The position numbers and the translations under genes were made by a program. A model generated the notes under the pieces. That model saw only the letters and a program-made list of their open reading frames with translations. It searched no databases and was not told the origin of the DNA. This document shows positions 1-64,000 of a stretch of 64,000 nt of DNA, one piece after another. Source of the stretch: Saliphagus infecundisoli. Its GTDB lineage: Archaea; Halobacteriota; Halobacteria; Halobacteriales; Natrialbaceae. Location of the stretch: the NCBI RefSeq assembly GCF_020177375.1, contig NZ_JAIWHV010000011.1, forward strand, positions 1 to 64,000, in the 5' to 3' direction. Within the stretch, counting starts at the first letter, position 1. Each line of letters starts with the position of its first letter.

Positions 1-40
1 TTTCGACAGAATTGATGTTGTTGGCATCCGTTTCACCCGA

Positions 41-86
41 TGACGGCCTATCTGATGACGTGGAAATCACAGACATCAGGCCGTCA
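41..86. repeat. Inverted repeat at window start
   Basis: Arms TGACGGCCT (41-49) and AGGCCGTCA (78-86) are exact reverse complements separated by 28 bases. The stretch lies upstream of the acylase gene, so it could be the 3' hairpin of a gene left of the window or a regulator site. No repeat copy was noticed elsewhere in the window. Confidence 0.4.
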
Positions 87-286
87 CTACCGGCTCACGC
101 CGGTTTTAAATAGTCGAAACGCCACAGCCTCGGGCCGTGTTTCGATAGGTAAGACCGGTGTCACGACGACCGAGCCCCGGCGGAAGTACCTGGCTCGTCG
201 CGGGGGCGAGGGGAGGAGCCGGCGTCGCGAGCGGGAGTTCGCGAGCGGCGTGGTGTTATTTCCGTCCCGGCTCCGATCGGCGAACG

Positions 287-2674
287 ATGCGAGCGAACTC
301 CACCCGTCGCGCGCTGCTCGGGGCCCTCGTTGCCGGCGGCATCGGCGCCACGGCGCTGTCGCCCGCAGCCGACCTGCTGTCGTCGTTCGCCCCGCCCGCA
401 GGCCGCGCCTGGCGGAGCACCCGCGGCGAGACGCCGGAGACGGTCGCCAGTCCCCACGGCGAGGCGACCGTGACCTACGACGAGTGGGGCGTCCCCCACG
501 TCGCCGCCGACACCGAACCGGCGGCGTACTTCGCGGTCGGCTACGTCCAGGCGGCGGACCGGTTCTTCGAGATGGACCTCGTCAGGCGCCGGATGGACGG
601 TCGGCTGGCGGCCGCCGTCGGCGAACGGGCCGTCGACTCCGATCGCTTTCACGCACAGATGGACTTCCGTGGGGCAGCAGCGGCCTCCGAGACGGCGCTC
701 GCGGGGAGCCGGACCGAGACGCTCATCGAGGCCTACACCGACGGCGTCAACGCCGCCCGCGAGGACGGTCCCGACCCGCTCGAGTTCGCACTCGCCGGAT
801 ACGGGGCCGGCGAGTGGACGCCGATCGATACCCTGCTCGTCGGGACCCAGATCGCCTGGGGGCTGACGGGGAGTTTCGAGGCGCTCCGCCGGGACGTCCT
901 CCGGGAGCGTCTCGACTCCGCCGACTACCGCCGGCTCTACGGGGAGCCCTTCGACCACGGCGCGCCGATCGTCCGGGAGGCGACCGGCGGCGACGGGAGG
1001 CGGGAGGCGGAATCGAGGGGGCGGCTGCGCGGCGTCGATCCCGCGTTCGTCGACGCGCTGGCCGAGCACGAACCGCCACCGGCGTGGGGATCGAACCACT
1101 GGGCCGTCGCCGGCGAGCACACCCGTTCGGGATCGCCGCTGCTCGCCTACGACCCCCACCTGACGCTCATGGCGCCGCCGGTGTGGTACGAACAGCGGAT
1201 CACGGTCGCAAACGCCGACGTCGACGTCCGCGGCGCCACGCTCCCGGGCATTCCCTTCGTCGTCATCGGGGAGAACCGCCACGGCGCGTGGGGGTTTACC
1301 AACACCGGCGCCGACGTCGTCGACCACTACACCTACGAGACCGACGGCGAGGAGTACCGCTACGGGGACGACTGGCTCGAGTTCGAGACCGAAACCCGGA
1401 CGGTCGGCGTCGCCGACGGCGAGGACCGCGAGGTGGAGGTCAGAAAGACCGTCCACGGCGCCCTCGTCGACCGGGAGGTAGACGGCGAGAGCCGACGGAT
1501 CGGGGTCGCCTGGACCGGGATGACCGGCACCCAGGAGTCCGCGGCCATCTACGAGTTCTCCCGGACGCGGGGGGCCGACGACTACCTCGAGGCGCTCCGG
1601 AAGATGGACGTCCCGACGCAGAACGCGCTGTACGTCGACGACGAGGAGGTTCACTACCAGGTGGCCGGCCGGATCCCGATCCGCCGGATCGACGGCGAGG
1701 TCGTTCGCGGCGACCGCGTCTTCGACGGCTCGGCCGCCGAGGCCGAGTGGGCCGGGTTCGAGCCGTTCGGACAGAGCGACTGGTCGGCCGGCGGCTTCAT
1801 CCCCGTCGAGGAGACGCCGGGCGTCAGCGACGCCGACTACGTCGCTACGGCCAACCAGCGGCCGGTCGACGACCCGGCGTTCCCCGTCGGCCAGGGCTAC
1901 GCCTCGGGCTTTCGCGGGGCCCGCATCTACGAGCGACTCGACGAACGGATCGCGGGCGGCGGCGCCGTCGATCGCGAGTTCATGGTCGCCCTCCAGAACG
2001 ACACCGTAGACCTCCGGGCACGGGCCCTCGTGCCCGCGACCCTCGACGCCAGAGACCGGATGGACGGCTCCCTCGATCCCTACCTCGAGGAGCTCTCCGA
2101 CTGGGAGTACCGGATGAACCGGGAGTCGACGGCCGCACTCGTCTTCGCTCGGTTCTACGAGGCGTTCCGGGCGGCGACCTGGAGCGACGACTTCGAGCGA
2201 CTCGGCCTCGACGAGGGGTGGTGGCCCCAGGAGTGGCCGCTGGTGACCCTGCCCCACGACGACCCGTTCTTCGACGGCGACCGCGCGGCCGTCATCGCCG
2301 AGGCGATGGCCGAGGCCGTAGACGAGATCGAGGCCGAGGGCTGGGAGAGCTACGGCGACTACAACCGGACGACGATCGACCACCCATTCGGCGGGCAGGT
2401 GCCGGCGCTGAACTGTCCCCGGTATCCGACCGACGGCACGGACGCGACCGTCTTCAACGTCCACGACGGCGCCGACGCGGGCAGCAGTTGGCGCCAGGTG
2501 TCGTCGATAGGCGGGGAGTCGCTGTCGGTCGTCCCCGGCGGCCAGAGCGGGGCCTATGGCTCGGATCACTACGCGGATCAGCTCCGGCTGTGGGCCGACG
2601 GCGAGCACAAACCGATGACCTTCGAGGCGCCCGACGACGGGCGAGTCCTCGAGTTCCGGGGGCGGGAGGAATGA
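287..2674 (+). CDS. Penicillin acylase family (Ntn) amidohydrolase, exported
   Basis: Probable amidohydrolase of 795 residues acting outside the membrane on an amide such as an acyl-homoserine lactone or beta-lactam; the substrate cannot be told from sequence. The ATG at 287 is chosen because it opens a Tat-like signal (STRRALLG followed by a hydrophobic stretch) and a TATA-like TGTTATTT lies about 30 bases upstream, which fits a near-leaderless start; an upstream in-frame ATG at 158 would add a non-signal-like arginine-rich stretch. The hallmark N-terminal-nucleophile site is visible as AWGSNHW, with Ser269 predicted to become the first residue of the beta chain after self-cleavage. Length is normal for the family. 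The stop overlaps the next gene by ATGA. Confidence 0.92.
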   Translation: MRANSTRRALLGALVAGGIGATALSPAADLLSSFAPPAGRAWRSTRGETPETVASPHGEATVTYDEWGVPHVAADTEPAAYFAVGYVQAADRFFEMDLVRRRMDGRLAAAVGERAVDSDRFHAQMDFRGAAAASETALAGSRTETLIEAYTDGVNAAREDGPDPLEFALAGYGAGEWTPIDTLLVGTQIAWGLTGSFEALRRDVLRERLDSADYRRLYGEPFDHGAPIVREATGGDGRREAESRGRLRGVDPAFVDALAEHEPPPAWGSNHWAVAGEHTRSGSPLLAYDPHLTLMAPPVWYEQRITVANADVDVRGATLPGIPFVVIGENRHGAWGFTNTGADVVDHYTYETDGEEYRYGDDWLEFETETRTVGVADGEDREVEVRKTVHGALVDREVDGESRRIGVAWTGMTGTQESAAIYEFSRTRGADDYLEALRKMDVPTQNALYVDDEEVHYQVAGRIPIRRIDGEVVRGDRVFDGSAAEAEWAGFEPFGQSDWSAGGFIPVEETPGVSDADYVATANQRPVDDPAFPVGQGYASGFRGARIYERLDERIAGGGAVDREFMVALQNDTVDLRARALVPATLDARDRMDGSLDPYLEELSDWEYRMNRESTAALVFARFYEAFRAATWSDDFERLGLDEGWWPQEWPLVTLPHDDPFFDGDRAAVIAEAMAEAVDEIEAEGWESYGDYNRTTIDHPFGGQVPALNCPRYPTDGTDATVFNVHDGADAGSSWRQVSSIGGESLSVVPGGQSGAYGSDHYADQLRLWADGEHKPMTFEAPDDGRVLEFRGREE

Positions 2675-3075
2675 GCGTCGAGGACACTCCCTCGGGGACG
2701 GACCGCAACGGCCCCGAGAGGACGGACGGCGCCGGCTTCCCGTGGACGCCCGCCCCCCTGCTCGCGGTCCGACGGGACTCGAGACGGCGGGCGGTCGCGG
2801 TCGTCGCCGCCGCGGCCGTCGGCCTCGGGCTGGCGTGGGTCCACTGGCTCGGGCTGTTCGCCGCCGGCGCGGCGGTCGGCCTCGTCAGCCGGACGCTCCC
2901 CCGGGCGGTCGCCGCCGGGATCTGTACCGGCGCCGTCGCCCTCGCTCTCACCGTCCTCGCGAGCCCGTCGATGGGCACCGGCGAGTTCCTCGCGCTGTCG
3001 CCGCCGGCGTACGTCGCCGTCGCCGCCGGCCTGCTCGCGCCGGGATGGGGGGCGCTGGTCCGGGGCGTCGTCTGA
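2671..3075 (+). CDS. Small multi-pass membrane protein, unknown function
   Basis: A 134-residue protein starting at the ATG that overlaps the acylase stop (ATGA), so it is probably translationally coupled to it. The first 35 residues are hydrophilic and acidic. The rest consists of three to four hydrophobic helices rich in Ala, Gly and Val (from about residue 39 to the end). No family is recognised. Coupling to the acylase suggests a partner or anchoring role, but that is inference only. Confidence 0.7.
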   Translation: MSVEDTPSGTDRNGPERTDGAGFPWTPAPLLAVRRDSRRRAVAVVAAAAVGLGLAWVHWLGLFAAGAAVGLVSRTLPRAVAAGICTGAVALALTVLASPSMGTGEFLALSPPAYVAVAAGLLAPGWGALVRGVV

Positions 3076-3167
3076 GACCACCCGAGCCCACCCGCCGCCG
3101 ACGGCGACGGTACACCCGGTCGGAGGCCCGAAACCCCTACGAGGATCGGGACCCGAACTCGAGACGA

Positions 3168-4343
3168 ATGGATCGACGGTCGGTCCTCCGGGTCGGGGTC
3201 GCGGTGGGCGTCGGCGCGAGCGGAGGCTGTCTCTCCCGGCTCAGAGAGGAGGCGGGGGTCGACGACGCCGACGGCGAGACGTCGAGGATCGCACGCGTCG
3301 AGGACCCGCCCGACGCCGTCTACGTCCCGAGCCACCGCGAGACGATGGAGCGCCTCGAGCCGGCCCGTGCCGGCGACTACGCCGTCGCGCCGATGGTGAC
3401 GTACGCCCACCCGTTCTGGCTCGTCGACGGGAGCGAGACGACTCTCGTCGAGCCCCAGGGCGGCCCGGAGGTCCACCTGATGATCGCTCTCCGGGAGCCC
3501 GAGACGGGGGCCGCCCTCCCCGTGGCGTCGGGCGCCCGGCTCCGGCTCGAGCACGACGGCGAGTCGATCGGTTCGGTCTCGCCCTGGCCGATGATCTCCC
3601 AGGGGATGGGCGCCCACTTCGGTGACAACGTCCCGCTGGAGGGCGACGGAACCTACGCCGTCGAGGTCGAACTCCCACCCCTCGGCGTCCGGACGACCGG
3701 CACCCTGGCGGGCCGGTTCGAGACCTTCGAGACGGCGACCTTCGAGTTCACGTACGACGAGGCGTTCCGCGAGGCGGTCGCCGACGTCGAGTATCTGGAC
3801 GAGGAGCTGTGGGGCCGGCGGGGTGCCCTCGAGCCGACGGGCCACGGCGGCGGAGACGGAGACGAAGGGAACGATTCGAACGCGGACGACGACCGTTCCG
3901 GCCACGAGGGCGACGAGGGCGGCATGGCCCACTCCGTTTCCGCACTGGCGCCCGCCGAGGAGTACCCCGGACTCCTCGGGGCGCCGGAACGCGACGACGC
4001 CGTCCTCGTGACCGCCCTGCTCGAGCCCGGGTCGCGGTTCGCCGAGAACGGGGAGCGGTACCTGCTGGTCTCGCCGCGGACGCCCTATAACCGGGTCCCC
4101 CTCGCCGACATGGCCATGACCGCGACCGTCGCGCGCGGGGACGAGGCCGTGGAAGAGGCGGATCTCGTCCAGACGATCGACGGTGAGTACGGCCATCACT
4201 ACGGCGCCGGGGTGGCGGAACTCGCCGAGGGCGACGCCCTCACGGTCGCCATCGAGGGCGTCCCCCAGGTGGCCCGCCATCAGGGGTACGAGACGGCCTT
4301 CCTCGAGATGGAGCCGATCGAGCTGACCGTGGGGGGAGCCTGA
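3168..4343 (+). CDS. Two-domain P19/Tp34-like metal-binding lipoprotein
   Basis: A 391-residue exported protein with a Tat/lipobox start (MDRRSVLR, then a Gly/Ala stretch ending GGC at about residue 24). Two related halves are visible. The first carries SPWPMISQGMGAHFGDNV, resembling the Met/His metal site of the P19/Tp34 periplasmic iron/copper-binding family. The second carries EYGHHYGAGV and a GVPQVARHQGYETAF stretch. An acidic, His-containing linker near residues 225-250 joins them. It is a paralogue of the protein at 30502-31638, which has the same architecture. Likely role is extracellular binding of Fe or Cu. Its stop shares one base with the next start (TGATG), pointing to an operon with the cohesin-domain gene. 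Family assignment is by motif reading, not by search. Confidence 0.72.
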   Translation: MDRRSVLRVGVAVGVGASGGCLSRLREEAGVDDADGETSRIARVEDPPDAVYVPSHRETMERLEPARAGDYAVAPMVTYAHPFWLVDGSETTLVEPQGGPEVHLMIALREPETGAALPVASGARLRLEHDGESIGSVSPWPMISQGMGAHFGDNVPLEGDGTYAVEVELPPLGVRTTGTLAGRFETFETATFEFTYDEAFREAVADVEYLDEELWGRRGALEPTGHGGGDGDEGNDSNADDDRSGHEGDEGGMAHSVSALAPAEEYPGLLGAPERDDAVLVTALLEPGSRFAENGERYLLVSPRTPYNRVPLADMAMTATVARGDEAVEEADLVQTIDGEYGHHYGAGVAELAEGDALTVAIEGVPQVARHQGYETAFLEMEPIELTVGGA

Positions 4344-5122
4344 TGGGACCGAGAGACTCCGCCGCGGCCGGCGCCGTCCTGGCGGTCGTCGTCGCCGCGG
4401 CGCTCGTCCTCGCCAGCGGGGGTGCGCTCGCGGGCGACAACGTCGCGCTCTTCGCGTTCGAGCCGACCGAGATCGAGGCCGATCCCGGCGAGGAGGTGAC
4501 CGTCGAGATCGTCATGACGAGCCACGGCGGCTACGGCGGCGAGGGGGTCGGGACCGTTGCCTTCGCCCTCGACTACGACCCCGACGTGCTCTCCGTGACG
4601 GATCTCGAGGCGGGCCCGTGGCTCGAGGGCGACGGGGTAGAGGTCGCCGTCGATCGAGAGGTGGACGAGGAGCGAGGCGAGGTCAGGCTGAACCAGAGCC
4701 GCGAGCCCGCGGGCGAAGGGGTAACCGGGACCGCGCCGATCGCGACGGCGACCCTCGAGGTGCGCGAGGACGCTGAGGCGACGAACGCGACGCTCACCGT
4801 CACCGGGAGCAGCGTCGAACTCGTCGACGGCAATCCCCAGTCGACGATGGTTCGGGACGCGGTGGTGGTCGTCGACGGCGGGGAACCGACCGACGGCGGG
4901 GACGGCGAGGACGCCGATCCAGAGGGGGTCACCCTCGCTGACGGGGACGCTAGTTCCGGGGAAGAGGCCGACGGCGAGGACGACGACGCGGCGGACGCCA
5001 CCGGAGAGACGGGAGGCGATGAGCCGTCGCTGGCGCTCCTCGCGGGCGTCGGTACCATCGCGTTCGTGTCGGTGGTCTGTCTGGCCGCGATCGCCCTCAG
5101 GAAGCGGGATCCGGGAGTATAA
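4343..5122 (+). CDS. Membrane-anchored cohesin-domain surface protein
   Basis: A 259-residue protein with an N-terminal signal/hydrophobic helix (residues about 9-30), a beta-rich domain with the cohesin-like pattern (FALDYDPDVLSV, GTAPIATATLEV) at about 35-175, a long Asp/Glu/Gly-rich linker, and a C-terminal transmembrane helix followed by RKRD. Such proteins sit outside the cell on a stalk and bind partner proteins or polysaccharide. It overlaps the stop of the preceding metal-binding lipoprotein by one base, so the two are probably co-expressed. No dockerin-like partner was recognised nearby. Confidence 0.75.
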   Translation: MGPRDSAAAGAVLAVVVAAALVLASGGALAGDNVALFAFEPTEIEADPGEEVTVEIVMTSHGGYGGEGVGTVAFALDYDPDVLSVTDLEAGPWLEGDGVEVAVDREVDEERGEVRLNQSREPAGEGVTGTAPIATATLEVREDAEATNATLTVTGSSVELVDGNPQSTMVRDAVVVVDGGEPTDGGDGEDADPEGVTLADGDASSGEEADGEDDDAADATGETGGDEPSLALLAGVGTIAFVSVVCLAAIALRKRDPGV

Positions 5123-5146
5123 ATGGGCGGGCGAGAACCCCCGATC

Positions 5147-6106
5147 ATGGACCTGTCGTTGATGCTCCCTCCCCATCCAGGACGGCGATGGACGATCGCG
5201 AAACAGCTCGGCGTCGAGACCGCCGTCGTCCGCTTCTGGGGAGAGCGCGACGAGCCCTGGTGGGAGTACGACCACCTGCTCCGGACGAAGACCCGCTTTT
5301 CCGACCACGGACTCTCCCTCGACGTGGTCGAGGACCGCCCGCCGATGACGAACACCGTCCTCGGACGCGAGGGACGTGACGCCGAGATCGAGGTCGTCCA
5401 GGAGCTGATCCGGAACATGGGCAGACTCGGCATCGACGTCTACAGCTGGGTCTGGACCGAAAACCCCGTCGGCGTCGTCCGGACCTCCGACTCGGTTCCC
5501 GACCGGGGCGGCTCGCTCCAGACGGGCTACGATCACGAACTCTACCAGCGAGGGGCTGACCACCCTGCCGCGGGAGTCACCGAGGAGGAACTCTGGGAGA
5601 ACCTCGAGTACTTCCTCGATCGGGTGGTCCCGGTCGCCGAAGAGGCAGGGGTAAAGCTCGCGCTCCACCCCGACGACCCGCCGATCTCGCCCGTGCGTGG
5701 GGTCCCCCGGCTCGTGACCTCCCTGGAGAGCTACGAGCGAATCCTCGATCTATCGGACAGCCCGAACCACGGCGTCACGTTCTGTCAGGGCAACTTCTCG
5801 GCGATGGGCGAGGACGTTCCCGAGGCGATCGACCGTCTCGGGGAGCGGATCCACTTCGTTCATTTCCGGGACGTCGAGGGCGAGCCCTCCGAATTCGTCG
5901 AGACCTGGCACGACGACGGGCCGACGGACATGCGGGCGACGATCGACGCCTACCGCGACGCGGGGTTTTCGGGACCGATCCGGCCCGACCACGTCGCGAA
6001 GATGGCCGGCGAGGAGGACCGCGCAGAGGCGATGGCCGGCTACACCGACATGGGCCGTCTCTACGCCGTCGGCTACATGCGCGGGCTGATGGAGCGGACC
6101 CGGTAG
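5147..6106 (+). CDS. uxuA: Mannonate dehydratase-like TIM-barrel enzyme
   Basis: Likely D-mannonate dehydratase or a related sugar-acid dehydratase/isomerase. The family converts D-mannonate to 2-keto-3-deoxygluconate. At 319 residues it is shorter than E. coli UxuA. Signature pieces are in order: HPDDPP, CQGNFSAMG, HFVHFRDV, WHDDGPTDM and RPDHV, which supply the His, Cys, Asp and His metal ligands. The ATG at 5147 is preferred over the in-frame ATG at 5123 because the latter sits directly on a TATA-like TATAAA and the conserved start MDLSLMLPP begins at 5147. No other hexuronate genes flank it, so the in-vivo substrate is open. Confidence 0.85.
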   Translation: MDLSLMLPPHPGRRWTIAKQLGVETAVVRFWGERDEPWWEYDHLLRTKTRFSDHGLSLDVVEDRPPMTNTVLGREGRDAEIEVVQELIRNMGRLGIDVYSWVWTENPVGVVRTSDSVPDRGGSLQTGYDHELYQRGADHPAAGVTEEELWENLEYFLDRVVPVAEEAGVKLALHPDDPPISPVRGVPRLVTSLESYERILDLSDSPNHGVTFCQGNFSAMGEDVPEAIDRLGERIHFVHFRDVEGEPSEFVETWHDDGPTDMRATIDAYRDAGFSGPIRPDHVAKMAGEEDRAEAMAGYTDMGRLYAVGYMRGLMERTR

Positions 6107-6109
6107 GGC

Positions 6110-6802
6110 TCAGACCCGCTCGTCGAGCCAGGCGATCGCCGCCTCGACGGCTTCCACGGAGTCGCCCCGGACCGTGATCCGTTTCTCCTCGCCGTCGTCC
6201 TCGGGATAGCTCCCGACGCTGACGTCGAAGCGTTCGATCGCCCGGTTGAGGTCGGCGACGAGCGCGCTCTCGGGTTCGGCGCTGCGGATCGTCCGGACGA
6301 CCCGGTCGCCGTCGAAGGCGTCGGCGATCTCGCCGAACATGGCCTTCATCTCCTCGGGGATCCCCGGGAGGACGTAGACGCTTTCGATCCGACAGCCCGG
6401 CGAGAGCCCCACCTCGTTGGGGATCGCCTCGCTCCCCTCGGGGAGGGCAGACCACGCCTCGATATCGACGTCGACGTCGCCATCGTACTTCGAGAGCGTG
6501 CGCTCGACCCCCGCGCGGGCCTCCGGATGGGTCGTCAGCGGGGCGTCGAACGCCGCCGCGATCGCGTCCATCGTGACGTCGTCGGGCGTTCCGCCGACGC
6601 CGCCGGTGACGATCACCGCGTCGGAACGCTCGGCGAGATCACCGAGTCGGGGGGCGATGACCTCGACGGTGTCGGGGAGGGTGAGAATCTCCCGGACGGA
6701 GACGCCGCGTTCGGCGAGTCGAGCGGCGAGCCAGGCGGCGTTGGTGTCGGCGATGTCGCCGGCGAGCAACTCGTCGCCGACGGTCAGGAGTGCGACCTGC
6801 AT
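6110..6802 (-). CDS. CinA/MoeA-type molybdopterin-binding domain protein
   Basis: A 230-residue protein made of the MoCF-biosynthesis fold found in CinA N-terminal domains and molybdopterin adenylyltransferases. Visible motifs are the N-terminal TVGDELLAGDIADTNAAWLA and the central VTGGVGGTPDD. In CinA-like proteins this domain works as a nucleotide pyrophosphatase on ADP-ribose and related molecules. It lacks the C-terminal amidase domain of full CinA. Its stop lies 3 bases from the convergent mannonate-dehydratase-like gene. The exact substrate is not visible. Confidence 0.85.
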   Translation of the reverse strand: MQVALLTVGDELLAGDIADTNAAWLAARLAERGVSVREILTLPDTVEVIAPRLGDLAERSDAVIVTGGVGGTPDDVTMDAIAAAFDAPLTTHPEARAGVERTLSKYDGDVDVDIEAWSALPEGSEAIPNEVGLSPGCRIESVYVLPGIPEEMKAMFGEIADAFDGDRVVRTIRSAEPESALVADLNRAIERFDVSVGSYPEDDGEEKRITVRGDSVEAVEAAIAWLDERV

Positions 6803-6851
6803 ACCGAGGCGTAGCTACCGGAGGTATATGTCGTCCGCGAAAACTGGTGGG

Positions 6852-6980
6852 CTACTCCGAGGGATCCGCGCTGCGCTCGTAGAGGTACAGCGCCTTCCAG
6901 AGCACGTCCTCGACTTCGGTGTCGGCCGCGAGTTCGTTGAGCTTGCGTTCCGCGGAGTCGGAGACCTCGATGGCGGACAT
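6852..6980 (-). CDS. Very small acidic protein (42 aa)
   Basis: Reading the minus strand from the ATG at 6980 gives 42 residues beginning MSAIEVSDSAERKL and ending SADPSE, with strong GC bias in third codon positions. It is acidic and amphipathic, has a predicted helical centre with VEDVLWKALYLYE, and contains no Cys. It lies between the CinA-like gene and SAMP1, all on the same strand, so it may be the middle of a small operon. An A/T-rich stretch upstream (around 7000-7030) can hold its promoter. No family is recognised. Confidence 0.62.
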   Translation of the reverse strand: MSAIEVSDSAERKLNELAADTEVEDVLWKALYLYERSADPSE

Positions 6981-7044
6981 AACTCAGGTAACCAGCCCGA
7001 GGGGGATAAATACACTGGGAGTCGTAATCGAGTTAATTTTGGCG

Positions 7045-7317
7045 TCAGCCGCCGCTGACCGGGGGGAGCAAGGCGAGTTCGTCCCCCGATTCGAGTTCGT
7101 CATCGAGGTCGCCGCCCAGATCGGCCCCGTTTTTGAGCACGGAGACGTCGCCGGCGAGTCCGCCGTCCGTGCGCACGCGGTCGGCCAGCGCGGGGCGATC
7201 GGAGAGCAGTTCCTCTAAGGCCTCCCCGACCGTGGCCCCGGAAGCGACCTCGACGGCGACCGTACGGTCGTCGGCGTGTTCGGCGAGATCGGCGAACAGC
7301 TTCCACTCGACGTGCAT
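7045..7317 (-). CDS. samp1: SAMP1-type ubiquitin-like small archaeal modifier (MoaD family)
   Basis: A 90-residue beta-grasp protein ending in the obligatory Gly-Gly (LLPPVSGG). The start MHVEWKLFADLAEHA and the tail match the Haloferax SAMP1 pattern closely. In that organism the C-terminal glycine is activated by the E1-like UbaA and joined to lysines of target proteins, and it can also donate sulfur for molybdopterin. The ATG at 7317 is chosen because upstream in-frame codons give a proline-rich non-homologous extension. The presence of a second-type proteasome pair at 34-36 kb is thematically linked but not adjacent. Confidence 0.9.
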   Translation of the reverse strand: MHVEWKLFADLAEHADDRTVAVEVASGATVGEALEELLSDRPALADRVRTDGGLAGDVSVLKNGADLGGDLDDELESGDELALLPPVSGG

Positions 7318-7418
7318 GGGTGGCGGTATCGCCGCGGGCGGCAAGTAGCTACCGCTCCGCGCAATGGGGTGTGGGCGAAAGCCAACGGCGTTAACTCTCC
7401 CGACCGCAAGCGGAGAGT

Positions 7419-8597
7419 ATGGTCGGCGAGCGGGCGACGGCGCGGATACCCGACAACTGGCGGTGGGTCGTCACCACCCGGGTAGCCGTCTGGCTCGCCC
7501 TGGTCGTCGCCCTCCTCTCGGTCGTGACGGGGATCATCAACATCGAGCAGTCCGGCGCCGACTTCGGCCCGATCGCGCCCCACGTTCCCGAGGCGGTCCA
7601 GGCCGCGGTCGGCTTCACCGGCGCGCTGACCGGCTTCCTGATGGTCGCGAGCGCACTGGCGCTCCGGCGGGGGCTCCGGGCGGGCTGGTGGGCGACGCTC
7701 GTGCTCCTGCCGGTGACGGCGATCCAGGGACTGCTCCAGGGCAGTCCCTACTCCGTCCCGCTGATCGCGCTCTCGGTGCTCTCGATTCCGACGCTGCTTC
7801 TGACCCGCCGGCGGTTCGACCGCCAGCTGTCGCTCTCGACGACCCAGATTGCCGCCGGCGGCGCCCTCGCGGGCGTCCAACTCTACGGCACCGTCGGCGC
7901 CTACACGCTCCGCGAGGAGTTCGACGGGCTCTCGACGCTGCTCGACGCCTTCTACTTCACGCTGATCACCTCGAGCACCGTCGGCTACGGCGACATCGGT
8001 CCCGAGACCGAGGAGGCGGTGCTGTTTACGATGTCCGTTGTCGTCCTCGGGGTCGCCAGCTTCGGCATCGCCGTCGGGGCGTTGGTCGGCCCCGCCATCC
8101 AGGCCAGACTCACCAAGACACTCGGAAAAATGACAGAATCGGAGCTCGCGGAACTCGACGACCACGTCCTCGTGCTCGGCTACGGGGAACTGACCGAACC
8201 GATCATCGACGAACTGGGGGCGGAGACCCCCTTCGCCGTCGTCGTCCGGGACGGGGAGACCGCCGACGAACTGGGCGAACGCGACGTCCCCGTCGTCAGG
8301 GGAAATCCCAGCGACGAGGCGCCCCTCCAGCGGGCGGGAATCGACCGCGCCCGCGCGGCGCTGGTCGCGACCAACCACGACGCCGAGGACGCCCTCGCGA
8401 TACTGACGGCCCGCGAACTCGCCCCCGAGATCCGGATCGTCGCCGCCGCGACCGACCGCGAGAACACCGGGAAACTCGAGCGCGCAGGCGCCGACGCCGT
8501 GATCAGCCCCGCCGTGCTGGGCGGGCACCTGCTCGTCCGGTCAGCGATGAACGGGGGGAGTTCGAACCTCCTCGATCGGATCCTCGCCGGCGAGTAG
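7419..8597 (+). CDS. K+ channel with TrkA-N NAD-binding domain
   Basis: A 392-residue membrane protein. The N-terminal 230 residues hold about six hydrophobic helices ending in a pore loop with the potassium selectivity filter TVGYGD (residues 187-192). The cytosolic part is an RCK/TrkA-N Rossmann domain (VLVLGYGELTEPI and DELGERDVPVVRGNPSDEAPL). This matches Kch/MthK-type ligand-gated K+ channels. For a salt-in haloarchaeon, control of potassium flux is central to osmotic balance. A short inverted repeat CTCTCC/GGAGAG lies just before the start. The gene is convergent with deoC, 4 bases apart. Confidence 0.9.
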   Translation: MVGERATARIPDNWRWVVTTRVAVWLALVVALLSVVTGIINIEQSGADFGPIAPHVPEAVQAAVGFTGALTGFLMVASALALRRGLRAGWWATLVLLPVTAIQGLLQGSPYSVPLIALSVLSIPTLLLTRRRFDRQLSLSTTQIAAGGALAGVQLYGTVGAYTLREEFDGLSTLLDAFYFTLITSSTVGYGDIGPETEEAVLFTMSVVVLGVASFGIAVGALVGPAIQARLTKTLGKMTESELAELDDHVLVLGYGELTEPIIDELGAETPFAVVVRDGETADELGERDVPVVRGNPSDEAPLQRAGIDRARAALVATNHDAEDALAILTARELAPEIRIVAAATDRENTGKLERAGADAVISPAVLGGHLLVRSAMNGGSSNLLDRILAGE

Positions 8598-8601
8598 CCG
8601 G

Positions 8602-9237
8602 CTACTCGGGTGCGCCTTCGACGATCTCGACCCCGCTCGAGGCGCCGATCCGCTCGGCGCCGGCCTCGATCATCGCGACCGCCTCCTCGTAGCTGCCGAT
8701 CCCGCCGCTGGCTTTGACGGGGAGGTACTCGCTCATCAGTTCGACATCGTCGAGGGTCGCACCCCCGTCCGCGAAGCCCGTCGCGGTCTTGACCATCGCG
8801 GCGTCGGCCTCGCGGGCGGCCTCGCAAGCCCGCCGGAGTTCTCCCTCTGTGAGGAGGGGCGCCTCACAGATCACCTTCACCGGCACCGGGACGGCGGCAA
8901 CGAGTTCCGCGATCTCCTCGGAGACGGCGTCGTCCTCGCCGGCTTTCAGCCGGCCGACGTTCGCCACGACGTCGAGTTCGTCGGCGCCCGATTTCCAGGC
9001 GACGACGCCCTCGCGGCGCTTGATATCCGCGGCGTTGTTGCCGTGGGGGAAGCCGACGACCGTCGCGACGGTCACCTCCGGGTGCGAGTCGGCCGCACTG
9101 GCGACGTAACACGGCGGGATGCAGGCGTTCATCCCGTACTCGTCGGCTTCATCGAGGACGCGCTCGACGTCGGCGGGCGTCGTCTCCGGCCCGAGGACGG
9201 TGTGGTCGATCGCGGGGGCGAGTTCGTCACGGTCCAT
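8602..9237 (-). CDS. deoC: Deoxyribose-phosphate aldolase
   Basis: A 211-residue class I aldolase that reversibly splits 2-deoxyribose-5-phosphate into glyceraldehyde-3-phosphate and acetaldehyde in deoxynucleoside breakdown. Recognisable pieces are IDHTVLGP near the start, [18 protein letters not shown], and the VKTATGF segment that carries the Schiff-base lysine. The ATG at 9237 gives the standard family start ([13 protein letters not shown]); an in-frame codon at 9264 would add nine unlikely residues. Length is typical of archaeal DeoC. Confidence 0.95.
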
Positions 9238-9282
9238 ACCGACGGCGACTCGCCCCCGCGACAAAAAACCCGCGTGCCCCGC

Positions 9283-9453
9283 TCACTCCCGGTCGTGGTC
9301 GGGGTAGCGGTCACCGCTCTCGAGTTCGCGCCTCGCCTCCCGGTTCCGGCGGTGCTGGGGCGAGGCGATCGTCTCGCCGGTACCCTCGATTCGGTCCTCG
9401 GGGTCCTCGACCGCAAGCCATGCGCGGAGCCGCGACAGTACCCCGCTGAGCAT
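9283..9453 (-). CDS. Small basic protein (56 aa), unknown
   Basis: The minus-strand frame from the ATG at 9453 encodes 56 residues beginning MLSGVLSRLRAWLAVEDPEDR and ending RYPDHDRE. It has an amphipathic N-terminal helix and a charged, Arg/Glu-rich tail. Its stop lies 45 bases upstream of the deoC start on the same strand, so it may lead a small operon. No family is recognised. It is kept as a gene because coding-like third positions run the full length and there is no competing frame. Confidence 0.5.
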   Translation of the reverse strand: MLSGVLSRLRAWLAVEDPEDRIEGTGETIASPQHRRNREARRELESGDRYPDHDRE

Positions 9454-9725
9454 GGTTGTGGGTACGCACCGACGTCTCAAAAACCCATCCGGTATCGGGA
9501 TCGACGGGGCCGGCGATCGGACGCGAGACCGTTCGCCCGGGCCCGGAGAGCGATCGGCTCAGTGTTTCGATCGGGGACGGAAAGCCAGGGTGCGCACACA
9601 GGCTCTGCCTTTACCGGACGGGTCGCCCTACGGCCGACAGTGAGACGATGATCCGGTCCCCGAGACGAGCGCACCCGGTCCCGAACAGCGCCGACGACCG
9701 ACCCGCGGACGCGAATTCGTAACCA

Positions 9726-10871
9726 ATGGACGCACTCACCTGGCACGGCGAGGGCGACGTCCGGCTCGAGGACGTCCCGAAACCCGAGATCGAGGAACCG
9801 ACCGACGCGATCATCGAGGTGACGGCGACGGCGATCTGTGGCTCCGACCTCCATCTCTACAACGACTTCATGCCCGGCATGCAGGAAGGCGACGTCCTAG
9901 GCCACGAGCCGATGGGCGAAATCGTCGAAGTGGGCGACGACGTCGACGAACTCCGGGAAGGCGACCGCGTGGTGGTCCCCTTCACGATCAGCTGTGGCGA
10001 CTGCTGGTTCTGTGAGAACGACCTCTACTCGCTGTGCGACGAGACCAACCCCAACGCCGAGATGGCAAAGGAGGCGATGGGCCACTCCCCCGCCGGCCTC
10101 TTCGGCTTCTCGCACACCCTGGGCGGCTACGACGGCGGACAGGCCGAGTACCTCCGGGTACCCCACGCCGACGTCGGCCCGATCAAAGTCGAGAACGACT
10201 CGCTTTCGGACCAGGAGGTGCTCTTCCTCTCGGACATCTTCCCGACGGGGTACATGGCCGCCGAGAACGCCGAGATCGACGACGGCGACACGGTCGCGGT
10301 CTGGGGCTGTGGCCCCGTGGGCCAGTTCGCGATCCGGAGCGCCTGGATGCTCGGCGCCGAGCGCGTGATCGCCGTCGATCGGATCGACGAGCGCCTCGAG
10401 ATGGCCGAGGGCCACGCCGACACGGAGGTCATCGACTACGAGGAGGAGGACGTCTACGACCGGCTGATGGACGCGACTGACGACCGCGGGCCCGACGGCT
10501 GTATCGACGCCGTCGGCTCGGAGGCCCACCACACCTGCGCCGGCAGCCACGACGAGCCCGACCGCCCGTACGTCCTCCAGGAGGCCGTCAAATCCTGTCG
10601 GAAGGGGGGGACCCTCTCGATTCCCGGCGTCTACATCGACGAGATGGACGGCGCACCCATGGGGCCGCTGATGAACAAGGCCCTGACCGTGAACACCGGC
10701 CAAACCCACGTCCAGGCCTATCTCGACCCCCTCCTCAAGCGGATCGAGGGCGGCGAGATCGACCCCTCCGCGATCATCACCCACGAGGCCGATCTGGCGG
10801 ACGGTCCCGACCTCTACGACACCTTCAACGACAAGGAAGACGACTGCATCAAGGTCGTAATGACGCCGTAA
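9726..10871 (+). CDS. Zinc-dependent medium-chain alcohol/formaldehyde dehydrogenase
   Basis: A 381-residue MDR-superfamily enzyme that oxidises an alcohol or aldehyde with NAD(P). The catalytic zinc site is visible in CGSDLH and GHEPMGEI. The structural zinc loop has four Cys in [15 protein letters not shown]. The Rossmann fold begins [12 protein letters not shown], followed by the acidic AVDR cofactor-selecting residue, favouring NAD. The long insertion before the cofactor domain resembles glutathione-independent formaldehyde dehydrogenases. It is a single gene with no obvious operon partner. The ATG at 9726 gives the normal MDR start. Confidence 0.9.
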
Positions 10872-10974
10872 ACGGGGGTGGCCTCTCCCGACGGCAGGCC
10901 CTCATCGATGACGGACCCCCGAGCCGTTTTTCCACTACCCGTACTTTCAATATACGCGATATGTATGGGGAGCG

Positions 10975-11430
10975 ATGAGGGACAGTAGTGAAGGGGGACT
11001 ACGCCGCGTAGTCGTCCGCGCCCGGCTCGTCCGGCCCCGGCGGCGGCGAGCACGGGTGGTGTTGATCGCGGTGCTCGTGTGCCTACTGCTTCTCAGTCTG
11101 GGGATCGCGGGAGCCTGTGTCTCGAAAAGCCCGGTCGACGTCACCGTAACCGACGACGAGGGCGAACCCGTCGAAGGTGAGGACGTCACGCTCGTCGACC
11201 CGCGGACCGGCGAGACCGTCGGCGAGGCAGTCACCGACAGCGACGGCGTCGTTTCCATACCTGCCGACCACGGCCCCGTCGAGGTCGTCGTCGGTGATAC
11301 GACCGAGCGCATTACCGTTCCTGCCCAGACCGACGTTGGCGTCACGGTCGTTGCGCCCGGGCTCGAGCAAACACGAGCTCTTGCGGTTCGCTCCCCCTCC
11401 CTTCTCGTCGATCGTTCCGTGGATTCCTGA
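10975..11430 (+). CDS. Single-pass membrane protein with carboxypeptidase-regulatory-like domain
   Basis: A 151-residue protein with an Arg-rich cytoplasmic N-terminus, one transmembrane helix (about residues 27-47) and an exterior beta domain. The pattern VTDDEGEPVEGEDVTLVDPRTGE then VTDSDGVVSIP is typical of the prealbumin-like carboxypeptidase regulatory fold, common in haloarchaeal surface proteins. The ATG follows an A/T-rich stretch with ATATACGCGATATG about 30 bases upstream, fitting a leaderless transcript. The GTG codons at 11058 and later are possible shorter starts. Function is unknown. Confidence 0.62.
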   Translation: MRDSSEGGLRRVVVRARLVRPRRRRARVVLIAVLVCLLLLSLGIAGACVSKSPVDVTVTDDEGEPVEGEDVTLVDPRTGETVGEAVTDSDGVVSIPADHGPVEVVVGDTTERITVPAQTDVGVTVVAPGLEQTRALAVRSPSLLVDRSVDS

Positions 11431-11478
11431 CGTCCCGCCGAACGAAACCGGTTTACCCGCGACGCCGATACCTCCTCC

Positions 11479-13365
11479 GTGACCGACGACGAGCCGGCGG
11501 CCGGCGGGGGATCGGGGGGCGGCCGGCCGGACAAACGCCACGACGGAGAGGAGCGAGGGGAGAGCGACGTCGGGGAGTTCACGCTCTCGACGTTCCACGA
11601 GGTCTCCGGCCGGGAGGGCCGGCCAGTGCTCACCGCCTCCGCGGTCGCCAACGCCCTCGGGATCGACCAGAGCGAGGCCAGCGACCGCCTCGCTTCCCTC
11701 GCCGAGCGGGGCGAACTCGAACGCCTGTCGGTGTCGACCGATCCGGTGGTCTGGTATCCGAGCGAACTCGAGGACCTCACGGCGCGCGAACGGGTCGTCG
11801 TCTTCCCCAAACGCCGCGAGATCGTCGTAGACCGCCCCGACCAGTTCACCCGAGCACAGCTCTCGTCGTTCGCCCATCTCGCGGACACCAACGGCGAGCG
11901 GGGGTACCGGTACGTCGTCCGGGCCGAGGACGTCTGGCGGGCGCCCCACGAGGAGATCGAGGCCCTCCGACGGACGATGCGCCAGGCACTCGGGCAACGA
12001 TCGGCGGAGCTCGAGGCGTTCGTCGAGAGCCAGTGGGACCGCGCCAGGCAGTTCACCCTCCGGAGCCATCCGGAGGGCTATACGATTCTCGAGGCCGCCA
12101 GCCCCGAGATCATGGGCAACGTCGCCCGCCAGAAACTCGACGAAGAGCAGATCCACGCCCCGATCTCCGAGACCGAAGACTGGGTCCGGGAGGGCGAGGA
12201 GGCGGCGATCAAGCGGCTCCTCTACGAGGCGGGGTATCCCGTCCGTGACGAGCGCGATCTGGCGGGCGGCGATCCCCTGGAGATTGAGCTTTCGGTCTCC
12301 TTGCGCGACTACCAGCGCGACTGGGTCGATCGGTTCGCCGAGGCCGGCGAGGGCGTCCTCGTCGGTCCGCCGGGAAGCGGGAAGACCGTCGCCGCGATGG
12401 GCGCGATGGGCCACGTCGGCGGCGAGACCCTGATCCTGGTCCCGAGTCGGGAGCTGGTCCGCCAGTGGGCCGATTCCCTGGTCGAATTGACGAGTCTGGA
12501 ACCCGACCAGATCGGCCAGTACCACGGCGGGCGAAAGGAGGTTCGGCCGGTGACGATCGCGACCTACCAGATCGCGGGGATGGACCGCCACCGGTCGCTG
12601 TTCGACGACCGCGAGTGGGGACTCGTCGTCTTCGACGAGGTCCACCACGTCCCAAGCGACGTCTATCGCCGGAGCGCGCGCCTCCAGTCGCGCCACCGGC
12701 TGGGACTGACGGCGAGCGCGATCCGCGAGGACGACCGAGGGTCGGAGATCTTCACCCTCGTCGGGCCGCCGATCGGCACCGACTGGGAGGCGCTCTTTTC
12801 GGCCGGGTTCGTCGCCGAGCCGGAACTCGAGATCCGGTACGTCCCCTGGGAGGAGGACGCCGAAAACGCCTACGCCGCCGCCGAGGGCCGCGAGCGCTAC
12901 CGACTGGCGGGCGAAAACCCGGGGAAGATCGACGAGATCCGGTACCTGCTGGCTTCCCATCCCGGGGCGAAGGCGCTCGTCTTCGTCGACTACCTCGACC
13001 AGGGCGAGGCGATCTCGGCGGCGCTCGACGTCCCCTTCGTCAGCGGGGAGACGCCCCACGCCGAGCGCCGGCGGCTGTTCGATGCCTTCCGCCGGGGGGA
13101 ACGCGACCGGCTGGTCGTCTCCCGGATCGCCGACGAGGGGATCGACCTGCCGACCGCCGACGTCGCGGTCGTCGCCTCCGGTCTCGGGGGATCACGCCGA
13201 CAGGGCACCCAGCGCGCCGGCCGGACGATGCGGCCCGCGGGCGGGGCGACGGTGTACGTGCTCGCGACCCGGGGCACCCGCGAGGAGGAGTTCGCGCGGC
13301 GTCAGCTCCAGCATCTCGGTCGGAAAGGGATCTCGGTCACCGAGCGGACGATCGATCGCGATTAG
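11479..13365 (+). CDS. XPB/Rad25-type DNA helicase
   Basis: A 628-residue superfamily-2 helicase, GTG start. The N-terminus is disordered and Gly/Asp-rich, followed by a helix-turn-helix-like region (about 45-95). The motor has Walker A GPPGSGKT at residues 296-303, DEVHH (386-390) in place of DEAD, LGLTAS as motif III, and QRAGRTMRP as motif VI. This layout matches archaeal XPB, which opens DNA in repair or transcription with nuclease partners such as Bax1. No Bax1 was recognised next to it. Its stop overlaps the convergent gene at 13362 by four bases. Confidence 0.9.
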   Translation: MTDDEPAAGGGSGGGRPDKRHDGEERGESDVGEFTLSTFHEVSGREGRPVLTASAVANALGIDQSEASDRLASLAERGELERLSVSTDPVVWYPSELEDLTARERVVVFPKRREIVVDRPDQFTRAQLSSFAHLADTNGERGYRYVVRAEDVWRAPHEEIEALRRTMRQALGQRSAELEAFVESQWDRARQFTLRSHPEGYTILEAASPEIMGNVARQKLDEEQIHAPISETEDWVREGEEAAIKRLLYEAGYPVRDERDLAGGDPLEIELSVSLRDYQRDWVDRFAEAGEGVLVGPPGSGKTVAAMGAMGHVGGETLILVPSRELVRQWADSLVELTSLEPDQIGQYHGGRKEVRPVTIATYQIAGMDRHRSLFDDREWGLVVFDEVHHVPSDVYRRSARLQSRHRLGLTASAIREDDRGSEIFTLVGPPIGTDWEALFSAGFVAEPELEIRYVPWEEDAENAYAAAEGRERYRLAGENPGKIDEIRYLLASHPGAKALVFVDYLDQGEAISAALDVPFVSGETPHAERRRLFDAFRRGERDRLVVSRIADEGIDLPTADVAVVASGLGGSRRQGTQRAGRTMRPAGGATVYVLATRGTREEEFARRQLQHLGRKGISVTERTIDRD

Positions 13366-13685
13366 CCGACACCCGGAGGCGGTTGGGCCGGGGGTTCGGC
13401 CTCGGTCGGCTCCTCCTCGCACACTACGGTTTCGACGCCGACGACGCCGACGCCGCTCTCTATCTCCCGCCTCGCGGCCGCCGCGTCGTCGTCGGCGACC
13501 GCCAGTCGGACCTCGAGGTCGACGACGGTGTCGTTCAGGCCGGGCTGGAGACCCCGTACATCCGTCTCTTCGACCCGCTCGACCGCGTCTAGGCGGGCGA
13601 GGACCGTCGCGGCACCCTCCGCTAAGTCGCCGGTCGCGTTGACCGGGACGCGCACTGCGAGCGTTGCCGTCAGTAGGTGGTTCAT
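13362..13685 (-). CDS. Conserved-looking small protein, unknown (107 aa)
   Basis: A 107-residue acidic protein that begins MNHLLTATLAVRVPVNATGDL and alternates beta and alpha elements in a ferredoxin-like spacing, with a proline-rich tail. The pattern AVERVEETDVRGLQPGLNDTVVDLEVRLAV suggests a small alpha/beta binding domain. It is convergent with, and overlaps by four bases, the XPB-like helicase. I do not recognise the family. Confidence 0.55.
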   Translation of the reverse strand: MNHLLTATLAVRVPVNATGDLAEGAATVLARLDAVERVEETDVRGLQPGLNDTVVDLEVRLAVADDDAAAARREIESGVGVVGVETVVCEEEPTEAEPPAQPPPGVG

Positions 13686-14305
13686 CGAGGTCCCCGCCGA
13701 GGATCGAACTCGGGTCGGGCACGGTGCCCGCCAGTCCAGTCACTGCAGGGATACGCGCAGGCTCCGGACTGGCCGTCGGGGGGACAACGGGATGTGAAAC
13801 GGACCTCCGTCCGGCCAGGAGAACGGGCCTACGCGGCGCGGACGGAGTCGAAGCCGACGGCCCCGCCCGAGCCATACCCGATCCCGATACCGGAGGGAGC
13901 CGGCATCGGGGTCGGATTCGCCCTCGCGGCGCTCCGTGGCGCCGCGAACGCGAGGTGGGTCGGAAGCGAGGTCATCGGTGGAACGGCCACTGTGTGGCCC
14001 TGACGGGAACATCCGGGGGGATTAACATAATCGTTTCTTAGGTGAGTCATACCATGCCACTCGAGTGTGAGATCGTCCACGTCTCGGGACTTGAACCGGG
14101 GTTATTGAATTAACTGACCATATAACCAGAATATTTAATACAATAGGCCATAAATATGGATGTGTGAGTGGAATATAGGCCCCGATCCGAACGAACGCTC
14201 CGCTCCCGCGACGGCGGACGCGTTCGGCCGGACCACGACGACCCGTAGCGTGCGCAACCGACGTCCGTCGCGGACGGACGGAAACCGACTCCGCACCTAG
14301 AGCCA
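13686..14305. other. 620-base gap with an A/T-rich patch
   Basis: No well-supported gene. 14090-14170 is strikingly A/T-rich for this genome and holds a GGTTAT/ATAACC inverted repeat (14099-14126) with several TATA-like words. On the minus strand a short frame from the ATG at 13972 to a stop at 13829 encodes 47 residues with a Gly-rich end (GIGIGYGSGGAVGFD). It has GC-biased third positions but no clear ribosome site or homologue. The isolated GACTTGAACC at 14088-14097 resembles a tRNA T-loop in reverse, but no tRNA can be folded around it. Confidence 0.5.
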
Positions 14306-15052
14306 ATGTACGCATCCCATGCAGGCCACACGACCGCGCCGTACAACACCGCCTACCTCCGCGACGACCGCTCTCAGCTCTACGGCGAGTTCGGGATCGA
14401 CCGCGAGGGCGACCGTCTCGAGGACGCGCCGGCGGACTTCGCCGCCCGGCGGGAGGCGCTCCTCGCCTTCTACGGCGGTCGGTGCGGCCGGTGTCTGGCC
14501 GGGATCGGGACGACCCACACCGAGGAGGACGACCTCGCGTACGTCCACCCGCTTCCGACGCCAGGAGAGATGCCGGCATCGATGACGGCCGACGGCGGCC
14601 AGCGACAGCGGTGGGCCCTCGAGAACCTCGTTCCCCTCTGTGAACCCTGCTACGGGCTCTGCTCGGTCGAGGAGCCGGGACGGATCGACAGCTTCGGGGG
14701 CGCCGCCCGCGACGCCCAGCAGTTCCCCCAGTGGGCGGGCGACCCCCGGGTCGCCGTCGAGCGGGTCCCGCTCACCGGCCGGGAGCTCTGGCTCCGAAAC
14801 CGGCTCCGGGAGCGCCACGGCGAGGGAGGCGGGGCGGAGTCGATCAACGAACCCGTCGCGCTCGCGGCGTGTCTCGCACGCGAGACCCCCGCTGACCTGG
14901 CAGTCGCCCTCGGGGAGGCGTTCGCGGCCGACGCCTGGCAGCCGATCCCCGAGGCCCAGCGGCTCACCGACCGCTGGGAGGCCCTCCCCGCGGACGACCG
15001 CGAGCGCTACGAGCGGCGGGTAGCGAGGCGCCGGGAGCGCATCGAGGCGTAG
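14306..15052 (+). CDS. HNH-like zinc-binding protein
   Basis: A 248-residue protein. The middle carries an HNH-endonuclease-like arrangement: CGRC at about residue 58, a VHP histidine about 25 residues later, then ENLVPLCEPC with the Asn and second Cys pair. The final His of classic HNH is replaced by YGLC. This may be a nuclease or only a zinc fold. The C-terminal part is helical and rich in Arg/Glu. It ends 73 bases before the HerA-type ATPase gene and runs in the same direction, so a shared DNA-processing task is possible. The exact family is not recognised. Confidence 0.68.
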   Translation: MYASHAGHTTAPYNTAYLRDDRSQLYGEFGIDREGDRLEDAPADFAARREALLAFYGGRCGRCLAGIGTTHTEEDDLAYVHPLPTPGEMPASMTADGGQRQRWALENLVPLCEPCYGLCSVEEPGRIDSFGGAARDAQQFPQWAGDPRVAVERVPLTGRELWLRNRLRERHGEGGGAESINEPVALAACLARETPADLAVALGEAFAADAWQPIPEAQRLTDRWEALPADDRERYERRVARRRERIEA

Positions 15053-15113
15053 GCCAATCTTCAAGTTCGCGCGCCCGGTCCGTACGATACATGACCGTCC
15101 GACAGAGCCCCGG

Positions 15114-15120
15114 GGAGGTG
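15114..15120 (+). promoter_or_regulatory. Strong Shine-Dalgarno deciding a GTG start
   Basis: GGAGGTG lies five bases before the GTG at 15126. It lies inside a 12-codon frame (ATG at 15091, stop TGA at 15127-15129) whose stop overlaps that GTG. Translation of this mini-leader could be coupled to the ATPase start. Most other genes here lack so clear a site. Confidence 0.6.
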
Positions 15121-15125
15121 GCGGC

Positions 15126-16829
15126 GTGAGCGACCGCGAGATCGTCGTCGGCGAGACCACCTCCGGTACGGACGTCGCCCTCCCCGTCGTCCAGTTGCTC
15201 ACTGGGCGGGGGTTCGTCACCGGGAAGTCGGGATCGGGGAAGTCAAACACCGCGTCGGTGATCGCCGAGGAACTGCTCGAGTCGGGCTTTCCCCTGCTGA
15301 TCGTCGATACCGACGGGGAGTATTATGGATTGAAAGAGGAGTACGAGATGCTCCACGCGGGCGCCGACGAGGAGTGTGACATCCAGATCGGGCCCGAACA
15401 CGCAGAGCAGATGGCCGAACTCGCCTTAGAGGAGAACGTTCCGGTCATCTTAGACGTCTCGGGCTATCTCGACGAGGAGGTCGCAAACGACCTCCTGCGC
15501 GAGACCGCCCGACAGCTGTTCGTCAAGGAGAAGAAGCTCAAAAAACCCTTCCTGCTGGTGGTCGAGGAGGTCCACGAGTACATCCCCGAAGGTGGAGGCG
15601 TCGGCGAGACGGGAAAGATGCTGATCAAGATCGGAAAGCGGGGTCGAAAACACGGGCTGGGAATCATGGGGATCAGCCAGCGGCCCGCCGACGTCAAGAA
15701 GGACTTCATCACGCAGGCAAACTGGCTCGTCTGGCACCGGCTGACCTGGGAGAACGACACCAAGGTCGTCGGCCGGATCATGGATAGCGAGTACGCCGAC
15801 CGCGTCTCGGATCTCGGCGACGGCCAGGCGTTCGTCCAGACCGACTGGACCGACGAGAACGTCCGCCGGATCCAGTTTCGCCGCAAGCGGACGTTCGACG
15901 CGGGCGCGACCCCCGGGCTCGAGGACTTCGAGCGCCCCGATCTCAAATCGGTCTCGGAGAACCTCGTCGGCGACTTGGAACGGATCTCCGAGCGCAAGGA
16001 ACGCGAGAGAAACCGGGTCGCCGAGCTGGAAGCCGAACTCTCCGAACGCGAGCAACGCATCGAGAGCCTGAAGGGAAAGCTCGAGGACGCAAAGGACGTG
16101 GGCGACGCGGCCCGGCGGATGGCCGACGCCCTCGGACGACCGGACACGATCCAGGCCGAACTCCCGACCGGCGGCGAGGAGCTACGCCAACTCCACGAGG
16201 AACTCGTCGAACTCGAACGCGAACGCGACGACCTCGCCGAGGACCTGGCGGAGCGAGACGAGCGCATCGGCGAGCTTGAGGCCGAAACCGACCGCCTCCG
16301 TCGCCGGGTCGAGGAACTCGAGGGCGAACGCGGGGAGCCCGCGAGCGAGTCCTCGGGGAGAGAGGAGTCCGGTCGCGAGTCCGCCGGCGGCATGTCGATC
16401 ATCGAGGGGGATGGCAACGACGTCGAGTTCGGGTACACCCCGAATCACGCGAAGGGGGACGAGGGCGCCGCGGGTGTCAGGCGGTCCGAGCCCATCGAGG
16501 GCGACGGGAGCGAGTTCGTCGTCGCAAACGAGGCCGACGAGTTAGAGGAACTGCTCTCGCTGCCGGCCGTCGCCGGGGGACTGGAGCAGGCGTATTCGAA
16601 CTCGCGGTGTGGGGAGCCAGCCGGACGGACGGCGCTTGCGGCCCTGATCCGGGACGGGCCCCTCGAGACGGACGCGGTCGCGGGCCGGGTCGGTCGCTCG
16701 ACGGTCGCGGTCCAGGGGTTGCTCTCGGAGCTTCGCTCGGCGGGGCTGGTCGAACGGGTCGGCGAGGGAACGTACGACGTCGCCGACGACGTACTCGCAG
16801 GCCTCTCGGAGCCGGTCGAGACCGAGTGA
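15126..16829 (+). CDS. HerA-type ATPase with coiled coil and winged helix
   Basis: A 567-residue DNA-pumping ATPase. The N-terminal 270 residues form a HerA/FtsK-like motor with Walker A GKSGSGKS (33-40), Walker B in LLVVEEVHEYIP, and the sensor-like ISQRPADVKK. Residues about 280-420 are a long heptad-rich coiled coil. Then comes a disordered acidic linker and a C-terminal winged helix (about 495-555) that should bind DNA. Archaeal HerA usually acts with NurA in end resection; no NurA is near. The upstream HNH-like protein could supply a nuclease instead. GTG is chosen because of the strong GGAGGTG site and the normal family start. Confidence 0.88.
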   Translation: MSDREIVVGETTSGTDVALPVVQLLTGRGFVTGKSGSGKSNTASVIAEELLESGFPLLIVDTDGEYYGLKEEYEMLHAGADEECDIQIGPEHAEQMAELALEENVPVILDVSGYLDEEVANDLLRETARQLFVKEKKLKKPFLLVVEEVHEYIPEGGGVGETGKMLIKIGKRGRKHGLGIMGISQRPADVKKDFITQANWLVWHRLTWENDTKVVGRIMDSEYADRVSDLGDGQAFVQTDWTDENVRRIQFRRKRTFDAGATPGLEDFERPDLKSVSENLVGDLERISERKERERNRVAELEAELSEREQRIESLKGKLEDAKDVGDAARRMADALGRPDTIQAELPTGGEELRQLHEELVELERERDDLAEDLAERDERIGELEAETDRLRRRVEELEGERGEPASESSGREESGRESAGGMSIIEGDGNDVEFGYTPNHAKGDEGAAGVRRSEPIEGDGSEFVVANEADELEELLSLPAVAGGLEQAYSNSRCGEPAGRTALAALIRDGPLETDAVAGRVGRSTVAVQGLLSELRSAGLVERVGEGTYDVADDVLAGLSEPVETE

Positions 16830-17258
16830 ACGGGGAGAACGTGAGCGTGATCGAGACCGACGGACGGGCGTGAAAGCCGGTCACCGCGCCAGTCGCGTTG
16901 GAGACGGTCGCTGGCCGACCACACCGGACGTATCCGATGCCTTCGCCGGCGAAATCGTCCCCTACCTTCCGGCCGTACCGTGCGTGGGCCGTCCGCTCGG
17001 TCGGGTCCGACCGGCTCGAGCCCCATCGTTCGACGACCGCCAGCGCTGGCTGTCTCGCCTTTAAATCCGAAACGAGCGGCGGAGACGGTCGCCGTCTCCG
17101 CGTCCGGCGAAACCCGGGACGGATCACGGGTCCGTCGGGTCCGGTGTTCAGCAGTCCGTGTCACGGAGGCGCGTGACTCTCCGAACGCGGTCGCTTGGGC
17201 CCCGAGTTAGCCCTCTATAACAATGTGTAGCGCCGGATTCGGGGGCGATACAGCACCC
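16830..17258. other. 430-base gap before the deacetylase-like gene
   Basis: No gene supported. It contains a TATA-like TTTAAATCC at 17059-17067 and, just after it, a perfect hairpin (listed separately). The segment probably carries the promoter of the lipoprotein gene at 17259. Confidence 0.5.
17079..17101. repeat. Perfect 10-bp-arm hairpin with 3-base loop
   Basis: GCGGAGACGG (17079-17088), loop TCG, CCGTCTCCGC (17092-17101). The arms are exact complements. It lies about 158 bases upstream of the deacetylase-like gene and about 12 bases after a TATA-like TTTAAAT. It could form an RNA hairpin near the 5' end of that transcript or be an operator. No U-run follows, so it is not a standard terminator. 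Confidence 0.6.
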
Positions 17259-18743
17259 ATGAAACGACGTACGTATCTCACGACCGCGACGGTGACCGCC
17301 GCGATCGGGATCGCCGGCTGCACGGGCGACAGTATTCCCATCGACGGCGAAACCGACCTCGATGAGGAGACCGAGGACGGGGACGCCGACGGCGACGACA
17401 CGGGCGATTCTGCAGGCGAAGCGAACGACACCGATGGCGGTGACAACGAAACCGAAGCAGAGACCGAAACGAACGACTCCGATGACTTCGACGAGGAAAC
17501 AGAGGAAGAAGAAACGAACGAGACCGCGGAAGCAAACGAGACCGAGGAAGCCGAAGAAGCCAACGACACCAACCAAACCGAAGAGGACGGCAACGAGACC
17601 AACGAAACCGAAGAAACGACCGCACCCGGACAACCGGAGAGGGGGGCCACCTTCGACGACTTCGAGGATCTCGACGCCTGGGAGGTGGTTGCCGGCACGC
17701 TCGAGGCGGACGCGGACCGCGCATCCACGGGTTCCCAGTCGGCCCGCCTGACAGCGTCCGAATCCGAGGATCGAGTCAGGATCAGACGGGAGCTGTCCGA
17801 CCCGATCAACGTCGAGGAGCTCGTTCCCGGGCTGGCGCTTTCGACCAGCAGTTCGGCGAGCCCGATCATCCAACTGTACGACGAGGACGGAAACTACCTC
17901 CAGTTCCAGCAGTACATCCACGAGGGGCGGCCGTTCATCAGACACGACTTCGGACACACCCAGATCTCCGGCGAGCCGGATCTGAGCGCGATCACGGAGA
18001 TCCAGATCGGCTACTGGACGGGCGAGGGCTACGCGGGGGAGATCTGGGTCGACGACCTCCACTTCACCGGCCGGATCGAGGACGGGCGAGTGATGATCCA
18101 GTTCCAGGGCGGGTACGAGTCCGATTACACGCACGCGTTCCCGATCATGGAAGACCACGGCCTGACGGCCACGACGTTCGTCGCGACCGCCAGAATCCGC
18201 GACCACGAGGAGGTGACCGGCAGTCGGATGACCGAGGATCAGCTGTCCGAACTCGTCGACGCCGGCTGGTCGCTCGGCACCGTCGGCACGCGAGGTCGCC
18301 ACCTGAACAGGGTCGAGGGAGACGAGGTCGAATCGCACATCCTCGACCCCCTCGAGTGGTTCGACGAACACGGATACGAGGACGCGCAGTACTTTGGATT
18401 CCCCGGCGGGTGGTACACGGAAGAGATGTACGACCTCGTCGCGGAGAACTACGACATCGCCTGGGGAGGGCGCCACAGATGCCAGGGGATGGCGACCAAC
18501 CCCTATAATCTCACACGCATCTCCGGCCACGAGGGCCAGCGAAACCTCGACGCCGAGGAGATGATCGGGGCACTCGACTGGGCGGCCGACCACGGCGGGC
18601 TCACGACGATCGTCTTCTACGAGATGGACGAAGGCGACGCGGCCGCCCTCGAGGAGACCGCCGCACACCTCGCAGAGCTCGTCTCGGCGGGCGACCTCGA
18701 ACTCATCACGCCCCGGGAGATCGCCGACGACTACGTCCTCTGA
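17259..18743 (+). CDS. Polysaccharide deacetylase-like lipoprotein, probably inactive
   Basis: A 494-residue exported lipoprotein: MKRRTYLTTATVTAAIGIAGC gives a Tat-like signal and lipobox. It has an acidic linker (about 25-130) containing nine N-X-S/T sequons, a beta-rich carbohydrate-binding-like domain (about 135-270), and a NodB/polysaccharide-deacetylase-like barrel to the end. In active enzymes the first motif is FDDG; here it reads FQGG (Gln283, Gly284), and the usual His-containing second motif reads GTVGTRGRHL. The catalytic Asp and a metal ligand are therefore missing, suggesting a binding role. It starts a run with an alkaline-phosphatase-family enzyme and a FemAB-like transferase. 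Confidence 0.85.
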   Translation: MKRRTYLTTATVTAAIGIAGCTGDSIPIDGETDLDEETEDGDADGDDTGDSAGEANDTDGGDNETEAETETNDSDDFDEETEEEETNETAEANETEEAEEANDTNQTEEDGNETNETEETTAPGQPERGATFDDFEDLDAWEVVAGTLEADADRASTGSQSARLTASESEDRVRIRRELSDPINVEELVPGLALSTSSSASPIIQLYDEDGNYLQFQQYIHEGRPFIRHDFGHTQISGEPDLSAITEIQIGYWTGEGYAGEIWVDDLHFTGRIEDGRVMIQFQGGYESDYTHAFPIMEDHGLTATTFVATARIRDHEEVTGSRMTEDQLSELVDAGWSLGTVGTRGRHLNRVEGDEVESHILDPLEWFDEHGYEDAQYFGFPGGWYTEEMYDLVAENYDIAWGGRHRCQGMATNPYNLTRISGHEGQRNLDAEEMIGALDWAADHGGLTTIVFYEMDEGDAAALEETAAHLAELVSAGDLELITPREIADDYVL

Positions 18744-18985
18744 GGCCGGCGAATCGACGTCCGACACCGGAGTTTTTCCCGACGCGACAGAACGGGAGTC
18801 CATCGACGACGGTCCGTCCCCGGGCGCCCGAGGTCCTCGCAGGCGGCGCTTACGGAGCCGGAACCCGCCTCGCCCGCAGGTCGGGTTCTCGTGGCGGAGA
18901 CCCGCCTGCCTTCGGGCGGATGGAGGACGTCGATTCGGGGAAACAGCCATCGCATAACAAAGCCCGAAACCGTCCACCTGCGCGT

Positions 18986-20599
18986 ATGGAACACGCCGAT
19001 GATCCGCTCCTCCTCGTCGTTGGCCTCGACGCGGCCTGTCTTCCGGTACTGAAGCCGCTGTTCGACCGCGGGGTGACGCCCACGCTCGAGGCGCTGTTCG
19101 AGGGGGCCGTCCGTGGTCCCCTCGAGTCCCAGATCCCGCCCTGGACCGCGAGCGCCTGGCCCACCCTCTACACGGGGAAGAACCCCGGCAAACACGGCGT
19201 CTTCGACTTTCTGACGTTCGATGGATACGACTGGGACGTGGTGAACGCGGGCGACGTCCGCGAGCGGGCGATCTGGGAGCTGCTCTCCGAGCACGGCCAC
19301 CGGAGCGTCGTCGTCAACGCCCCCGTCACCCACCCCGCGCGGCCGTTCGACGGCGCCCTGATCCCGGGGATGACCGCGCCCGAGAACCCGGCGTGTCACC
19401 CGGAGGGGATCTTAGCGGACGTCGAGGCCGCCTGCGGGGAGTATCACGTCTACCCGCAGGCCACTGGGGAGCCGACGGGCTCGATCGCGGGCTACGAGGA
19501 AATCATCGAGTGTCGTGGCGAGGCGTTCCGGTATCTCGCCGACCGCTTTTCGCCCGACTTCGGCTTCCTCCAGTTCCAGCAGACCGACTCGGTGTTCCAC
19601 GAACGACCCGACCGCCGGACGGTCGAGGCGGTCTATCGGGCGGTCGACCGCGAGATCGAGGCGACCCTCGAGGCGATCGAACCCGCGAACGTCCTCGTCG
19701 TCAGCGACCACGGGATCGGTCGCGTCGGGGGAACGGAGTTCCGGGCCAACGAGTTCCTCCGCCGGGAGGGGTACGTCGACGCCGAGAGCGGCGGCGAGGG
19801 GATGCCCACCTGGTCGCGGGCCTGGCGAAACGACCTCCTCTCGGGCGCCGACGCCGGCGACCACGAGCCGAGTACCTTCGAACGGGTGGTCGCGCTCGCG
19901 GCAACGGTCGGGATCACCACCCAGCGGGTCGCCGGGGCCCTCGATCGCGTCGGGCTGAAGGAGGCCGTCGGCCGCCGGATCCCGAACGACGCCGTCCGGG
20001 CGGGGAGCGAACAGGTCGACTTTCCGGCCTCGCGGGCCTACGTCCGCTCGAAGAGCGAACTCGGTGTCCGGATCAACCTCGCGGGCCGCGAGCCCGACGG
20101 GACCGTTCCGCCCGAGGAGTACGAACGGGTCCGGGCGGATCTCGTCGAGGCGCTCTCGGCGCTCTCCGGGCCCGACGGGAAACCGGTCTTTTCGGACGTC
20201 GCCCCTCGCGAGGCGTACTTCGAGGGAAGCGAAATCGACCGGGGACCGGACATCGTGACCGTTCCCCGCGGGTTCGACAACGCCCTGGTCGCCGGCCTCT
20301 CCGGGGAGGTGTTCGCCGAGCCGGTCGAGTCCTGGAACCACAAGCAAACGGGGGTGATCGCCGCGACCGGGCCCGGCATCGACAGGGACGCAGACCTGGC
20401 GGGGGCGACGATCCTCGACGTCGCGCCGACGATCTGTGCGCTGTTCGACGTTCCGATCGACAGGGCGATGGACGGACGGCGGCTGCCGATCGCCGACTCC
20501 AGCGGCGATCGACAGTATCCCGACTACGAGCCGGCGCCGGCGGTCCGGGTCGCGGACGCGACCGTCGAGGAACGCCTCTCGGAACTGGGTTACCTCTGA
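18986..20599 (+). CDS. Alkaline phosphatase superfamily phosphodiesterase
   Basis: A 537-residue cytosolic member of the type I phosphodiesterase/nucleotide pyrophosphatase group. The metal-binding Asp lies in VVGLDAACLP near the N-terminus. The nucleophile region reads TASAWPTLYTGKNPGKHGVFDF, and later metal ligands come from VVSDHGIGRV. Such enzymes hydrolyse phosphodiesters or phosphomonoesters. In haloarchaea this gene type is often found beside cell-surface polymer genes. The stop shares one base with the following ATG (TGATG), so the FemAB-like gene is its operon partner. The substrate is unknown. Confidence 0.85.
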   Translation: MEHADDPLLLVVGLDAACLPVLKPLFDRGVTPTLEALFEGAVRGPLESQIPPWTASAWPTLYTGKNPGKHGVFDFLTFDGYDWDVVNAGDVRERAIWELLSEHGHRSVVVNAPVTHPARPFDGALIPGMTAPENPACHPEGILADVEAACGEYHVYPQATGEPTGSIAGYEEIIECRGEAFRYLADRFSPDFGFLQFQQTDSVFHERPDRRTVEAVYRAVDREIEATLEAIEPANVLVVSDHGIGRVGGTEFRANEFLRREGYVDAESGGEGMPTWSRAWRNDLLSGADAGDHEPSTFERVVALAATVGITTQRVAGALDRVGLKEAVGRRIPNDAVRAGSEQVDFPASRAYVRSKSELGVRINLAGREPDGTVPPEEYERVRADLVEALSALSGPDGKPVFSDVAPREAYFEGSEIDRGPDIVTVPRGFDNALVAGLSGEVFAEPVESWNHKQTGVIAATGPGIDRDADLAGATILDVAPTICALFDVPIDRAMDGRRLPIADSSGDRQYPDYEPAPAVRVADATVEERLSELGYL

Positions 20600-21606
20600 T
20601 GGGCATCGAGATCGACGTCCTCGACATAGCGGCCGATCCGGAGACCTGGGACCGCCACGTCGACCGGGCGGAGGGGACAAACCCCTTCTACCGCGGCGAA
20701 GCCCTCCGGCTCCAGGCTGAGGAAACCGGAACCGCCATCCACGCCCTCGCGGGGTTCAAGGGCCAGGAACTCGTCGGACTCTTCCCGGTTTTCGAGTACC
20801 GGAAGGGGCCGCTCGCGGCGGCGTTCTCGCCGGCGCCGTTCTCCTGGACCTGCTATCTCGGCCCCGCGCTCGCGAACACCGGCGGGCTGAAACGCCGGAC
20901 CGCGGACCGGCGTAACCGGCGCTTTCTCGAGGGCTGTCTCGACTGGATCGACGGGGAGATCTCGCCGGTCTACAGCAAGTTCACCGCGGCGGAGTACCCC
21001 GACGTCCGGCCGTTCGTCTGGAACGGGTTCGACGTCCGGCCCCGACACACCTACGTCGTCGACCTCGAGGGCAGCCCCGAGGAGTTACTCGACCGGTTCA
21101 GCAGCGACGCCCGGAACAACATCCGGAACGCCGACGGCGAGTACGGGATCGAAGAGGGCGACCACGAGGACGTCGGCCGGATCGTCGAGCAGGTCCGGGC
21201 ACGCTACCGGGGCCAGGACCGGCCGTTCCACCTCACGACCGAGTTCGCGCGCTCGCTGTACGACGCGCTCCCGGCCGGCGAACTCCGGCCGTACGTCTGC
21301 CGGATCGACGGCGAGTTCGCGGGCGGCATCTTGGTGATCGAGTCCGCGGACACCCGCTACCGGTGGCAGGGCGGCGTCAAACCCGATACGGACGTCGATC
21401 TCCCGATCAACGACCTGCTCGACTGGCAGGTCATGCGGGACGGGCTCGAGGCGGGGATCGACCGCTACGACCTCGTCGGCGCCGGCGTCCCCAGCATCAA
21501 CCGCTACAAGGCGAAGTTCAACCCCCGCCTCGAGACCACCTACGAGGTCACGGCCGGCACCTTCGGTATCGACCGTCTCGTGGACGGCTACCGGACGGTC
21601 TCGTGA
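20599..21606 (+). CDS. GNAT/FemAB-like acyltransferase
   Basis: A 335-residue protein with two GNAT-type halves, as in FemAB and related peptidyl or acyl transferases: WDRHVDRAEGTNPFYRGE near the start, LLDRFSSDARNNIRNA in the middle, and a C-terminal RYRWQGGVKPDTDVDLPINDLLDWQ segment close to the DUF482/Acetyltransf_6 signature. It probably transfers an acyl or aminoacyl group to a surface sugar or lipid. It is translationally coupled to the phosphodiesterase upstream. No membrane helix is seen, so it acts on the cytoplasmic side. Confidence 0.8.
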   Translation: MGIEIDVLDIAADPETWDRHVDRAEGTNPFYRGEALRLQAEETGTAIHALAGFKGQELVGLFPVFEYRKGPLAAAFSPAPFSWTCYLGPALANTGGLKRRTADRRNRRFLEGCLDWIDGEISPVYSKFTAAEYPDVRPFVWNGFDVRPRHTYVVDLEGSPEELLDRFSSDARNNIRNADGEYGIEEGDHEDVGRIVEQVRARYRGQDRPFHLTTEFARSLYDALPAGELRPYVCRIDGEFAGGILVIESADTRYRWQGGVKPDTDVDLPINDLLDWQVMRDGLEAGIDRYDLVGAGVPSINRYKAKFNPRLETTYEVTAGTFGIDRLVDGYRTVS

Positions 21607-21654
21607 GGGCGTTACACGGTAGCTCCGGGAGCCATCGGTATCGGCCTGTACTGA

Positions 21655-22527
21655 TCAACTGTTCGGGTTATCGGACCCGTAGTCATCTTCTAATACGAAC
21701 GTAATATCGTACCGGAGGACCTCGCTTCGACCGTCTCTCGCGTCGTATTCGAAGTAGCCGGGGATCAGGTACTCTCCGGGGCGCATATCGTCGGTAAGTG
21801 GCAACCGATAGTCGGTCGTAACCGTCTCGTTTTCCGAAATAGTGTCGATATCCTGATTGAAATACGCCCACTCCCCGTATTGGAACGGGAAATCGTCCTC
21901 CGAGACGGGATAATACTCCCCGTACTCGTCGGTCCACAGCTGCAAGCTCACGTCCGACGGGTATGTGAGGGCCTCGTGATCCCATTTGTCGCGCCTCCGT
22001 CGGTCATCGGGCTCGCGAATCGCGTGAGGAACGCCGAACGGCCACGGGGGATCGGATTCGAACTCCACCCGTTCTGAGCACCGGTTCGTCAACGAAAAGA
22101 CGATCTCTGCGGACTCGTGGTCGGTGATTCGTTTCCGGACGAGCGTCGACTCGAACTCGAGCAGCGGGGGTCGTGTCACGTCGTTTTCGAAGATTTCGAG
22201 AGCGATGACGACGGGCGTTCCTTCCCACATACATTCGACGTAATCGTACTCCTCGATGATTCGAACGAGTTCGTCCGGAAGCGAATCCGCTCCGTACGCC
22301 GGTCGATCGTACGGATGACTGTCCCGACTTCCCCTCACGATCGATTCTCCGATCGACCGAAGCCGAGACGGAAGCTCCGCGAGAGCGAACGACGTTTCGT
22401 CGGACCCGAGTTCGGAACCCGGTTTTCCGTAGCGATCGTCGATCTCGTAGCGGTGTCCGGGGAGAAGCCGCGACTGAGCCGTCGAAAAGTCGGACAGAAC
22501 GAATGCCCCCGAATCGGGTACTCCCAT
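21655..22527 (-). CDS. Hypothetical protein of noticeably lower GC
   Basis: A 290-residue protein with base and codon use less GC-biased than its neighbours (many AT-ending codons), which suggests later acquisition. No signal peptide is visible. The N-terminal half is mixed. The C-terminal half is beta-rich with FSLTNRCSERVEF and DMRPGEYLIPGYFEY, a pattern reminiscent of Ig-like BsuPI-type inhibitor domains, but that is only a resemblance. It is convergent with the FemAB-like gene. I do not recognise the family. Confidence 0.65.
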   Translation of the reverse strand: MGVPDSGAFVLSDFSTAQSRLLPGHRYEIDDRYGKPGSELGSDETSFALAELPSRLRSIGESIVRGSRDSHPYDRPAYGADSLPDELVRIIEEYDYVECMWEGTPVVIALEIFENDVTRPPLLEFESTLVRKRITDHESAEIVFSLTNRCSERVEFESDPPWPFGVPHAIREPDDRRRRDKWDHEALTYPSDVSLQLWTDEYGEYYPVSEDDFPFQYGEWAYFNQDIDTISENETVTTDYRLPLTDDMRPGEYLIPGYFEYDARDGRSEVLRYDITFVLEDDYGSDNPNS

Positions 22528-22779
22528 ACGTCTCGTAGACGGTAGTCGGTGATGGATTTTACCCAGGTGTCACTCGTCGTCACGGGAGTGGTTTCGAGAG
22601 ATCGGCCGGGTCGGTGTCACGCTCTTTCTCTCTATCATACTCCGCGAGCACGGGCACCGACGGTCCACACGCCGGCGAACGGATCGAAAGGATCGACGTT
22701 CGGCTCCCTGGGCCGTCGCGGTCTCGACGGCGACGTCCTCCTCCCTGATCTCGGGGATAGAGCCTCCCGATCCCGTAGC

Positions 22780-23079
22780 TTACGACCGGGCGAGCAAGGC
22801 GGGACGGACGTACTCGGCCTGCCACTCGTAGCGTTCGGCGATCGCGGCCTCGCCCGCCTCCGTCGTCGTGTAGCGGTTCGTCCGTCCGTCGCGTTCGCCC
22901 TTCCTGATCAGTCCCTCCTCGACCAGCGCGTCGAGGTTGCCGTAGAGACGCCCGTGGAGCACCTCCCGATCCTGGGAGCCCTCGAGTTCGGCGCCGATCT
23001 CCTGGCCGTTCGGCTCGTCGAGTCCAGCGATGACGAACAGCAGGTCCCGCTGGAACCCGGTCAGGTCGTGAACGGTCAT
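22780..23079 (-). CDS. PadR-family winged-helix regulator
   Basis: A 99-residue DNA-binding protein. The start MTVHDLTGFQRDLLFVIAGLDEPNGQEIG and the GRLYGNLDALVEEGLIRKGERDGRTNRY wing are typical of PadR-type repressors in haloarchaea. It is expected to be a dimer that senses a small molecule or stress. A 6+6 palindrome sits next to the TATA box of its own promoter (23101-23126), so it probably controls itself. It is divergent from glmM, and the shared 148-base gap may let it influence UDP-GlcNAc synthesis. Confidence 0.85.
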   Translation of the reverse strand: MTVHDLTGFQRDLLFVIAGLDEPNGQEIGAELEGSQDREVLHGRLYGNLDALVEEGLIRKGERDGRTNRYTTTEAGEAAIAERYEWQAEYVRPALLARS

Positions 23080-23100
23080 CGTCGCTCCGTAGGAAGGTTA

Positions 23101-23126
23101 GATATAAATACGAACGGTATCGTTCG
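23101..23126 (-). promoter_or_regulatory. PadR gene promoter with adjacent palindromic operator
   Basis: On the minus strand a TATA box TATTTATATC (23101-23110) lies about 22-31 bases before the PadR ATG at 23079, giving a leaderless transcript. Directly upstream is the palindrome CGAACG-GTAT-CGTTCG (23111-23126), which overlaps where the B-recognition element would be. A dimeric repressor bound there would block TFB/TBP loading. Confidence 0.6.
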
Positions 23127-23227
23127 GAAACATAGGCACCCGATAAACGACTGCAACAGTTATCTCTTTTGGTAATAACTTCCAGGAAACGGGAGGTGTA
23201 AAGGGCCGTCCCGTCGAACCGCCACCC

Positions 23228-24562
23228 ATGTTCGGAACCAGCGGCGTTCGCGGCACCGTCGGCGAGGAGGTCACGGCGACGCTCGCGCTCTCGATCGGAC
23301 GGGCGCTCGCCACCGAGGGGTACGACCGCGTCGTCGTCGGCCGGGACGCCCGCGAGAGCGGGCGCTTCCTGGGAGACGCGCTGACCGCCGGCCTCCGGGA
23401 GTGTGGGAGCGACGTCGTAGCCGTCGGGATGGCGGCCACGCCGACCGTCGCCCGGAGCGTGGCCCGCCTCGAGGCCGACGCGGGGGTCGTGATCACGGCC
23501 TCGCACAACCCACAGACCGACAATGGAATCAAGCTCTGGCTCCCCTCGGGGAAGGCCTTCGGGCCCGCCGACCAGGAGGCGATCGAAGAGCGCGTCGAGA
23601 GCGGGGAGTACGACCTCGCACCCTGGAACGAGGTCGGGACGCTTTCCGAACGGGGCGACGCCACCGAGGCCCACGCCGCCGACCTCCGGGCGGCGGTCTC
23701 GCTCCCCGACGGCTCCGAGCCCGATGTCGTCGTCGACCTCGGCAACGGCGCCGGCGGGGTGACCGCGGACGTGCTCTACGATCTGGGCTGCGGAGTACGA
23801 ACCCTGAACGCCCAGCCCGACGGCCGCTTTCCGGGCCGTCCCAGCGAGCCGAACCGCGAGACGCTGGGCGCGCTCATGGCGCTGGTCGAGAGGACCGACG
23901 CCGACCTCGGAATCGCCCACGACGGAGACGCGGATCGGATGATGGCCGTCGACGAAACCGGCGCGTTCGTCCCCAAGGACGTCCTGCTCGCGCTGTTCGC
24001 CCGCGAGGCCGCCGGCGAGGGCGACCGGATCGCCGTTCCCGTCGATACGAGCCTCGCGGTCGAGGACGCCGTCGCGGCGGTCGGCGCCTCGCTGATCCGG
24101 ACGAGGGTGGGCGACGTCTACGTCGCCGACCGGGCGACCGAGCCCGGCGTCGTCTTCGGGGGCGAGCCCAGCGGCGCCTGGATCTGGCCCGACCAGACGC
24201 TGTGTCCCGACGGCCCGCTGGCGGCCTGTCGGCTCGCGGAACTGGTCGCCGACCGGGGGCCGCTCTCGGAACTGGTCGCGGGGATCGACACCTACCCGAT
24301 CCGGCGTGACTCGATCCGGGTCGAGGAGAAGGCTGCAGTGGTCGAGCGGATCGAACAGCGGGTGCTCTCGGAGTATCCCGACGCCGAGACCCTGGACGGC
24401 GTCCGCGTCGAGACCGACGACGGCTGGTTCCTGTTGCGGGCCAGCGGCACCGAGTCGCTGATCCGGGTGACTGCCGAGGCAAGAGACGAGACGCGGGCCG
24501 ACGAACTCGCGTCCGAGGCAAGCGGGATCGTCCGGGACGCCGAGACGGGACCCGGCTCGTAG
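23228..24562 (+). CDS. glmM: Phosphoglucosamine mutase
   Basis: A 444-residue alpha-D-phosphohexomutase converting glucosamine-6-phosphate to glucosamine-1-phosphate. The active serine lies in TASHNPQTDNG, the Mg2+ loop is HDGDADRM, the sugar loop is GGEPSGAW and the phosphate loop is RASGTESLIRV. The N-terminus MFGTSGVRG is standard. The GlmU-type and GlmS genes nearby complete the pathway to UDP-GlcNAc, which supports GlmM over a plain phosphomannomutase, although haloarchaeal members can be broad. Confidence 0.92.
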   Translation: MFGTSGVRGTVGEEVTATLALSIGRALATEGYDRVVVGRDARESGRFLGDALTAGLRECGSDVVAVGMAATPTVARSVARLEADAGVVITASHNPQTDNGIKLWLPSGKAFGPADQEAIEERVESGEYDLAPWNEVGTLSERGDATEAHAADLRAAVSLPDGSEPDVVVDLGNGAGGVTADVLYDLGCGVRTLNAQPDGRFPGRPSEPNRETLGALMALVERTDADLGIAHDGDADRMMAVDETGAFVPKDVLLALFAREAAGEGDRIAVPVDTSLAVEDAVAAVGASLIRTRVGDVYVADRATEPGVVFGGEPSGAWIWPDQTLCPDGPLAACRLAELVADRGPLSELVAGIDTYPIRRDSIRVEEKAAVVERIEQRVLSEYPDAETLDGVRVETDDGWFLLRASGTESLIRVTAEARDETRADELASEASGIVRDAETGPGS

Positions 24563-24569
24563 ACCGGCA

Positions 24570-24779
24570 TTAGCGCTGGTCTTCGGGGATGAAGTCGGCC
24601 GTCTTCATCTCGCGGTACGTCGAACAGTCGGGACAGGCGTGGACCACGTCGCGGTTGTCGCCGAAGACGCGGGCGAACTGGGGAGTGACCTGGGTTCCAC
24701 AACTGATACATCGGGGCGCCGCCGTCTCCCCAGTGGCGGCCATCGGCGTCCACTTCTCGTCTGATGAATCCGACGACAT
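24570..24779 (-). CDS. Small zinc-ribbon protein (DUF7563-like)
   Basis: A 69-residue protein with a single treble-clef/zinc-ribbon: CISCG and, 22 residues later, CPDC. The intervening VTPQFARVFGDNRDVVHA pattern is common in haloarchaeal small zinc proteins (DUF7563-type by recollection). The ATG at 24779 is preferred; the GTG immediately before it is also possible, and an internal ATG would leave a shorter protein still containing the zinc site. It is convergent with glmM. Function is unknown; such proteins may bind nucleic acid or protein partners. Confidence 0.75.
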   Translation of the reverse strand: MSSDSSDEKWTPMAATGETAAPRCISCGTQVTPQFARVFGDNRDVVHACPDCSTYREMKTADFIPEDQR

Positions 24780-24944
24780 CACTATCGTGTACCGGCGTTC
24801 GGCTATTTACTATCGGTCGCATAACCGATCGACCCCGAAATCGGCGATTTCGTTCACGGCCGACCGGCTCCACTGCCGGCCGAGGAGACGCCCGCCGGAA
24901 ATCCCCGCCCTCACCGCCACTTCCCTCGGAAATACTGAATTGAC

Positions 24945-24973
24945 GGGTCGGAAACACCGTGTTTACCCGACCC
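24945..24973. promoter_or_regulatory. Near-perfect long palindrome upstream of the GlmU-type gene
   Basis: Outer arms GGGTCGG (24945-24951) and CCGACCC (24967-24973) enclose inner arms AAACAC (24952-24957) and GTGTTT (24959-24964) around a single C, with only an extra AC breaking the symmetry. It lies about 60 bases before the likely TATA (ATTATAC, near 25036) of the gene at 25069. It may be an operator for a dimeric regulator of UDP-GlcNAc synthesis or a hairpin. Confidence 0.55.
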
Positions 24974-25068
24974 TTCGCCCGAATCGTCCCGAGTTCAACG
25001 GGAAAACGGCGGTCCTCGACGGGCGATCCCGCACAATTATACGGCCCATCCGACAAACGGGAGTACCG

Positions 25069-26253
25069 ATGCACGCCGTCATCCTCGCCGCAGGCGAAGG
25101 CACCCGAATGCGCCCGCTTTCGGGCTCGCTCCCCAAACCGATGCTGCCCGTGTCTGACCGGCCGCTGGTCGCCCACACCGCGAGCGCGGCCGTCGAGGCC
25201 GGCGCCGACGAACTCGTCTTCGTGATCGGCTACGAGGCCGACACCGTCAGGGAGTACTTCGGCGACAGCTATCGCGGGGTGCCCGTCGAGTACGCCGTCC
25301 AGGACGAACAGCTCGGAACCGCCCACGCCGTCGAGCAGGCCCTCGAGTACGTCGAGGGCGACTTCGTGGTCCTCAACGGCGACGACCTCTACGATACGGC
25401 TGCCGTCGGCTCGCTGTTCTCTCACACGCCCTCGCTCGGTGCCTACACCGTCTCCGATCCCCGGCCGTACGGCGTCTTCTCTCTCGACGGCGACCGCGTG
25501 ACGGACGTCGTCGAGAAGCCGGACGACCCGCCCAGCGACCGGGTCAACGTCGGCGCCTACCACTTCCCCGCCGAAGCCGCGGCGTGGTTCGACGACGTCG
25601 AGATGAGCGAGCGCGGCGAGTACGAGATCACCGACGTCGTCGAGCGCCTCGTCGCCGAGCGGGAGGTCCGCGCGGTCCCCGTCGAGCGATGGCTCGGCGT
25701 CGGCCGGCCCTGGGAGCTGCTCGAGGCAAACGAGTGGAAACTCGGCGAACTCGACGGGCGGATCGAGGGCAAGGTCCACGCGGATGCCGAACTCGAGGGA
25801 CGGGTAGTCGTCGAGGAGGGCGCGACCGTCCGCTCGGGGGTCGTCATCGAGGGGCCCGCACTGATCCGCGAGGGCGCGACCGTCGGGCCGAACGCCTACG
25901 TTCGGGGCGCGACACTGGTAGACGAGGGCGCGAAGGTCGGCCACGCTGTCGAGGTCAAAAACAGCGTCCTCTCGCCGGGGGCGACCATCGGCCACCTCTC
26001 CTACGTCGGCGACAGCGTCCTCGGCCGGGACGTCAACTTCGGCGCCGGCACGAAAGTCGCGAACCTCCGCCACGACGACGACGACGTGAAGTTCACCGTC
26101 AAGGGCGAGCGAACCTCGACGGAACGCCGGAAGTTCGGCGTCGTCGCCGGCGACGGCGTCAAGACCGGGATCAACTCGAGTCTCTCGCCCGGGCTCCGGC
26201 TGAACGCCGGTGCGACGACGCGGCCGGGCGAGACGGTCGACCGCGACCGATAA
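25069..26253 (+). CDS. glmU: Bifunctional sugar-1-phosphate nucleotidylyltransferase/acetyltransferase (GlmU-type)
   Basis: A 394-residue enzyme. The N-terminal Rossmann-like nucleotidyltransferase begins MHAVILAAGEGTRMRPLSG. The C-terminal left-handed beta helix shows hexapeptide turns (EEGATVRSG, IREGATVGPNAYVRG) and ends with the archaeal GlmU-like GAGTKVANLRHDD and GVKTGINSSL. It should acetylate glucosamine-1-phosphate and then make UDP-GlcNAc. The start at 25069 is fixed by the conserved N-terminus and by a TATA (ATTATAC) about 33 bases upstream. It is flanked by glmM and by convergent glmS. Confidence 0.9.
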   Translation: MHAVILAAGEGTRMRPLSGSLPKPMLPVSDRPLVAHTASAAVEAGADELVFVIGYEADTVREYFGDSYRGVPVEYAVQDEQLGTAHAVEQALEYVEGDFVVLNGDDLYDTAAVGSLFSHTPSLGAYTVSDPRPYGVFSLDGDRVTDVVEKPDDPPSDRVNVGAYHFPAEAAAWFDDVEMSERGEYEITDVVERLVAEREVRAVPVERWLGVGRPWELLEANEWKLGELDGRIEGKVHADAELEGRVVVEEGATVRSGVVIEGPALIREGATVGPNAYVRGATLVDEGAKVGHAVEVKNSVLSPGATIGHLSYVGDSVLGRDVNFGAGTKVANLRHDDDDVKFTVKGERTSTERRKFGVVAGDGVKTGINSSLSPGLRLNAGATTRPGETVDRDR

Positions 26254-26290
26254 GGACGGGTACTCGCCCGAAACGACTTCTTCGGAGCCG

Positions 26291-28099
26291 CTACTCGACG
26301 GTGACGCTTTTCGCCAGGTTCCGTGGCTTGTCGATCGGCCGGTCGAGCAGTTCGGCGGCGTGATAGGAGAGGAGCTGGAGTTGGACGTTCGCGAGCAGGC
26401 CTGCGAGCCGGGGGTCGGTTTCGGGGATCTCGAGGTGGGCGTCCGCGACGTCGGCCGCCGGGTGGTCGGCCGGACAGATCGCGATCACGGGCGCGCCGCG
26501 GGTGGCGGCCTCCTCGGCGTTCGCGAGCGTCCGGTCGTCCTCGATTCCCGTGAACACCGTAAAGACCGGCGTCTCCTCGGTGACGAGCGCGAGCGGGCCG
26601 TGTTTGAGCTCCCCGGAGGCGAAGCCCTCGGCGTGCTCGTAGGTTATCTCCTTGAACTTCAGGGCGCCCTCGAGCGCGACCGGATAACCCTGTCCACGCC
26701 CCAAAAAGAAGTACGACCGGCTGTCGCGATACCGGCGGGCGATCTCGGCGGCGTCGCTTTCGGTGAGGAGCCGCTCGATGTCCCCCGGAAGGCGGTCGGC
26801 GGCGGCGAGCAGGGAGTCGAGATCGGAGAGCCCGTCGCCCGCGAGGGCGTCCTCGACGATTCGACCCGCGAGCAGGGTGAGAGCGACCGCCTGCGAGGAG
26901 AACGTCTTGGTGGCAGCGACGCCGATTTCGGGTCCTGCGCGGATCAGCAGCGAGTCGTCGGCCTCGCGGGCGGCCGTCGAGCCGACGACGTTGGTGACCG
27001 TCACCGTTCGGGCGCCCTTGCGGACGGCCCGCCGCAGCGCGCTCAGAGTGTCTGCGGTCTCGCCGCTCTGGGTGACCGCGACGACGAGCGTCCGGTCGTC
27101 GACCGGCGGCGAACTCGCGCCGTACTCGTTGGCGAGCAGCGCGCGGGCGTCGACGCCCGCCTGGGTCAGCGAGAGGGCGCCGTACATCGCTGCGTGGTAG
27201 GAGGTGCCACAGGCGACGAACTGGACCCGATCGATCCCCTCGAACGCTCCCGGGGGAAACTCCTCCAGGTCGATCCCGTCGTCGATCCGGCCCTCGACGG
27301 CCTGGGCCAGCGAGGTCGGCTGTTCGTAGATCTCCTTCAGCATGAAGTGGTCGTACTCGCCCTTGCCGGCCTGTTCGGGGTCCCAATCGATGGTCTCGGG
27401 CGTCCGGGGGACCGGCTCGCCCGCGAGGTCGGTGAAGTCGGCGCCGTCGGGACCGATAATCGCGACGTCGCCGTCCTCCAGATAGACGACCCGGTCGGTG
27501 TACTCGAGGAAGGCGGGGACGTCACTGGCGAGGTAGTACTCGCCCGCGTCGTCGTCGACGCCGACGACCAACGGTGAGCCGCTTCTGGCGGCGTAGATTG
27601 TGTGGTCGCCAGCGATCATCACGGCGACGGCGTAGCTACCCTCGAGCTCTTCGACCGCCCGGCGGAACGCCGCCTCGTTGTCGAAGCCCGCGTCGAGGTT
27701 CGCCTGGACGAGGTGGGGGATCACCTCGGTGTCGGTGTCGCTCGTGAAGTCGTGGCCCCGGTCGGCCAGCCGGTTCCGGAGGTCGGCGTGGTTCTCGACG
27801 ATCCCGTTGTGGACGACGGCGACGTCCTCGGTCGCGTCGGTGTGGGGGTGGGCGTTCTCGTCGGTCGGCGGCCCGTGGGTCGACCACCGGGTGTGGCCGA
27901 TGCCGACGCGTCCCTCGGGGGCGTCGATGGTCTCCTCTAACTCCGAGACGCGCCCGGAGCGTTTCCGTATCTCGATGCCGGCGCCGTTCTGGACGGCGAC
28001 GCCGGCGGAGTCGTAGCCGCGATACTCCAGGTTCTCGAGTCCGGTGAGCAGGTGGTCGAGCGCGTTCCCGCTGCCGATGCGGCCGATGATTCCACACAT
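26291..28099 (-). CDS. glmS: Glucosamine--fructose-6-phosphate aminotransferase
   Basis: A 602-residue enzyme that uses glutamine to convert fructose-6-phosphate to glucosamine-6-phosphate, the first step of UDP-GlcNAc synthesis. The N-terminal nucleophile is Cys2 (MCGIIGRIG), with GHTRWSTHG and HNGIVENH in the glutaminase domain. Two SIS sugar-isomerase domains follow (ACGTSYHA, VTQSGETADTL, LGRGQGYPVALEGALKFKE). It ends KPRNLAKSVTVE, the usual tail. The ATG at 28099 places Cys as residue 2, as required. It is convergent with the GlmU-type gene, 37 bases apart. Confidence 0.97.
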   Translation of the reverse strand: MCGIIGRIGSGNALDHLLTGLENLEYRGYDSAGVAVQNGAGIEIRKRSGRVSELEETIDAPEGRVGIGHTRWSTHGPPTDENAHPHTDATEDVAVVHNGIVENHADLRNRLADRGHDFTSDTDTEVIPHLVQANLDAGFDNEAAFRRAVEELEGSYAVAVMIAGDHTIYAARSGSPLVVGVDDDAGEYYLASDVPAFLEYTDRVVYLEDGDVAIIGPDGADFTDLAGEPVPRTPETIDWDPEQAGKGEYDHFMLKEIYEQPTSLAQAVEGRIDDGIDLEEFPPGAFEGIDRVQFVACGTSYHAAMYGALSLTQAGVDARALLANEYGASSPPVDDRTLVVAVTQSGETADTLSALRRAVRKGARTVTVTNVVGSTAAREADDSLLIRAGPEIGVAATKTFSSQAVALTLLAGRIVEDALAGDGLSDLDSLLAAADRLPGDIERLLTESDAAEIARRYRDSRSYFFLGRGQGYPVALEGALKFKEITYEHAEGFASGELKHGPLALVTEETPVFTVFTGIEDDRTLANAEEAATRGAPVIAICPADHPAADVADAHLEIPETDPRLAGLLANVQLQLLSYHAAELLDRPIDKPRNLAKSVTVE

Positions 28100-28479
28100 G
28101 ATCTGGGGAGCCGTGGTGTCCGTTGCCGGTCGCCGATCCCCTCGACGGGGGCGAAGTGAGGCGACACGAACGTACCCCGGAGTTGCTACCTTCACCCCAT
28201 TACTATAGACGGGCTAACGCGACGGTTAGGAGTTCGATACGGAACGGGAACCGGTCGGCGTCGAAACGGGGGGCTCGCGGCCCGGACGCGCGTACTCGGG
28301 TCGTTGTAGATCGTCCAATTATCGGATCCTACACCCGATATGGGAGTACGGACGATCGGTTTAGTTGGGGGTGATCGCGCCAGTTACCGATCGCCATCCG
28401 GTTCGGGGACGGGGAGAGAAGCGGGATCGTACGGCGGCGAACCGGCCGATAAACGTTTCATAATTCGATCCAATCGTTT
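28100..28479. other. 380-base gap between ccdA and glmS
   Basis: No gene seen. A minus-strand TATA-like CTATAG (28202-28207) about 100 bases from the glmS start may drive glmS. Further in, arms CGATCGG (28353-28359) and CCGATCG (28387-28393) form an inverted repeat with a 27-base loop downstream of the ccdA end. Confidence 0.45.
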
Positions 28480-29157
28480 CTACACCGCGTCGAGGACGAC
28501 GATCGAGAGGTAGAGCTGACCGGCCCCGGCGACGATCATCAGCCCGCCCGCCAGGCGCTCCAACGTCCGCCCGTGGTGGGCGAGCCGGCCGGCCCCCGCC
28601 ATCAGCCCGGTTCCGGTCGCCACCGTCACCGCGACCATCAGGAGGACGATTCCGGCGATGTAGGTCCCGAAAACGAGCGCGGTGGAGGCGGTCGGCAACG
28701 AAAGCGCCCGCGCGACCACCATCAAGAACACCGGCGCGACACAGCCGACGGCCGCGAGCGCGTAGCCGACGCCGAAGATCCCGAATCCGACGACACTCGA
28801 GCGCCGTTTCGGGAGCGAAAGCGAGAGCGACGGCGCCCGGCCCGCGACGACGAGCGCGCCGAGGACGACCAGCAGCCCGCCGACGACCGGCTCGAAGAGG
28901 GTGACCCGGGAGAACGCCTCGTTGCCGACGGCGAACGCGACCCCGATCAGCACGACCAGCGTCGCGAGGACGCCCGCGCCCGCGATCAGCCCGCGCCCGA
29001 CGGCGCCCCCGACGGTCGCCTCCTCCCCCGTCTGGCTGGCGTAGAAGCCGACGTACCCCGGCAGGAGCGGGTACGCACACGGCGAGAAGAAGGTCGCGAT
29101 CCCCGCGGTAAACGCGAAGGCGAGCGTCGTCGCGAGCCCCGGATCGAGGACGGACAT
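28480..29157 (-). CDS. ccdA: Cytochrome c biogenesis/thiol-disulfide transporter CcdA
   Basis: A 225-residue, six-helix membrane protein of the DsbD/CcdA group that carries electrons across the membrane as thiols. The two key cysteines are in FFSPCAYPLLPGY (helix 1) and AAVGCVAPVF (helix 4). The gene starts three bases after tlpA ends, so sco, tlpA and ccdA form one operon. CcdA would keep the TlpA and Sco thiols reduced on the outer face for cytochrome c haem ligation or copper-centre assembly. Confidence 0.92.
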   Translation of the reverse strand: MSVLDPGLATTLAFAFTAGIATFFSPCAYPLLPGYVGFYASQTGEEATVGGAVGRGLIAGAGVLATLVVLIGVAFAVGNEAFSRVTLFEPVVGGLLVVLGALVVAGRAPSLSLSLPKRRSSVVGFGIFGVGYALAAVGCVAPVFLMVVARALSLPTASTALVFGTYIAGIVLLMVAVTVATGTGLMAGAGRLAHHGRTLERLAGGLMIVAGAGQLYLSIVVLDAV

Positions 29158-29160
29158 CGG

Positions 29161-29691
29161 CTACTCCGCCGCCTCGATCCGGTTGACGATCCCGTCGGCC
29201 GAGAGGATCCCGCTGTGAGACCAGTCGACGACGCCCTCCCTATCGAGGACGACCGCGGTCGGGTAGCCGCTGACCTCGTAGCGTTCGCTCAACTCGCCCG
29301 TGGGGTCGAGCGCGACCGTCCACCCGCCGTCGTGGTCGGCCCACCACTCCCGGAGTTCGCCCTCGCTTACCGTCCGGCCGATCGGCTCGTTGGTCACCGA
29401 GACGAAGTCGGCCTCCGTTCGGTCCCTCGCCTCGGCGATCGCCGGCATCTGTTCCTTGCAGGGCGCACACCATGTCGCAAAGAAGTCCAGAAAGCGCACC
29501 CGGTCGGCGTCGAGGTTTGGGATCATCACCGTACCGTCGGTGCTGCCCGCGGCCTCGACGGTCTCGAGTTCGACCGGCTCCTCGGGTTCGGTGTCGTCGT
29601 CGAGAGAGGGACGACCGAAGACGGCGAGACCGGCGCCGCCGGCGACCACGCCCGCGCTCGCGATTCCGGCGAGGAGGTCCCGTCGGCGCAT
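29161..29691 (-). CDS. TlpA-like exported thioredoxin
   Basis: A 176-residue thioredoxin-fold protein with a Tat-type signal (MRRRDLLAGIASAG) and active site WCAPC in FFATWCAPCKEQMP, then the cis-Pro loop GYPTAV. It should reduce disulfides outside the cytoplasm using electrons from CcdA. Alternative start: a GTG at 29700 overlaps the sco stop in the common 4-base GTGA manner and adds MTR; the ATG at 29691 is listed because it starts the twin-arginine signal cleanly. Confidence 0.9.
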   Translation of the reverse strand: MRRRDLLAGIASAGVVAGGAGLAVFGRPSLDDDTEPEEPVELETVEAAGSTDGTVMIPNLDADRVRFLDFFATWCAPCKEQMPAIAEARDRTEADFVSVTNEPIGRTVSEGELREWWADHDGGWTVALDPTGELSERYEVSGYPTAVVLDREGVVDWSHSGILSADGIVNRIEAAE

Positions 29692-29696
29692 CCGAG

Positions 29697-30413
29697 TCAC
29701 CCCGAGACGACCGTCTCGACGTCCTCGAGGATCGTCTCGGTCCCGACCTGGGTCGCCCTCGGATAGGCGCGTTCGACGACGCCGTCCTCGTTTCCGAGCA
29801 GGATCAGGGCGAAGTGGGTGAACGTGTATTCGTGACCGTCGTGGCCCGAGTGGTTCCCCTCGGCCTCCTCGACCGGGACCCGCTCGATCGGCATCCCGAA
29901 CTCCTCGTCGACGAGCTCCATTGCCGTCTCGTTGTTCTCGGGCCGGAGGAAGTGCCAGTTGCCCGCGTCGAGATCGATGCCGTAATCGTCGGCGTAGCTC
30001 TCGAGGCGGTCGGCGGTGTCGACGTTGGGGTCGAAGGTCAACGCGAGGAAGGCGATCTCGTCGCCGTATCCGTTGTCGGCGGCGTCGATCTGGGCCTGGA
30101 GGAGCCGCTGTATTAGTGCCGGGCAGACCCCGTCCGGACAGGTGGTAAAGAAGAAAGTCATCAGGATCGAACGCTTGCCCTCGAACTCCTCGGCGGTCAC
30201 CGTCTCCCCGGTGAGCGGATCGGGAACCGAAAAGGCGGGGAAGTCGTCGCCGTGGGTCGGGTGAGAAGGATCCCCGCGGCTCTCGGAGGGCGGATCGAGG
30301 ACGGTCCGTTCTCCCCCGTCCGAGCCCCGAATCGTCCCGAGACAGCCCGCAGCGCCGACGGCACCGACGCTTCCGGCGACCCCGAGCGAACGGAGATACG
30401 CACGTCGTTCCAT
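29697..30413 (-). CDS. SCO1/SenC-type copper chaperone lipoprotein
   Basis: A 238-residue protein with a Tat/lipobox start (MERRAYLRSLG, cleavage before Cys24 in AAGC). The Sco copper site is present: CPDGVC (the CxxxC motif) and, about 90 residues later, His in FTHFALIL. Sco proteins deliver Cu to the CuA centre of haem-copper oxidases or act as thiol reductases. An extra HSGHDGHEY histidine stretch precedes the ligand His. It is first gene of the sco-tlpA-ccdA operon and diverges from the P19-like lipoprotein at 30502. Confidence 0.92.
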   Translation of the reverse strand: MERRAYLRSLGVAGSVGAVGAAGCLGTIRGSDGGERTVLDPPSESRGDPSHPTHGDDFPAFSVPDPLTGETVTAEEFEGKRSILMTFFFTTCPDGVCPALIQRLLQAQIDAADNGYGDEIAFLALTFDPNVDTADRLESYADDYGIDLDAGNWHFLRPENNETAMELVDEEFGMPIERVPVEEAEGNHSGHDGHEYTFTHFALILLGNEDGVVERAYPRATQVGTETILEDVETVVSG

Positions 30414-30501
30414 GGTCGGAGCCAGGGACCGAGAGGAGAAAGGGGCGTTGGTTCACGGGGGAACCGGAAGGCGTTTTTCCGCGCTCGCCCAACCGTCGAC
30501 G

Positions 30502-31638
30502 ATGAACCGACGAGCCGTCCTCCGGCGTGCCGGGACCGCCGGCGGACTGGCTCTCGCGGGCTGTCTCGAGGGGCTGGGCTTCGAGGAGGAGTCGGCCTGG
30601 CGGGACCCGCCGCTGGTCTCGGACCGGCCGGACGCGGTCTACGTCCCCGCCTCGACGGAGACGATGGGAACCTACGGGCGCGCCGTCGGCGAGGAGTACG
30701 CCGTCTCGCTGTCGTACACCGTCCCCCACCGGTTCTGGACCGTCGCCGGCCGCGAAACCAGCCGCGTCACCGTCGGAACCGACGACACGATCCACCTCAT
30801 GTGTACCGTCTGGGCACCCGGCACCGACCACGTCCTCCCCGTCGAGGTCGGCGGCGACCTCCGCCGGGACGGCGAGTCCGTCCGGTCGTTTTCCCCCTGG
30901 CCGATGCTCTCTCAACGGATGGGTTTTCACTACGGCGACAACGTCGCCCTCCCCGAAGAGGGAGCCTACACGCTCGAGCTCTCAGTCGGCCCGACCACGG
31001 CTCGCCCGGTCGGCGAGTTCGAGGGGCGGTTCGAGCGACAGGAGACGTTCGAGCTCGGCTTCGAGTACGAACGCTCCCAGATCCACGAGGTCGAGTTCGA
31101 GGAGGTGCCCGAGGACCGGAGGGGCGAGCGCGGCGCCCTGGAGCTGATGGATCACTCGGGGATGGACGGCGAGGGCAGGAACGGCGATCATGACGGCGAG
31201 AACGGGAGTCACGCCGCCAGCGATGGCGGCACGAGCGACGACCCCGGCCATCCGCCGACCTCCCGGGGAGTTCCGATCGGGGAGCTCCCGGGAACCGTCC
31301 TCGGGAGCGCACGGACCGGCGACGCCGAGCTCTCGGTCGTAGAGACCGATCCCGTTTACGACGCGGAGTCCTACCTCGCCGTGTTCGCCCGGACCCCCCA
31401 CAACGACGTGGTGCTCCCGTTCATGTCGCTGTCGGCACGGATCGGCGGCGAGGAGGCAGCGTTGACCGAGACCCTCGCGCCCGAACTGGGCCCCCACCAC
31501 GGGGTCGAGACGGACGCCCTCGAGGCGGGGACGGAGATCACGGTCGCCGTCGAGGCCATCCCGCAGGTCGCCAGACACGACGGCTACGAGACCGCGTTCT
31601 TCGAGTTCGAGGACGTTACCGTGACCGTCGGCGAGTAA
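30502..31638 (+). CDS. Second two-domain P19/Tp34-like metal-binding lipoprotein
   Basis: A 378-residue paralogue of the protein at 3168-4343. It has a Tat-like/lipobox start (MNRRAVLRRAGTAGGLALAGC), a first P19-like domain with SPWPMLSQRMGFHYGDNV, a His-rich linker (about 215-245) and a second domain with LGPHHGVETD and AIPQVARHDGYETAFFEFE. Its divergence from the sco gene across an 88-base gap suggests joint control and a shared role in Cu or Fe handling outside the cell. P19 itself is an iron/copper-binding uptake protein. The assignment rests on motif reading. Confidence 0.72.
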   Translation: MNRRAVLRRAGTAGGLALAGCLEGLGFEEESAWRDPPLVSDRPDAVYVPASTETMGTYGRAVGEEYAVSLSYTVPHRFWTVAGRETSRVTVGTDDTIHLMCTVWAPGTDHVLPVEVGGDLRRDGESVRSFSPWPMLSQRMGFHYGDNVALPEEGAYTLELSVGPTTARPVGEFEGRFERQETFELGFEYERSQIHEVEFEEVPEDRRGERGALELMDHSGMDGEGRNGDHDGENGSHAASDGGTSDDPGHPPTSRGVPIGELPGTVLGSARTGDAELSVVETDPVYDAESYLAVFARTPHNDVVLPFMSLSARIGGEEAALTETLAPELGPHHGVETDALEAGTEITVAVEAIPQVARHDGYETAFFEFEDVTVTVGE

Positions 31639-31721
31639 GGACGGGCTGGCGGTCGGGTCGGAGCGCGCCGGCACCGATAGGGGCTCGATAACTAATCCGG
31701 CTCACTCCCTACGACGGGGGC

Positions 31722-31901
31722 ATGTCGCGATCGAACCAGCCACGGGCCCGCGTCGCCTGCCCCGACTGCGAGACGACCGTCGTCGCCCCGATTCCCGGAC
31801 CGCGGTCGAACGCCCCGCCTGGGAGCGACCGCCCCCGACTCAGGGGAACCGAGACGAGCTGTCGGAACTGCGAGCGCGAACTCGAGGTCTACTACTACTG
31901 A
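31722..31901 (+). CDS. Tiny zinc-ribbon protein (59 aa)
   Basis: The ATG at 31722 opens a 59-residue frame with CPDC near residue 13 and CRNC near residue 47, an ideal single zinc-ribbon, ending LEVYYY. It is preceded by an A/T-bearing ATAACTAAT about 30 bases upstream, consistent with a leaderless promoter. Small single-zinc proteins of this type are frequent in haloarchaea. No specific function is assigned. Confidence 0.7.
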   Translation: MSRSNQPRARVACPDCETTVVAPIPGPRSNAPPGSDRPRLRGTETSCRNCERELEVYYY

Positions 31902-31983
31902 CACCGCCTACGGGAGTCGCGCCGGGAAACGGTCTATCAGTAGCCACGCCAGAGTTATCAATCCGCTTCACGTTATCGGTACC

Positions 31984-32307
31984 ATGAATTCGACAGTACG
32001 AACCGACCGATCGTTCGGATACGTCTCCGTCGCAGCGATTCTCCTCGGGGCGGCCGTTTTCGGCTACGGACTGCTCGTGACCAGCGTGTCGGTACTCGGC
32101 GGAGGATGGATCGCCGCGATCGGGCTCGCGCTCGCGCTTTCGGGCGCGTTCGACACCGCCTGGGCCGGCCGGCGCCTGGGCCTCTCGGCGGGCGACCGGC
32201 GGACGCTGTCGCTGTCGTGTCTCGCCGTCGCCGCAGTCCTCGCGGTCGCGTTCGTCGTCGTCAACGGGTTCGGGGGCGTGGAGGTCACCGAGTTCGAATC
32301 CCCATGA
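31984..32307 (+). CDS. Small three-helix membrane protein
   Basis: A 107-residue protein with hydrophobic helices at about 14-33, 38-58 and 75-95. A short TATA-like stretch precedes it (GTTATCAATC, near 31952). Its stop overlaps the next start by ATGA, so it is coupled to the membrane zincin gene downstream. No family is recognised. Confidence 0.7.
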   Translation: MNSTVRTDRSFGYVSVAAILLGAAVFGYGLLVTSVSVLGGGWIAAIGLALALSGAFDTAWAGRRLGLSAGDRRTLSLSCLAVAAVLAVAFVVVNGFGGVEVTEFESP

Positions 32308-33260
32308 GCGACCACGGGACGACCGACCGCGGGACGGAACGCACCGAGACGGTGATCGGGGACCTCAAGTTGACCCGCGGGCTGGCCATCCAGATGGCCG
32401 CGCTGGGAACGCTCGGGCTGTTCGTCGCGGTCGCCGCCCTCAGCGTTCTCTATCAGGGAGCCACCGGCGAGGCCGCAACGTTTCGGTTCGCGCCCGGCGT
32501 CGACTGGTGGACCGACGCCCTGAACCTGCTGGTGCTCGCCGTCCTGGGGACCGCGTTCGTCGTCCCCCACGAGTGGCTCCACGGGCTGGCGATCCGCCAC
32601 TATGGCGGCGAGGCGAGATACGGCGTCGGCGTCGCCCACTTCGTGCTACCCTACGCCTACGCGACGACCGACCACGAATTCAGCCGCGACCAGTTCGTCG
32701 TCGTCCTCCTGACGCCGCTCGTGGTGTTGACCGGCGTGGGGGTCCCGGTCATGCTCCTCCTCGAGTGGGACTGGCTGATCGTGCCGCTCGCGGCCAACGC
32801 CGCCGGCGCCGTCGCCGACCTCTGGATGACGATGACGCTGCTCTCGTACCCCGCGTCCATCCGCCTGGAGGACCACGAGACCGGCGTCAGGATCCTCGGC
32901 GACGAGCGCGACCGTCCCCGGGAGTTATCGGTGACGGCGCTGGTCTGGGACGCGCTCTCGGGAGCCGCCGTCGCCGTGATCGGGCTGCTGGCGGTCCTCG
33001 CGGTCGGCGGGCCCCTCGTGCTGTCGGCACTGGGCGTCGAGTCGCTCGCGGTCGGGACCGACGGGACGGTCACGTTCCTGTTCTCGTTCGTCTCCACGCC
33101 CGATGAGATCTCGTTCGCCGTCGGCCCGGGCGTCCTCGCCGTCGGCGCCGCACTCGGACTCTGCTATGCGTTCGCCCGGAGCTACCGGAGGCGGCGTCCC
33201 GCGGACGAACCGACCGACGTGGCCGACGTGGTGGCACCCGATCGGGCACGCTCGTCATAA
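32304..33260 (+). CDS. DUF3267-type integral-membrane zincin
   Basis: A 318-residue multi-pass membrane protein with the metallopeptidase HExxH motif (VVPHEWLHGLAIRHYGG) inside a hydrophobic region, typical of DUF3267 membrane zincins. A second metal ligand could be in HFVLPYAYATTDHEF. Six or so helices can be counted. It is predicted to be a protease or a protein with a protease-like fold. The ATG overlaps the preceding stop (ATGA), indicating coupling with the small membrane protein. Confidence 0.82.
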   Translation: MSDHGTTDRGTERTETVIGDLKLTRGLAIQMAALGTLGLFVAVAALSVLYQGATGEAATFRFAPGVDWWTDALNLLVLAVLGTAFVVPHEWLHGLAIRHYGGEARYGVGVAHFVLPYAYATTDHEFSRDQFVVVLLTPLVVLTGVGVPVMLLLEWDWLIVPLAANAAGAVADLWMTMTLLSYPASIRLEDHETGVRILGDERDRPRELSVTALVWDALSGAAVAVIGLLAVLAVGGPLVLSALGVESLAVGTDGTVTFLFSFVSTPDEISFAVGPGVLAVGAALGLCYAFARSYRRRRPADEPTDVADVVAPDRARSS

Positions 33261-33348
33261 CGGGAGCCGTCGAGCGCTTCTGCAGGGGGCGGCGGGAAAC
33301 GATGCCGGGGAACCAATCTACTTTGCCGTTCGGGCCCAAGAGCCGGCG

Positions 33349-34302
33349 ATGTCGACGAACGAGGCGTTGGCCGGCGACTCCCTCCCGGCGAGCGACGCCT
33401 TCGGCGCCCTCGCCAACGAGGCCAGAATCGAGGTCGTTGAGGCGATGGGCCGGCGGGAGGCCGAGGGCCGGACCCCGGCACGGTTCTCGGAGCTGTTCGC
33501 CGAAAGCGACGCGGAGACAACCGCGGGCTTTTCGTATCACCTCGACGCCCTCGTAGGACTCTACCTGCGAAAGGTGGAGACCGGGGACGGCTCCGGCGAA
33601 TCGGCGGACGGCCGACACGGCGCGGGGTACGAACTCACCCACGCGGGCCGGGAAGTCGCCCGCGCGCTCGCGGCCGGGACGTACGCCCCCCGATCCGACC
33701 GCTCGGTCCCGGTCGGGGAGCCCTGTCCCCGCTGTGGCGAGGCGGGGCTCTCCGGAGAGTCGAGCGACGGCGTCCTCGCGATCGGGTGTGAGGCCTGCAG
33801 CCAGCCGATCCTCTCGCTTGCGGTGCCGGCCGGGCTGGCCGACGGCGGGGAGGTGCCCGAGGCGTTCGACCGCCACCACCGTCACCGCCTGGCCGCCTTC
33901 GCCGACGGGCGCTGTCCGGAGTGTGGCGGGCACGTCGAGCGCGAGGTCGTTCCCGCCGGCGAGGTGCGGGACGGATCGGCCGCGAGAGCGGGCGTCGAGG
34001 ACCACGCGGATGCCGACCGGGTTCAGGCCGCGTTCTCGTGTGACCAGTGTGGCCACGGTCTCCGGGCACCCGTCACGCTCGCCGTCATGGACCACCCCGC
34101 CGTCGTCGCCTTCTACCACGACCACGGTCGCGACGTCGGGGATCGTCCCATCTGGAACGTCGGGAGCGAGTGGACGGAATCGATACTCTCCGAAGAACCC
34201 CTCTGTGTCCGCGTCGTCGCCGATCTCGCCGGCGACAGCCTCGCGCTCTACGTCGACCGCGACCTCGCTGTCCGGGAGGTCCAGCGGACCGACCGCAGTT
34301 AG
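33349..34302 (+). CDS. ArsR-like winged helix with zinc-ribbon domains
   Basis: A 317-residue cytosolic protein. Residues about 15-100 form an ArsR-type winged helix (DAFGALANEARIEVVEAM, GFSYHLDALV). The remainder carries three Cys-pair motifs: CPRCG followed by CEAC, CPECGG, and CDQCGHG, giving at least two zinc sites. This layout is common in haloarchaea (DUF7351-type by recollection) and should be a transcription regulator. It overlaps the convergent proteasome alpha gene by four bases. Confidence 0.85.
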   Translation: MSTNEALAGDSLPASDAFGALANEARIEVVEAMGRREAEGRTPARFSELFAESDAETTAGFSYHLDALVGLYLRKVETGDGSGESADGRHGAGYELTHAGREVARALAAGTYAPRSDRSVPVGEPCPRCGEAGLSGESSDGVLAIGCEACSQPILSLAVPAGLADGGEVPEAFDRHHRHRLAAFADGRCPECGGHVEREVVPAGEVRDGSAARAGVEDHADADRVQAAFSCDQCGHGLRAPVTLAVMDHPAVVAFYHDHGRDVGDRPIWNVGSEWTESILSEEPLCVRVVADLAGDSLALYVDRDLAVREVQRTDRS

Positions 34303-35003
34303 CTCGCCGGCGTGAACCGGTCGATCTCCGCGGACGACAGCCGGGAGAAGGTAGCGGGCTCCCCGGCGTCGGGGGTCGCGACGGCCACCTCCTCGGGTTC
34401 GAGCGAGTCCTCGCGTGCGAGAGCCCCGAGCGCGAGTTCGATCCCGCGGTCGAGCGTTCCGGGTTCGTCCTCGAGGCCCTCTGCGAGGACAGAGCGGACC
34501 TCCCCGGCGTCGGCTCCGATCGCGCCGGCACGCCAGCCCGCGACCGTCCCGCCGGGATCGACCTCAAACAGTCCTCCGTCGGTGCCGGCGACGAGCAGGG
34601 CAGTACCGTAGGGACGGGAGCCCCCGGTTTGTGTGTGTTCCTGAACGTGGTCGGCGACCGCCCGCGCGAGCGCGTCGGTCCCGATCGGCTCGTCGTACCG
34701 GATGCGGTGGCCGGTGGCCGCCTCGCGGCCGACCTCCACGAGCCGCCGAGCGTCGGCGGCGTGGCCCGCGGCCGCGACGGCGGCGTGGTCGTCGATCTCG
34801 TGGATCTTTGCGACCGACTCGGGCTCGATCAGCGGCGAACGGAGCGGCCGCCGGGCGGCCAGGACGGGTCCCTCGGCCGTCCGGACGCCGACGCTCGGCG
34901 ACCCGCGCGAGACGGCCTCCCGGGCGTACTCGACCTGGTAGAGCCGACCGTCCGGCGAGAAGATCGTCTGGCCGCGGTCGTAGGCCTGCCGGTCGGGCTC
35001 CAT
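34299..35003 (-). CDS. psmA: Proteasome alpha subunit (second type)
   Basis: A 234-residue alpha subunit for the 20S proteasome outer ring. The gate-forming N-terminus YDRGQTIFSPDGRLYQVEYAREAV is intact. The body differs from textbook haloarchaeal alpha1 (for example RRPLRSPLIEPESVAKIHEID) and is a bit short, suggesting a paralogue. It follows the beta gene with one base between, so both subunits are made from one transcript. Confidence 0.9.
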   Translation of the reverse strand: MEPDRQAYDRGQTIFSPDGRLYQVEYAREAVSRGSPSVGVRTAEGPVLAARRPLRSPLIEPESVAKIHEIDDHAAVAAAGHAADARRLVEVGREAATGHRIRYDEPIGTDALARAVADHVQEHTQTGGSRPYGTALLVAGTDGGLFEVDPGGTVAGWRAGAIGADAGEVRSVLAEGLEDEPGTLDRGIELALGALAREDSLEPEEVAVATPDAGEPATFSRLSSAEIDRFTPAS

Positions 35004-35004
35004 C

Positions 35005-35649
35005 TCAGGCCACCTCCTCGATCGAGACGCCCGCCCCGGAGAGCCGGGCGACCGTCACCCCGTCACCGCTGACGGCGTCGCGCTCGCTCGCCGCCCGGAC
35101 CGCCCCGATGGCCGTCTCCTCGATCGCTTCCGGCGTCCCGCCGGTATCGACGCTTCCCTCGAGGGCGCCGTAGGCGAGTTGGGTCCCGCTGCCGCTCGCG
35201 GCGTACTCCGTGGCGAGGACGCCGCCCGCGGGGTCGATCTCGTAGACTGCCGGCGTGGGGCCGCTTTCGCCCCGATCGACGCCCGCCAGCAGGAGCCCGA
35301 CGCCGAATCCCCCCTCGGCGATCAGCCGGCCGGCCACCGTCGCGATCGTTTCCACGCTCGCCTCGCCGTGGCGCTGCTCGTAGCGCCGGCGGTGGGCCCG
35401 CAGGCCCCGAAGGAAGGCCTGGGCGCCACCGACGGTGCCGGAGAAGGCGACCGCCGCGCGCTCGGCGACGGGTTCGATCTTCCGGACCGACCGGTTGGTC
35501 ACGAGCCGACCGCCGAGGCTCGCCCGCCGGTCGGCCGCGAGCACCGCTCCCTCGCTCCCGGCGACGGCGACGATGGTGGTCCCGGTCTCGATTCCCGTCG
35601 GTTCCGTTCCGTCGTCGATTCCACCGAACTCCTCGAGTTCCGATCGCAT
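35005..35649 (-). CDS. psmB: Proteasome beta subunit (second type)
   Basis: A 214-residue catalytic subunit. A 23-residue propeptide ends in Gly before Thr24, the predicted mature Thr1 nucleophile (ETG-TTIVAVAG). Asp17 of the mature chain (ADRRASLGG), the lysine of SVRKIEPV and the GSGTQLAYG/SGDGVT segments supply the rest of the active site. It differs from the usual haloarchaeal beta and is paired with an equally divergent alpha. The ATG at 35649 gives a normal propeptide; an earlier in-frame codon would add about ten residues. Confidence 0.9.
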   Translation of the reverse strand: MRSELEEFGGIDDGTEPTGIETGTTIVAVAGSEGAVLAADRRASLGGRLVTNRSVRKIEPVAERAAVAFSGTVGGAQAFLRGLRAHRRRYEQRHGEASVETIATVAGRLIAEGGFGVGLLLAGVDRGESGPTPAVYEIDPAGGVLATEYAASGSGTQLAYGALEGSVDTGGTPEAIEETAIGAVRAASERDAVSGDGVTVARLSGAGVSIEEVA

Positions 35650-35740
35650 GGGAGAAGGGAGCGGCCGGAACGGGATCAACGATCGCTAAAATATCCTTGA
35701 GTCGTCGGGGTGTACGAATCGTCGGCCGCACGAACCTCCC

Positions 35741-36859
35741 CTACCAGCCCCGGGGCGAGTCGTTCAGCCGCTCACAGCCCTCATCCGTGACGACCACGAG
35801 GTCCTCGATCCGGACGCCGAACTCGCCCTCGAGGTAGATCCCCGGCTCGACCGAAAAAACCATCCCCTCCTCGAGCCGGCGATCGTTGCCCGCCGCGATG
35901 TAGGGCGGTTCGTGAACTTCGAGGCCGACGCCGTGGCCCGTCCGGTGGACGAAGGCGTCGCCGTAGCCCGCCTCCTCGATCACGTCGCGGGCGGCGCGAT
36001 CGACGTCGCTCGCGGCGACCCCCGGCTCGACGCGCTCGACGGCGGCCTCCTGGGCTCGGGCGACGACCTCGTGGACCTTCCGGTAGTCGGGAGTCGGCTC
36101 CCCGCCGAAGGCGACCGTCCGGGTCTGATCGCCCGGGTACTGGGGGCCGCCGGGACCGTCCCAGCCGACGAACGCGCCGAAGTCCATGACGACGGGCTCG
36201 CCCGCCCGGATCTCGCGGTCGCCGGGGCCGTGGTGAGGGCGGGAACCGTTCTCGCCGGCGGCGACGACCGTCCCGAAGGCGGGTTCGAGGCCGCCCTCCT
36301 CGACGAGCAGGCGGTCGACCTCGCGAGCGAGGTCGCGTTCGGTGGTTCCCACCACCCCCTCCCCGCGCTCGCGGATCTCGCTGGCGACCCGGTCTGCGAC
36401 CCTCCCGGCCCGCCGCAGGGCCGCGAGTTCGGCCTCGTCCTTGCGGATCCGGAGCGGTTCGACGATCGCGCTCGCCAGTCCATCGATTCGGATGCCCGGG
36501 AGCGAGCGGAGATCCTCCGTAAAGCGCGCCCACATCCGGTCCTCCACGAGCAGGCGAGTGGGGTCCCCGGCGAGCCCGCTGTCGGCGAGGACGCTCTCGA
36601 CCAGCGCGGTCGGTTCCTCGCCGTCGCCGTAGAGCCGTCGGTCGGCGACCGGAGTCTCGGCGAGCTCGGCGGCGTACATCCGGGGGGCGACGAAGGCGGG
36701 CTCTCCCTCGCGAGGGACGATCAGGAACAGGTGGCGTTCGGATGGCGATTCGGCGAACCCCGTGAGGTAGGTCAGGTTCGGTCCCGGCGAGAGTACGAGG
36801 GCGTCGGCCACGAGGCGCTCCCGGCAGGCGGCGAGGCGGCGCTCGAACGGATCGGACAT
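35741..36859 (-). CDS. pepQ: M24 Xaa-Pro peptidase
   Basis: A 372-residue metallopeptidase that splits Xaa-Pro bonds. An N-terminal creatinase-like domain is followed by the pita-bread catalytic domain with the five metal ligands in order: MDFGA, DQTRTVAF, the HGVGLEVHE histidine, VEPGIY and the late Glu in GVRIEDLV. Length suits archaeal PepQ or aminopeptidase P. It precedes the proteasome beta-alpha operon on the same strand, 91 bases upstream, making a small proteolysis block. The start at 36859 (MSDPFERR) is favoured; ATG at 36868 adds three residues. Confidence 0.93.
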   Translation of the reverse strand: MSDPFERRLAACRERLVADALVLSPGPNLTYLTGFAESPSERHLFLIVPREGEPAFVAPRMYAAELAETPVADRRLYGDGEEPTALVESVLADSGLAGDPTRLLVEDRMWARFTEDLRSLPGIRIDGLASAIVEPLRIRKDEAELAALRRAGRVADRVASEIRERGEGVVGTTERDLAREVDRLLVEEGGLEPAFGTVVAAGENGSRPHHGPGDREIRAGEPVVMDFGAFVGWDGPGGPQYPGDQTRTVAFGGEPTPDYRKVHEVVARAQEAAVERVEPGVAASDVDRAARDVIEEAGYGDAFVHRTGHGVGLEVHEPPYIAAGNDRRLEEGMVFSVEPGIYLEGEFGVRIEDLVVVTDEGCERLNDSPRGW

Positions 36860-37004
36860 GCGCTTCACGTTGGCGCGCGTGGAAGGTCAATCCCCCGGCC
36901 GCGGCGTCGTCGGAGGGGGTAGATTCAATGGCCTGGGACCGGTATGAGAGCCATGACGATGCAGGGGGACAACGCACCCGTCGGGGACCTGTTGGGTGGA
37001 TCGA

Positions 37005-38603
37005 ATGGCTCCTGACGAGGCGACGGCCCGGTCGGAAAGCGAGGATCGGGAGGACGGCGAGACCCCGCGAGCACCCGGACGGCTCGTCGTGGCGTCGAAC
37101 CGCCAGCCCTATCGCCACGAGTACGGCGAGGACGGTGGAATCGAGGTCGACGCCCCCACCGGCGGACTGACCGCGGGGCTCGATCCCGTCGTCTCGAGTT
37201 CGGGCGGGACGTGGATCGCGTGGGGCGACGGCGAGGCAGACCGAGAGGTCGCCGACGACGAGGGACGGGTCGCGGTCCCGCCCGGCGAGGAGTCCTACAC
37301 CCTCCAGCGGGTCTGGCTCCCCGAGGCGGCCGTCGAGGGCTACTACTACGGCTTCAGCAACCGGGTGCTCTGGCCGATCTGTCACGAGTTCGTCGACCTG
37401 ATCGACCACCGCCCCGAGGACCGCGACTGGTATCGCCACGTCAACCGGGAGTTCGCCGACGCGATCGTAGACCACGCAGACGAGGAGTCCGTCGTCTGGC
37501 TTCAGGACTACCACCTCGGGCTCGCGCCCGCGATGGTGAGCGAGGCCGTCCCCCCCGAGACGACCGTCGCCCAGTTCTGGCACATCCCCTGGCCTCGAGC
37601 CGGCGCCTTCCGGGCGGTGCCCGACGGTCGCGAACTGCTGGAGGGACTGCTGGGCAACGACCTGCTGGGCTTTCACGTCGAGTCCTACGTCGCGACGTTC
37701 CTCGACTGCGTCGAGGAGTTCGTCCCGGGCGCCGCCGTCGACCGCGAGACCGCCATCGTCGGCCACGGGGACGGCGAGACCCGCGTCGTCGCCACTCCGA
37801 TGGGCGTCGACGCCGAGAGCTACGACGAGCGCTCCCGGGCGGTCGATCGCTCGCAGTGGGAGCGTCTGAAAGAACGCTACGACCTCCCGACGGAGGCGAC
37901 GGTCGCCGTCGGCGTCGATCGCCTCGACTACACGAAAGGGATCCCCGAACGGCTAGCGGCCATCGAGGAACTGCTCGCGGAGTACCCCCGCTGGCGCGGG
38001 GAGTTCACGTTCGTCCAGAAGGGGACACCGAGCCGGACCGACATCCCCGCCTACCGCGACCTCGGGGAACAGGTCCGGAGCGAGGTCGCCCGGATCAACG
38101 ACCGCTTTGGCACCGACGACTGGCGCCCGATCGTCTACACCGAGGAGTTCTTCTCCCAGGAGGAGCTCTGTGCGCTCTATCGGTACGCCGACGCGATGAT
38201 CGTCAGCCCCCTCCTCGACGGGATGAACCTCGTCTCCCAGGAGTACGTCGCCGCGAGCGTCGACGGCGGCGCGCTCGTCCTGAGCGAACGCGCGGGCGCG
38301 ACCGAGGTGTTGGGCGAGGACGTCTACACGATCGACCCGGCGGCCACCGACTCGTTCGCGGCGACGATCGACGAGGCCCTGAGCGCGCCCGAGGCCGAGC
38401 GAACCGCCCGGATGGACCGGCTGCGCGAGCACGTCTTCGATCACGATCTCGAGTGGTGGATGGACCGCCAGTTCGACGAGATCGCCCGCTGTCGGAACGA
38501 CGGTGCCGACCGCGACGGTGGTCGCCCGGGACCGGGCTCGGAAACCGACTCCGCGGCGGAACCGGGACCGTTTTCCGACTCCCCGCTCTCGGACCCGGAG
38601 TGA
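37005..38603 (+). CDS. otsA: Trehalose-6-phosphate synthase
   Basis: A 532-residue GT20 enzyme making trehalose-6-phosphate from a nucleotide-glucose and glucose-6-phosphate. Signature segments include LVVASNRQPY, the WLQDYHLGLAP loop, FWHIPWP, VDRLDYTKGIPERL and the nucleotide-binding LLDGMNLVSQEYVA. The C-terminal 45 residues are an Asp/Gly/Pro-rich tail. It shares one base with otsB (TGATG). Trehalose is a compatible solute. The ATG at 37005 is used; a GTG two codons upstream (36996) is possible. Confidence 0.96.
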   Translation: MAPDEATARSESEDREDGETPRAPGRLVVASNRQPYRHEYGEDGGIEVDAPTGGLTAGLDPVVSSSGGTWIAWGDGEADREVADDEGRVAVPPGEESYTLQRVWLPEAAVEGYYYGFSNRVLWPICHEFVDLIDHRPEDRDWYRHVNREFADAIVDHADEESVVWLQDYHLGLAPAMVSEAVPPETTVAQFWHIPWPRAGAFRAVPDGRELLEGLLGNDLLGFHVESYVATFLDCVEEFVPGAAVDRETAIVGHGDGETRVVATPMGVDAESYDERSRAVDRSQWERLKERYDLPTEATVAVGVDRLDYTKGIPERLAAIEELLAEYPRWRGEFTFVQKGTPSRTDIPAYRDLGEQVRSEVARINDRFGTDDWRPIVYTEEFFSQEELCALYRYADAMIVSPLLDGMNLVSQEYVAASVDGGALVLSERAGATEVLGEDVYTIDPAATDSFAATIDEALSAPEAERTARMDRLREHVFDHDLEWWMDRQFDEIARCRNDGADRDGGRPGPGSETDSAAEPGPFSDSPLSDPE

Positions 38604-39424
38604 TGGCGACGCCGGAGCCGACCGCACGCGTAGAGGAGTCGATCGCCGGCCTCCGGGAGGGGATCCGCGGCGCTTCCCACCTCCTCGTCTGTCTGGATTT
38701 CGACGGGACCCTCGCACCGATCGTCGAGGAGCCCGGCGCCGCGGCGATGGCGGACGGGAATCGTGCGGCCGTCGAGGCCCTCGCCGCCGACCCCGCGGTG
38801 ACGACTGCAGTCGTCACCGGCCGGGCACTGACCGACATCCGACAGCGCCTCTCGCTGCCGATCACCTACGCCGGCAACCACGGACTGGAACTCTACCGCG
38901 AGGGCGAACTCGCCGTCCACCCGATCGCCCGCAAGCGCGCGTCGCTGGTCGGTCGGGTGTCGGAAACCCTCGAGGCCGCTCTCGGGCCGATCCCGAACTA
39001 CCGGATCGAGAACAAACGCCTGACGGGCACCGTCCACGTTCGCTCGGTCCCCGAGCCGGCCCGCGAACGGGTGTACGCGACCGTCGAGGACGTCGTCGAC
39101 CGGCTCGCGGGCGGCCGTCTCGAGACCTCGCGGGGCAAGCGGATCGTCGAGTTCTCGCCGTCGGTCTCCTGGGGGAAAGGCGAGGCCGTGCGGCTCTTAG
39201 AGCGGTCGGCGCCGGAGGGAACCGCCGTCGTCTACCTCGGCGACGACGTCACCGACGAGTCGGCGTTCCGGGAGCTAGAACCCGAGGACGTCGGCGTCTA
39301 CGTCGGCAGCGGAGACTCGGCGGCCTCCTGTCGGGTGGAGTCGCCCGCGGCGGTCACCGAACTGCTCGCGTGGCTCGCGGGGACGGGGACCAGCCTCCTC
39401 GACGAGCCGACGTCCGTGCGGTGA
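38603..39424 (+). CDS. otsB: Trehalose-6-phosphate phosphatase
   Basis: A 273-residue HAD-family phosphatase that removes the phosphate made by OtsA. The catalytic motif DFDGTLAP lies at residues 32-39, motif II is in VVTGRAL, and motif III/IV are in SWGKGEAV and YLGDDVTDES. It is translationally coupled to otsA and completes the pathway to free trehalose. Confidence 0.95.
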   Translation: MATPEPTARVEESIAGLREGIRGASHLLVCLDFDGTLAPIVEEPGAAAMADGNRAAVEALAADPAVTTAVVTGRALTDIRQRLSLPITYAGNHGLELYREGELAVHPIARKRASLVGRVSETLEAALGPIPNYRIENKRLTGTVHVRSVPEPARERVYATVEDVVDRLAGGRLETSRGKRIVEFSPSVSWGKGEAVRLLERSAPEGTAVVYLGDDVTDESAFRELEPEDVGVYVGSGDSAASCRVESPAAVTELLAWLAGTGTSLLDEPTSVR

Positions 39425-39541
39425 ACGGACGTGGTGAAACGGTGGGGGGTGTGGGTTGGACGGAGCGGTGAGATGCCGTCGTGGCAACGACGTGGTGGGG
39501 GATCGGTTGCACGGGTCGGTCTCCGTACGGGCTCGCGTCCA

Positions 39542-39589
39542 CCCGTCCGAACGGACGGGCACGGCCGCCTTATAATTTCCGATAGAAAT
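39542..39589. promoter_or_regulatory. Hairpin and small palindrome around a TATA box
   Basis: Perfect arms CCCGTCCG (39542-39549) and CGGACGGG (39552-39559) flank AA, forming a stable hairpin after otsB. Next comes a TATA-like TTATAATTT (39570-39578) overlapping the small palindrome ATTTC-CGATA-GAAAT (39575-39589). The first may end otsAB transcription; the second is placed to be an operator of the winged-helix gene at 39663. Confidence 0.5.
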
Positions 39590-39662
39590 AGCCCCCAGAT
39601 AGAGCGGCCGAAAGGCTTAGTTCCCGTCGGAAATGTAAACCGAATAGCGAGTGTGAACGCGC

Positions 39663-40010
39663 GTGAGACTCCGACAACCCACCGACTTCCTCGTCCTCGA
39701 GGCGCTCGAGTCCCGGGGACGGAACGTCGCGACGAACCTGGCGGCCCACACCGGAAAGAGCCGGAAGAACATCAACACCCGGTTGCCGGTGCTCGAGGAT
39801 TACGGGCTGGTCTCGAAGGTCGGCCCGGCCGAACGCTCGGGACTGTACGAAATCACCCACAAGGGGAAAGCCGCCCTCGTCTACCGAGAGAAGTACGGCG
39901 AGGTCGAGGACTTCGAGGAGCTGATCGAGGGTCCCGACGCCCGCGCGACCGTCGAGGCCCGGGAGGCCGAGGCGGGGTTCGTTCGGGGCGACGAGGACGA
40001 CGAGGAGTGA
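39663..40010 (+). CDS. Winged-helix regulator, phage phiH1-repressor-like
   Basis: A 115-residue protein, GTG start. The HTH reads NVATNLAAHTGKSRKNINTRLPVLEDYGLVSKVG and the wing AERSGLYEITHKGKAAL, close to the phiH1-repressor-like winged helices of haloarchaea. The acidic tail is typical. A palindrome overlapping the TATA box upstream suggests self-control. It is convergent with a glycosyltransferase pair and downstream of otsAB; the true target is unknown. Confidence 0.8.
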   Translation: MRLRQPTDFLVLEALESRGRNVATNLAAHTGKSRKNINTRLPVLEDYGLVSKVGPAERSGLYEITHKGKAALVYREKYGEVEDFEELIEGPDARATVEAREAEAGFVRGDEDDEE

Positions 40011-40050
40011 GCGGCGAGTAACTCGGCGTGGTCCTCGATGAGCGAAACGT

Positions 40051-41184
40051 CTACCCATCGGTGTCCCGGAGGATCCGCCGGTAGGCGGCGAGCAGCCGTT
40101 CTTTTTCGGCCTCCCAGCTGTACTCCGCAATGACCTTTCGGCGACCGGACTCGCCCATCTCCGCCCGTCGGTCGGGGTCGGCCAGCAGGTCGGCGATGGC
40201 GTCGGCCGGCTCTTCGTCCTCGGGAACGACCGTCGCGTACTCGTCGCTCCGGTACGGTCGGAGCGAGGGGACGTCGGTCATAGCGACCGGGAGCCGACAG
40301 TAGAGGTACTCGAAGAACTTCGTCGGCACGTTCCGGGCGAACCGGTCCTCGTCGGCCAGCAGGAGGCCGACGTCGGCTGCGGCGAGGTAGGAGAAGATCC
40401 GGTCGTAATCGACGTAGCCGAAGAGCCGGACGTGGGTCTCGATCCCGCGGTCGGCCATCAGCGTTCGGGCACGGGCCTCGATCGCGTCGTCCTGGAACGG
40501 GCCGAGCAACCAGAGTTCGGCGTCGATCCCCCGCTCCCGGAGGTCCGCGAGGGTTCGAAGCATCGCGAGCAGGCCACGCTCGCGGTCGAGACCGCCGACG
40601 TAGGTCAGGACGTACTCGGCCTCCCTGGAGGCCGGCGGGGCGCCGATCTCGCTGTCCCCGACACGCGGGAAGTTCCTGACCGAAACCACGGGCGAGGAAC
40701 TCCGGGCAGCGATCCGATCGCGGGTGGCGTCGTCGGCGGTGACGACGAGGTCGAGGCGGTCGGTCAGCAGCGACTGGACCACCGGGAACGTCTCGGCGAG
40801 GGGCGACTTCAGGGATGGTGGGATCCACTCGCGGACGCGGATCGCGTCGGCGTAGTCCTCGTGGACGTCGTAGACGACCGCGGCGTCCGTCGTCATCGAA
40901 AGGGCGACGGCGATCGGGAGCAGTTCGGGGTCATGGCAGTGATAGAGAGCGGCCTCGCGGTCCCTGGCGGCCCGGTAGAGTCGGCCTAGGTTCCGCCAGC
41001 GCTCCTCGCGGGTGTCGGGGTCGCCGACCGAGAGCACGGTGATCCCGTCGCGGACGAGCGACCGTTCGTGGTGGGCGATCAGCGTCGCCTCGTAGCCTGC
41101 TCCCGCGATGCTCCGGAGTTGCTTGTGGAAGATCCGTGGATCGAACGGCTGGTGGACCGACGTGAGGTGGACGATCTCAGTCAT
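40051..41184 (-). CDS. Family 4 (GT-B) glycosyltransferase
   Basis: A 377-residue retaining glycosyltransferase. The N-terminal half starts IVHLTSVHQPFDPRIFHKQL, the C-terminal half has YVGGLDRERGL and the nucleotide-sugar-binding VPTKFFEYLYCRLPVAMT. Expected to add a sugar to a surface glycan or lipid. It overlaps the upstream GT2 gene by eight bases on the same strand, so the two act in one pathway. Confidence 0.92.
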   Translation of the reverse strand: MTEIVHLTSVHQPFDPRIFHKQLRSIAGAGYEATLIAHHERSLVRDGITVLSVGDPDTREERWRNLGRLYRAARDREAALYHCHDPELLPIAVALSMTTDAAVVYDVHEDYADAIRVREWIPPSLKSPLAETFPVVQSLLTDRLDLVVTADDATRDRIAARSSSPVVSVRNFPRVGDSEIGAPPASREAEYVLTYVGGLDRERGLLAMLRTLADLRERGIDAELWLLGPFQDDAIEARARTLMADRGIETHVRLFGYVDYDRIFSYLAAADVGLLLADEDRFARNVPTKFFEYLYCRLPVAMTDVPSLRPYRSDEYATVVPEDEEPADAIADLLADPDRRAEMGESGRRKVIAEYSWEAEKERLLAAYRRILRDTDG

Positions 41185-42337
41185 CGCGGCTCACCGTCTC
41201 CCAGGTCACGATGTTTCGCCCGTGCAGGAAGTTCGCGAGACCCCTTGCCATCCCGTAATTGGCGACCAGGAAGTAGTAGGGGACGTGGACGACCGTCGGG
41301 GTCTCCCGTCCCGCCCGGTCGAGGGCGGCGCCGGCCGCCGCGAGCCCGTAGCAGACGAGTTGGGCGCCGAGGACGGCGACGGAAAGCGGGGACGGCGAGA
41401 CGGCGACGAGCCCGAGCGTCGAGACGAGGATGGCACCGAGAAAGACCGGCGTGAGCCACCGCAGCACCTTGTGCGACCAGAGCTGGAACGCGAACGTCGG
41501 GTACGAGAGGGGGTTCAAGAGGTGGGCGTAGCTCGCGACGGTGTGCCAGGACCGGGTGACGATCCGGCTTCGTCGGCCGAGTTCCTCCCCGACCGAGGTT
41601 CCGGTGTCCTCCCAGGCGACCGCGTCGGGTTCGTACGCGATCCGCCCGCCTTCGCCCACGATCGCCAAGGGTTCGGCGAAGTCGCTGATCGCCTCGGCGG
41701 GGAGGGGGACGTACGCCGACCGGCGGACGGCGTAGATCGAGCCGTTGCCCGTCACCGTCGAATGAAACGCCGACTCCAGGCCCTTGATCCACGACTCGTA
41801 GCGCCAGTACATCGACTCCCCTTCGACCTCGCTTTCGTCCCGGTACTGGAGTTCGCCGGCGACACAGCCGACGCCCTCGCCGAAGCCGGCGACGAGGTGC
41901 CGGATCGCGTCGGGTTCGTACATGCTGTTGGCGTCCGAGAAGACGATCACCTCGCCGTCGGTCGCGGTGACCGCGCGGTTCTGGCACTCGGTTTTTCCGA
42001 CCCGTCCCTCGATCCGCAGGAGGGAGACCCCGCTGTCCTCATAGGAGCGAACGATCTCGTCGGTTCGGTCGGTCGAGGCGTCCGAGAAGACGACGATCTC
42101 GAGTCGGTCCTCGGGGTAGTCGAGCTCCAGGCTGTTCTCTATTTTCTCGGCGATCACCTCCTCCTCGTTGTAGGCCGCGACGACGAGCGAAACGGTGGGG
42201 AGGTCGCCGGTTCGGTCCGGGTTCGATCCCCGGCCGGCGGCGACGAATCCGTAGAGAGCGAGCGGGTAGAGGACGTAGGAGTGGGCGGCCAGCAGCGAGG
42301 AGGCCCCGAGGACCGCGATCAGGACGGTCTCGATCAT
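41177..42337 (-). CDS. Membrane-bound family 2 glycosyltransferase
   Basis: A 386-residue processive-type GT2. It has one N-terminal helix, a GT-A domain with VSLVVAAYNEEEVI, VVFSDASTDRTDE and the metal-binding FSDANSMY, an acceptor motif near WHTVASYAHLLNP (a variant of QxxRW: RRSRIVTRSW), and three C-terminal transmembrane helices. This resembles hyaluronan/chitin synthase-like enzymes that make or export a polymer. The ATG at 42337 (MIETVLIAVLG) is chosen because upstream sequence is non-homologous and Arg-rich. Confidence 0.9.
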   Translation of the reverse strand: MIETVLIAVLGASSLLAAHSYVLYPLALYGFVAAGRGSNPDRTGDLPTVSLVVAAYNEEEVIAEKIENSLELDYPEDRLEIVVFSDASTDRTDEIVRSYEDSGVSLLRIEGRVGKTECQNRAVTATDGEVIVFSDANSMYEPDAIRHLVAGFGEGVGCVAGELQYRDESEVEGESMYWRYESWIKGLESAFHSTVTGNGSIYAVRRSAYVPLPAEAISDFAEPLAIVGEGGRIAYEPDAVAWEDTGTSVGEELGRRSRIVTRSWHTVASYAHLLNPLSYPTFAFQLWSHKVLRWLTPVFLGAILVSTLGLVAVSPSPLSVAVLGAQLVCYGLAAAGAALDRAGRETPTVVHVPYYFLVANYGMARGLANFLHGRNIVTWETVSRDD

Positions 42338-42702
42338 CGGCGTTGAGCGCGACGACTCGGTTCCGTCCACGTCTCCTCTCCCGTTCTCGCGGCGATCCCG
42401 CGTGGCCGACGGCGGGCGCGACCGCCCTCCCCACGGTCGGCCCCCTCGGAGCCGACCGATCGCCACGGAACCTTCATTACTCCCGACCAGCCCGCCCACT
42501 CTTAAGAGAACTGCGCTTTTGGCCACCCGCGACGTCGCCGTCCGCCGCGGCGCCGCTCGCTGGACGCCCGCGGTCGGCTCGCCCGCCGGCGACGACGACC
42601 GGCGCCACGGCCGCGCGACGAGCGGCCGGGAGCGGTCGCCGGTCGTCGATCCCCCTCGAGTCGGACGACGGTTTTTGTAGCAACGGGCCCAACCGCCCGG
42701 CA
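42338..42702. other. 365-base divergent gap between GT2 and the HD protein
   Basis: No gene supported. 42495-42505 (ACTCTTAAGAG) contains a TATA-like, near-palindromic CTCTTAAGAG that could drive the glycosyltransferase operon on the minus strand. A TTTTTG run at 42672 lies about 30 bases before the HD gene start. The rest is GC-rich with nothing recognisable. Confidence 0.45.
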
Positions 42703-43929
42703 ATGAAGGTCATCAAGGACAGCGTCCACGACCACATCGCCGTCGAGGGGATCGCCCGCGAACTGCTCGATACCCCGACGGTCCAGCGCCTGCGTGGGAT
42801 CGCCCAGTTGGGGACGGTGTCGCTGGTCTATCCCTCCGCGAACCACACCCGCTTCGAGCACAGTCTGGGAGTCTACCACCTCGCCTGCGAGGCCTTGGAG
42901 CAGCTCGGAATCGACGGACGGCAAGCGACCCGCGTCGAGGCCGCGGCCCTGCTCCACGACGTCGGCCACGGCCCCTTCAGCCACAACGTCGAGGGGATCG
43001 TCCACCGCGAGACCGGCCGCTACCACGACGACGTCGGCGACCTGCTCGCCTCGGGGGAGGTCGCGGCGATCCTGGAGAACCACGGCCTCGATCCCGCGGC
43101 AGTCGCCGGCCTCGTCGCCGGCAAGGGGCGGTTCGGCCAGCTCGTCTCGGGGGAGCTCGACGTGGATCGGATGGACTACCTCGTCCGGGACGCCCATCAC
43201 ACCGGCGTCCCCTACGGCACGATCGACCACGGCCGGCTCGTCCGCGAACTGACCTTCGTCGATGGCGAGCTCGTCCTCGGCGAGGGCAACGTCCAGACTG
43301 CCGAGAGCCTGCTGGTCGCCCGCGCGCTGATGAACCCGACGGTGTACAACCACAGCGCCGCCCGGATCGCGAAGGCCATGCTCCGGTGTGCGGTCGAGGG
43401 GCTGATCGACTCGGGGGCGGTCGAGGCCGAGCGGGTCGCCCGGATGGACGACCACGACCTGATCGTCTCGCTTCGCCGCACCGACGAGACCGAGACGTTC
43501 GCGCGCCGGCTCGACCACCGCGAGCTCTACAAGCGGGCCGTCTGGGCCGAGATCGACGACGTTCCCGGCGGGATCATCGAGGCCGATCACGACTCGATCC
43601 GGGAGTTCGAAGGAGAGATCGCCGGGGAGGCCGGCGTCTCCCCCGACGAGGTGATCGTCGACGTTCCCGACCGGCCCTCGATGACCGAATCGACGTCCCG
43701 CGTCGTGGTCAACGGCGAGATCCGCCGGCTCGGGCGCCAGTCCGCCCTCGTGGACGCGCTCCGGGCGGCCCAGTACTCCCAGTGGCGCCTCGGGGTCTAC
43801 TCGCCCCCCGAGGTCCGCGAGCGCGTCGGCCACGCCGCGGTCCGGACTCTGGGCTTGGAGATCGACGGGCCACTGGTGAGCGAGACCCGCGACGGGCTGT
43901 ACGCGACCCTGGATCAGTTCGCCGAGTAG
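42703..43929 (+). CDS. HD-domain phosphohydrolase (SAMHD1/dNTPase-like)
   Basis: A 408-residue enzyme with MKVIKDSVHDHIAVEG at the start, TRFEHSLGVYHLA and the metal-binding HD in LLHDVGHGPFSHN, followed by DVDRMDYLVRD. This matches the archaeal/bacterial YdhJ-SAMHD1-like group that hydrolyses dNTPs or related nucleotides. Length is typical. It faces the glycosyltransferase genes divergently but seems unrelated to them. Confidence 0.9.
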   Translation: MKVIKDSVHDHIAVEGIARELLDTPTVQRLRGIAQLGTVSLVYPSANHTRFEHSLGVYHLACEALEQLGIDGRQATRVEAAALLHDVGHGPFSHNVEGIVHRETGRYHDDVGDLLASGEVAAILENHGLDPAAVAGLVAGKGRFGQLVSGELDVDRMDYLVRDAHHTGVPYGTIDHGRLVRELTFVDGELVLGEGNVQTAESLLVARALMNPTVYNHSAARIAKAMLRCAVEGLIDSGAVEAERVARMDDHDLIVSLRRTDETETFARRLDHRELYKRAVWAEIDDVPGGIIEADHDSIREFEGEIAGEAGVSPDEVIVDVPDRPSMTESTSRVVVNGEIRRLGRQSALVDALRAAQYSQWRLGVYSPPEVRERVGHAAVRTLGLEIDGPLVSETRDGLYATLDQFAE

Positions 43930-43975
43930 GGCCCGAAGGCGAGCCAGTCAAGGGGGCGGACGTGAAACGCCCGGC

Positions 43976-44998
43976 ATGGAACTCTCCGGAACGATCCTCC
44001 GGGGCCGCGACCTCGAGGCGATCGAGGGCCGGCTCGTGATCGAAAACGGCCGGATCGAGCAGCTCGAGGAGGAGTCGGTGGAATCGACCGACATCGTCTC
44101 GCCCGCGTTCGTCAACGCCCACACCCACGTCGGGGACTCGATCGCGAAGGAAGCCGGCGGCGGCCTCACCCTGGAAGAACTCGTCGCCCCGCCCGACGGG
44201 CTCAAACACCGCCTTCTGCGGGCGGCCTCTCGCGAGGAACTGGTCGCCTCGATCCGCCGGTCGCTGCGATTCATGCGCGAGGGCGGGACGGCTGCGTTCA
44301 TGGATTTCCGGGAGGGCGGCGTCGAAGGGGTATCGGTCCTCCGGGAGGCGGCTGAGGGGATCGACATCGAGGCCATCGCCTACGCCCGGGAGTCGATCGA
44401 GGCGATGGAGGCAGGCGACGGATTCGGCGCCAGCGGCGCCAACGACGCCGACTTCGACCGCGAGCGGGCCGCGGCCCGCGAGGCCGACAAACCGTTTGCG
44501 ATCCACGCTGGCGAGGGCGATCCCAGCGACCTGACGCCCGCGCTCGACCTCGATCCCGCCTATCTGGTCCACGTCGTCCACCCCGAGCACGAACATCTCG
44601 AACGGATCGAGCGCGAGTCGGTTCCGGTCGTCTGCTGTCCGCGCTCGAACCTCGTCACCGGCGTCGGGCTCGCGCCCTTCGAGGAACTCGCTTCCAGAAC
44701 GACCCTCGCGCTCGGGACCGACAACGTGATGCTCAACTCCCCCTCGATGTTCCGGGAGATGGAGTTCACGGCGAAGTGTTCGGAACTCCCCGCCCGCGAG
44801 ATCCTCCGGATGGCGACCGTCAACGGGGCCGAGATCGCCGGACTCGACTACGGCCCGATCGAGGCGGGCGAACGGGCCATCGTGATGGTCGTCGACGGCG
44901 ACTCGGACAACCTCGCGGGCGCTCGAGACCCGATCCGGGCGATCGTCAGGCGTGCGGGCGTCGACGACGTCCGGGCGGTCCACGCGCCCCCGGCGTGA
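43976..44998 (+). CDS. Amidohydrolase-family metal-dependent deaminase/hydrolase
   Basis: A 340-residue member of the Atz/Trz-like amidohydrolase family. The metal site includes HTH in FVNAHTHVGD, a later His in AIHAGEGD, HVVHPEH and the Asp in LGTDNVMLN. Such enzymes remove amino groups or open rings of nucleobases and related compounds. The start at 43976 is 46 bases after the HD gene, so both may share a transcript in nucleotide metabolism. The substrate cannot be named. Confidence 0.85.
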   Translation: MELSGTILRGRDLEAIEGRLVIENGRIEQLEEESVESTDIVSPAFVNAHTHVGDSIAKEAGGGLTLEELVAPPDGLKHRLLRAASREELVASIRRSLRFMREGGTAAFMDFREGGVEGVSVLREAAEGIDIEAIAYARESIEAMEAGDGFGASGANDADFDRERAAAREADKPFAIHAGEGDPSDLTPALDLDPAYLVHVVHPEHEHLERIERESVPVVCCPRSNLVTGVGLAPFEELASRTTLALGTDNVMLNSPSMFREMEFTAKCSELPAREILRMATVNGAEIAGLDYGPIEAGERAIVMVVDGDSDNLAGARDPIRAIVRRAGVDDVRAVHAPPA

Positions 44999-45077
44999 CC
45001 GGCGGGCGTGGCCGGCGGGACCATGCGAACACACGATACAATTATTACGGTTCCGGTCGTATGTCACACGATAGCGC

Positions 45078-45557
45078 ATGTACGATCGGATCCTGGTTCC
45101 AACGGACGGCTCGAGGGAGGGCGAGCGCGCCGTCGAGTACGCCCTCGAGCTCGCCGCGACCCACGGAGCGACGGTCAAAGCGATCTACGTCGTCAACGCG
45201 GCGAGCTACGGCGGGCTCCCGATGGAGACCGCCTGGGACGGGATCAGCGACGCCCTCCGGGAGGAGGGCCAGTCCGCGGTCGATCGCGTCGAGGAGATGG
45301 CCGAAGCGCGCGGGGTCGAAGCCGAGACCAGCGTCGTCGAGGGATCGCCGAGTCGGGTGATCGTCGAGCAGGCGGCCCCCGATCGCTGCGATCTCGTCGT
45401 AATGGGAACCCACGGCCGGGGCGGAATCGACCGGCTCCTGCTCGGCAGCGTCGCCGAACGCGTGGTTCGGTCGTCGCCCGTGCCCGTCCTCACCGTCCGC
45501 GTCGGCGACGAGAGCTACGAGGAAGCCGCCGCGGGCGTCGAGGCCGCCGTCGAGTGA
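45078..45557 (+). CDS. Universal stress protein UspA family
   Basis: A 159-residue single-domain USP with the ATP-binding signature GTHGRGGIDRLLLGSVAE and starting MYDRILVPTDGS. Typical length. A TATA-like ACAATTATTACGG (about 45037) lies about 40 bases upstream. It is convergent with birA, with the stops abutting. Confidence 0.94.
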   Translation: MYDRILVPTDGSREGERAVEYALELAATHGATVKAIYVVNAASYGGLPMETAWDGISDALREEGQSAVDRVEEMAEARGVEAETSVVEGSPSRVIVEQAAPDRCDLVVMGTHGRGGIDRLLLGSVAERVVRSSPVPVLTVRVGDESYEEAAAGVEAAVE

Positions 45558-46496
45558 TCAGACGGGCCGGAGGTGCTCGCAGTCGCCCGCCGCGACCGTC
45601 TCTCTCCGTTCGCCCGTCTCGATCACCAACCCTCCGGAGTCGGTGACGTCGACCGCCCGGCCGACGACCGCGCCCCCCGGCGCGTCGACCCGGACGCACC
45701 TCCCGATCGTCGCCGTCAGTTCGCGCCACGCGGGGACGACGCCCTCGAGATCCCCCCGGAGCGCGTCGAACTCCGAGAGGAGTTCGTGGACGACGGCCCG
45801 TCGATCGACGTCGCCGACCAGTTCCCGAAGCGTCGTCGCTCCCTCGGACAGTTCGCCGGAATCGACGTTCGCGTTGAGTCCGACGCCGACGATCAGCCAC
45901 CCGATCCGGTCGGCCTCGCCTTCCATCTCCGTGAGTACGCCCGCGAGCTTGCGGTAGTCGGTCGACTCGTCTCCCGTGAGGACTACGTCGTTGGGCCACT
46001 TGATCCGGGCATCGACGCCCGCAGAGCGGACGGCTCGTGCGGTCGCGACCGCGCCCGCGAGCGTGTAGAGGGGGGCCCGCGCGGGTGCGATCGAGGGCCG
46101 CGAGAGCATGGAGAGCCAGATCCCGCCCGGCGGCGAGGACCACCCCCGGTCGAGGCGCCCCCGGCCGCCGGTCTGTTCGTCCGCGACGACGACCGCGTCG
46201 GTCGCCCCTTCCGCCGCGAGCTCGCGGGCGCGGGCGTTCGTGCTCGGGAGCGAATCGTGGTACTCCACCGCGAACGGGGCGTCGAGGCCGTACTCGAGGG
46301 CCGGTCCGTTGTACTCGGGGACCGACTCGAGGACGTACCCCTCCGACCCGCTCTCGACCTCGAACCCTGCCTCCCGGAGGGCCTCGACGTGCTTCCAGAT
46401 CGCCGCCCGGGAGACCGCCAGGCGCTCGGAGAGTTCCGGTCCCGAGACCGGTCCCGCAGCGAGCGCGTCGAGGATCGCCCGTCGCGTGTCGTTCAT
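45558..46496 (-). CDS. birA: Biotin--protein ligase/biotin operon-type regulator
   Basis: A 312-residue protein with an N-terminal winged helix (ELSERLAVSRAAIWKHVEAL, about 20-50) and a biotin ligase domain containing GGRGRLDRGW and KWPNDVV. It should biotinylate acyl-CoA carboxylase and may repress biotin genes. The ATG at 46496 (MNDTRRAIL) is standard; an in-frame codon at 46520 adds eight residues. Confidence 0.95.
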   Translation of the reverse strand: MNDTRRAILDALAAGPVSGPELSERLAVSRAAIWKHVEALREAGFEVESGSEGYVLESVPEYNGPALEYGLDAPFAVEYHDSLPSTNARARELAAEGATDAVVVADEQTGGRGRLDRGWSSPPGGIWLSMLSRPSIAPARAPLYTLAGAVATARAVRSAGVDARIKWPNDVVLTGDESTDYRKLAGVLTEMEGEADRIGWLIVGVGLNANVDSGELSEGATTLRELVGDVDRRAVVHELLSEFDALRGDLEGVVPAWRELTATIGRCVRVDAPGGAVVGRAVDVTDSGGLVIETGERRETVAAGDCEHLRPV

Positions 46497-46521
46497 GGCG
46501 GGGGAACGAGGGGGGCCCACT

Positions 46522-47076
46522 TCAGAGGTACGTCTCCGCCATCGTCTCCGCTAGGAGGCCCTCGGGGTCGAGGACGATGAAGACGACGACGAACGGCTCC
46601 TCGGGATCGATGACCCAGACCGAAAACGGCGGCTCCTCGTCCTCGGCTGCCCGCGCGACGAGCGGCTCGATGGGTTTCTCGCCGTCGCGGAACTCGGCAA
46701 AGAGATCGCGCTGGCCGGACTGGTCGGCGAAGGTGTAGACGACGCCGTTGGCCCGACCGTCGGTGTCCTGGGTCACTCTGGCGTTCATCGCGTCGCCCGC
46801 CGAGCGGGCGGCCTCGAAGCAGGTCTCGGCGGCCTCGAAGATCGGCTCGCGTGTGCGGAGAAAGCGAAACCGAGTGTCGGTGAGGACCGTCCAGTCGGCG
46901 ATCGCGGGCTCGTCGCCCGACCAGTCCAGCGTCGCCTCGATCCGATTACCCGACGCGAGGTCGGGCGCGCTCTCTCGGGGGACGTACGTCGGGTCCGCCG
47001 ACTCGACGTCTAAGAGCAGCCACTCGTCGTCGTCGCGGCCCGGGAGAACGCGAAACCGGCCTTCGGTCGCCGCCAT
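46522..47076 (-). CDS. Haloarchaeal conserved protein (DUF6663-like)
   Basis: A 184-residue acidic protein beginning MAATEGRFRVLPGRDDDEWLLLD, with a middle DTRFRFLRTREPIFEAAETCFEAARSAGDAMNARVTQDTDG and C-terminal SVWVIDPEEPFVVVFIVLDP. It starts on the base next to the tyrS stop on the same strand, so it is coupled to tyrS. I believe it belongs to a haloarchaeal uncharacterised family (DUF6663), but that name is from memory. Function is unknown. Confidence 0.72.
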   Translation of the reverse strand: MAATEGRFRVLPGRDDDEWLLLDVESADPTYVPRESAPDLASGNRIEATLDWSGDEPAIADWTVLTDTRFRFLRTREPIFEAAETCFEAARSAGDAMNARVTQDTDGRANGVVYTFADQSGQRDLFAEFRDGEKPIEPLVARAAEDEEPPFSVWVIDPEEPFVVVFIVLDPEGLLAETMAETYL

Positions 47077-48093
47077 CTACTCGAGCTCCCGGAGCTTCGC
47101 CCGGCCGGGTTCGATCAGTTCGTCGAGGGAGGCCGCGAGCGCGCCCTTCGCGTCGGCGGGATGGAGTTCGCCGCTTTCCAAATCAGCCGCGAGGTCCTCG
47201 TAGCTCCCGTACTCGAGGTCGCCACCGTACTCCTCGGGGCGCTCCACGACGACTTCCGCGAACCGGGGGAAGACGTGGTACTCGAACAGTTCGAGGACCG
47301 GGTTCTCGAGGTCGCCCTCCGGGTCGCGCGTCGGCGGGCAAAAGGCCGAGTTGACCTTCTCCGCTAACTCCTCGGTCGAGTCGGCCATCGAGATCGTCAC
47401 CCCCGCGCTCGAGGACATCTTTCCCTCCCCCGTGGTGAGGTCGGCGACGATCGGGGTGTGCAGACAGGGCCGGGCCTCGTAGCCCAGTTCGGGCAGCGTC
47501 TCGCGGGCGAGCATGTGAACCTTGCGCTGGTCGATGCCGCCGACCGCGAGGTCGAGGTCGAGGTACTCGATGTCCAGGGCTTGCATCAGCGGGTAGACGA
47601 CGTGGCTCACTCTCGGGGTTTCGCCGCCCTGGAGCTCGGCCATCGCGCGCTGGGCGCGATTCAGCGAGGTCTCGAGCTCGAGGGCATGGAGGTCGAGGCC
47701 GTAGTCCTCCTCGAGTTGGTAGGACGAGCCGTAGACGAACTCGGTGTTTTCCTCGTCGAGGCCATAGGCCAGAAACTGTGCTTTCATCCGTTCTGCGGTC
47801 TCGCGGATCTCCTCGAAGCTTCCCTTGCCGTTGAGGTAGGCGTGGACGTCCGCGAGCAGGACGACGACTTCCATTCCCGCCCGCTGGAGGTCGATGAGCT
47901 TGTTCGCGGTCAGCAGGTGGCCGACGTGGAGCACGCCGGAGGGCTCGTAGCCGACGTAGGCGCGCTTGCCCGCGGGGTCGGCCGCGAGCGCCTCGACCTC
48001 CTCACTCGTGACGGCCTCGGCGACGTTTCTCGTGATCAACTCGGCGGGGTCGGCTCCCGAGGAACCCTCGGAGCCGGCCGTGTCGGTGGTCAT
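47077..48093 (-). CDS. tyrS: Tyrosyl-tRNA synthetase
   Basis: A 338-residue archaeal-type class I synthetase. The signature HVGH is at residues 56-59, and KMSSS lies in EGKMSSSAG. The tyrosine pocket residues appear in AYVGYEPSG and QALDIEYLDLDLAVGGIDQRK. Length matches archaeal TyrS, which lacks the bacterial S4 tail. Confidence 0.97.
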   Translation of the reverse strand: MTTDTAGSEGSSGADPAELITRNVAEAVTSEEVEALAADPAGKRAYVGYEPSGVLHVGHLLTANKLIDLQRAGMEVVVLLADVHAYLNGKGSFEEIRETAERMKAQFLAYGLDEENTEFVYGSSYQLEEDYGLDLHALELETSLNRAQRAMAELQGGETPRVSHVVYPLMQALDIEYLDLDLAVGGIDQRKVHMLARETLPELGYEARPCLHTPIVADLTTGEGKMSSSAGVTISMADSTEELAEKVNSAFCPPTRDPEGDLENPVLELFEYHVFPRFAEVVVERPEEYGGDLEYGSYEDLAADLESGELHPADAKGALAASLDELIEPGRAKLRELE

Positions 48094-48164
48094 GTAGGTA
48101 CGGTGCCGGGGGAAGGATTTAGGCGTTTGCGAATCGCGTTACCACGCCGGTCGCACCGGCGCGG

Positions 48165-48296
48165 TCACGCGTCCGTAAGCACCCGCAGGACGAGCCCCGT
48201 CAGGATGACGGCGGCCCCGAGGAGCGATGTGATCGGCTCCGGGAGGAACAGGAATAGGACGCCGGCCAGCAACACGACGGTCGAGATGCGTACCAT
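48165..48296 (-). CDS. 43-residue single-helix membrane protein
   Basis: The minus-strand frame from the ATG at 48296 gives 43 residues that begin MVRISTVVLLAGVLFLFLPEP and continue with a second hydrophobic half ending RVLTDA. One long or two short transmembrane helices are expected. It lies upstream of tyrS on the same strand. Tiny hydrophobic proteins of this shape are common in haloarchaea; no function is known. Confidence 0.62.
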   Translation of the reverse strand: MVRISTVVLLAGVLFLFLPEPITSLLGAAVILTGLVLRVLTDA

Positions 48297-48352
48297 GATC
48301 GATGGTTGGCGCCCGGAGGGGTAATCCTGTTGCAAGCATCGCCAGCCGGCGG

Positions 48353-49168
48353 TCAGTCACGAACCGTCGCCGACTCCGCCGTCCCCTCCGCGAGATCGAC
48401 CTCGACCCTCCGGGCGGCGTAGCCGAAGACGTCGCTGTAGCCGTACGGAGAGACCAGCACCGGGTAGAACGGCTCCTCGGCGGTTCGGGCCTCGCCGTCG
48501 GCGGCCGCGAACGCCTCGCCGGCGTCGACCCGGGTGAAGTTCTCGACGAAGACCTCGTAGTTCTCCGCGTGCCCCTTCGAGAGCCGATCGACGAGCCGGA
48601 AGACCGGAACGTCCCGCCGGACGGTGTCCCCCGGCAGGGCGCCGACGGCGGTCAGGAACGCCCGGGTCAGTCGGTCCGCGTTCTCCGCCGCGGTCTCGCT
48701 TCCCTGGAGACCACACTCGACCTCGATCGTCTCGACGGCGGTAAAGAGCCGACCCGCGGCGAACGGGCCCGAATCCACGATCGCGGTGATCGGAAGCCGG
48801 GGGCAGATCTCCCTCGCACGGTCGCCCAGCCCGTTGACGATGGCGAACGGCTCGGCGTGGCTCTGGGTCGAGTGCATCGAGAACGTCAGACAGTTCTCGA
48901 GTTCGGCCGCGAGTTCCGCGGCGAGGCGACCCTCGTGGGTGTCGGCGTCGGGGTCGCCGGGAAAGGCCCGGTTCAGGTCCTCGTCAAGAAAGCGGACCCG
49001 TCGTTCGAGGGCCTCCTCGTTGGCGACGATCAGCTTCACCGGCCGGCTGACGTCGGGGTCGTCGTCGAGCAGGCGTTCGATCGCCCGGACGCCACAGGGC
49101 TCGTCGCCGTGAACCCCGGCGACGACCGCGATCTCGGGGTGGCCCGACCCGAGTTTGGCGACTTTCAT
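48353..49168 (-). CDS. Succinylglutamate desuccinylase/aspartoacylase-like M14 hydrolase
   Basis: A 271-residue zinc deacylase. The metal motif H-x2-E is in AGVHGDEPCG near residue 19-24, with a second His in FSMHSTQSH. Similar proteins remove acyl groups from amino acids. The ATG at 49168 (MKVAKLGSGHPEIA) is the normal family start; an upstream in-frame codon adds 19 residues. It is divergent from the DUF309 gene. Confidence 0.85.
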   Translation of the reverse strand: MKVAKLGSGHPEIAVVAGVHGDEPCGVRAIERLLDDDPDVSRPVKLIVANEEALERRVRFLDEDLNRAFPGDPDADTHEGRLAAELAAELENCLTFSMHSTQSHAEPFAIVNGLGDRAREICPRLPITAIVDSGPFAAGRLFTAVETIEVECGLQGSETAAENADRLTRAFLTAVGALPGDTVRRDVPVFRLVDRLSKGHAENYEVFVENFTRVDAGEAFAAADGEARTAEEPFYPVLVSPYGYSDVFGYAARRVEVDLAEGTAESATVRD

Positions 49169-49275
49169 CGCCGGACGTAGGTCGAGCCGGTTGAAAGGCG
49201 GTTCGATTCGGCGACTTCCCGTCACCCTCGGTTCCCGGCGTGCCGGTTACGTAGGTGGAGTCCGAAGGTCCGTCC

Positions 49276-49770
49276 GTGAACGACCACACCCGCGAGGAGT
49301 CCGTCGGGCCGCCGACATCGGGTAATCCCGCCGGCTGGGACGCCGGCAGGGGCCCGTCAAACGGGTGGGAACACGGCACGCTCCGGCTTTCGGTCGTCCG
49401 CGGCGTCGCCCTCTACAACGACGGCGCGTTCCACGAGTCCCACGACTGCTTCGAGGCCGAGTGGTACAACTACGGCCGGGGCACCACGGAAAGTGCCTTC
49501 CTCCACGGGATGGTCCAGGTCGCCGCGGGCGCCTACAAGCACTTCGACTTCGGCGACGATACCGGGATGCGCTCGCTGTTCGAGACCGCCCTCCAGTACC
49601 TCCAGGGCGTACCCGACGACTACTACGGTGTGGACGTAACCGACGTCCGGGCCACGCTCTCGGAGGCGCTGGCCGAGCCGGCGACCCTCGAGGGCTGGCG
49701 GATCGAACTCGACGGCGACCATCCGGCCGCCCGGGAGGCCGACTACGAGTACGCGGCGGGTCTCGAGTAG
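49276..49770 (+). CDS. DUF309 domain protein
   Basis: A 164-residue protein whose core [22 protein letters not shown]...[15 protein letters not shown] matches the all-helical DUF309 family, unknown function. The start is uncertain: GTG at 49276 (MNDHTREE) or GTG at 49255 seven codons earlier. The first 40 residues are disordered. It is followed 67 bases later by tRNA-Leu. Confidence 0.8.
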
Positions 49771-49837
49771 AGATCGAATCGCGAGAGAGTGGAAACCGGG
49801 GCACTTAACCGTGATTCGACCCAACGGACGGCCGCGT

Positions 49838-49920
49838 GCGAGGGTAGCCAAGCGGCCAACGGCGGCGGACTCAAGATCCGCTCTCGTAGGAGTTCGTGGG
49901 TTCGATTCCCTCCCCTCGCA
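49838..49920 (+). tRNA. tRNA-Leu (anticodon CAA)
   Basis: Acceptor arms GCGAGGG (49838-49844) and CCCTCGC (49913-49919) pair perfectly with discriminator A at 49920. The anticodon stem GCGGA/TCCGC encloses loop CTCAAGA, so the anticodon is CAA, reading UUG leucine codons. The long variable arm (GCTCTCGTAGGAG region) is typical of tRNA-Leu. The T arm has loop TTCGATT and one T-T mismatch in the stem. No CCA is encoded and no intron is visible. Confidence 0.93.
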
Positions 49921-50085
49921 TCGCACGAGGCGCGCCGACGCGCCGCGATGCGGCAAGAGAGCGCACCTCTTGCCCTCGCAAACTACTGATCGAACCCGGA
50001 AAGCGACGGCTACCGACCGTATCGACAGCCCACGCCTGCCGAGACAACCACAGGGCTTTGACGGTTGGTCCCATTTGTCGCCGAC

Positions 50086-50895
50086 ATGAGCGACACGCGC
50101 GAACCACGGATCGAGGTCGCCCGCCGGGCGGCCGAGATCGGGAGCGAGATCGCCCTCGAGTCCTACCGGGCCGAACTCGCGATCGACTACAAGGACGGGA
50201 AGACCGACGCGGTCACCCAGGCAGACCGGGACGCCCAGACCGCCGTCGTCGAGGCGATCGAGGCCGAGTATCCGGGGGAGACGGTCGTCGGCGAGGAGGA
50301 GGGCACCCCGAAGGAGGTCCCCGAGTCGGGCCCCGCCTGGATCGTCGATCCCATCGACGGCACGAACAACTACGTCCGGGGGATCCCCGTCTTCGGGACC
50401 GCGATCGGCGTCGTCCGCGACGGCGAACCGATCGCGGGCGCCTCGGTCTTTCCCGCGCTCGAAGACCGATATCTGTCGGGTCCGGAGGGTGCCACCCGAA
50501 ACGGCGAGGCGATGTCCGTCTCGGCCGTCGACGATCCCGAACTCGCCACGCTGTCGCCGACGTTCTGGTGGGAACGGGATCGTCGCGAGGAGTACGCCGT
50601 TGCCTGCCGGGAGATCGTCGAGCGCTTCGACGACATGCGCCGCTTTGGCTGCGGGCAGGCGACGCTCGCGATGGTCGCCTCGGGGGCGCTGGAGGGAACG
50701 ATCTCGAACGTCTACGCCCACCCCTGGGACACCGTCGCCGGCGTCCACATGATCCGGGAAGCGGGGGGACGGGTCACGGATCTCGCGGGCGAGCCCTGGC
50801 GCCACGACAGCAGGGGGCTCGTCGCGACCAATGGCGCCGAGGGGATCCACGGAGAGGCGCTCGCGGCGGCTCGCGCGACCGACGAGGTGCGGTAG
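50086..50895 (+). CDS. Inositol monophosphatase/fructose-1,6-bisphosphatase family
   Basis: A 269-residue metal-dependent sugar phosphatase. The Li-sensitive site is present: GEEEG (Glu70 region), DPIDGTNN with three ligands, and YAHPWDTVAGVHMI. Archaeal members often hydrolyse both inositol-1-phosphate and fructose-1,6-bisphosphate. The ATG at 50086 (MSDTREPRI) is chosen; an in-frame codon at 50065 adds seven residues. Confidence 0.92.
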   Translation: MSDTREPRIEVARRAAEIGSEIALESYRAELAIDYKDGKTDAVTQADRDAQTAVVEAIEAEYPGETVVGEEEGTPKEVPESGPAWIVDPIDGTNNYVRGIPVFGTAIGVVRDGEPIAGASVFPALEDRYLSGPEGATRNGEAMSVSAVDDPELATLSPTFWWERDRREEYAVACREIVERFDDMRRFGCGQATLAMVASGALEGTISNVYAHPWDTVAGVHMIREAGGRVTDLAGEPWRHDSRGLVATNGAEGIHGEALAAARATDEVR

Positions 50896-50967
50896 GACCG
50901 ACTCGCGATCCGCCGCCAGCGCCACAGGATCGGAACCATAAAACGGTCGTACGACGGGGTATCGGGC

Positions 50968-52089
50968 ATGAACGAGTTCGTCGATCGCGTCGGCCCGGTG
51001 CGTCTCTGGGTCGCGGTCGTCATCGCGGCGGCGACGGCCCTGGTCGTCGGGATCGTCGCCTTCCCCCAGCGGGTCTACGTCGATTTCGTCTGGCAGTACT
51101 ACTGGGGTCCGGTCGTCGCCGACGCCCACAGCTGGTCGTGTGTCGCCTGGAACGGCGGCGCGGCAGTTGAGTGTGGCCCCGAGACGACCGGGCCGACGGC
51201 CTCTCCGGGGTACACCGTCGTCTCGTACGCGGGTTACGTACCGACGCTGTTGCTCCTGCTCGTCGGTATCCTCTTTCTGATCAGGCGCTACGACGTCGAT
51301 CGCTACCGGGCGGGCTTTTTCGCCCTCTTCCCGTTCATGCTGTTCGGGGGGGCACTCCGGGTCGTCGAGGACGCGAACGCGACGGCGTTCGCCCGAACGG
51401 GGGAGCTGGCGATCCCGATGCCCTACTCCGGATTCTTGATCAGCCCGCTGATCTACTTCACGGTCTTTTTCGTCGCGCTCGCGGCGGCGGCGATCGCAGT
51501 CATCGCCGACCGGAAGGGGTACGTCGAGGGCTACGAGTACCCGCTTGCGGGGATCGGGACGACGCTCCTGGTCGGGACGATCGCCTACCTGAGCTACGTC
51601 GCGGCGACCGAACCCTACTCGACGTTCCACCCGCTGATCCCGCTGGTCGTCCTCGTCGGGGCGAGCGCCGTCACCGCGATCACGTGGTGGTCCATAGAGA
51701 CCTACGCGCCCGAGACCAACTTCGGGACCCGCTACATGGGGATCGTCGTCATCTGGGCCCACGCGGTCGACGGCGTCGCGAACGTCGTCGGCCTCGACTG
51801 GGCGACCGCGCTCGGCCTGCCCGCGAACCTCGTCCCGAAACACCCGATCAACGCGGCGATCGTCGACTACACCGGCCGGCTGCTCCCCGCCGACGTCGTC
51901 GCCGTCACCGGCCAGGCCTGGCCGTTCCTGCTCGTCAAGATCGCCGCGGCCGTCCTCATCGTCCGGGTGTTCGACGCCCGGTTCTTCGAGGAGAGTCCGC
52001 GTCTCGCCTACCTCCTGATGGTGACCGTCGTCGCCGTCGGCCTCGGCCCCGGCACCCGGGACATGCTCCGGGCGACCTTCGGCGTGTAG
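50968..52089 (+). CDS. DUF63 archaeal membrane protein
   Basis: A 373-residue multi-pass membrane protein with about nine helices and signature stretches [43 protein letters not shown] and [10 protein letters not shown], typical of the archaea-specific DUF63 family of unknown function. A TATA-like CATAAAACG (about 50937) lies about 30 bases upstream, consistent with a leaderless transcript. Confidence 0.9.
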
Positions 52090-52128
52090 ACCGCGGGGGT
52101 TAATCCGCCTCGGCCGGCAAGGAGGTCC

Positions 52129-52983
52129 ATGAAGGAGTCCGAGGGCTGGTTCCGGGACGTCGAGCCCGGGGATCTCGAGGGCGCCCGCGCGGCCATCACC
52201 GACGGGCGTGCCGACGAGCCCCGCGACTGGCCGGTCGCGGCCGTCGAGACGGGGTTCGCGGCCGATACGGAAGAGTACTACGACGCGCTCCACGGGGCGA
52301 CGCTCGCGGCGACCCGAGCCGCCGTCGCCGAGCGCGAGGCCGCCGACGACCGCCGGCTAATCCACATGGTTCGGGCGATGGACGACTGCCGCCGGCTCTC
52401 GAACGAACTCGCCGAACGCCTCGCGGAGTGGGGCAGTTCGGTCGACGAGGGCGGGACCGGCGTCGAGTACGCCCGCACGGTCGTCGCGGGCGAGTCCGGT
52501 CCCGCCGATCCTGCGGTCCGGTCGCTCGCCGATCGGGTCGTCGATCTGGCCGACGAGGCCGACCGTCTCGAGGACGACGTCGAGCGGCTGGCGGCCTCCG
52601 TTACCCCCAATCTCGCGGCGCTCGCGGGACCCGTCCTCGCCGCGCGGCTCTGTTCGCTGGCGGGCGGACTCGAAACGCTGGCGAAGAAACCCAGTGGCAC
52701 GGTCCAGGTGCTCGGCGCCGAGGACGCGCTGTTCGCCCACCTCCGGGGACAGGCCACCTCGCCGAAACACGGCGTCATCTACACCCACGACGCCGTCCGG
52801 GGGACGCGTCCCGAGGATCGCGGTTCCGCAGCGCGGGCCCTCGCCGGCAAGCTCTCGATCGCCGCGCGGATCGATCACTACTCGGGCGACCGACGGCCGG
52901 AACTCGAGGCCGACCTCGCCGAGCGCATCGAGACGATCCAGGCGCGCGCCGGGGACGGACCCGAGGGGGACGGCCATGAGTGA
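52129..52983 (+). CDS. nop5: NOP5/NOP56-58 C/D-box sRNP core protein
   Basis: A 284-residue scaffold for the box C/D ribonucleoprotein that guides 2'-O-methylation of rRNA and tRNA. The coiled-coil (about 70-170) precedes the conserved NOP domain with SVTPNLAALAGPVLAARLCSLAGGLETLAKKPSGTVQVLGAEDALF, which binds RNA and L7Ae. It is short compared with crenarchaeal and Pyrococcus homologues, as usual in haloarchaea. It overlaps the fibrillarin gene by eight bases. Confidence 0.96.
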   Translation: MKESEGWFRDVEPGDLEGARAAITDGRADEPRDWPVAAVETGFAADTEEYYDALHGATLAATRAAVAEREAADDRRLIHMVRAMDDCRRLSNELAERLAEWGSSVDEGGTGVEYARTVVAGESGPADPAVRSLADRVVDLADEADRLEDDVERLAASVTPNLAALAGPVLAARLCSLAGGLETLAKKPSGTVQVLGAEDALFAHLRGQATSPKHGVIYTHDAVRGTRPEDRGSAARALAGKLSIAARIDHYSGDRRPELEADLAERIETIQARAGDGPEGDGHE

Positions 52984-53611
52984 GACCCTCCCCGAGGGCG
53001 TCGAACGCCGGGAGATCGACGGGCGCAAACGGCTCGCGACCCGCGGTGAGGCCGTCTACGGCGAGCCCACCGACGGCGAGTGGCGCGCCTGGGACCCCGA
53101 TCGGTCGAAGCTCGGCGCGATGATCGAACTCGGGATGGACGTCGGGCTCTCGGGCGGCGATCGAGTGTTGTACCTGGGTGCTGCAAGCGGCACTACAGTG
53201 AGTCACGTCGCCGACTTCGCGGGGCCGACCTACGCCGTCGAGTTCGCGGCCCGGCCCGCACGCGACCTCCTCTCAGTCGCCGATTCCCGGCCGCGGCTGT
53301 TCCCGCTTCTCAAGGACGCCCGCAAGCCCGAGACGTACGCCCACGTCGTCGAGGCTGGACTCGACGCCGTCGTCCAGGACGTCGCCACCCGCGGCCAGGC
53401 CCGGGTCGCCCGGTTGAACCGCCGATTCCTCGCCGACGATGGCCGGCTCCTGCTTTCGGTGAAGGCCAGAAGCGAGGACGTCACCCGCGGTCCCGAAGCC
53501 GTCTTCGAGGAGGTCCTCGAGGAACTCGAAGAGGAGTACGAGGTCCTCGAACGGAGTCGCCTCGACGACTACCACGACGACCATCTGGGCGTGGTCGCCA
53601 GCCCGCGCTGA
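52976..53611 (+). CDS. fib: Fibrillarin, C/D-box 2'-O-methyltransferase
   Basis: A 211-residue SAM-dependent methyltransferase, partner of NOP5. The SAM-binding loop is [18 protein letters not shown], the catalytic motif regions are [10 protein letters not shown] and [10 protein letters not shown]. The ATG at 52976 sits within the end of nop5, showing tight coupling that ensures equal production. Confidence 0.96.
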
Positions 53612-53657
53612 CGCGGACTCCAAACCGTTATTTACCGTCGGCGGGAGATTCCGGACG

Positions 53658-54740
53658 ATGGAACGGGGGTCGCCGGAGGCGTTCACGCGGATGGGCACGC
53701 TCGGGATCGAAGAGGAGTGTTTCGTCGTCGACGAGCGGGGCCGGCCCACGAGCGGAACCGACGAACTCGTCTACGAGAGCGAACCCCCCGAGATTCTCGA
53801 GGACCGTCTCGACCACGAGCTGTTCAAGTTCGTGATCGAGACCCAGACGCCAGTCATCGAGCGTCCCGAGGACGCCCGCGAGGCCCTGCTCTCGATCCGG
53901 GAGGCCCTGGTCGATCACGCCGGCTCCCAGGGGTTCGGGATCGCCGCAGCGGGACTGCATCCGCTGGCGAACTGGCGCGAGCTCGAGCACGCCGAGAAAC
54001 CACGCTATCGCTCCCAGCTCGATCGGATCCAGTACCCCCAGCACAGAAACACGACCGCTGGGATCCACGTCCACGTCGGAGTCGACGACGCCGACAAGGC
54101 GGTCTGGATCGCAAACGAGTTGCGGTGGTACATGCCGATCATGCTCGCGCTGTCGGTGAACTCGCCCTATTGGTGTGGGTTCGACACCGGGCTCGAGTCC
54201 GCCCGCGCGAAGATCTTCGAGGCGCTGCCCAATACGGGGATGCCGACCCACTTCGAGGACTTCGAGGCGTTCGACGCCTTCGAGCGCCTGATGGTCGAGA
54301 GCGACGCGATCGAGGACCGGGGGGAACTCTGGTACGACGTCCGACCCCACACCGGCCACGGCACCGTCGAGATCCGGGCGCCCGACGGCCAGGCCGACCC
54401 CGACGTCGTCCTCGCGTTCGTCGAGTACACCCACGCGCTCGTCGAGGCGTTAGCCGACGACTACGACGACGGCGTCCCCTCGAGGAACCATCGCCGCGAA
54501 CTCCTCGACGAGAACAAGTGGCGCGCGATCCGCCACGGCCACGACGCGACCTTCATCGACCGCGACCTGTCAGGGACCGTCTCGCTGGGCGAGGTCGTCG
54601 AGCGGGAGTGCGATCGGCTTGGAATCTCCGGCATTCGAGAGGTCCACGACCGCGAGAGCGGCGCGACTCGTCAGCGCCGACTCCGCGAGGAAAGTGACGA
54701 CGTGCTCTGTGCGTCGCTGGACCTCGAGACCGGCGAGTAG
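53658..54740 (+). CDS. gshA: Glutamate--cysteine ligase (gamma-glutamylcysteine synthesis)
   Basis: A 360-residue enzyme of the GCS2 family, which makes gamma-glutamylcysteine, the main low-molecular-weight thiol in haloarchaea. Signature parts are [13 protein letters not shown], the [16 protein letters not shown] loop, and [22 protein letters not shown]-like CGTTATTTACCG lies about 35 bases upstream, so it has its own promoter despite following fibrillarin. Confidence 0.95.
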
Positions 54741-54877
54741 AACCCGAGGTATCGGGAGCGTCACGGACGGGCGAGCGTCGAGCACACTCCGTCCCGGGTC
54801 GGAATGCACCTACTACCGTACGTCGACCGTCCGATCCAGCCGAAGTGCATTCGATGGGGATAGTAGAATCGGACGTG

Positions 54878-55170
54878 ACATCCTCCCGCGCCTGAAGACG
54901 CGGGCCTCCCACGCCCACGAAAAGGGCGGTTCGTTGGGACCTTCTGGTTTCGAGTCCGACGAACTCATGGCGGTGCCACGTCGCCGTTACTCCTATCCCA
55001 CACGGGACTCGGAGGTACTTGGGTATGTTTCGTCGGTCTGCGTTCCCGAGGGCTTACTTTTTGATGAGGCAAACACCGAGTCAACTGCCAGTTTTCGGGG
55101 TGTCGAGACGCGACGGTTCTCCGTCACGGCGACGGATAAATATACGCCCGTGAGGCACCTAACCCTTCCG
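54878..55170 (-). mobile_element. Decayed right end of an IS1341/IS605-type (TnpB) element
   Basis: On the minus strand the segment ends ...CGCGGGAGGATGTCAC, the usual right end of haloarchaeal IS1341-type elements, with hairpin arms CCCGCG/CGCGGG (54885-54890 and 54899-54904). The frame leading to it reads KSKPSGTQTDETYPSTSESRVG, then two in-frame stops, then SSSDSKPEGPNEPPF, resembling the degenerate tails of haloarchaeal TnpB proteins. Upstream frames are broken, so only a remnant remains. The left boundary is a guess. Resemblance is from memory and was not searched. Confidence 0.45.
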
Positions 55171-55725
55171 ATTCGGGCGTTTGAACAGATGAAGACGGCG
55201 ATTCATCCACGCCGTAGAGTGGTCACTGCAACACTTGAATATTCAGAAGGAACGTGGCGATCTAGTTCTCAGCGACGCTCGGAGGCTTGTTTAATCGGGA
55301 AATCCACTCGTGGTGAGAAGCGCTTTGAGCTGGAGCCTGTGATGCGTATTCATCCATTGCGCTAATCACTCAACGGCGTGGTATTCTCGCCTGCGAGTCC
55401 TATAACCCTCGTTTTGGATGGCATGGCCGCATCCTATTTATAAAAATATACTGACTAATAAATAAACCTATTGGATTTCTTTGTTGATAACAGGGAACCG
55501 TTCTACAAGCTCGAAACACTCCTGTAGTTCCCCAATAGCCAATATATCGATTATATAATCGGGTTCTGAGATCCGTTGACGGTCCGATAGACGACCAATC
55601 GATTCAGATTTATATTTTATTCGATCAACGTTTTAATTCGATAGGAATGGTAGATCGATGTACCGGATCCGGAGACTGTCTCACCAGCGCGCGTGGCAAC
55701 CGTCTCAAAACGATCGGATCGAAGG

Positions 55726-55742
55726 ATTCTCTGATAGAGAAT
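55726..55742. promoter_or_regulatory. Palindromic site copy 1
   Basis: ATTCTCT-GAT-AGAGAAT, perfect arms of seven bases. It lies in a non-coding region about 490 bases upstream of malate synthase. A second copy with identical core arms lies at 55964. Likely a binding site for a dimeric regulator; the IclR protein encoded at 60665-61429 is one candidate. Confidence 0.5.
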
Positions 55743-55963
55743 TCTGGAAGCCACCGATAGCCGCTCTACCGGACACGTTCCGTTTACGCTCCTCTCGTCT
55801 CTCGAGACCACTCGGGACCGACTGGGACACAGCCAGTAGGGATTACAAACATAGGTCAGTAAATCCAGGATCGTTGAAAAGGAGTGGTCGATGCGGCCCC
55901 GGACACGCGCTCCTGAGCGGAACGGGTTTGCGGTGGGACCGTCTCCGGGAACGATCGAGTCAA

Positions 55964-55978
55964 TTCTCTATTAGAGAA
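55964..55978. promoter_or_regulatory. Palindromic site copy 2
   Basis: TTCTCT-ATT-AGAGAA, perfect six-base arms. GATCGA precedes both copies at almost the same distance, so they may be diverged direct repeats of about 30 bases. Copy 2 lies about 195 bases upstream of the malate synthase TATA box. Confidence 0.5.
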
Positions 55979-56170
55979 CATGGGGCCGCCCGCGGATCGC
56001 TACTGGGACCCTCACTCTCCGTTTTGCCCGCCGAGTGGGGAGGGTTTCGGGAGTTTCGAAGCCGATCCCTGCTCCGGTTCCCGTGCTCGGGCCGGCCATG
56101 TGTTTTCTAACGGGAAATGAAAGCCCATTGGAGCGCCGCGAGACACGCCGGAACGGAACGTCAAGGGCAC

Positions 56171-56185
56171 GAAAAGAGTTATAAT
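56171..56185 (+). promoter_or_regulatory. Malate synthase core promoter
   Basis: GAAAAG (B-recognition-like) followed by TATA box TTATAAT (56179-56185). The ATG at 56216 lies 31 bases downstream of the box, so the transcript should have almost no leader. This is one of the clearest archaeal promoters in the window. Confidence 0.65.
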
Positions 56186-56215
56186 GGCTCGATCGAGTTG
56201 TGTATCCGACACAGG

Positions 56216-57520
56216 ATGAGCAGTAGACGTCAGTACCAACGGGAGTTCGTCCGAACGTTTTTCACCTCGCCGACGGCCGTCGAGGGAGACGATTCGGCGA
56301 AGATGTTACGGAGCGCGTCACAGCTTCGAGGAATGCAGGCACCCGACGCCTGGATTCCGGACAACGAGGACGCGACGGCGCCCTCGATGCGCGAGGAGGG
56401 AGTCGAGAATATCGTCGAGGTCGTCTCCGAACACGGAGAGGAGTTCCCCGGCGAGATCCACCCGCGCATTGTCTGGCACAGGGACGATCCCTCGACCCGG
56501 TACGAGGGGTTCCAGCAGATGCTCCGGATCGCGGACCCGGAGGCGGGGGCCGTCGAACACGTCGACGGGTTCGTCATCCCCGAGGTCGGCGATATAGACG
56601 ACTGGAAGAAAGCCGACGAGTTCTTCACGATCATCGAATCCGAACACGGGCTCGAGGAGGGGAGCCTCTCGATGTCGGTCATCGTCGAGAGCGGGGCCGC
56701 CGAGTTGGCCCTCGGAGACCTCCGCGAGGAGATGGGCAACCCCTCGAACAACTTAGAGCGGCTCTTCATGCTCGTCGACGGCGAGGTCGACTACACCAAG
56801 GACATGCGCGCGATGACGCCGACCGGCGAGCTGCCGGCGTGGCCCGAACTCCGCCACAACACCTCGCGGGGGGCGAGCGCCGCGGGATTGATCGCCGTCG
56901 ATGGTCCATACGACGACATCCGCAACGTAGAGGGCTACCACGCCCGGATGGAGGAAAACCGGGCGAAAGGCATGATCGGGATCTGGTCGCTCACGCCGGG
57001 CCAGGTCGTCGAGGCCAACGAAGGGCCGTTGCCGCCGGAAACCGAACGCTGGCTCCTCGACGTCGGCGGGTCCGAGGTCGAACTGGACGACGTCGAGGGA
57101 GGGCAGGCCTACGACGGCACCGAACTGGGCCTCGAGGAGCTCGACGAGGGGATGTACCGTCTCGAGGACGGTGGTGAAATCCACGAACTCGACGAGGAGC
57201 AGTTACGGGAACGGCTGGTCGAGATGGTCTCGTACGTCCCGAGCATGGACGACATCGTCGATTCGATGGCGGAGTTCGAGGCCGCAAAGGAGGCCGGCAG
57301 GGGCGCCATCGCCATGACCCAGTCGGCCACGTTGGTCGTCGACGGGATCGAAGTCGAGATCAGCACCGACCGGATGTGGGACGAGGCGACCTACCAGGCC
57401 GCGGGGACGCCCATCGCACTGTTCCGGGACGTCCACGAACACCGGCCCGACCAGCACGACGAACTCAAGGAGCGGTACGGACCGGAAGTCGTCGAGCGGG
57501 CGCTGGACCTCGACGTCTGA
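56216..57520 (+). CDS. aceB: Malate synthase, haloarchaeal type
   Basis: A 434-residue enzyme condensing glyoxylate with acetyl-CoA to malate. It is the small haloarchaeal isoform: FVRTFFTSPTAVEGDD at the start, MQAPDAWIPDNEDATAPSM, EHVDGFVIPEVGDIDDWKKADEFF and DRMWDEATYQAAGTPI all match the Haloferax enzyme as I recall it. The isocitrate lyase that usually partners it is not in the window. The downstream FAD/Fe-S dehydrogenase could provide glyoxylate from glycolate. Confidence 0.95.
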   Translation: MSSRRQYQREFVRTFFTSPTAVEGDDSAKMLRSASQLRGMQAPDAWIPDNEDATAPSMREEGVENIVEVVSEHGEEFPGEIHPRIVWHRDDPSTRYEGFQQMLRIADPEAGAVEHVDGFVIPEVGDIDDWKKADEFFTIIESEHGLEEGSLSMSVIVESGAAELALGDLREEMGNPSNNLERLFMLVDGEVDYTKDMRAMTPTGELPAWPELRHNTSRGASAAGLIAVDGPYDDIRNVEGYHARMEENRAKGMIGIWSLTPGQVVEANEGPLPPETERWLLDVGGSEVELDDVEGGQAYDGTELGLEELDEGMYRLEDGGEIHELDEEQLRERLVEMVSYVPSMDDIVDSMAEFEAAKEAGRGAIAMTQSATLVVDGIEVEISTDRMWDEATYQAAGTPIALFRDVHEHRPDQHDELKERYGPEVVERALDLDV

Positions 57521-57633
57521 GCGCGGGCGTCAGCAGCAGCCGGCCGGTTCGGGGGAGGCGAGAGTCGCGCCGACGGCTACCGTCAGGCATTGACTCACAA
57601 ACTATATCCCGGTTTGAGATGAAGGAAGGACAA

Positions 57634-60606
57634 ATGGCCTACGAGACACCGGCGAACTCGCGGGAGACACGGCAGGAGGGACCGCTGGGAGACGACGCCG
57701 CGGAGTACGCTGCACTCGCGGCGGACCTGCGGGCCGCGGTCGATGGCGCCGTCAGGTTCGACGAGTACGCCCGGGTCCTGTACGCCACCGACGGAAGCAT
57801 CTACCGGGCACGCCCGGCGGGCGCGGTCGAGCCGAGGGACGTCGCCGACGTCCAGTCGGCCGTCCGGGTCGCCGCCGACCACGACGTCCCGATCATCGCC
57901 CGCGGCGCCGGCTCCTCGCTCGGCGGCCAGGCGGTCGGCCCGGGCTGTGTCGTCCTCGACCTCTCGACGCACATGGACGGCGTCGTCGAGATCCGGCCGG
58001 AGGACCGTCGCGCCGTCGTCCAGCCGGGGGTCGTCCAGGACGATCTGGATGCCCGGCTGGCTCCACACGGGTTGAAGTTCGCTCCCGATCCCGCCTCCTC
58101 AAACCGGGCGACCGTCGGCGGCGGGATCGGCAACAACTCGACGGGCGCCCACTCGGTGCGATACGGGATCACCGACGAGTACACCGAACGGTTGGATGTG
58201 GTCCTCGCCGACGGCAGTCGGATCGAAACTCGCGAGGTCGTCCTCGATAGCCCGGAGTGGGATCGGATCGTCGAGGGCGATTCACGCGAGGCGGAACTCT
58301 ACCGGACGGTTCGACGCCTCGTCGAGGACAACGAAACGGAGATCGAGAGCCGGTATCCCGACCTCAAACGGAACGTCTCGGGGTACAACCTCCAGAAGGT
58401 CATCTATCGGAACGACGACGGCGAGCGGGCGATCAATCTCTCGAAACTGTTCGTCGGCGCCGAATCGACGCTCGGCATCGTCGTCGAGGCCGAACTCTCC
58501 CTGGTCACCAAGCCCGCCGAGACCGCGCTCGCGCTCTACTGCTTCGACGACCTGATCGACGCCCTCGAGGCGGTTCCCGTGGCCCTCGAGTACGACGTGA
58601 GCGCGGTCGAGTTGATGGACGACGAGGTGTTTCGCCTCGCCCGCGACTCCGAGCAGTACGCGACCTACGAGGAGCCGATCCCCGAGGGGACCGCCGCCGC
58701 CCTGATGGTCGAGTTCGACTCCGAACTGGTCGCCGACTTCGAGGCGGCGATTTCGCGGACGAACGAGCGCTTTCTCGCCTCAGGTACTGCCTTCGACGCC
58801 ATCGAGGCGTACACCGACGACGCACAGGCGGACCTCTGGAAGCTCCGGAAGGCGGCGATCCCGCTCCTGATGAGCCTCGAGGGCGACCCCAAGCCGTATC
58901 CGTTCATCGAGGACGCGACGGTTCCCCCGGGAGAGCTCGCCGACTACACCCGGCGATTCGAGGAGATCCTCGCGGCCCACGACACCTCGGCGGCCTACTT
59001 CGCTCACGCAGGATCAGGCACGCTCCACATCCGTCCAATCCTTTCGCTGAAAGAGGGGGAGGGAATCGAGACGATGCGATCGATCGCCGACGACGTGACC
59101 GACCTCGTCGTCGAACACCACGGCGCGTTCTCGGGCGAACACGGCGACGGACTGGCCCGGACGGAGTTTAACCCGAAGATGTACGGCAAGACGCTCTGGG
59201 AGGCGTTCCGGGAGCTCAAGACCGCGTTCGACCCCGACTGGCGGATGAACCCGGGGAAGGTGGTCTACCGCGATTCGAACCCGACGGACATGCGCGAGCA
59301 CCTCCGGTACGGGGAGGGGTATTCCTCGCTGGAGTCCCAGACGGAACTCGACTTCTCGGACGAAGGGGGGTTTGCCCACCTCGTCGAACTCTGTAACGGC
59401 TGTGGGACCTGTCGCCAGACCGAGACGGACGTGATGTGTCCGACCTACCGGGCGACCGGCGACGAGATGACGACGACCCGGGGGCGTGCGAACATGCTCC
59501 GCGCGGCGATCAGCGGCGACCTCTCCGAGGACGAGCTCTACACCGAACGGTTCCAGACGGAGGTCCTCGACCTCTGTGTCGGCTGCAAGGGCTGCAAGTC
59601 GGACTGTCCGACCGGCGTGGACATGGCGAAGCTGAAGACGGAGGTCAAACACCAGTACCACGAGCGGGAGGGTTCGAGCCTGCGCACGAAGCTCTTCGGC
59701 CGGATCGACCGGCTCTCGTGGCTCGGATCGCTGGCGGCGCCGCTGTCGAACCGGGCGACCGCGATCCCGGGTTCGCGGCGGGTGCTCGAGTCGGCCTTCG
59801 GGATCGCGGCCGACCGCTCGCTCCCGCGTTTCGCCGACGAGTCGCTCCGGGAGTGGGCGGCGGATAGACGGCCGAGGGTCTCCGCCGAGGAGGCCGAGCG
59901 AAAGGTGCTCCTCTTTCCGGACACGTACACGAACTACAACTACCCGGAGCCGGGAAAGGCGGCGATCCGGGTCCTCGAGGCGGCGGGCGTCCACGTCCGC
60001 GTTCCCTCGGAGGTCGCCCCGAGCGGGCGCGCGGCCTACTCCGTGGGCCTGCTCGACATCGCGAAGGAGCGCGCACACACCAACGTGGACGTGTTCACCG
60101 AATACATCGACGACGGGTGGGAGATCGTCTCGGTCGAGCCGAGCGACGCAGTGCTCTTCCAGGACGAGTACACGGACCTCGTCGGCGATTCGGCCGTCAA
60201 TCCCGTCGCCGGCCACTCGTACGGCGTCTGTGAGTACCTCGACGTCCACCGGCTGGTCGAGGGCATCGAGACGACCGATCCGACGACCTCCCTCACCTAC
60301 CACGGCCACTGCCACCAACACGCCGCGGGGAAAGACCACCACGCGGTCGGCGTGCTCCGCCGGGCGGGCTACGCGGTCGACCCGCTCGATTCCGGATGCT
60401 GTGGAATGGCCGGCTCCTTCGGCTACGAGGCCGAACACTACGACCTCTCGAAGGCCATCGGCGAACTGCTGTTCGAGAAGATCCGGGCGAGCGACGGTGA
60501 GCAGGTCGTCGCGCCCGGGGGCTCCTGTCGGAGCCAGATCGGCGACGGCTCTGGAGAAATTCCGCCACACCCGATCGAGATGCTCGACCGGGTCGTCGTC
60601 CGGTAG
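57634..60606 (+). CDS. FAD- and Fe-S-containing 2-hydroxyacid dehydrogenase (GlcD-GlcF fusion)
   Basis: A 990-residue fusion. Residues about 50-230 form the FAD-binding domain (PIIARGAGSSLGGQAVGPG, NRATVGGGIGNNSTGAHS), residues about 230-540 form the FAD-oxidase C domain (ending FSGEHGDGLARTEFNPKMYG), two 4Fe-4S clusters follow (CNGCGTCRQTETDVMCP and CVGCKGCKSDCP), and the CCG domain closes the protein (HGHCHQHAAG, SGCCGMAGSFGYE). It oxidises D-lactate or glycolate and passes electrons to the membrane chain. With malate synthase just upstream, glycolate to glyoxylate is the favoured idea. ATG 57634 is used because GGAAGGA precedes it; ATG 57619 is an alternative. Confidence 0.9.
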   Translation: MAYETPANSRETRQEGPLGDDAAEYAALAADLRAAVDGAVRFDEYARVLYATDGSIYRARPAGAVEPRDVADVQSAVRVAADHDVPIIARGAGSSLGGQAVGPGCVVLDLSTHMDGVVEIRPEDRRAVVQPGVVQDDLDARLAPHGLKFAPDPASSNRATVGGGIGNNSTGAHSVRYGITDEYTERLDVVLADGSRIETREVVLDSPEWDRIVEGDSREAELYRTVRRLVEDNETEIESRYPDLKRNVSGYNLQKVIYRNDDGERAINLSKLFVGAESTLGIVVEAELSLVTKPAETALALYCFDDLIDALEAVPVALEYDVSAVELMDDEVFRLARDSEQYATYEEPIPEGTAAALMVEFDSELVADFEAAISRTNERFLASGTAFDAIEAYTDDAQADLWKLRKAAIPLLMSLEGDPKPYPFIEDATVPPGELADYTRRFEEILAAHDTSAAYFAHAGSGTLHIRPILSLKEGEGIETMRSIADDVTDLVVEHHGAFSGEHGDGLARTEFNPKMYGKTLWEAFRELKTAFDPDWRMNPGKVVYRDSNPTDMREHLRYGEGYSSLESQTELDFSDEGGFAHLVELCNGCGTCRQTETDVMCPTYRATGDEMTTTRGRANMLRAAISGDLSEDELYTERFQTEVLDLCVGCKGCKSDCPTGVDMAKLKTEVKHQYHEREGSSLRTKLFGRIDRLSWLGSLAAPLSNRATAIPGSRRVLESAFGIAADRSLPRFADESLREWAADRRPRVSAEEAERKVLLFPDTYTNYNYPEPGKAAIRVLEAAGVHVRVPSEVAPSGRAAYSVGLLDIAKERAHTNVDVFTEYIDDGWEIVSVEPSDAVLFQDEYTDLVGDSAVNPVAGHSYGVCEYLDVHRLVEGIETTDPTTSLTYHGHCHQHAAGKDHHAVGVLRRAGYAVDPLDSGCCGMAGSFGYEAEHYDLSKAIGELLFEKIRASDGEQVVAPGGSCRSQIGDGSGEIPPHPIEMLDRVVVR

Positions 60607-60664
60607 GTCGCCTCTCGCCTCGTGTCCGGCGTGGGCCGAACCGGGCCCGTGATTCGAGGAGGAC

Positions 60665-61429
60665 CTACGAGTAGGTGATGCTCAACTCGACGAGGTTCGC
60701 GGTGTTCTTGACGGCGTCTACGTACTCCGCTCTGGCGTCGTCGTTCGCCAGCCGACTTTTGGGGGTCGAGAGGCTCACCGCGCCCTCGACGGCGCCGTCC
60801 TCGGTCCGGATCGGGGCGGCCACACACCGGAGTCCCCGCCACCGTTCCTCGTCGTCGTAGGCCCACCCCTGTTCGGCGATCCGCTCGAGTTCCTCGTGCA
60901 TCCGCCCCTCGTCGGTGATCGTATTCGGGGTTCCGGGCGGGAGCCCGCGGTGGTCGATGATCGCCTCGATCCGTTCGTCGGGGAGGTGGCCGAGGATCGC
61001 CTTCCCGAGCGCGGAGTTGTGGAGGGGCAACTGCGTCCCGATGTGGGTGTTGAGTTCCACCGAGTTGCCGCCCTTGGCGCGATAGAGGACGACGCCCAGC
61101 CCCCGCTCGTGGGTCGCGAGCGTGACGAGTTCGCCCGTCTCGTCGGCCAGGTCGTCGACCTTCGGCTTTGCGGCCTCGTAGAGGTCGATCTCGTTTCGGA
61201 GGATCCCGCCGACGGTGAGAAATCTGAGGCTCAACCTGTAGGACTCCCCTTCCTTGACCACGTACTCGTGTTCGCGGAGGGTACTGAGGTGGTTGTGGAC
61301 CGTGCTCTTGTTCATCTCCAACACGGCGGCGATCTCACGGAGGGGTGCCGAGCGGAGTTCGGTGAGAGTCTCGACGATCTCCATGGTGGTTTCGAGGGCC
61401 TTGACCGGGTGGCGTGCGCCGTCGTTCAT
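60665..61429 (-). CDS. IclR-family transcription regulator
   Basis: A 254-residue regulator with an N-terminal winged helix (PLREIAAVLEMNKSTVHNHLSTLREHEYV) and a C-terminal effector-binding domain (LPLHNSALGKAILGHLPDERIE, RCVAAPIRTEDGAVEGAVSLS). IclR proteins often sense the acids their targets make. It is convergent with the dehydrogenase (58 bases apart) and divergent from the cupin-PEP hydrolase-Tm-1 run, so it likely controls the cluster. The ATG at 61429 is the normal start (MNDGARHPVKALETT). Confidence 0.93.
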   Translation of the reverse strand: MNDGARHPVKALETTMEIVETLTELRSAPLREIAAVLEMNKSTVHNHLSTLREHEYVVKEGESYRLSLRFLTVGGILRNEIDLYEAAKPKVDDLADETGELVTLATHERGLGVVLYRAKGGNSVELNTHIGTQLPLHNSALGKAILGHLPDERIEAIIDHRGLPPGTPNTITDEGRMHEELERIAEQGWAYDDEERWRGLRCVAAPIRTEDGAVEGAVSLSTPKSRLANDDARAEYVDAVKNTANLVELSITYS

Positions 61430-61583
61430 ACAGGGACCAACGTGTCGATCGATCATCAAGGTATTCATCGATGGAGAACGCCCGGATCGTTGAAGAGTCC
61501 GTCCGCCCCTCCGCCACGGCCCCATCGCTGGTCGGCCGGCGTACGGTCGTCCCTGCCGGAGGACGATGGGAACACTTCCCAAA

Positions 61584-61591
61584 CATTTATG
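61584..61591 (+). promoter_or_regulatory. Cupin operon TATA-like box
   Basis: CATTTATG with TTTAT at 61586-61590, preceded by CCCAAA. The ATG at 61619 lies about 30 bases downstream, so a leaderless start there is favoured over the in-frame ATG at 61589, which overlaps the box itself. Confidence 0.5.
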
Positions 61592-61618
61592 AACGATACC
61601 GCTGACTCCTCGGACGTC

Positions 61619-62020
61619 ATGGGCGACCAGCAACGGTTCGTACGGCCGGAGGCGATCGAGACGCTCGAGCTCGACTGGGGGACGATCAAGTGGCTGAGTA
61701 CGCCGGAGACGACGGGCGCGGAGACGTTCAGTGCGGGGGTCGTCGTCCTCGAGCCGGGCAAGGGCCACGAGCGCCACACCCATCCTGACAGCGAGGAGGT
61801 GCTCTACGTCCTCAGCGGCGGGGGCGTCCAGACGATCGCCGACGAGGAGCGGGAGGTCACCGCGGGGGAGATGCTGTACATCCCCGCGGGCGTCGAACAC
61901 AGCACGATGAACACCTCCTGGGAGCCGCTCCGCTTCCTGGCGATATACGGGCCGCCGGGCCCCGAGGCCGAACTCCGTCACCTCGCGGAGTGTACCGTGG
62001 TTCCGCCCGAGGAGCAGTAA
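61619..62020 (+). CDS. Cupin-domain protein
   Basis: A 133-residue small beta-barrel with the two cupin motifs: GKGHERHTHPDSEEVLYVLSG (metal-binding His pair and Glu) and GEMLYIPAGVEHS. It ends in VPPEEQ. Such proteins can be isomerases, lyases, decarboxylases or sugar-acid binding proteins. The start at 61619 is preferred (MGDQQRFVRP). It begins an apparent operon with the TIM-barrel and Tm-1-like genes and is divergent from iclR. Substrate is unknown. Confidence 0.88.
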   Translation: MGDQQRFVRPEAIETLELDWGTIKWLSTPETTGAETFSAGVVVLEPGKGHERHTHPDSEEVLYVLSGGGVQTIADEEREVTAGEMLYIPAGVEHSTMNTSWEPLRFLAIYGPPGPEAELRHLAECTVVPPEEQ

Positions 62021-62070
62021 CTCAGGGACCCCAATATTGATTAGCCGGACCGACGATTGACGAGTCGTAC

Positions 62071-62904
62071 ATGAAGTTCACACGGGACGAGTCCCTCGAT
62101 CGACTGGAGTCCGTCGTCGAGAGCGGCGAGCCGATCGTCGGCGCTGGTGCGGGAACCGGGATCTCCGCGAAGTTCGCCGAGCAGGGCGGCGTCGATCTGC
62201 TCATCATCTACAACTCCGGGCGCTATCGGATGAACGGCCGCGGGTCGCTCGCGGGACTCCTTCCCTACGGCGACGCGAACGAGATCGTCGTCGAGATGGG
62301 CAACGAGGTGATCCCCGTCGTCGAGGACACGCCGGTGCTCGCGGGCGTCAACGGGACCGACCCGTTCCGGGAGATGGACGTCTTCATCGAGGACCTCCGC
62401 CGGCGGGGCTTCTCGGGCGTCCAGAACTTCCCGACGGTGGGGCTGATCGACGAGGACAGCAGTTTCCGGCAGAACTTAGAGGAGACCGGGATGGGCTACG
62501 ACCGCGAGATCGAGATGATCCGGGAGGCCAGCGACCAGGGGATGTTGACCTGCCCCTACGTCTTCGACGAGGCACAGGCCCGCGCGATGGCCGAGGCCGG
62601 CGCCGACGTCGTCGTCTCCCACATGGGGCTGACGACCTCGGGGGACATCGGCGCCGAGACCGCCCTCGATCTGGAGACGGCCACGGAACGCGTCCAGGCC
62701 CACCACGACGCGGCCACGGAGGCAAACGAGGACGTCATGGTGATCTGTCACGGCGGCCCGATCGCCTGGCCCGACGACGCCGCCTACGTCCTCGAGCACA
62801 CGGAGGGCGTCGTCGGCTTCTTCGGCGCCTCGAGCATCGAACGCCTCCCCACGGAGGAGGCGATCCGCGAGCAGGCACGGGAGTTCAAGGAGATCGAGTT
62901 CTGA
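62071..62904 (+). CDS. PEP-hydrolase-family TIM barrel (Tm-1 C-terminal-like)
   Basis: A 277-residue barrel similar to PEP hydrolase/phosphoenolpyruvate-family proteins: IVGAGAGTGISAKFAEQGGVD, LPYGDANEIV, GVQNFPTVGLIDE, VVSHMGLTTSGDIG and VICHGGPIAWP. This family corresponds to the C-terminal half of the plant Tm-1 protein. The stop shares one base with the next ATG (TGATG), so the two are coupled as a split Tm-1. The natural reaction is not established. Confidence 0.87.
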   Translation: MKFTRDESLDRLESVVESGEPIVGAGAGTGISAKFAEQGGVDLLIIYNSGRYRMNGRGSLAGLLPYGDANEIVVEMGNEVIPVVEDTPVLAGVNGTDPFREMDVFIEDLRRRGFSGVQNFPTVGLIDEDSSFRQNLEETGMGYDREIEMIREASDQGMLTCPYVFDEAQARAMAEAGADVVVSHMGLTTSGDIGAETALDLETATERVQAHHDAATEANEDVMVICHGGPIAWPDDAAYVLEHTEGVVGFFGASSIERLPTEEAIREQAREFKEIEF

Positions 62905-64000
62905 TGGCCCCTTCCAACGAGGAGCCGACCGTCGTCATAATCGGGACCCTCGACACGAAAGGCGAGGAGATCGGGTTCGGCCGGGACGTCCTCGAATCCC
63001 AGGGCGTCGCCGTCCACCTCGTCGATGTCGGCGTCCTGGGCGAGCCGGAGATCGACCCCGACACGTCGGCGACGGCGGTGGCCGAGGCAGGGGGAACGAC
63101 GCTGGAGGCGCTCCGGGAGGCGGGCGATCGGGGCGACGCAATGGAAGCGATGGGCGAGGGCGCCGCGAGCGTTGCGACGCGCCTCCACGAGGAGGGCGTC
63201 CTCGACGGAATATTCGGTCTGGGCGGCTCCGGAAACACCTCGGTCGCGACGACCGCGATGCGCGCCCTGCCCGTCGGCGTCCCGAAGCTGATGGTCTCGA
63301 CCGTCGCCTCCGGCGATATCGAACCGTACGTCGGGACCCGCGACGTCACGATGACGTACTCGGTTGCCGATATCGAGGGGCTCAACCAGCTCTCCCGGAC
63401 GGTGATCTCGAACGCCGCCCTCGCCGTGGCCGGGATGGTCACGAACGAGCCGGACGTGGAGGTCCCCGACAAACCCACTATCGGGATCACGATGTTCGGC
63501 GTCACGACCCCCTGCGTCCAGACGGCACGCGCGTGGCTCGAGGATCGGGGGTACGAGACGATCGTGTTTCACGCGACGGGGACCGGGGGACGGGCGATGG
63601 AGGACCTGATCGAGGAGGGGGTGATCGATGCCGTCCTCGACGTGACGACGACGGAGTGGGCCGACCAGCACGTCGGGGGCGTCCTCGCCGCGGGGCCGGA
63701 TCGTCTCGATGCGGCCGCCGAGGCGGGCATCCCGCAGGTGGTCTCGGTGGGCGCCCTCGACATGGTCAACTTCGGCCCGCGCGATTCCGTCCCGGAGGAG
63801 TTCGAGGGGCGACGCTTTCACGTCCACAACCCGCAGGTGACGCTGATGCGGACGACGCCCGAGGAGAACGCCGAACTCGGCCGGATCATCGCCGAGAAGC
63901 TCGACGCGGCCCGGGGACCGACGGTGCTGGCACTGCCGCTTGGCGGCGTCTCCATGCTCGACGTCGAGGGAGAGGAGTTCCACGACCCCAAGGCCGACGC
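62904..64000 (+). CDS. Tm-1-like (UPF0261) ATP-binding protein, 3' truncated by window
   Basis: Starts at the ATG overlapping the TIM-barrel stop and runs past the window end (365 codons seen). It matches the Tm-1-like N-terminal family: VVIIGTLDTKGEEIGF near the start, GIFGLGGSGNTSVATTAMRALPVGVPKLMVSTVASGDI, and PTIGITMFGVTTPCVQ. The plant homologue binds ATP and inhibits a viral replicase. In prokaryotes the function is unknown. It is coupled to the preceding TIM barrel. The 3' end and any further operon genes are outside. Confidence 0.9.
   Translation, partial: MAPSNEEPTVVIIGTLDTKGEEIGFGRDVLESQGVAVHLVDVGVLGEPEIDPDTSATAVAEAGGTTLEALREAGDRGDAMEAMGEGAASVATRLHEEGVLDGIFGLGGSGNTSVATTAMRALPVGVPKLMVSTVASGDIEPYVGTRDVTMTYSVADIEGLNQLSRTVISNAALAVAGMVTNEPDVEVPDKPTIGITMFGVTTPCVQTARAWLEDRGYETIVFHATGTGGRAMEDLIEEGVIDAVLDVTTTEWADQHVGGVLAAGPDRLDAAAEAGIPQVVSVGALDMVNFGPRDSVPEEFEGRRFHVHNPQVTLMRTTPEENAELGRIIAEKLDAARGPTVLALPLGGVSMLDVEGEEFHDPKAD

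Follow-up and report, generated by a model that had tools for sequence, protein, structure and literature searches.

The question raised by this locus is whether a group of genes for copper-centre and thiol proteins, and the P19-like lipoprotein gene that diverges from them, form one system outside the cell, and if so which metal it handles. The first-pass annotation, made from the sequence alone, proposed a joint copper (or iron) handling module for assembly of a terminal oxidase.

Gene content of the locus

The DNA analysed is a window of 64,000 nucleotides from Saliphagus infecundisoli, whose genome comprises 4.53 Mb in 76 contigs. The coordinates of the open reading frames confirm the layout first described, with Sco, TlpA and CcdA genes on the minus strand diverging from the lipoprotein gene on the plus strand. 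With start positions of 30413 for Sco and 30502 for the lipoprotein, the gap is the expected 88 bp. The main features are:

28480–29157, minus strand: CcdA-like membrane thiol/disulfide carrier, an open reading frame with an ortholog annotated CcdA
29161–29691, minus strand: TlpA-like extracytoplasmic thioredoxin with a CxxC motif (CAPC); PF08534, PF00578 and PF00085 above cut-off
29697–30413, minus strand: Sco (SCO1/SenC) lipoprotein, CX4C (CPDGVC) with a conserved His; from PF02630 and alignment
29811–29864, minus strand: His-rich loop of Sco directly before the conserved His, AEGNHSGHDGHEYTFTHF; from the sequence
30414–30501, no strand: divergent promoter region, 88 bp
30502–31638, plus strand: P19-like/DUF7350 twin-arginine lipoprotein, 378 residues; from PF24041, PF10634 and the predicted model
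3168–4343, plus strand: second P19-like/DUF7350 paralogue, full-length, away from Sco

These two DUF7350 proteins, both in the window, are those found in the genome. There is no oxidase gene beside the Sco cluster, and the genome's three COX2-type matches are all on other contigs.

Sco matches PF02630 with 55.2 bits (cut-off 22.8), and the TlpA-like protein matches the redoxin, AhpC-TSA and thioredoxin families. For the CcdA-like protein Pfam gives nothing above noise, and NCBIfam a match to TsoB far below cut-off; its annotated ortholog is that of Haloterrigena turkmenica (pHTUR04). All of the best 30 Sco loci fetched carry TlpA- and CcdA-like genes, and the three genes recur as a group in haloarchaea.

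The canonical spacing of the Sco cysteines is CxxxC. The window protein has CX4C, as do 26 of the 27 paired orthologs (only L097 has CX3C), and of 65 distinct Sco cores 53 are CX4C and 8 are CX3C, with 4 unreadable. Because of this departure, copper binding by Sco is putative. The His that follows the His-rich loop (the TFTH position) is conserved across the 27 aligned Sco proteins. Two other Sco genes of the same genome (L184, on contig C15, and L185, on C27) have CX3C, as CMGPC; both lie near P-type ATPases, with a plastocyanin-type protein by L185 and a DsbD_2 protein by L184.

The lipoprotein is predicted to contain two related domains

The lipoprotein matches DUF7350 (PF24041) strongly, with 143 bits against a cut-off of 27, and Iron_transport (PF10634) barely over the cut-off, with 22.3 bits against 21 and spanning 36 residues only. 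These are its only Pfam matches at E values up to 1; the PCuAC profile (PF04314) has no match in it.

An AlphaFold2 model was made from 19 sequences (pLDDT 78, pTM 0.79). Residues 51–196 of the model resemble FetP, HftA, Tp34, P19 and FtrA, with VIA Z scores of 12.1–13.6 and rmsd of 2.3–2.9 over 129–137 residues; after these, VIA ranks a DUF4426 protein at Z 10.3 and CrdA, a copper protein of Helicobacter, at Z 9.1. Foldseek finds a PDB match for the domain at E 2.5e-6. The N-terminal domain is thus predicted to have the P19/FetP/FtrA/Tp34 fold. The C-terminal domain has no clear match in the PDB. In a single hhalign comparison it aligns to the N-terminal domain with probability 96.3 and E 1.5e-9, so that the earlier description of the lipoprotein as duplicated was correct. 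Indeed it holds twice, as an internal repeat and as the full-length paralogue listed above. The features within the protein are:

30652–31089, plus strand: N-terminal P19-fold domain, residues 51–196, from structure comparison of the model
31162–31239, plus strand: His/Asp-rich interdomain linker (pLDDT below 50 at residues 221–246)
31294–31632, plus strand: C-terminal DUF7350 domain, residues 265–377, a diverged P19 copy, from Pfam and hhalign of N against C

His-rich stretches were also said to occur in both Sco and the lipoprotein. This is so, and in relatives they may be much longer or short: the Sco loop varies widely in length among orthologs (it has 25 His in Natronococcus), and the interdomain linker is longer in some relatives of the lipoprotein. 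The His counts of the two proteins correlate only weakly (rho 0.48, p 0.011, n = 27), and averaging by genus gives rho 0.38 (p 0.24, n = 11); covariation of His content was rejected as evidence.

Conservation of the neighbourhood

Relatives of the lipoprotein gene were sought in named genomes. The best 80 of the 407 found were kept, a choice that favours close relatives, and with the window they make 81 loci, which were searched by tblastn; some of these end at contig ends. Sco was found near the P19-like gene (within 7 kb) in 30 loci, and TlpA and CcdA in 31 each. Other recurrent neighbours are a membrane protein of about 470 residues (41 loci), a DUF7405 protein (23), a P-type ATPase (18) and a cation efflux protein (7). 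Conservation of the arrangement had been named as a check on the first-pass annotation. Since it is found in many genomes, it is not unique to this one, and the proposal stands on this point.

In 29 of the 30 loci the Sco operon is divergent to the P19 side, directly in 21, with the membrane protein between in 7, and at a distance of 5 kb in one. In a Halococcaceae MAG (L156) it lies downstream of the P19-like gene and is convergent. Twenty further stretches were picked by choice from genomes, two of them from the window's own. In five genomes of one genus, belonging to a family other than Natrialbaceae (L173, L174, L175, L177 and L178), a Sco match and the P19-like match that follows it share a strand and are 3–6 bp apart. 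Four of these loci have TlpA and CcdA as well, together with an oppositely oriented DyP-like gene, in a changed gene order; the fifth runs into the end of its contig. Further Sco–P19 gene orders are seen in L172 and L176.

By a hand count, no fewer than 25 of the 124 genomes with a P19-like gene have Sco at most 3 kb away from it (18 of 37 Natrialbaceae and at least 7 others). Chance would give about one such genome (2 Sco × 2 P19 × 6 kb / 3.7 Mb per genome). The adjacency is far above chance, with the proviso that shared descent makes the linked genomes non-independent. The closest relatives by lipoprotein sequence are Natrialbaceae, and there the pair sits in a syntenic block in which Cdc6, peptidase and trehalose genes to the right are also often conserved. 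Descent alone could thus keep the pair together in this family, alongside unrelated genes, and explains part of the linkage.

The partnership is not obligate. Among 145 haloarchaeal genomes, the window's own included, the P19-like gene is present in 124, Sco in 112 and both in 96, where independence expects 95.8 (a hand count, with one genome assigned by elimination); Sco occurs without the P19-like gene in 16 genomes and the P19-like gene without Sco in 28. The two therefore co-occur no more than by chance. In the best 30 Sco loci fetched, 25 lack P19 within about 1.5 kb and 5 have it. One genome (G052, locus L189) retains both Sco-TlpA-CcdA and the trehalose genes beside it but has no P19 there, and Natronobiforma (L118 and L183, one locus) has P19 without Sco. 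Outside Natrialbaceae the family adjoins a DyP-like protein, a cation efflux protein, or P-type ATPases with a Zn/Cd motif, this type being taken from the NCBIfam scores of one ATPase, which are below the equivalog cut-offs.

Blocks of P19, DyP-like, P-type ATPase and efflux genes with identical spacing are found in Haloarcula, Halorussus and Halosegnis (L147, L148, L149 and L150), and look as if they had moved recently on plasmids. Separately, one genome with a P19-linked copy of Sco-TlpA-CcdA holds an extra copy without P19 (L188, G137:C2), which in TlpA and CcdA is almost the same as the linked one (98% and 99% to L095).

The membrane protein of about 470 residues that accompanies P19-like genes (for example L095:5425-6852) is polytopic and has conserved His residues (GYHxAHY, GHxLAxWxAH). 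In the window's genome it lies apart from P19 (G000:C11:116820-118172). It has no Pfam or NCBIfam match, and its model (pLDDT 86) finds no clear match in the PDB (Foldseek best E 2.8e-3, VIA best Z 4.5), which is not proof of a new fold. The DUF7405 protein is distantly like DyP peroxidase/EfeB (for example L162:5128-6390); the copy in the window's genome is at G000:C44:72306-73319.

A promoter element shared by the divergent genes

Both divergent promoters of the paired loci share a GAACCAAC element:

30447–30454, minus strand: Sco-side element GAACCAAC (plus-strand reading GTTGGTTC), a match to GAACCA[AG][CT]
30461–30477, plus strand: P19-side element, degenerate in the window as GAACCGGAAGGCGTTTT; GAACCAACAGGCGTTTT in many relatives

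Start codons were chosen by the twin-arginine pattern, and the element was sought within 61 nt upstream. GAACCA[AG][CT] lies about 40 nt before the start in 26 of 27 Sco and 16 of 20 P19 promoters of the paired loci, against 5 of 772 other genes of these loci with automatic starts. When automatic starts are used for the paired genes as well, the figures are 15/27 and 10/27, so that the contrast stays but is smaller. The element precedes the P19 genes of other loci in 2 of 58 cases and the membrane protein in 0 of 36. The P19-side copy in the window fails the pattern.

A shared regulon in the window's genome was considered and rejected: a longer element, with up to 2 mismatches, gave 13 matches against 14 for the backward control, in a search whose pattern excludes both window sites. 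A regulator-like gene (DUF7347/DUF7351, 33349–34299) has GAACCAAT about 40 nt upstream of its start. As a candidate local regulator it was also rejected, since none of 15 relatives has GAACCAAT in the 140 nt that precede the matched stretch. A similar AACC...TTTTT string does precede some of these relatives, for which reason the shared element may partly be core promoter (BRE/TATA).

The candidate metal site

The most testable result, and one absent from the first reading, concerns the candidate ligands. The metal ligands of P19 are the His and Glu of His-x-Glu, a Met and a His, which the PDB titles of the E44Q/M88I and E46Q/M90I variants support. One P19 His probably acts across the dimer. 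All six of the bacterial P19 proteins fetched have HLE, that is, His-x-Glu...Met...His. Domain 1 aligns with these six with probability 95.9, giving the following correspondences, to which one in domain 2 is added:

30793–30801, plus strand: H98-L99-M100, which pairs with the bacterial His-x-Glu by alignment
30904–30930, plus strand: M135 to H143, which pairs by alignment with the bacterial Met...His (PMVAxDGPHYGDN)
31573–31578, plus strand: R358-H359 of RHDGYETAF, like the bacterial GRHVDKET, by eye and from a weak alignment

The bacterial DvHLEAD pairs with DTIHLMC, so that the His is kept and the Glu is replaced by Met100. M135 and H143 pair with the bacterial Met and His, with one extra residue between them. 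Thus three of the P19/Tp34 ligands (His, Met, His) are retained and the Glu is not. The replacement is invariant: when 136 distinct haloarchaeal N-domain sequences are compared with the window protein by alignment, all 136 have H98 and M100, and 135 have M135 and H143, so that His-x-Met...Met...His is found in 135 of the 136. The exception for M135 and H143 is L060, which has a broken reading frame. A separate count based on the signature finds HxM in 107 of 108. H76 (135/136) is also conserved and no bacterial counterpart was found for it; the corresponding figures for H359 and H332 are 135/136 and 127/136.

Nothing in domain 1 evidently corresponds to the bacterial GRHVDKET. Domain 2, which lacks HLE and the Met, has RHDGYETAF and an HHYG-like motif. 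Its alignment with bacterial P19 is weak (probability 2.2), which makes the pairing of RHDGYETAF with GRHVDKET a reading by eye; the His missing from domain 1 thus has a possible counterpart in domain 2.

Residues H98, M100, M135 and H143 make up a His2Met2-type candidate set that is conserved in sequence and may form one site. The set suggests a predicted metal pocket changed toward copper. Copper in a P19 protein is not in itself new, since according to the title of one paper P19 and FetP require a copper site even to transport iron. For the changed ligand set, the domain fusion and the Sco context, no description was found in the literature searched; no paper on DUF7350 was found there, nor, among titles and abstract openings, one linking P19 with Sco in archaea.

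In comparison with P19/FetP/FtrA/Tp34 (PF10634), the haloarchaeal protein shares the predicted fold of domain 1, the PM...HYGDN segment, the first His of His-x-Glu and an extracytoplasmic location. It differs in being a twin-arginine lipoprotein of two fused domains, in the change of Glu to Met, in the absence of the GRH motif from domain 1, and in its genomic setting: the FTR1/FetM permease family (PF03239) is found in 0 of the 145 haloarchaeal genomes (controls 4/14). One of the fetched bacterial P19 genes adjoins cupredoxin and FTR1 genes, as expected of an iron system. In comparison with pCuAC (PF04314), the likenesses are a putative role beside Sco and a conserved set of candidate ligands made up of two His and two Met; the motif spacing and the sequence family are different, and PF04314 is likewise found in 0 of the 145 genomes (controls 3/14).

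Proposed function of the cluster

The arrangement is real and conserved, and its reading as an oxidase assembly module is a plausible proposal. Of the original reading as a copper (or iron) module, the P19 fold, the duplication and the conserved neighbourhood are supported, a candidate metal site can now be named by its residues, and the choice of metal can be sharpened: the invariant Glu-to-Met change, together with the absence of FTR1/FetM from the 145 genomes, points to copper rather than iron.

On the basis of these sequence features, we tentatively favour, at somewhat less than even confidence, the view that the cluster is an extracytoplasmic module for the assembly of copper centres, in which the lipoprotein would be a pCuAC-like carrier of Cu(I) for Sco-dependent assembly and not a protein of iron uptake. 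CcdA would pass reductant to TlpA, TlpA would reduce Sco and client cysteines, and the lipoprotein would bring copper in its soft form, Cu(I), to either Sco or the client protein. In these archaea, where pCuAC was not found, the lipoprotein would thereby do the work of that chaperone. We know of no copper chaperone besides Sco for haloarchaeal oxidases or denitrification enzymes. The CX4C spacing weakens the Sco step and not the P19 site. The roles have precedents in PMC6696091: in Bradyrhizobium TlpA reduces ScoI and COX II, and in Thermus Sco acts as a reductant and the copper comes from pCuAC, which hands over Cu(I) bound at a His2Met2 site. Taken together with the denitrification-induced Sco operon discussed below, these roles are best matched by a lipoprotein that would act as a copper carrier in the Sco pathway.

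Through its tandem fusion, what was a homodimer in P19 may have become a pseudo-dimer that has a single composite site, in which domain 2 may supply the His lost from domain 1. A more far-reaching version is doubtful. In it the P19 scaffold would have replaced pCuAC as a fused homodimer, with the Glu-to-Met change making a Cu(I) site and domain 2 giving the absent His, and would load CuA through the CX4C-loop Sco, in some lineages with the membrane protein of about 470 residues.

An iron role is unlikely. The lipoprotein would still be an iron-binding P19 homolog, to which TlpA and CcdA give reductant in the manner proposed for the Campylobacter Fet thioredoxins. In its favour, 7 of the 15 plasmid records listed say 'iron transporter', and the DyP-like DUF7405 protein, which recalls EfeB, recurs at the loci. 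The relevant passages of PMC6083913 and PMC10783030 describe a predicted thioredoxin gene in the P19 clusters of most Proteobacteria examined and suggest ferric reduction. The fetMP-fetABCDEF cluster of Campylobacter jejuni does associate a P19-type protein with thioredoxin-like proteins; its FetM, ABC genes and FetA are, however, absent from the window cluster, and Sco and CcdA are absent from its eight genes as they appear in the excerpt of PMC6083913. The missing permease and the replaced Glu, in 136 of 136 sequences, count further against iron.

We also think it improbable that the proteins are general buffers or resistance factors, that is, surface lipoproteins sequestering surplus Cu or Zn, with Sco as a neighbour by descent in Natrialbaceae. 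The His-rich linkers, the neighbouring cation efflux genes and P-type ATPases (with CPCAFVISTPV), and the 48 plasmid records with a match are consistent with such a role. Against it are the other Sco–P19 orders in other families, including the abutting genes, and the element common to both divergent promoters.

Delivery of copper to a denitrification enzyme (the CuA of NosZ, or NirK) instead of a terminal oxidase is more improbable still: Haloferax mediterranei has an operon with the same order of Sco, thioredoxin-family and cytochrome c biogenesis genes (E6P09_05570-05560), which is strongly induced in denitrifying cells and for which NosZ maturation has been suggested, but it begins with a cupredoxin-domain gene where the window operon diverges from a P19-like lipoprotein, its authors themselves report no evidence for a NosZ role in the section of PMC11218638 concerned, and the part of PMC9240420 on the two Sco proteins of the species assigns both to cytochrome c oxidase.

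If the lipoprotein does carry copper for Sco, reassignment would concern a family that is found in 124 of the 145 genomes and frequently bears the annotation 'iron transporter', and a single invariant change from Glu to Met would allow a direct test of how a bacterial iron/copper protein can shift its metal preference.
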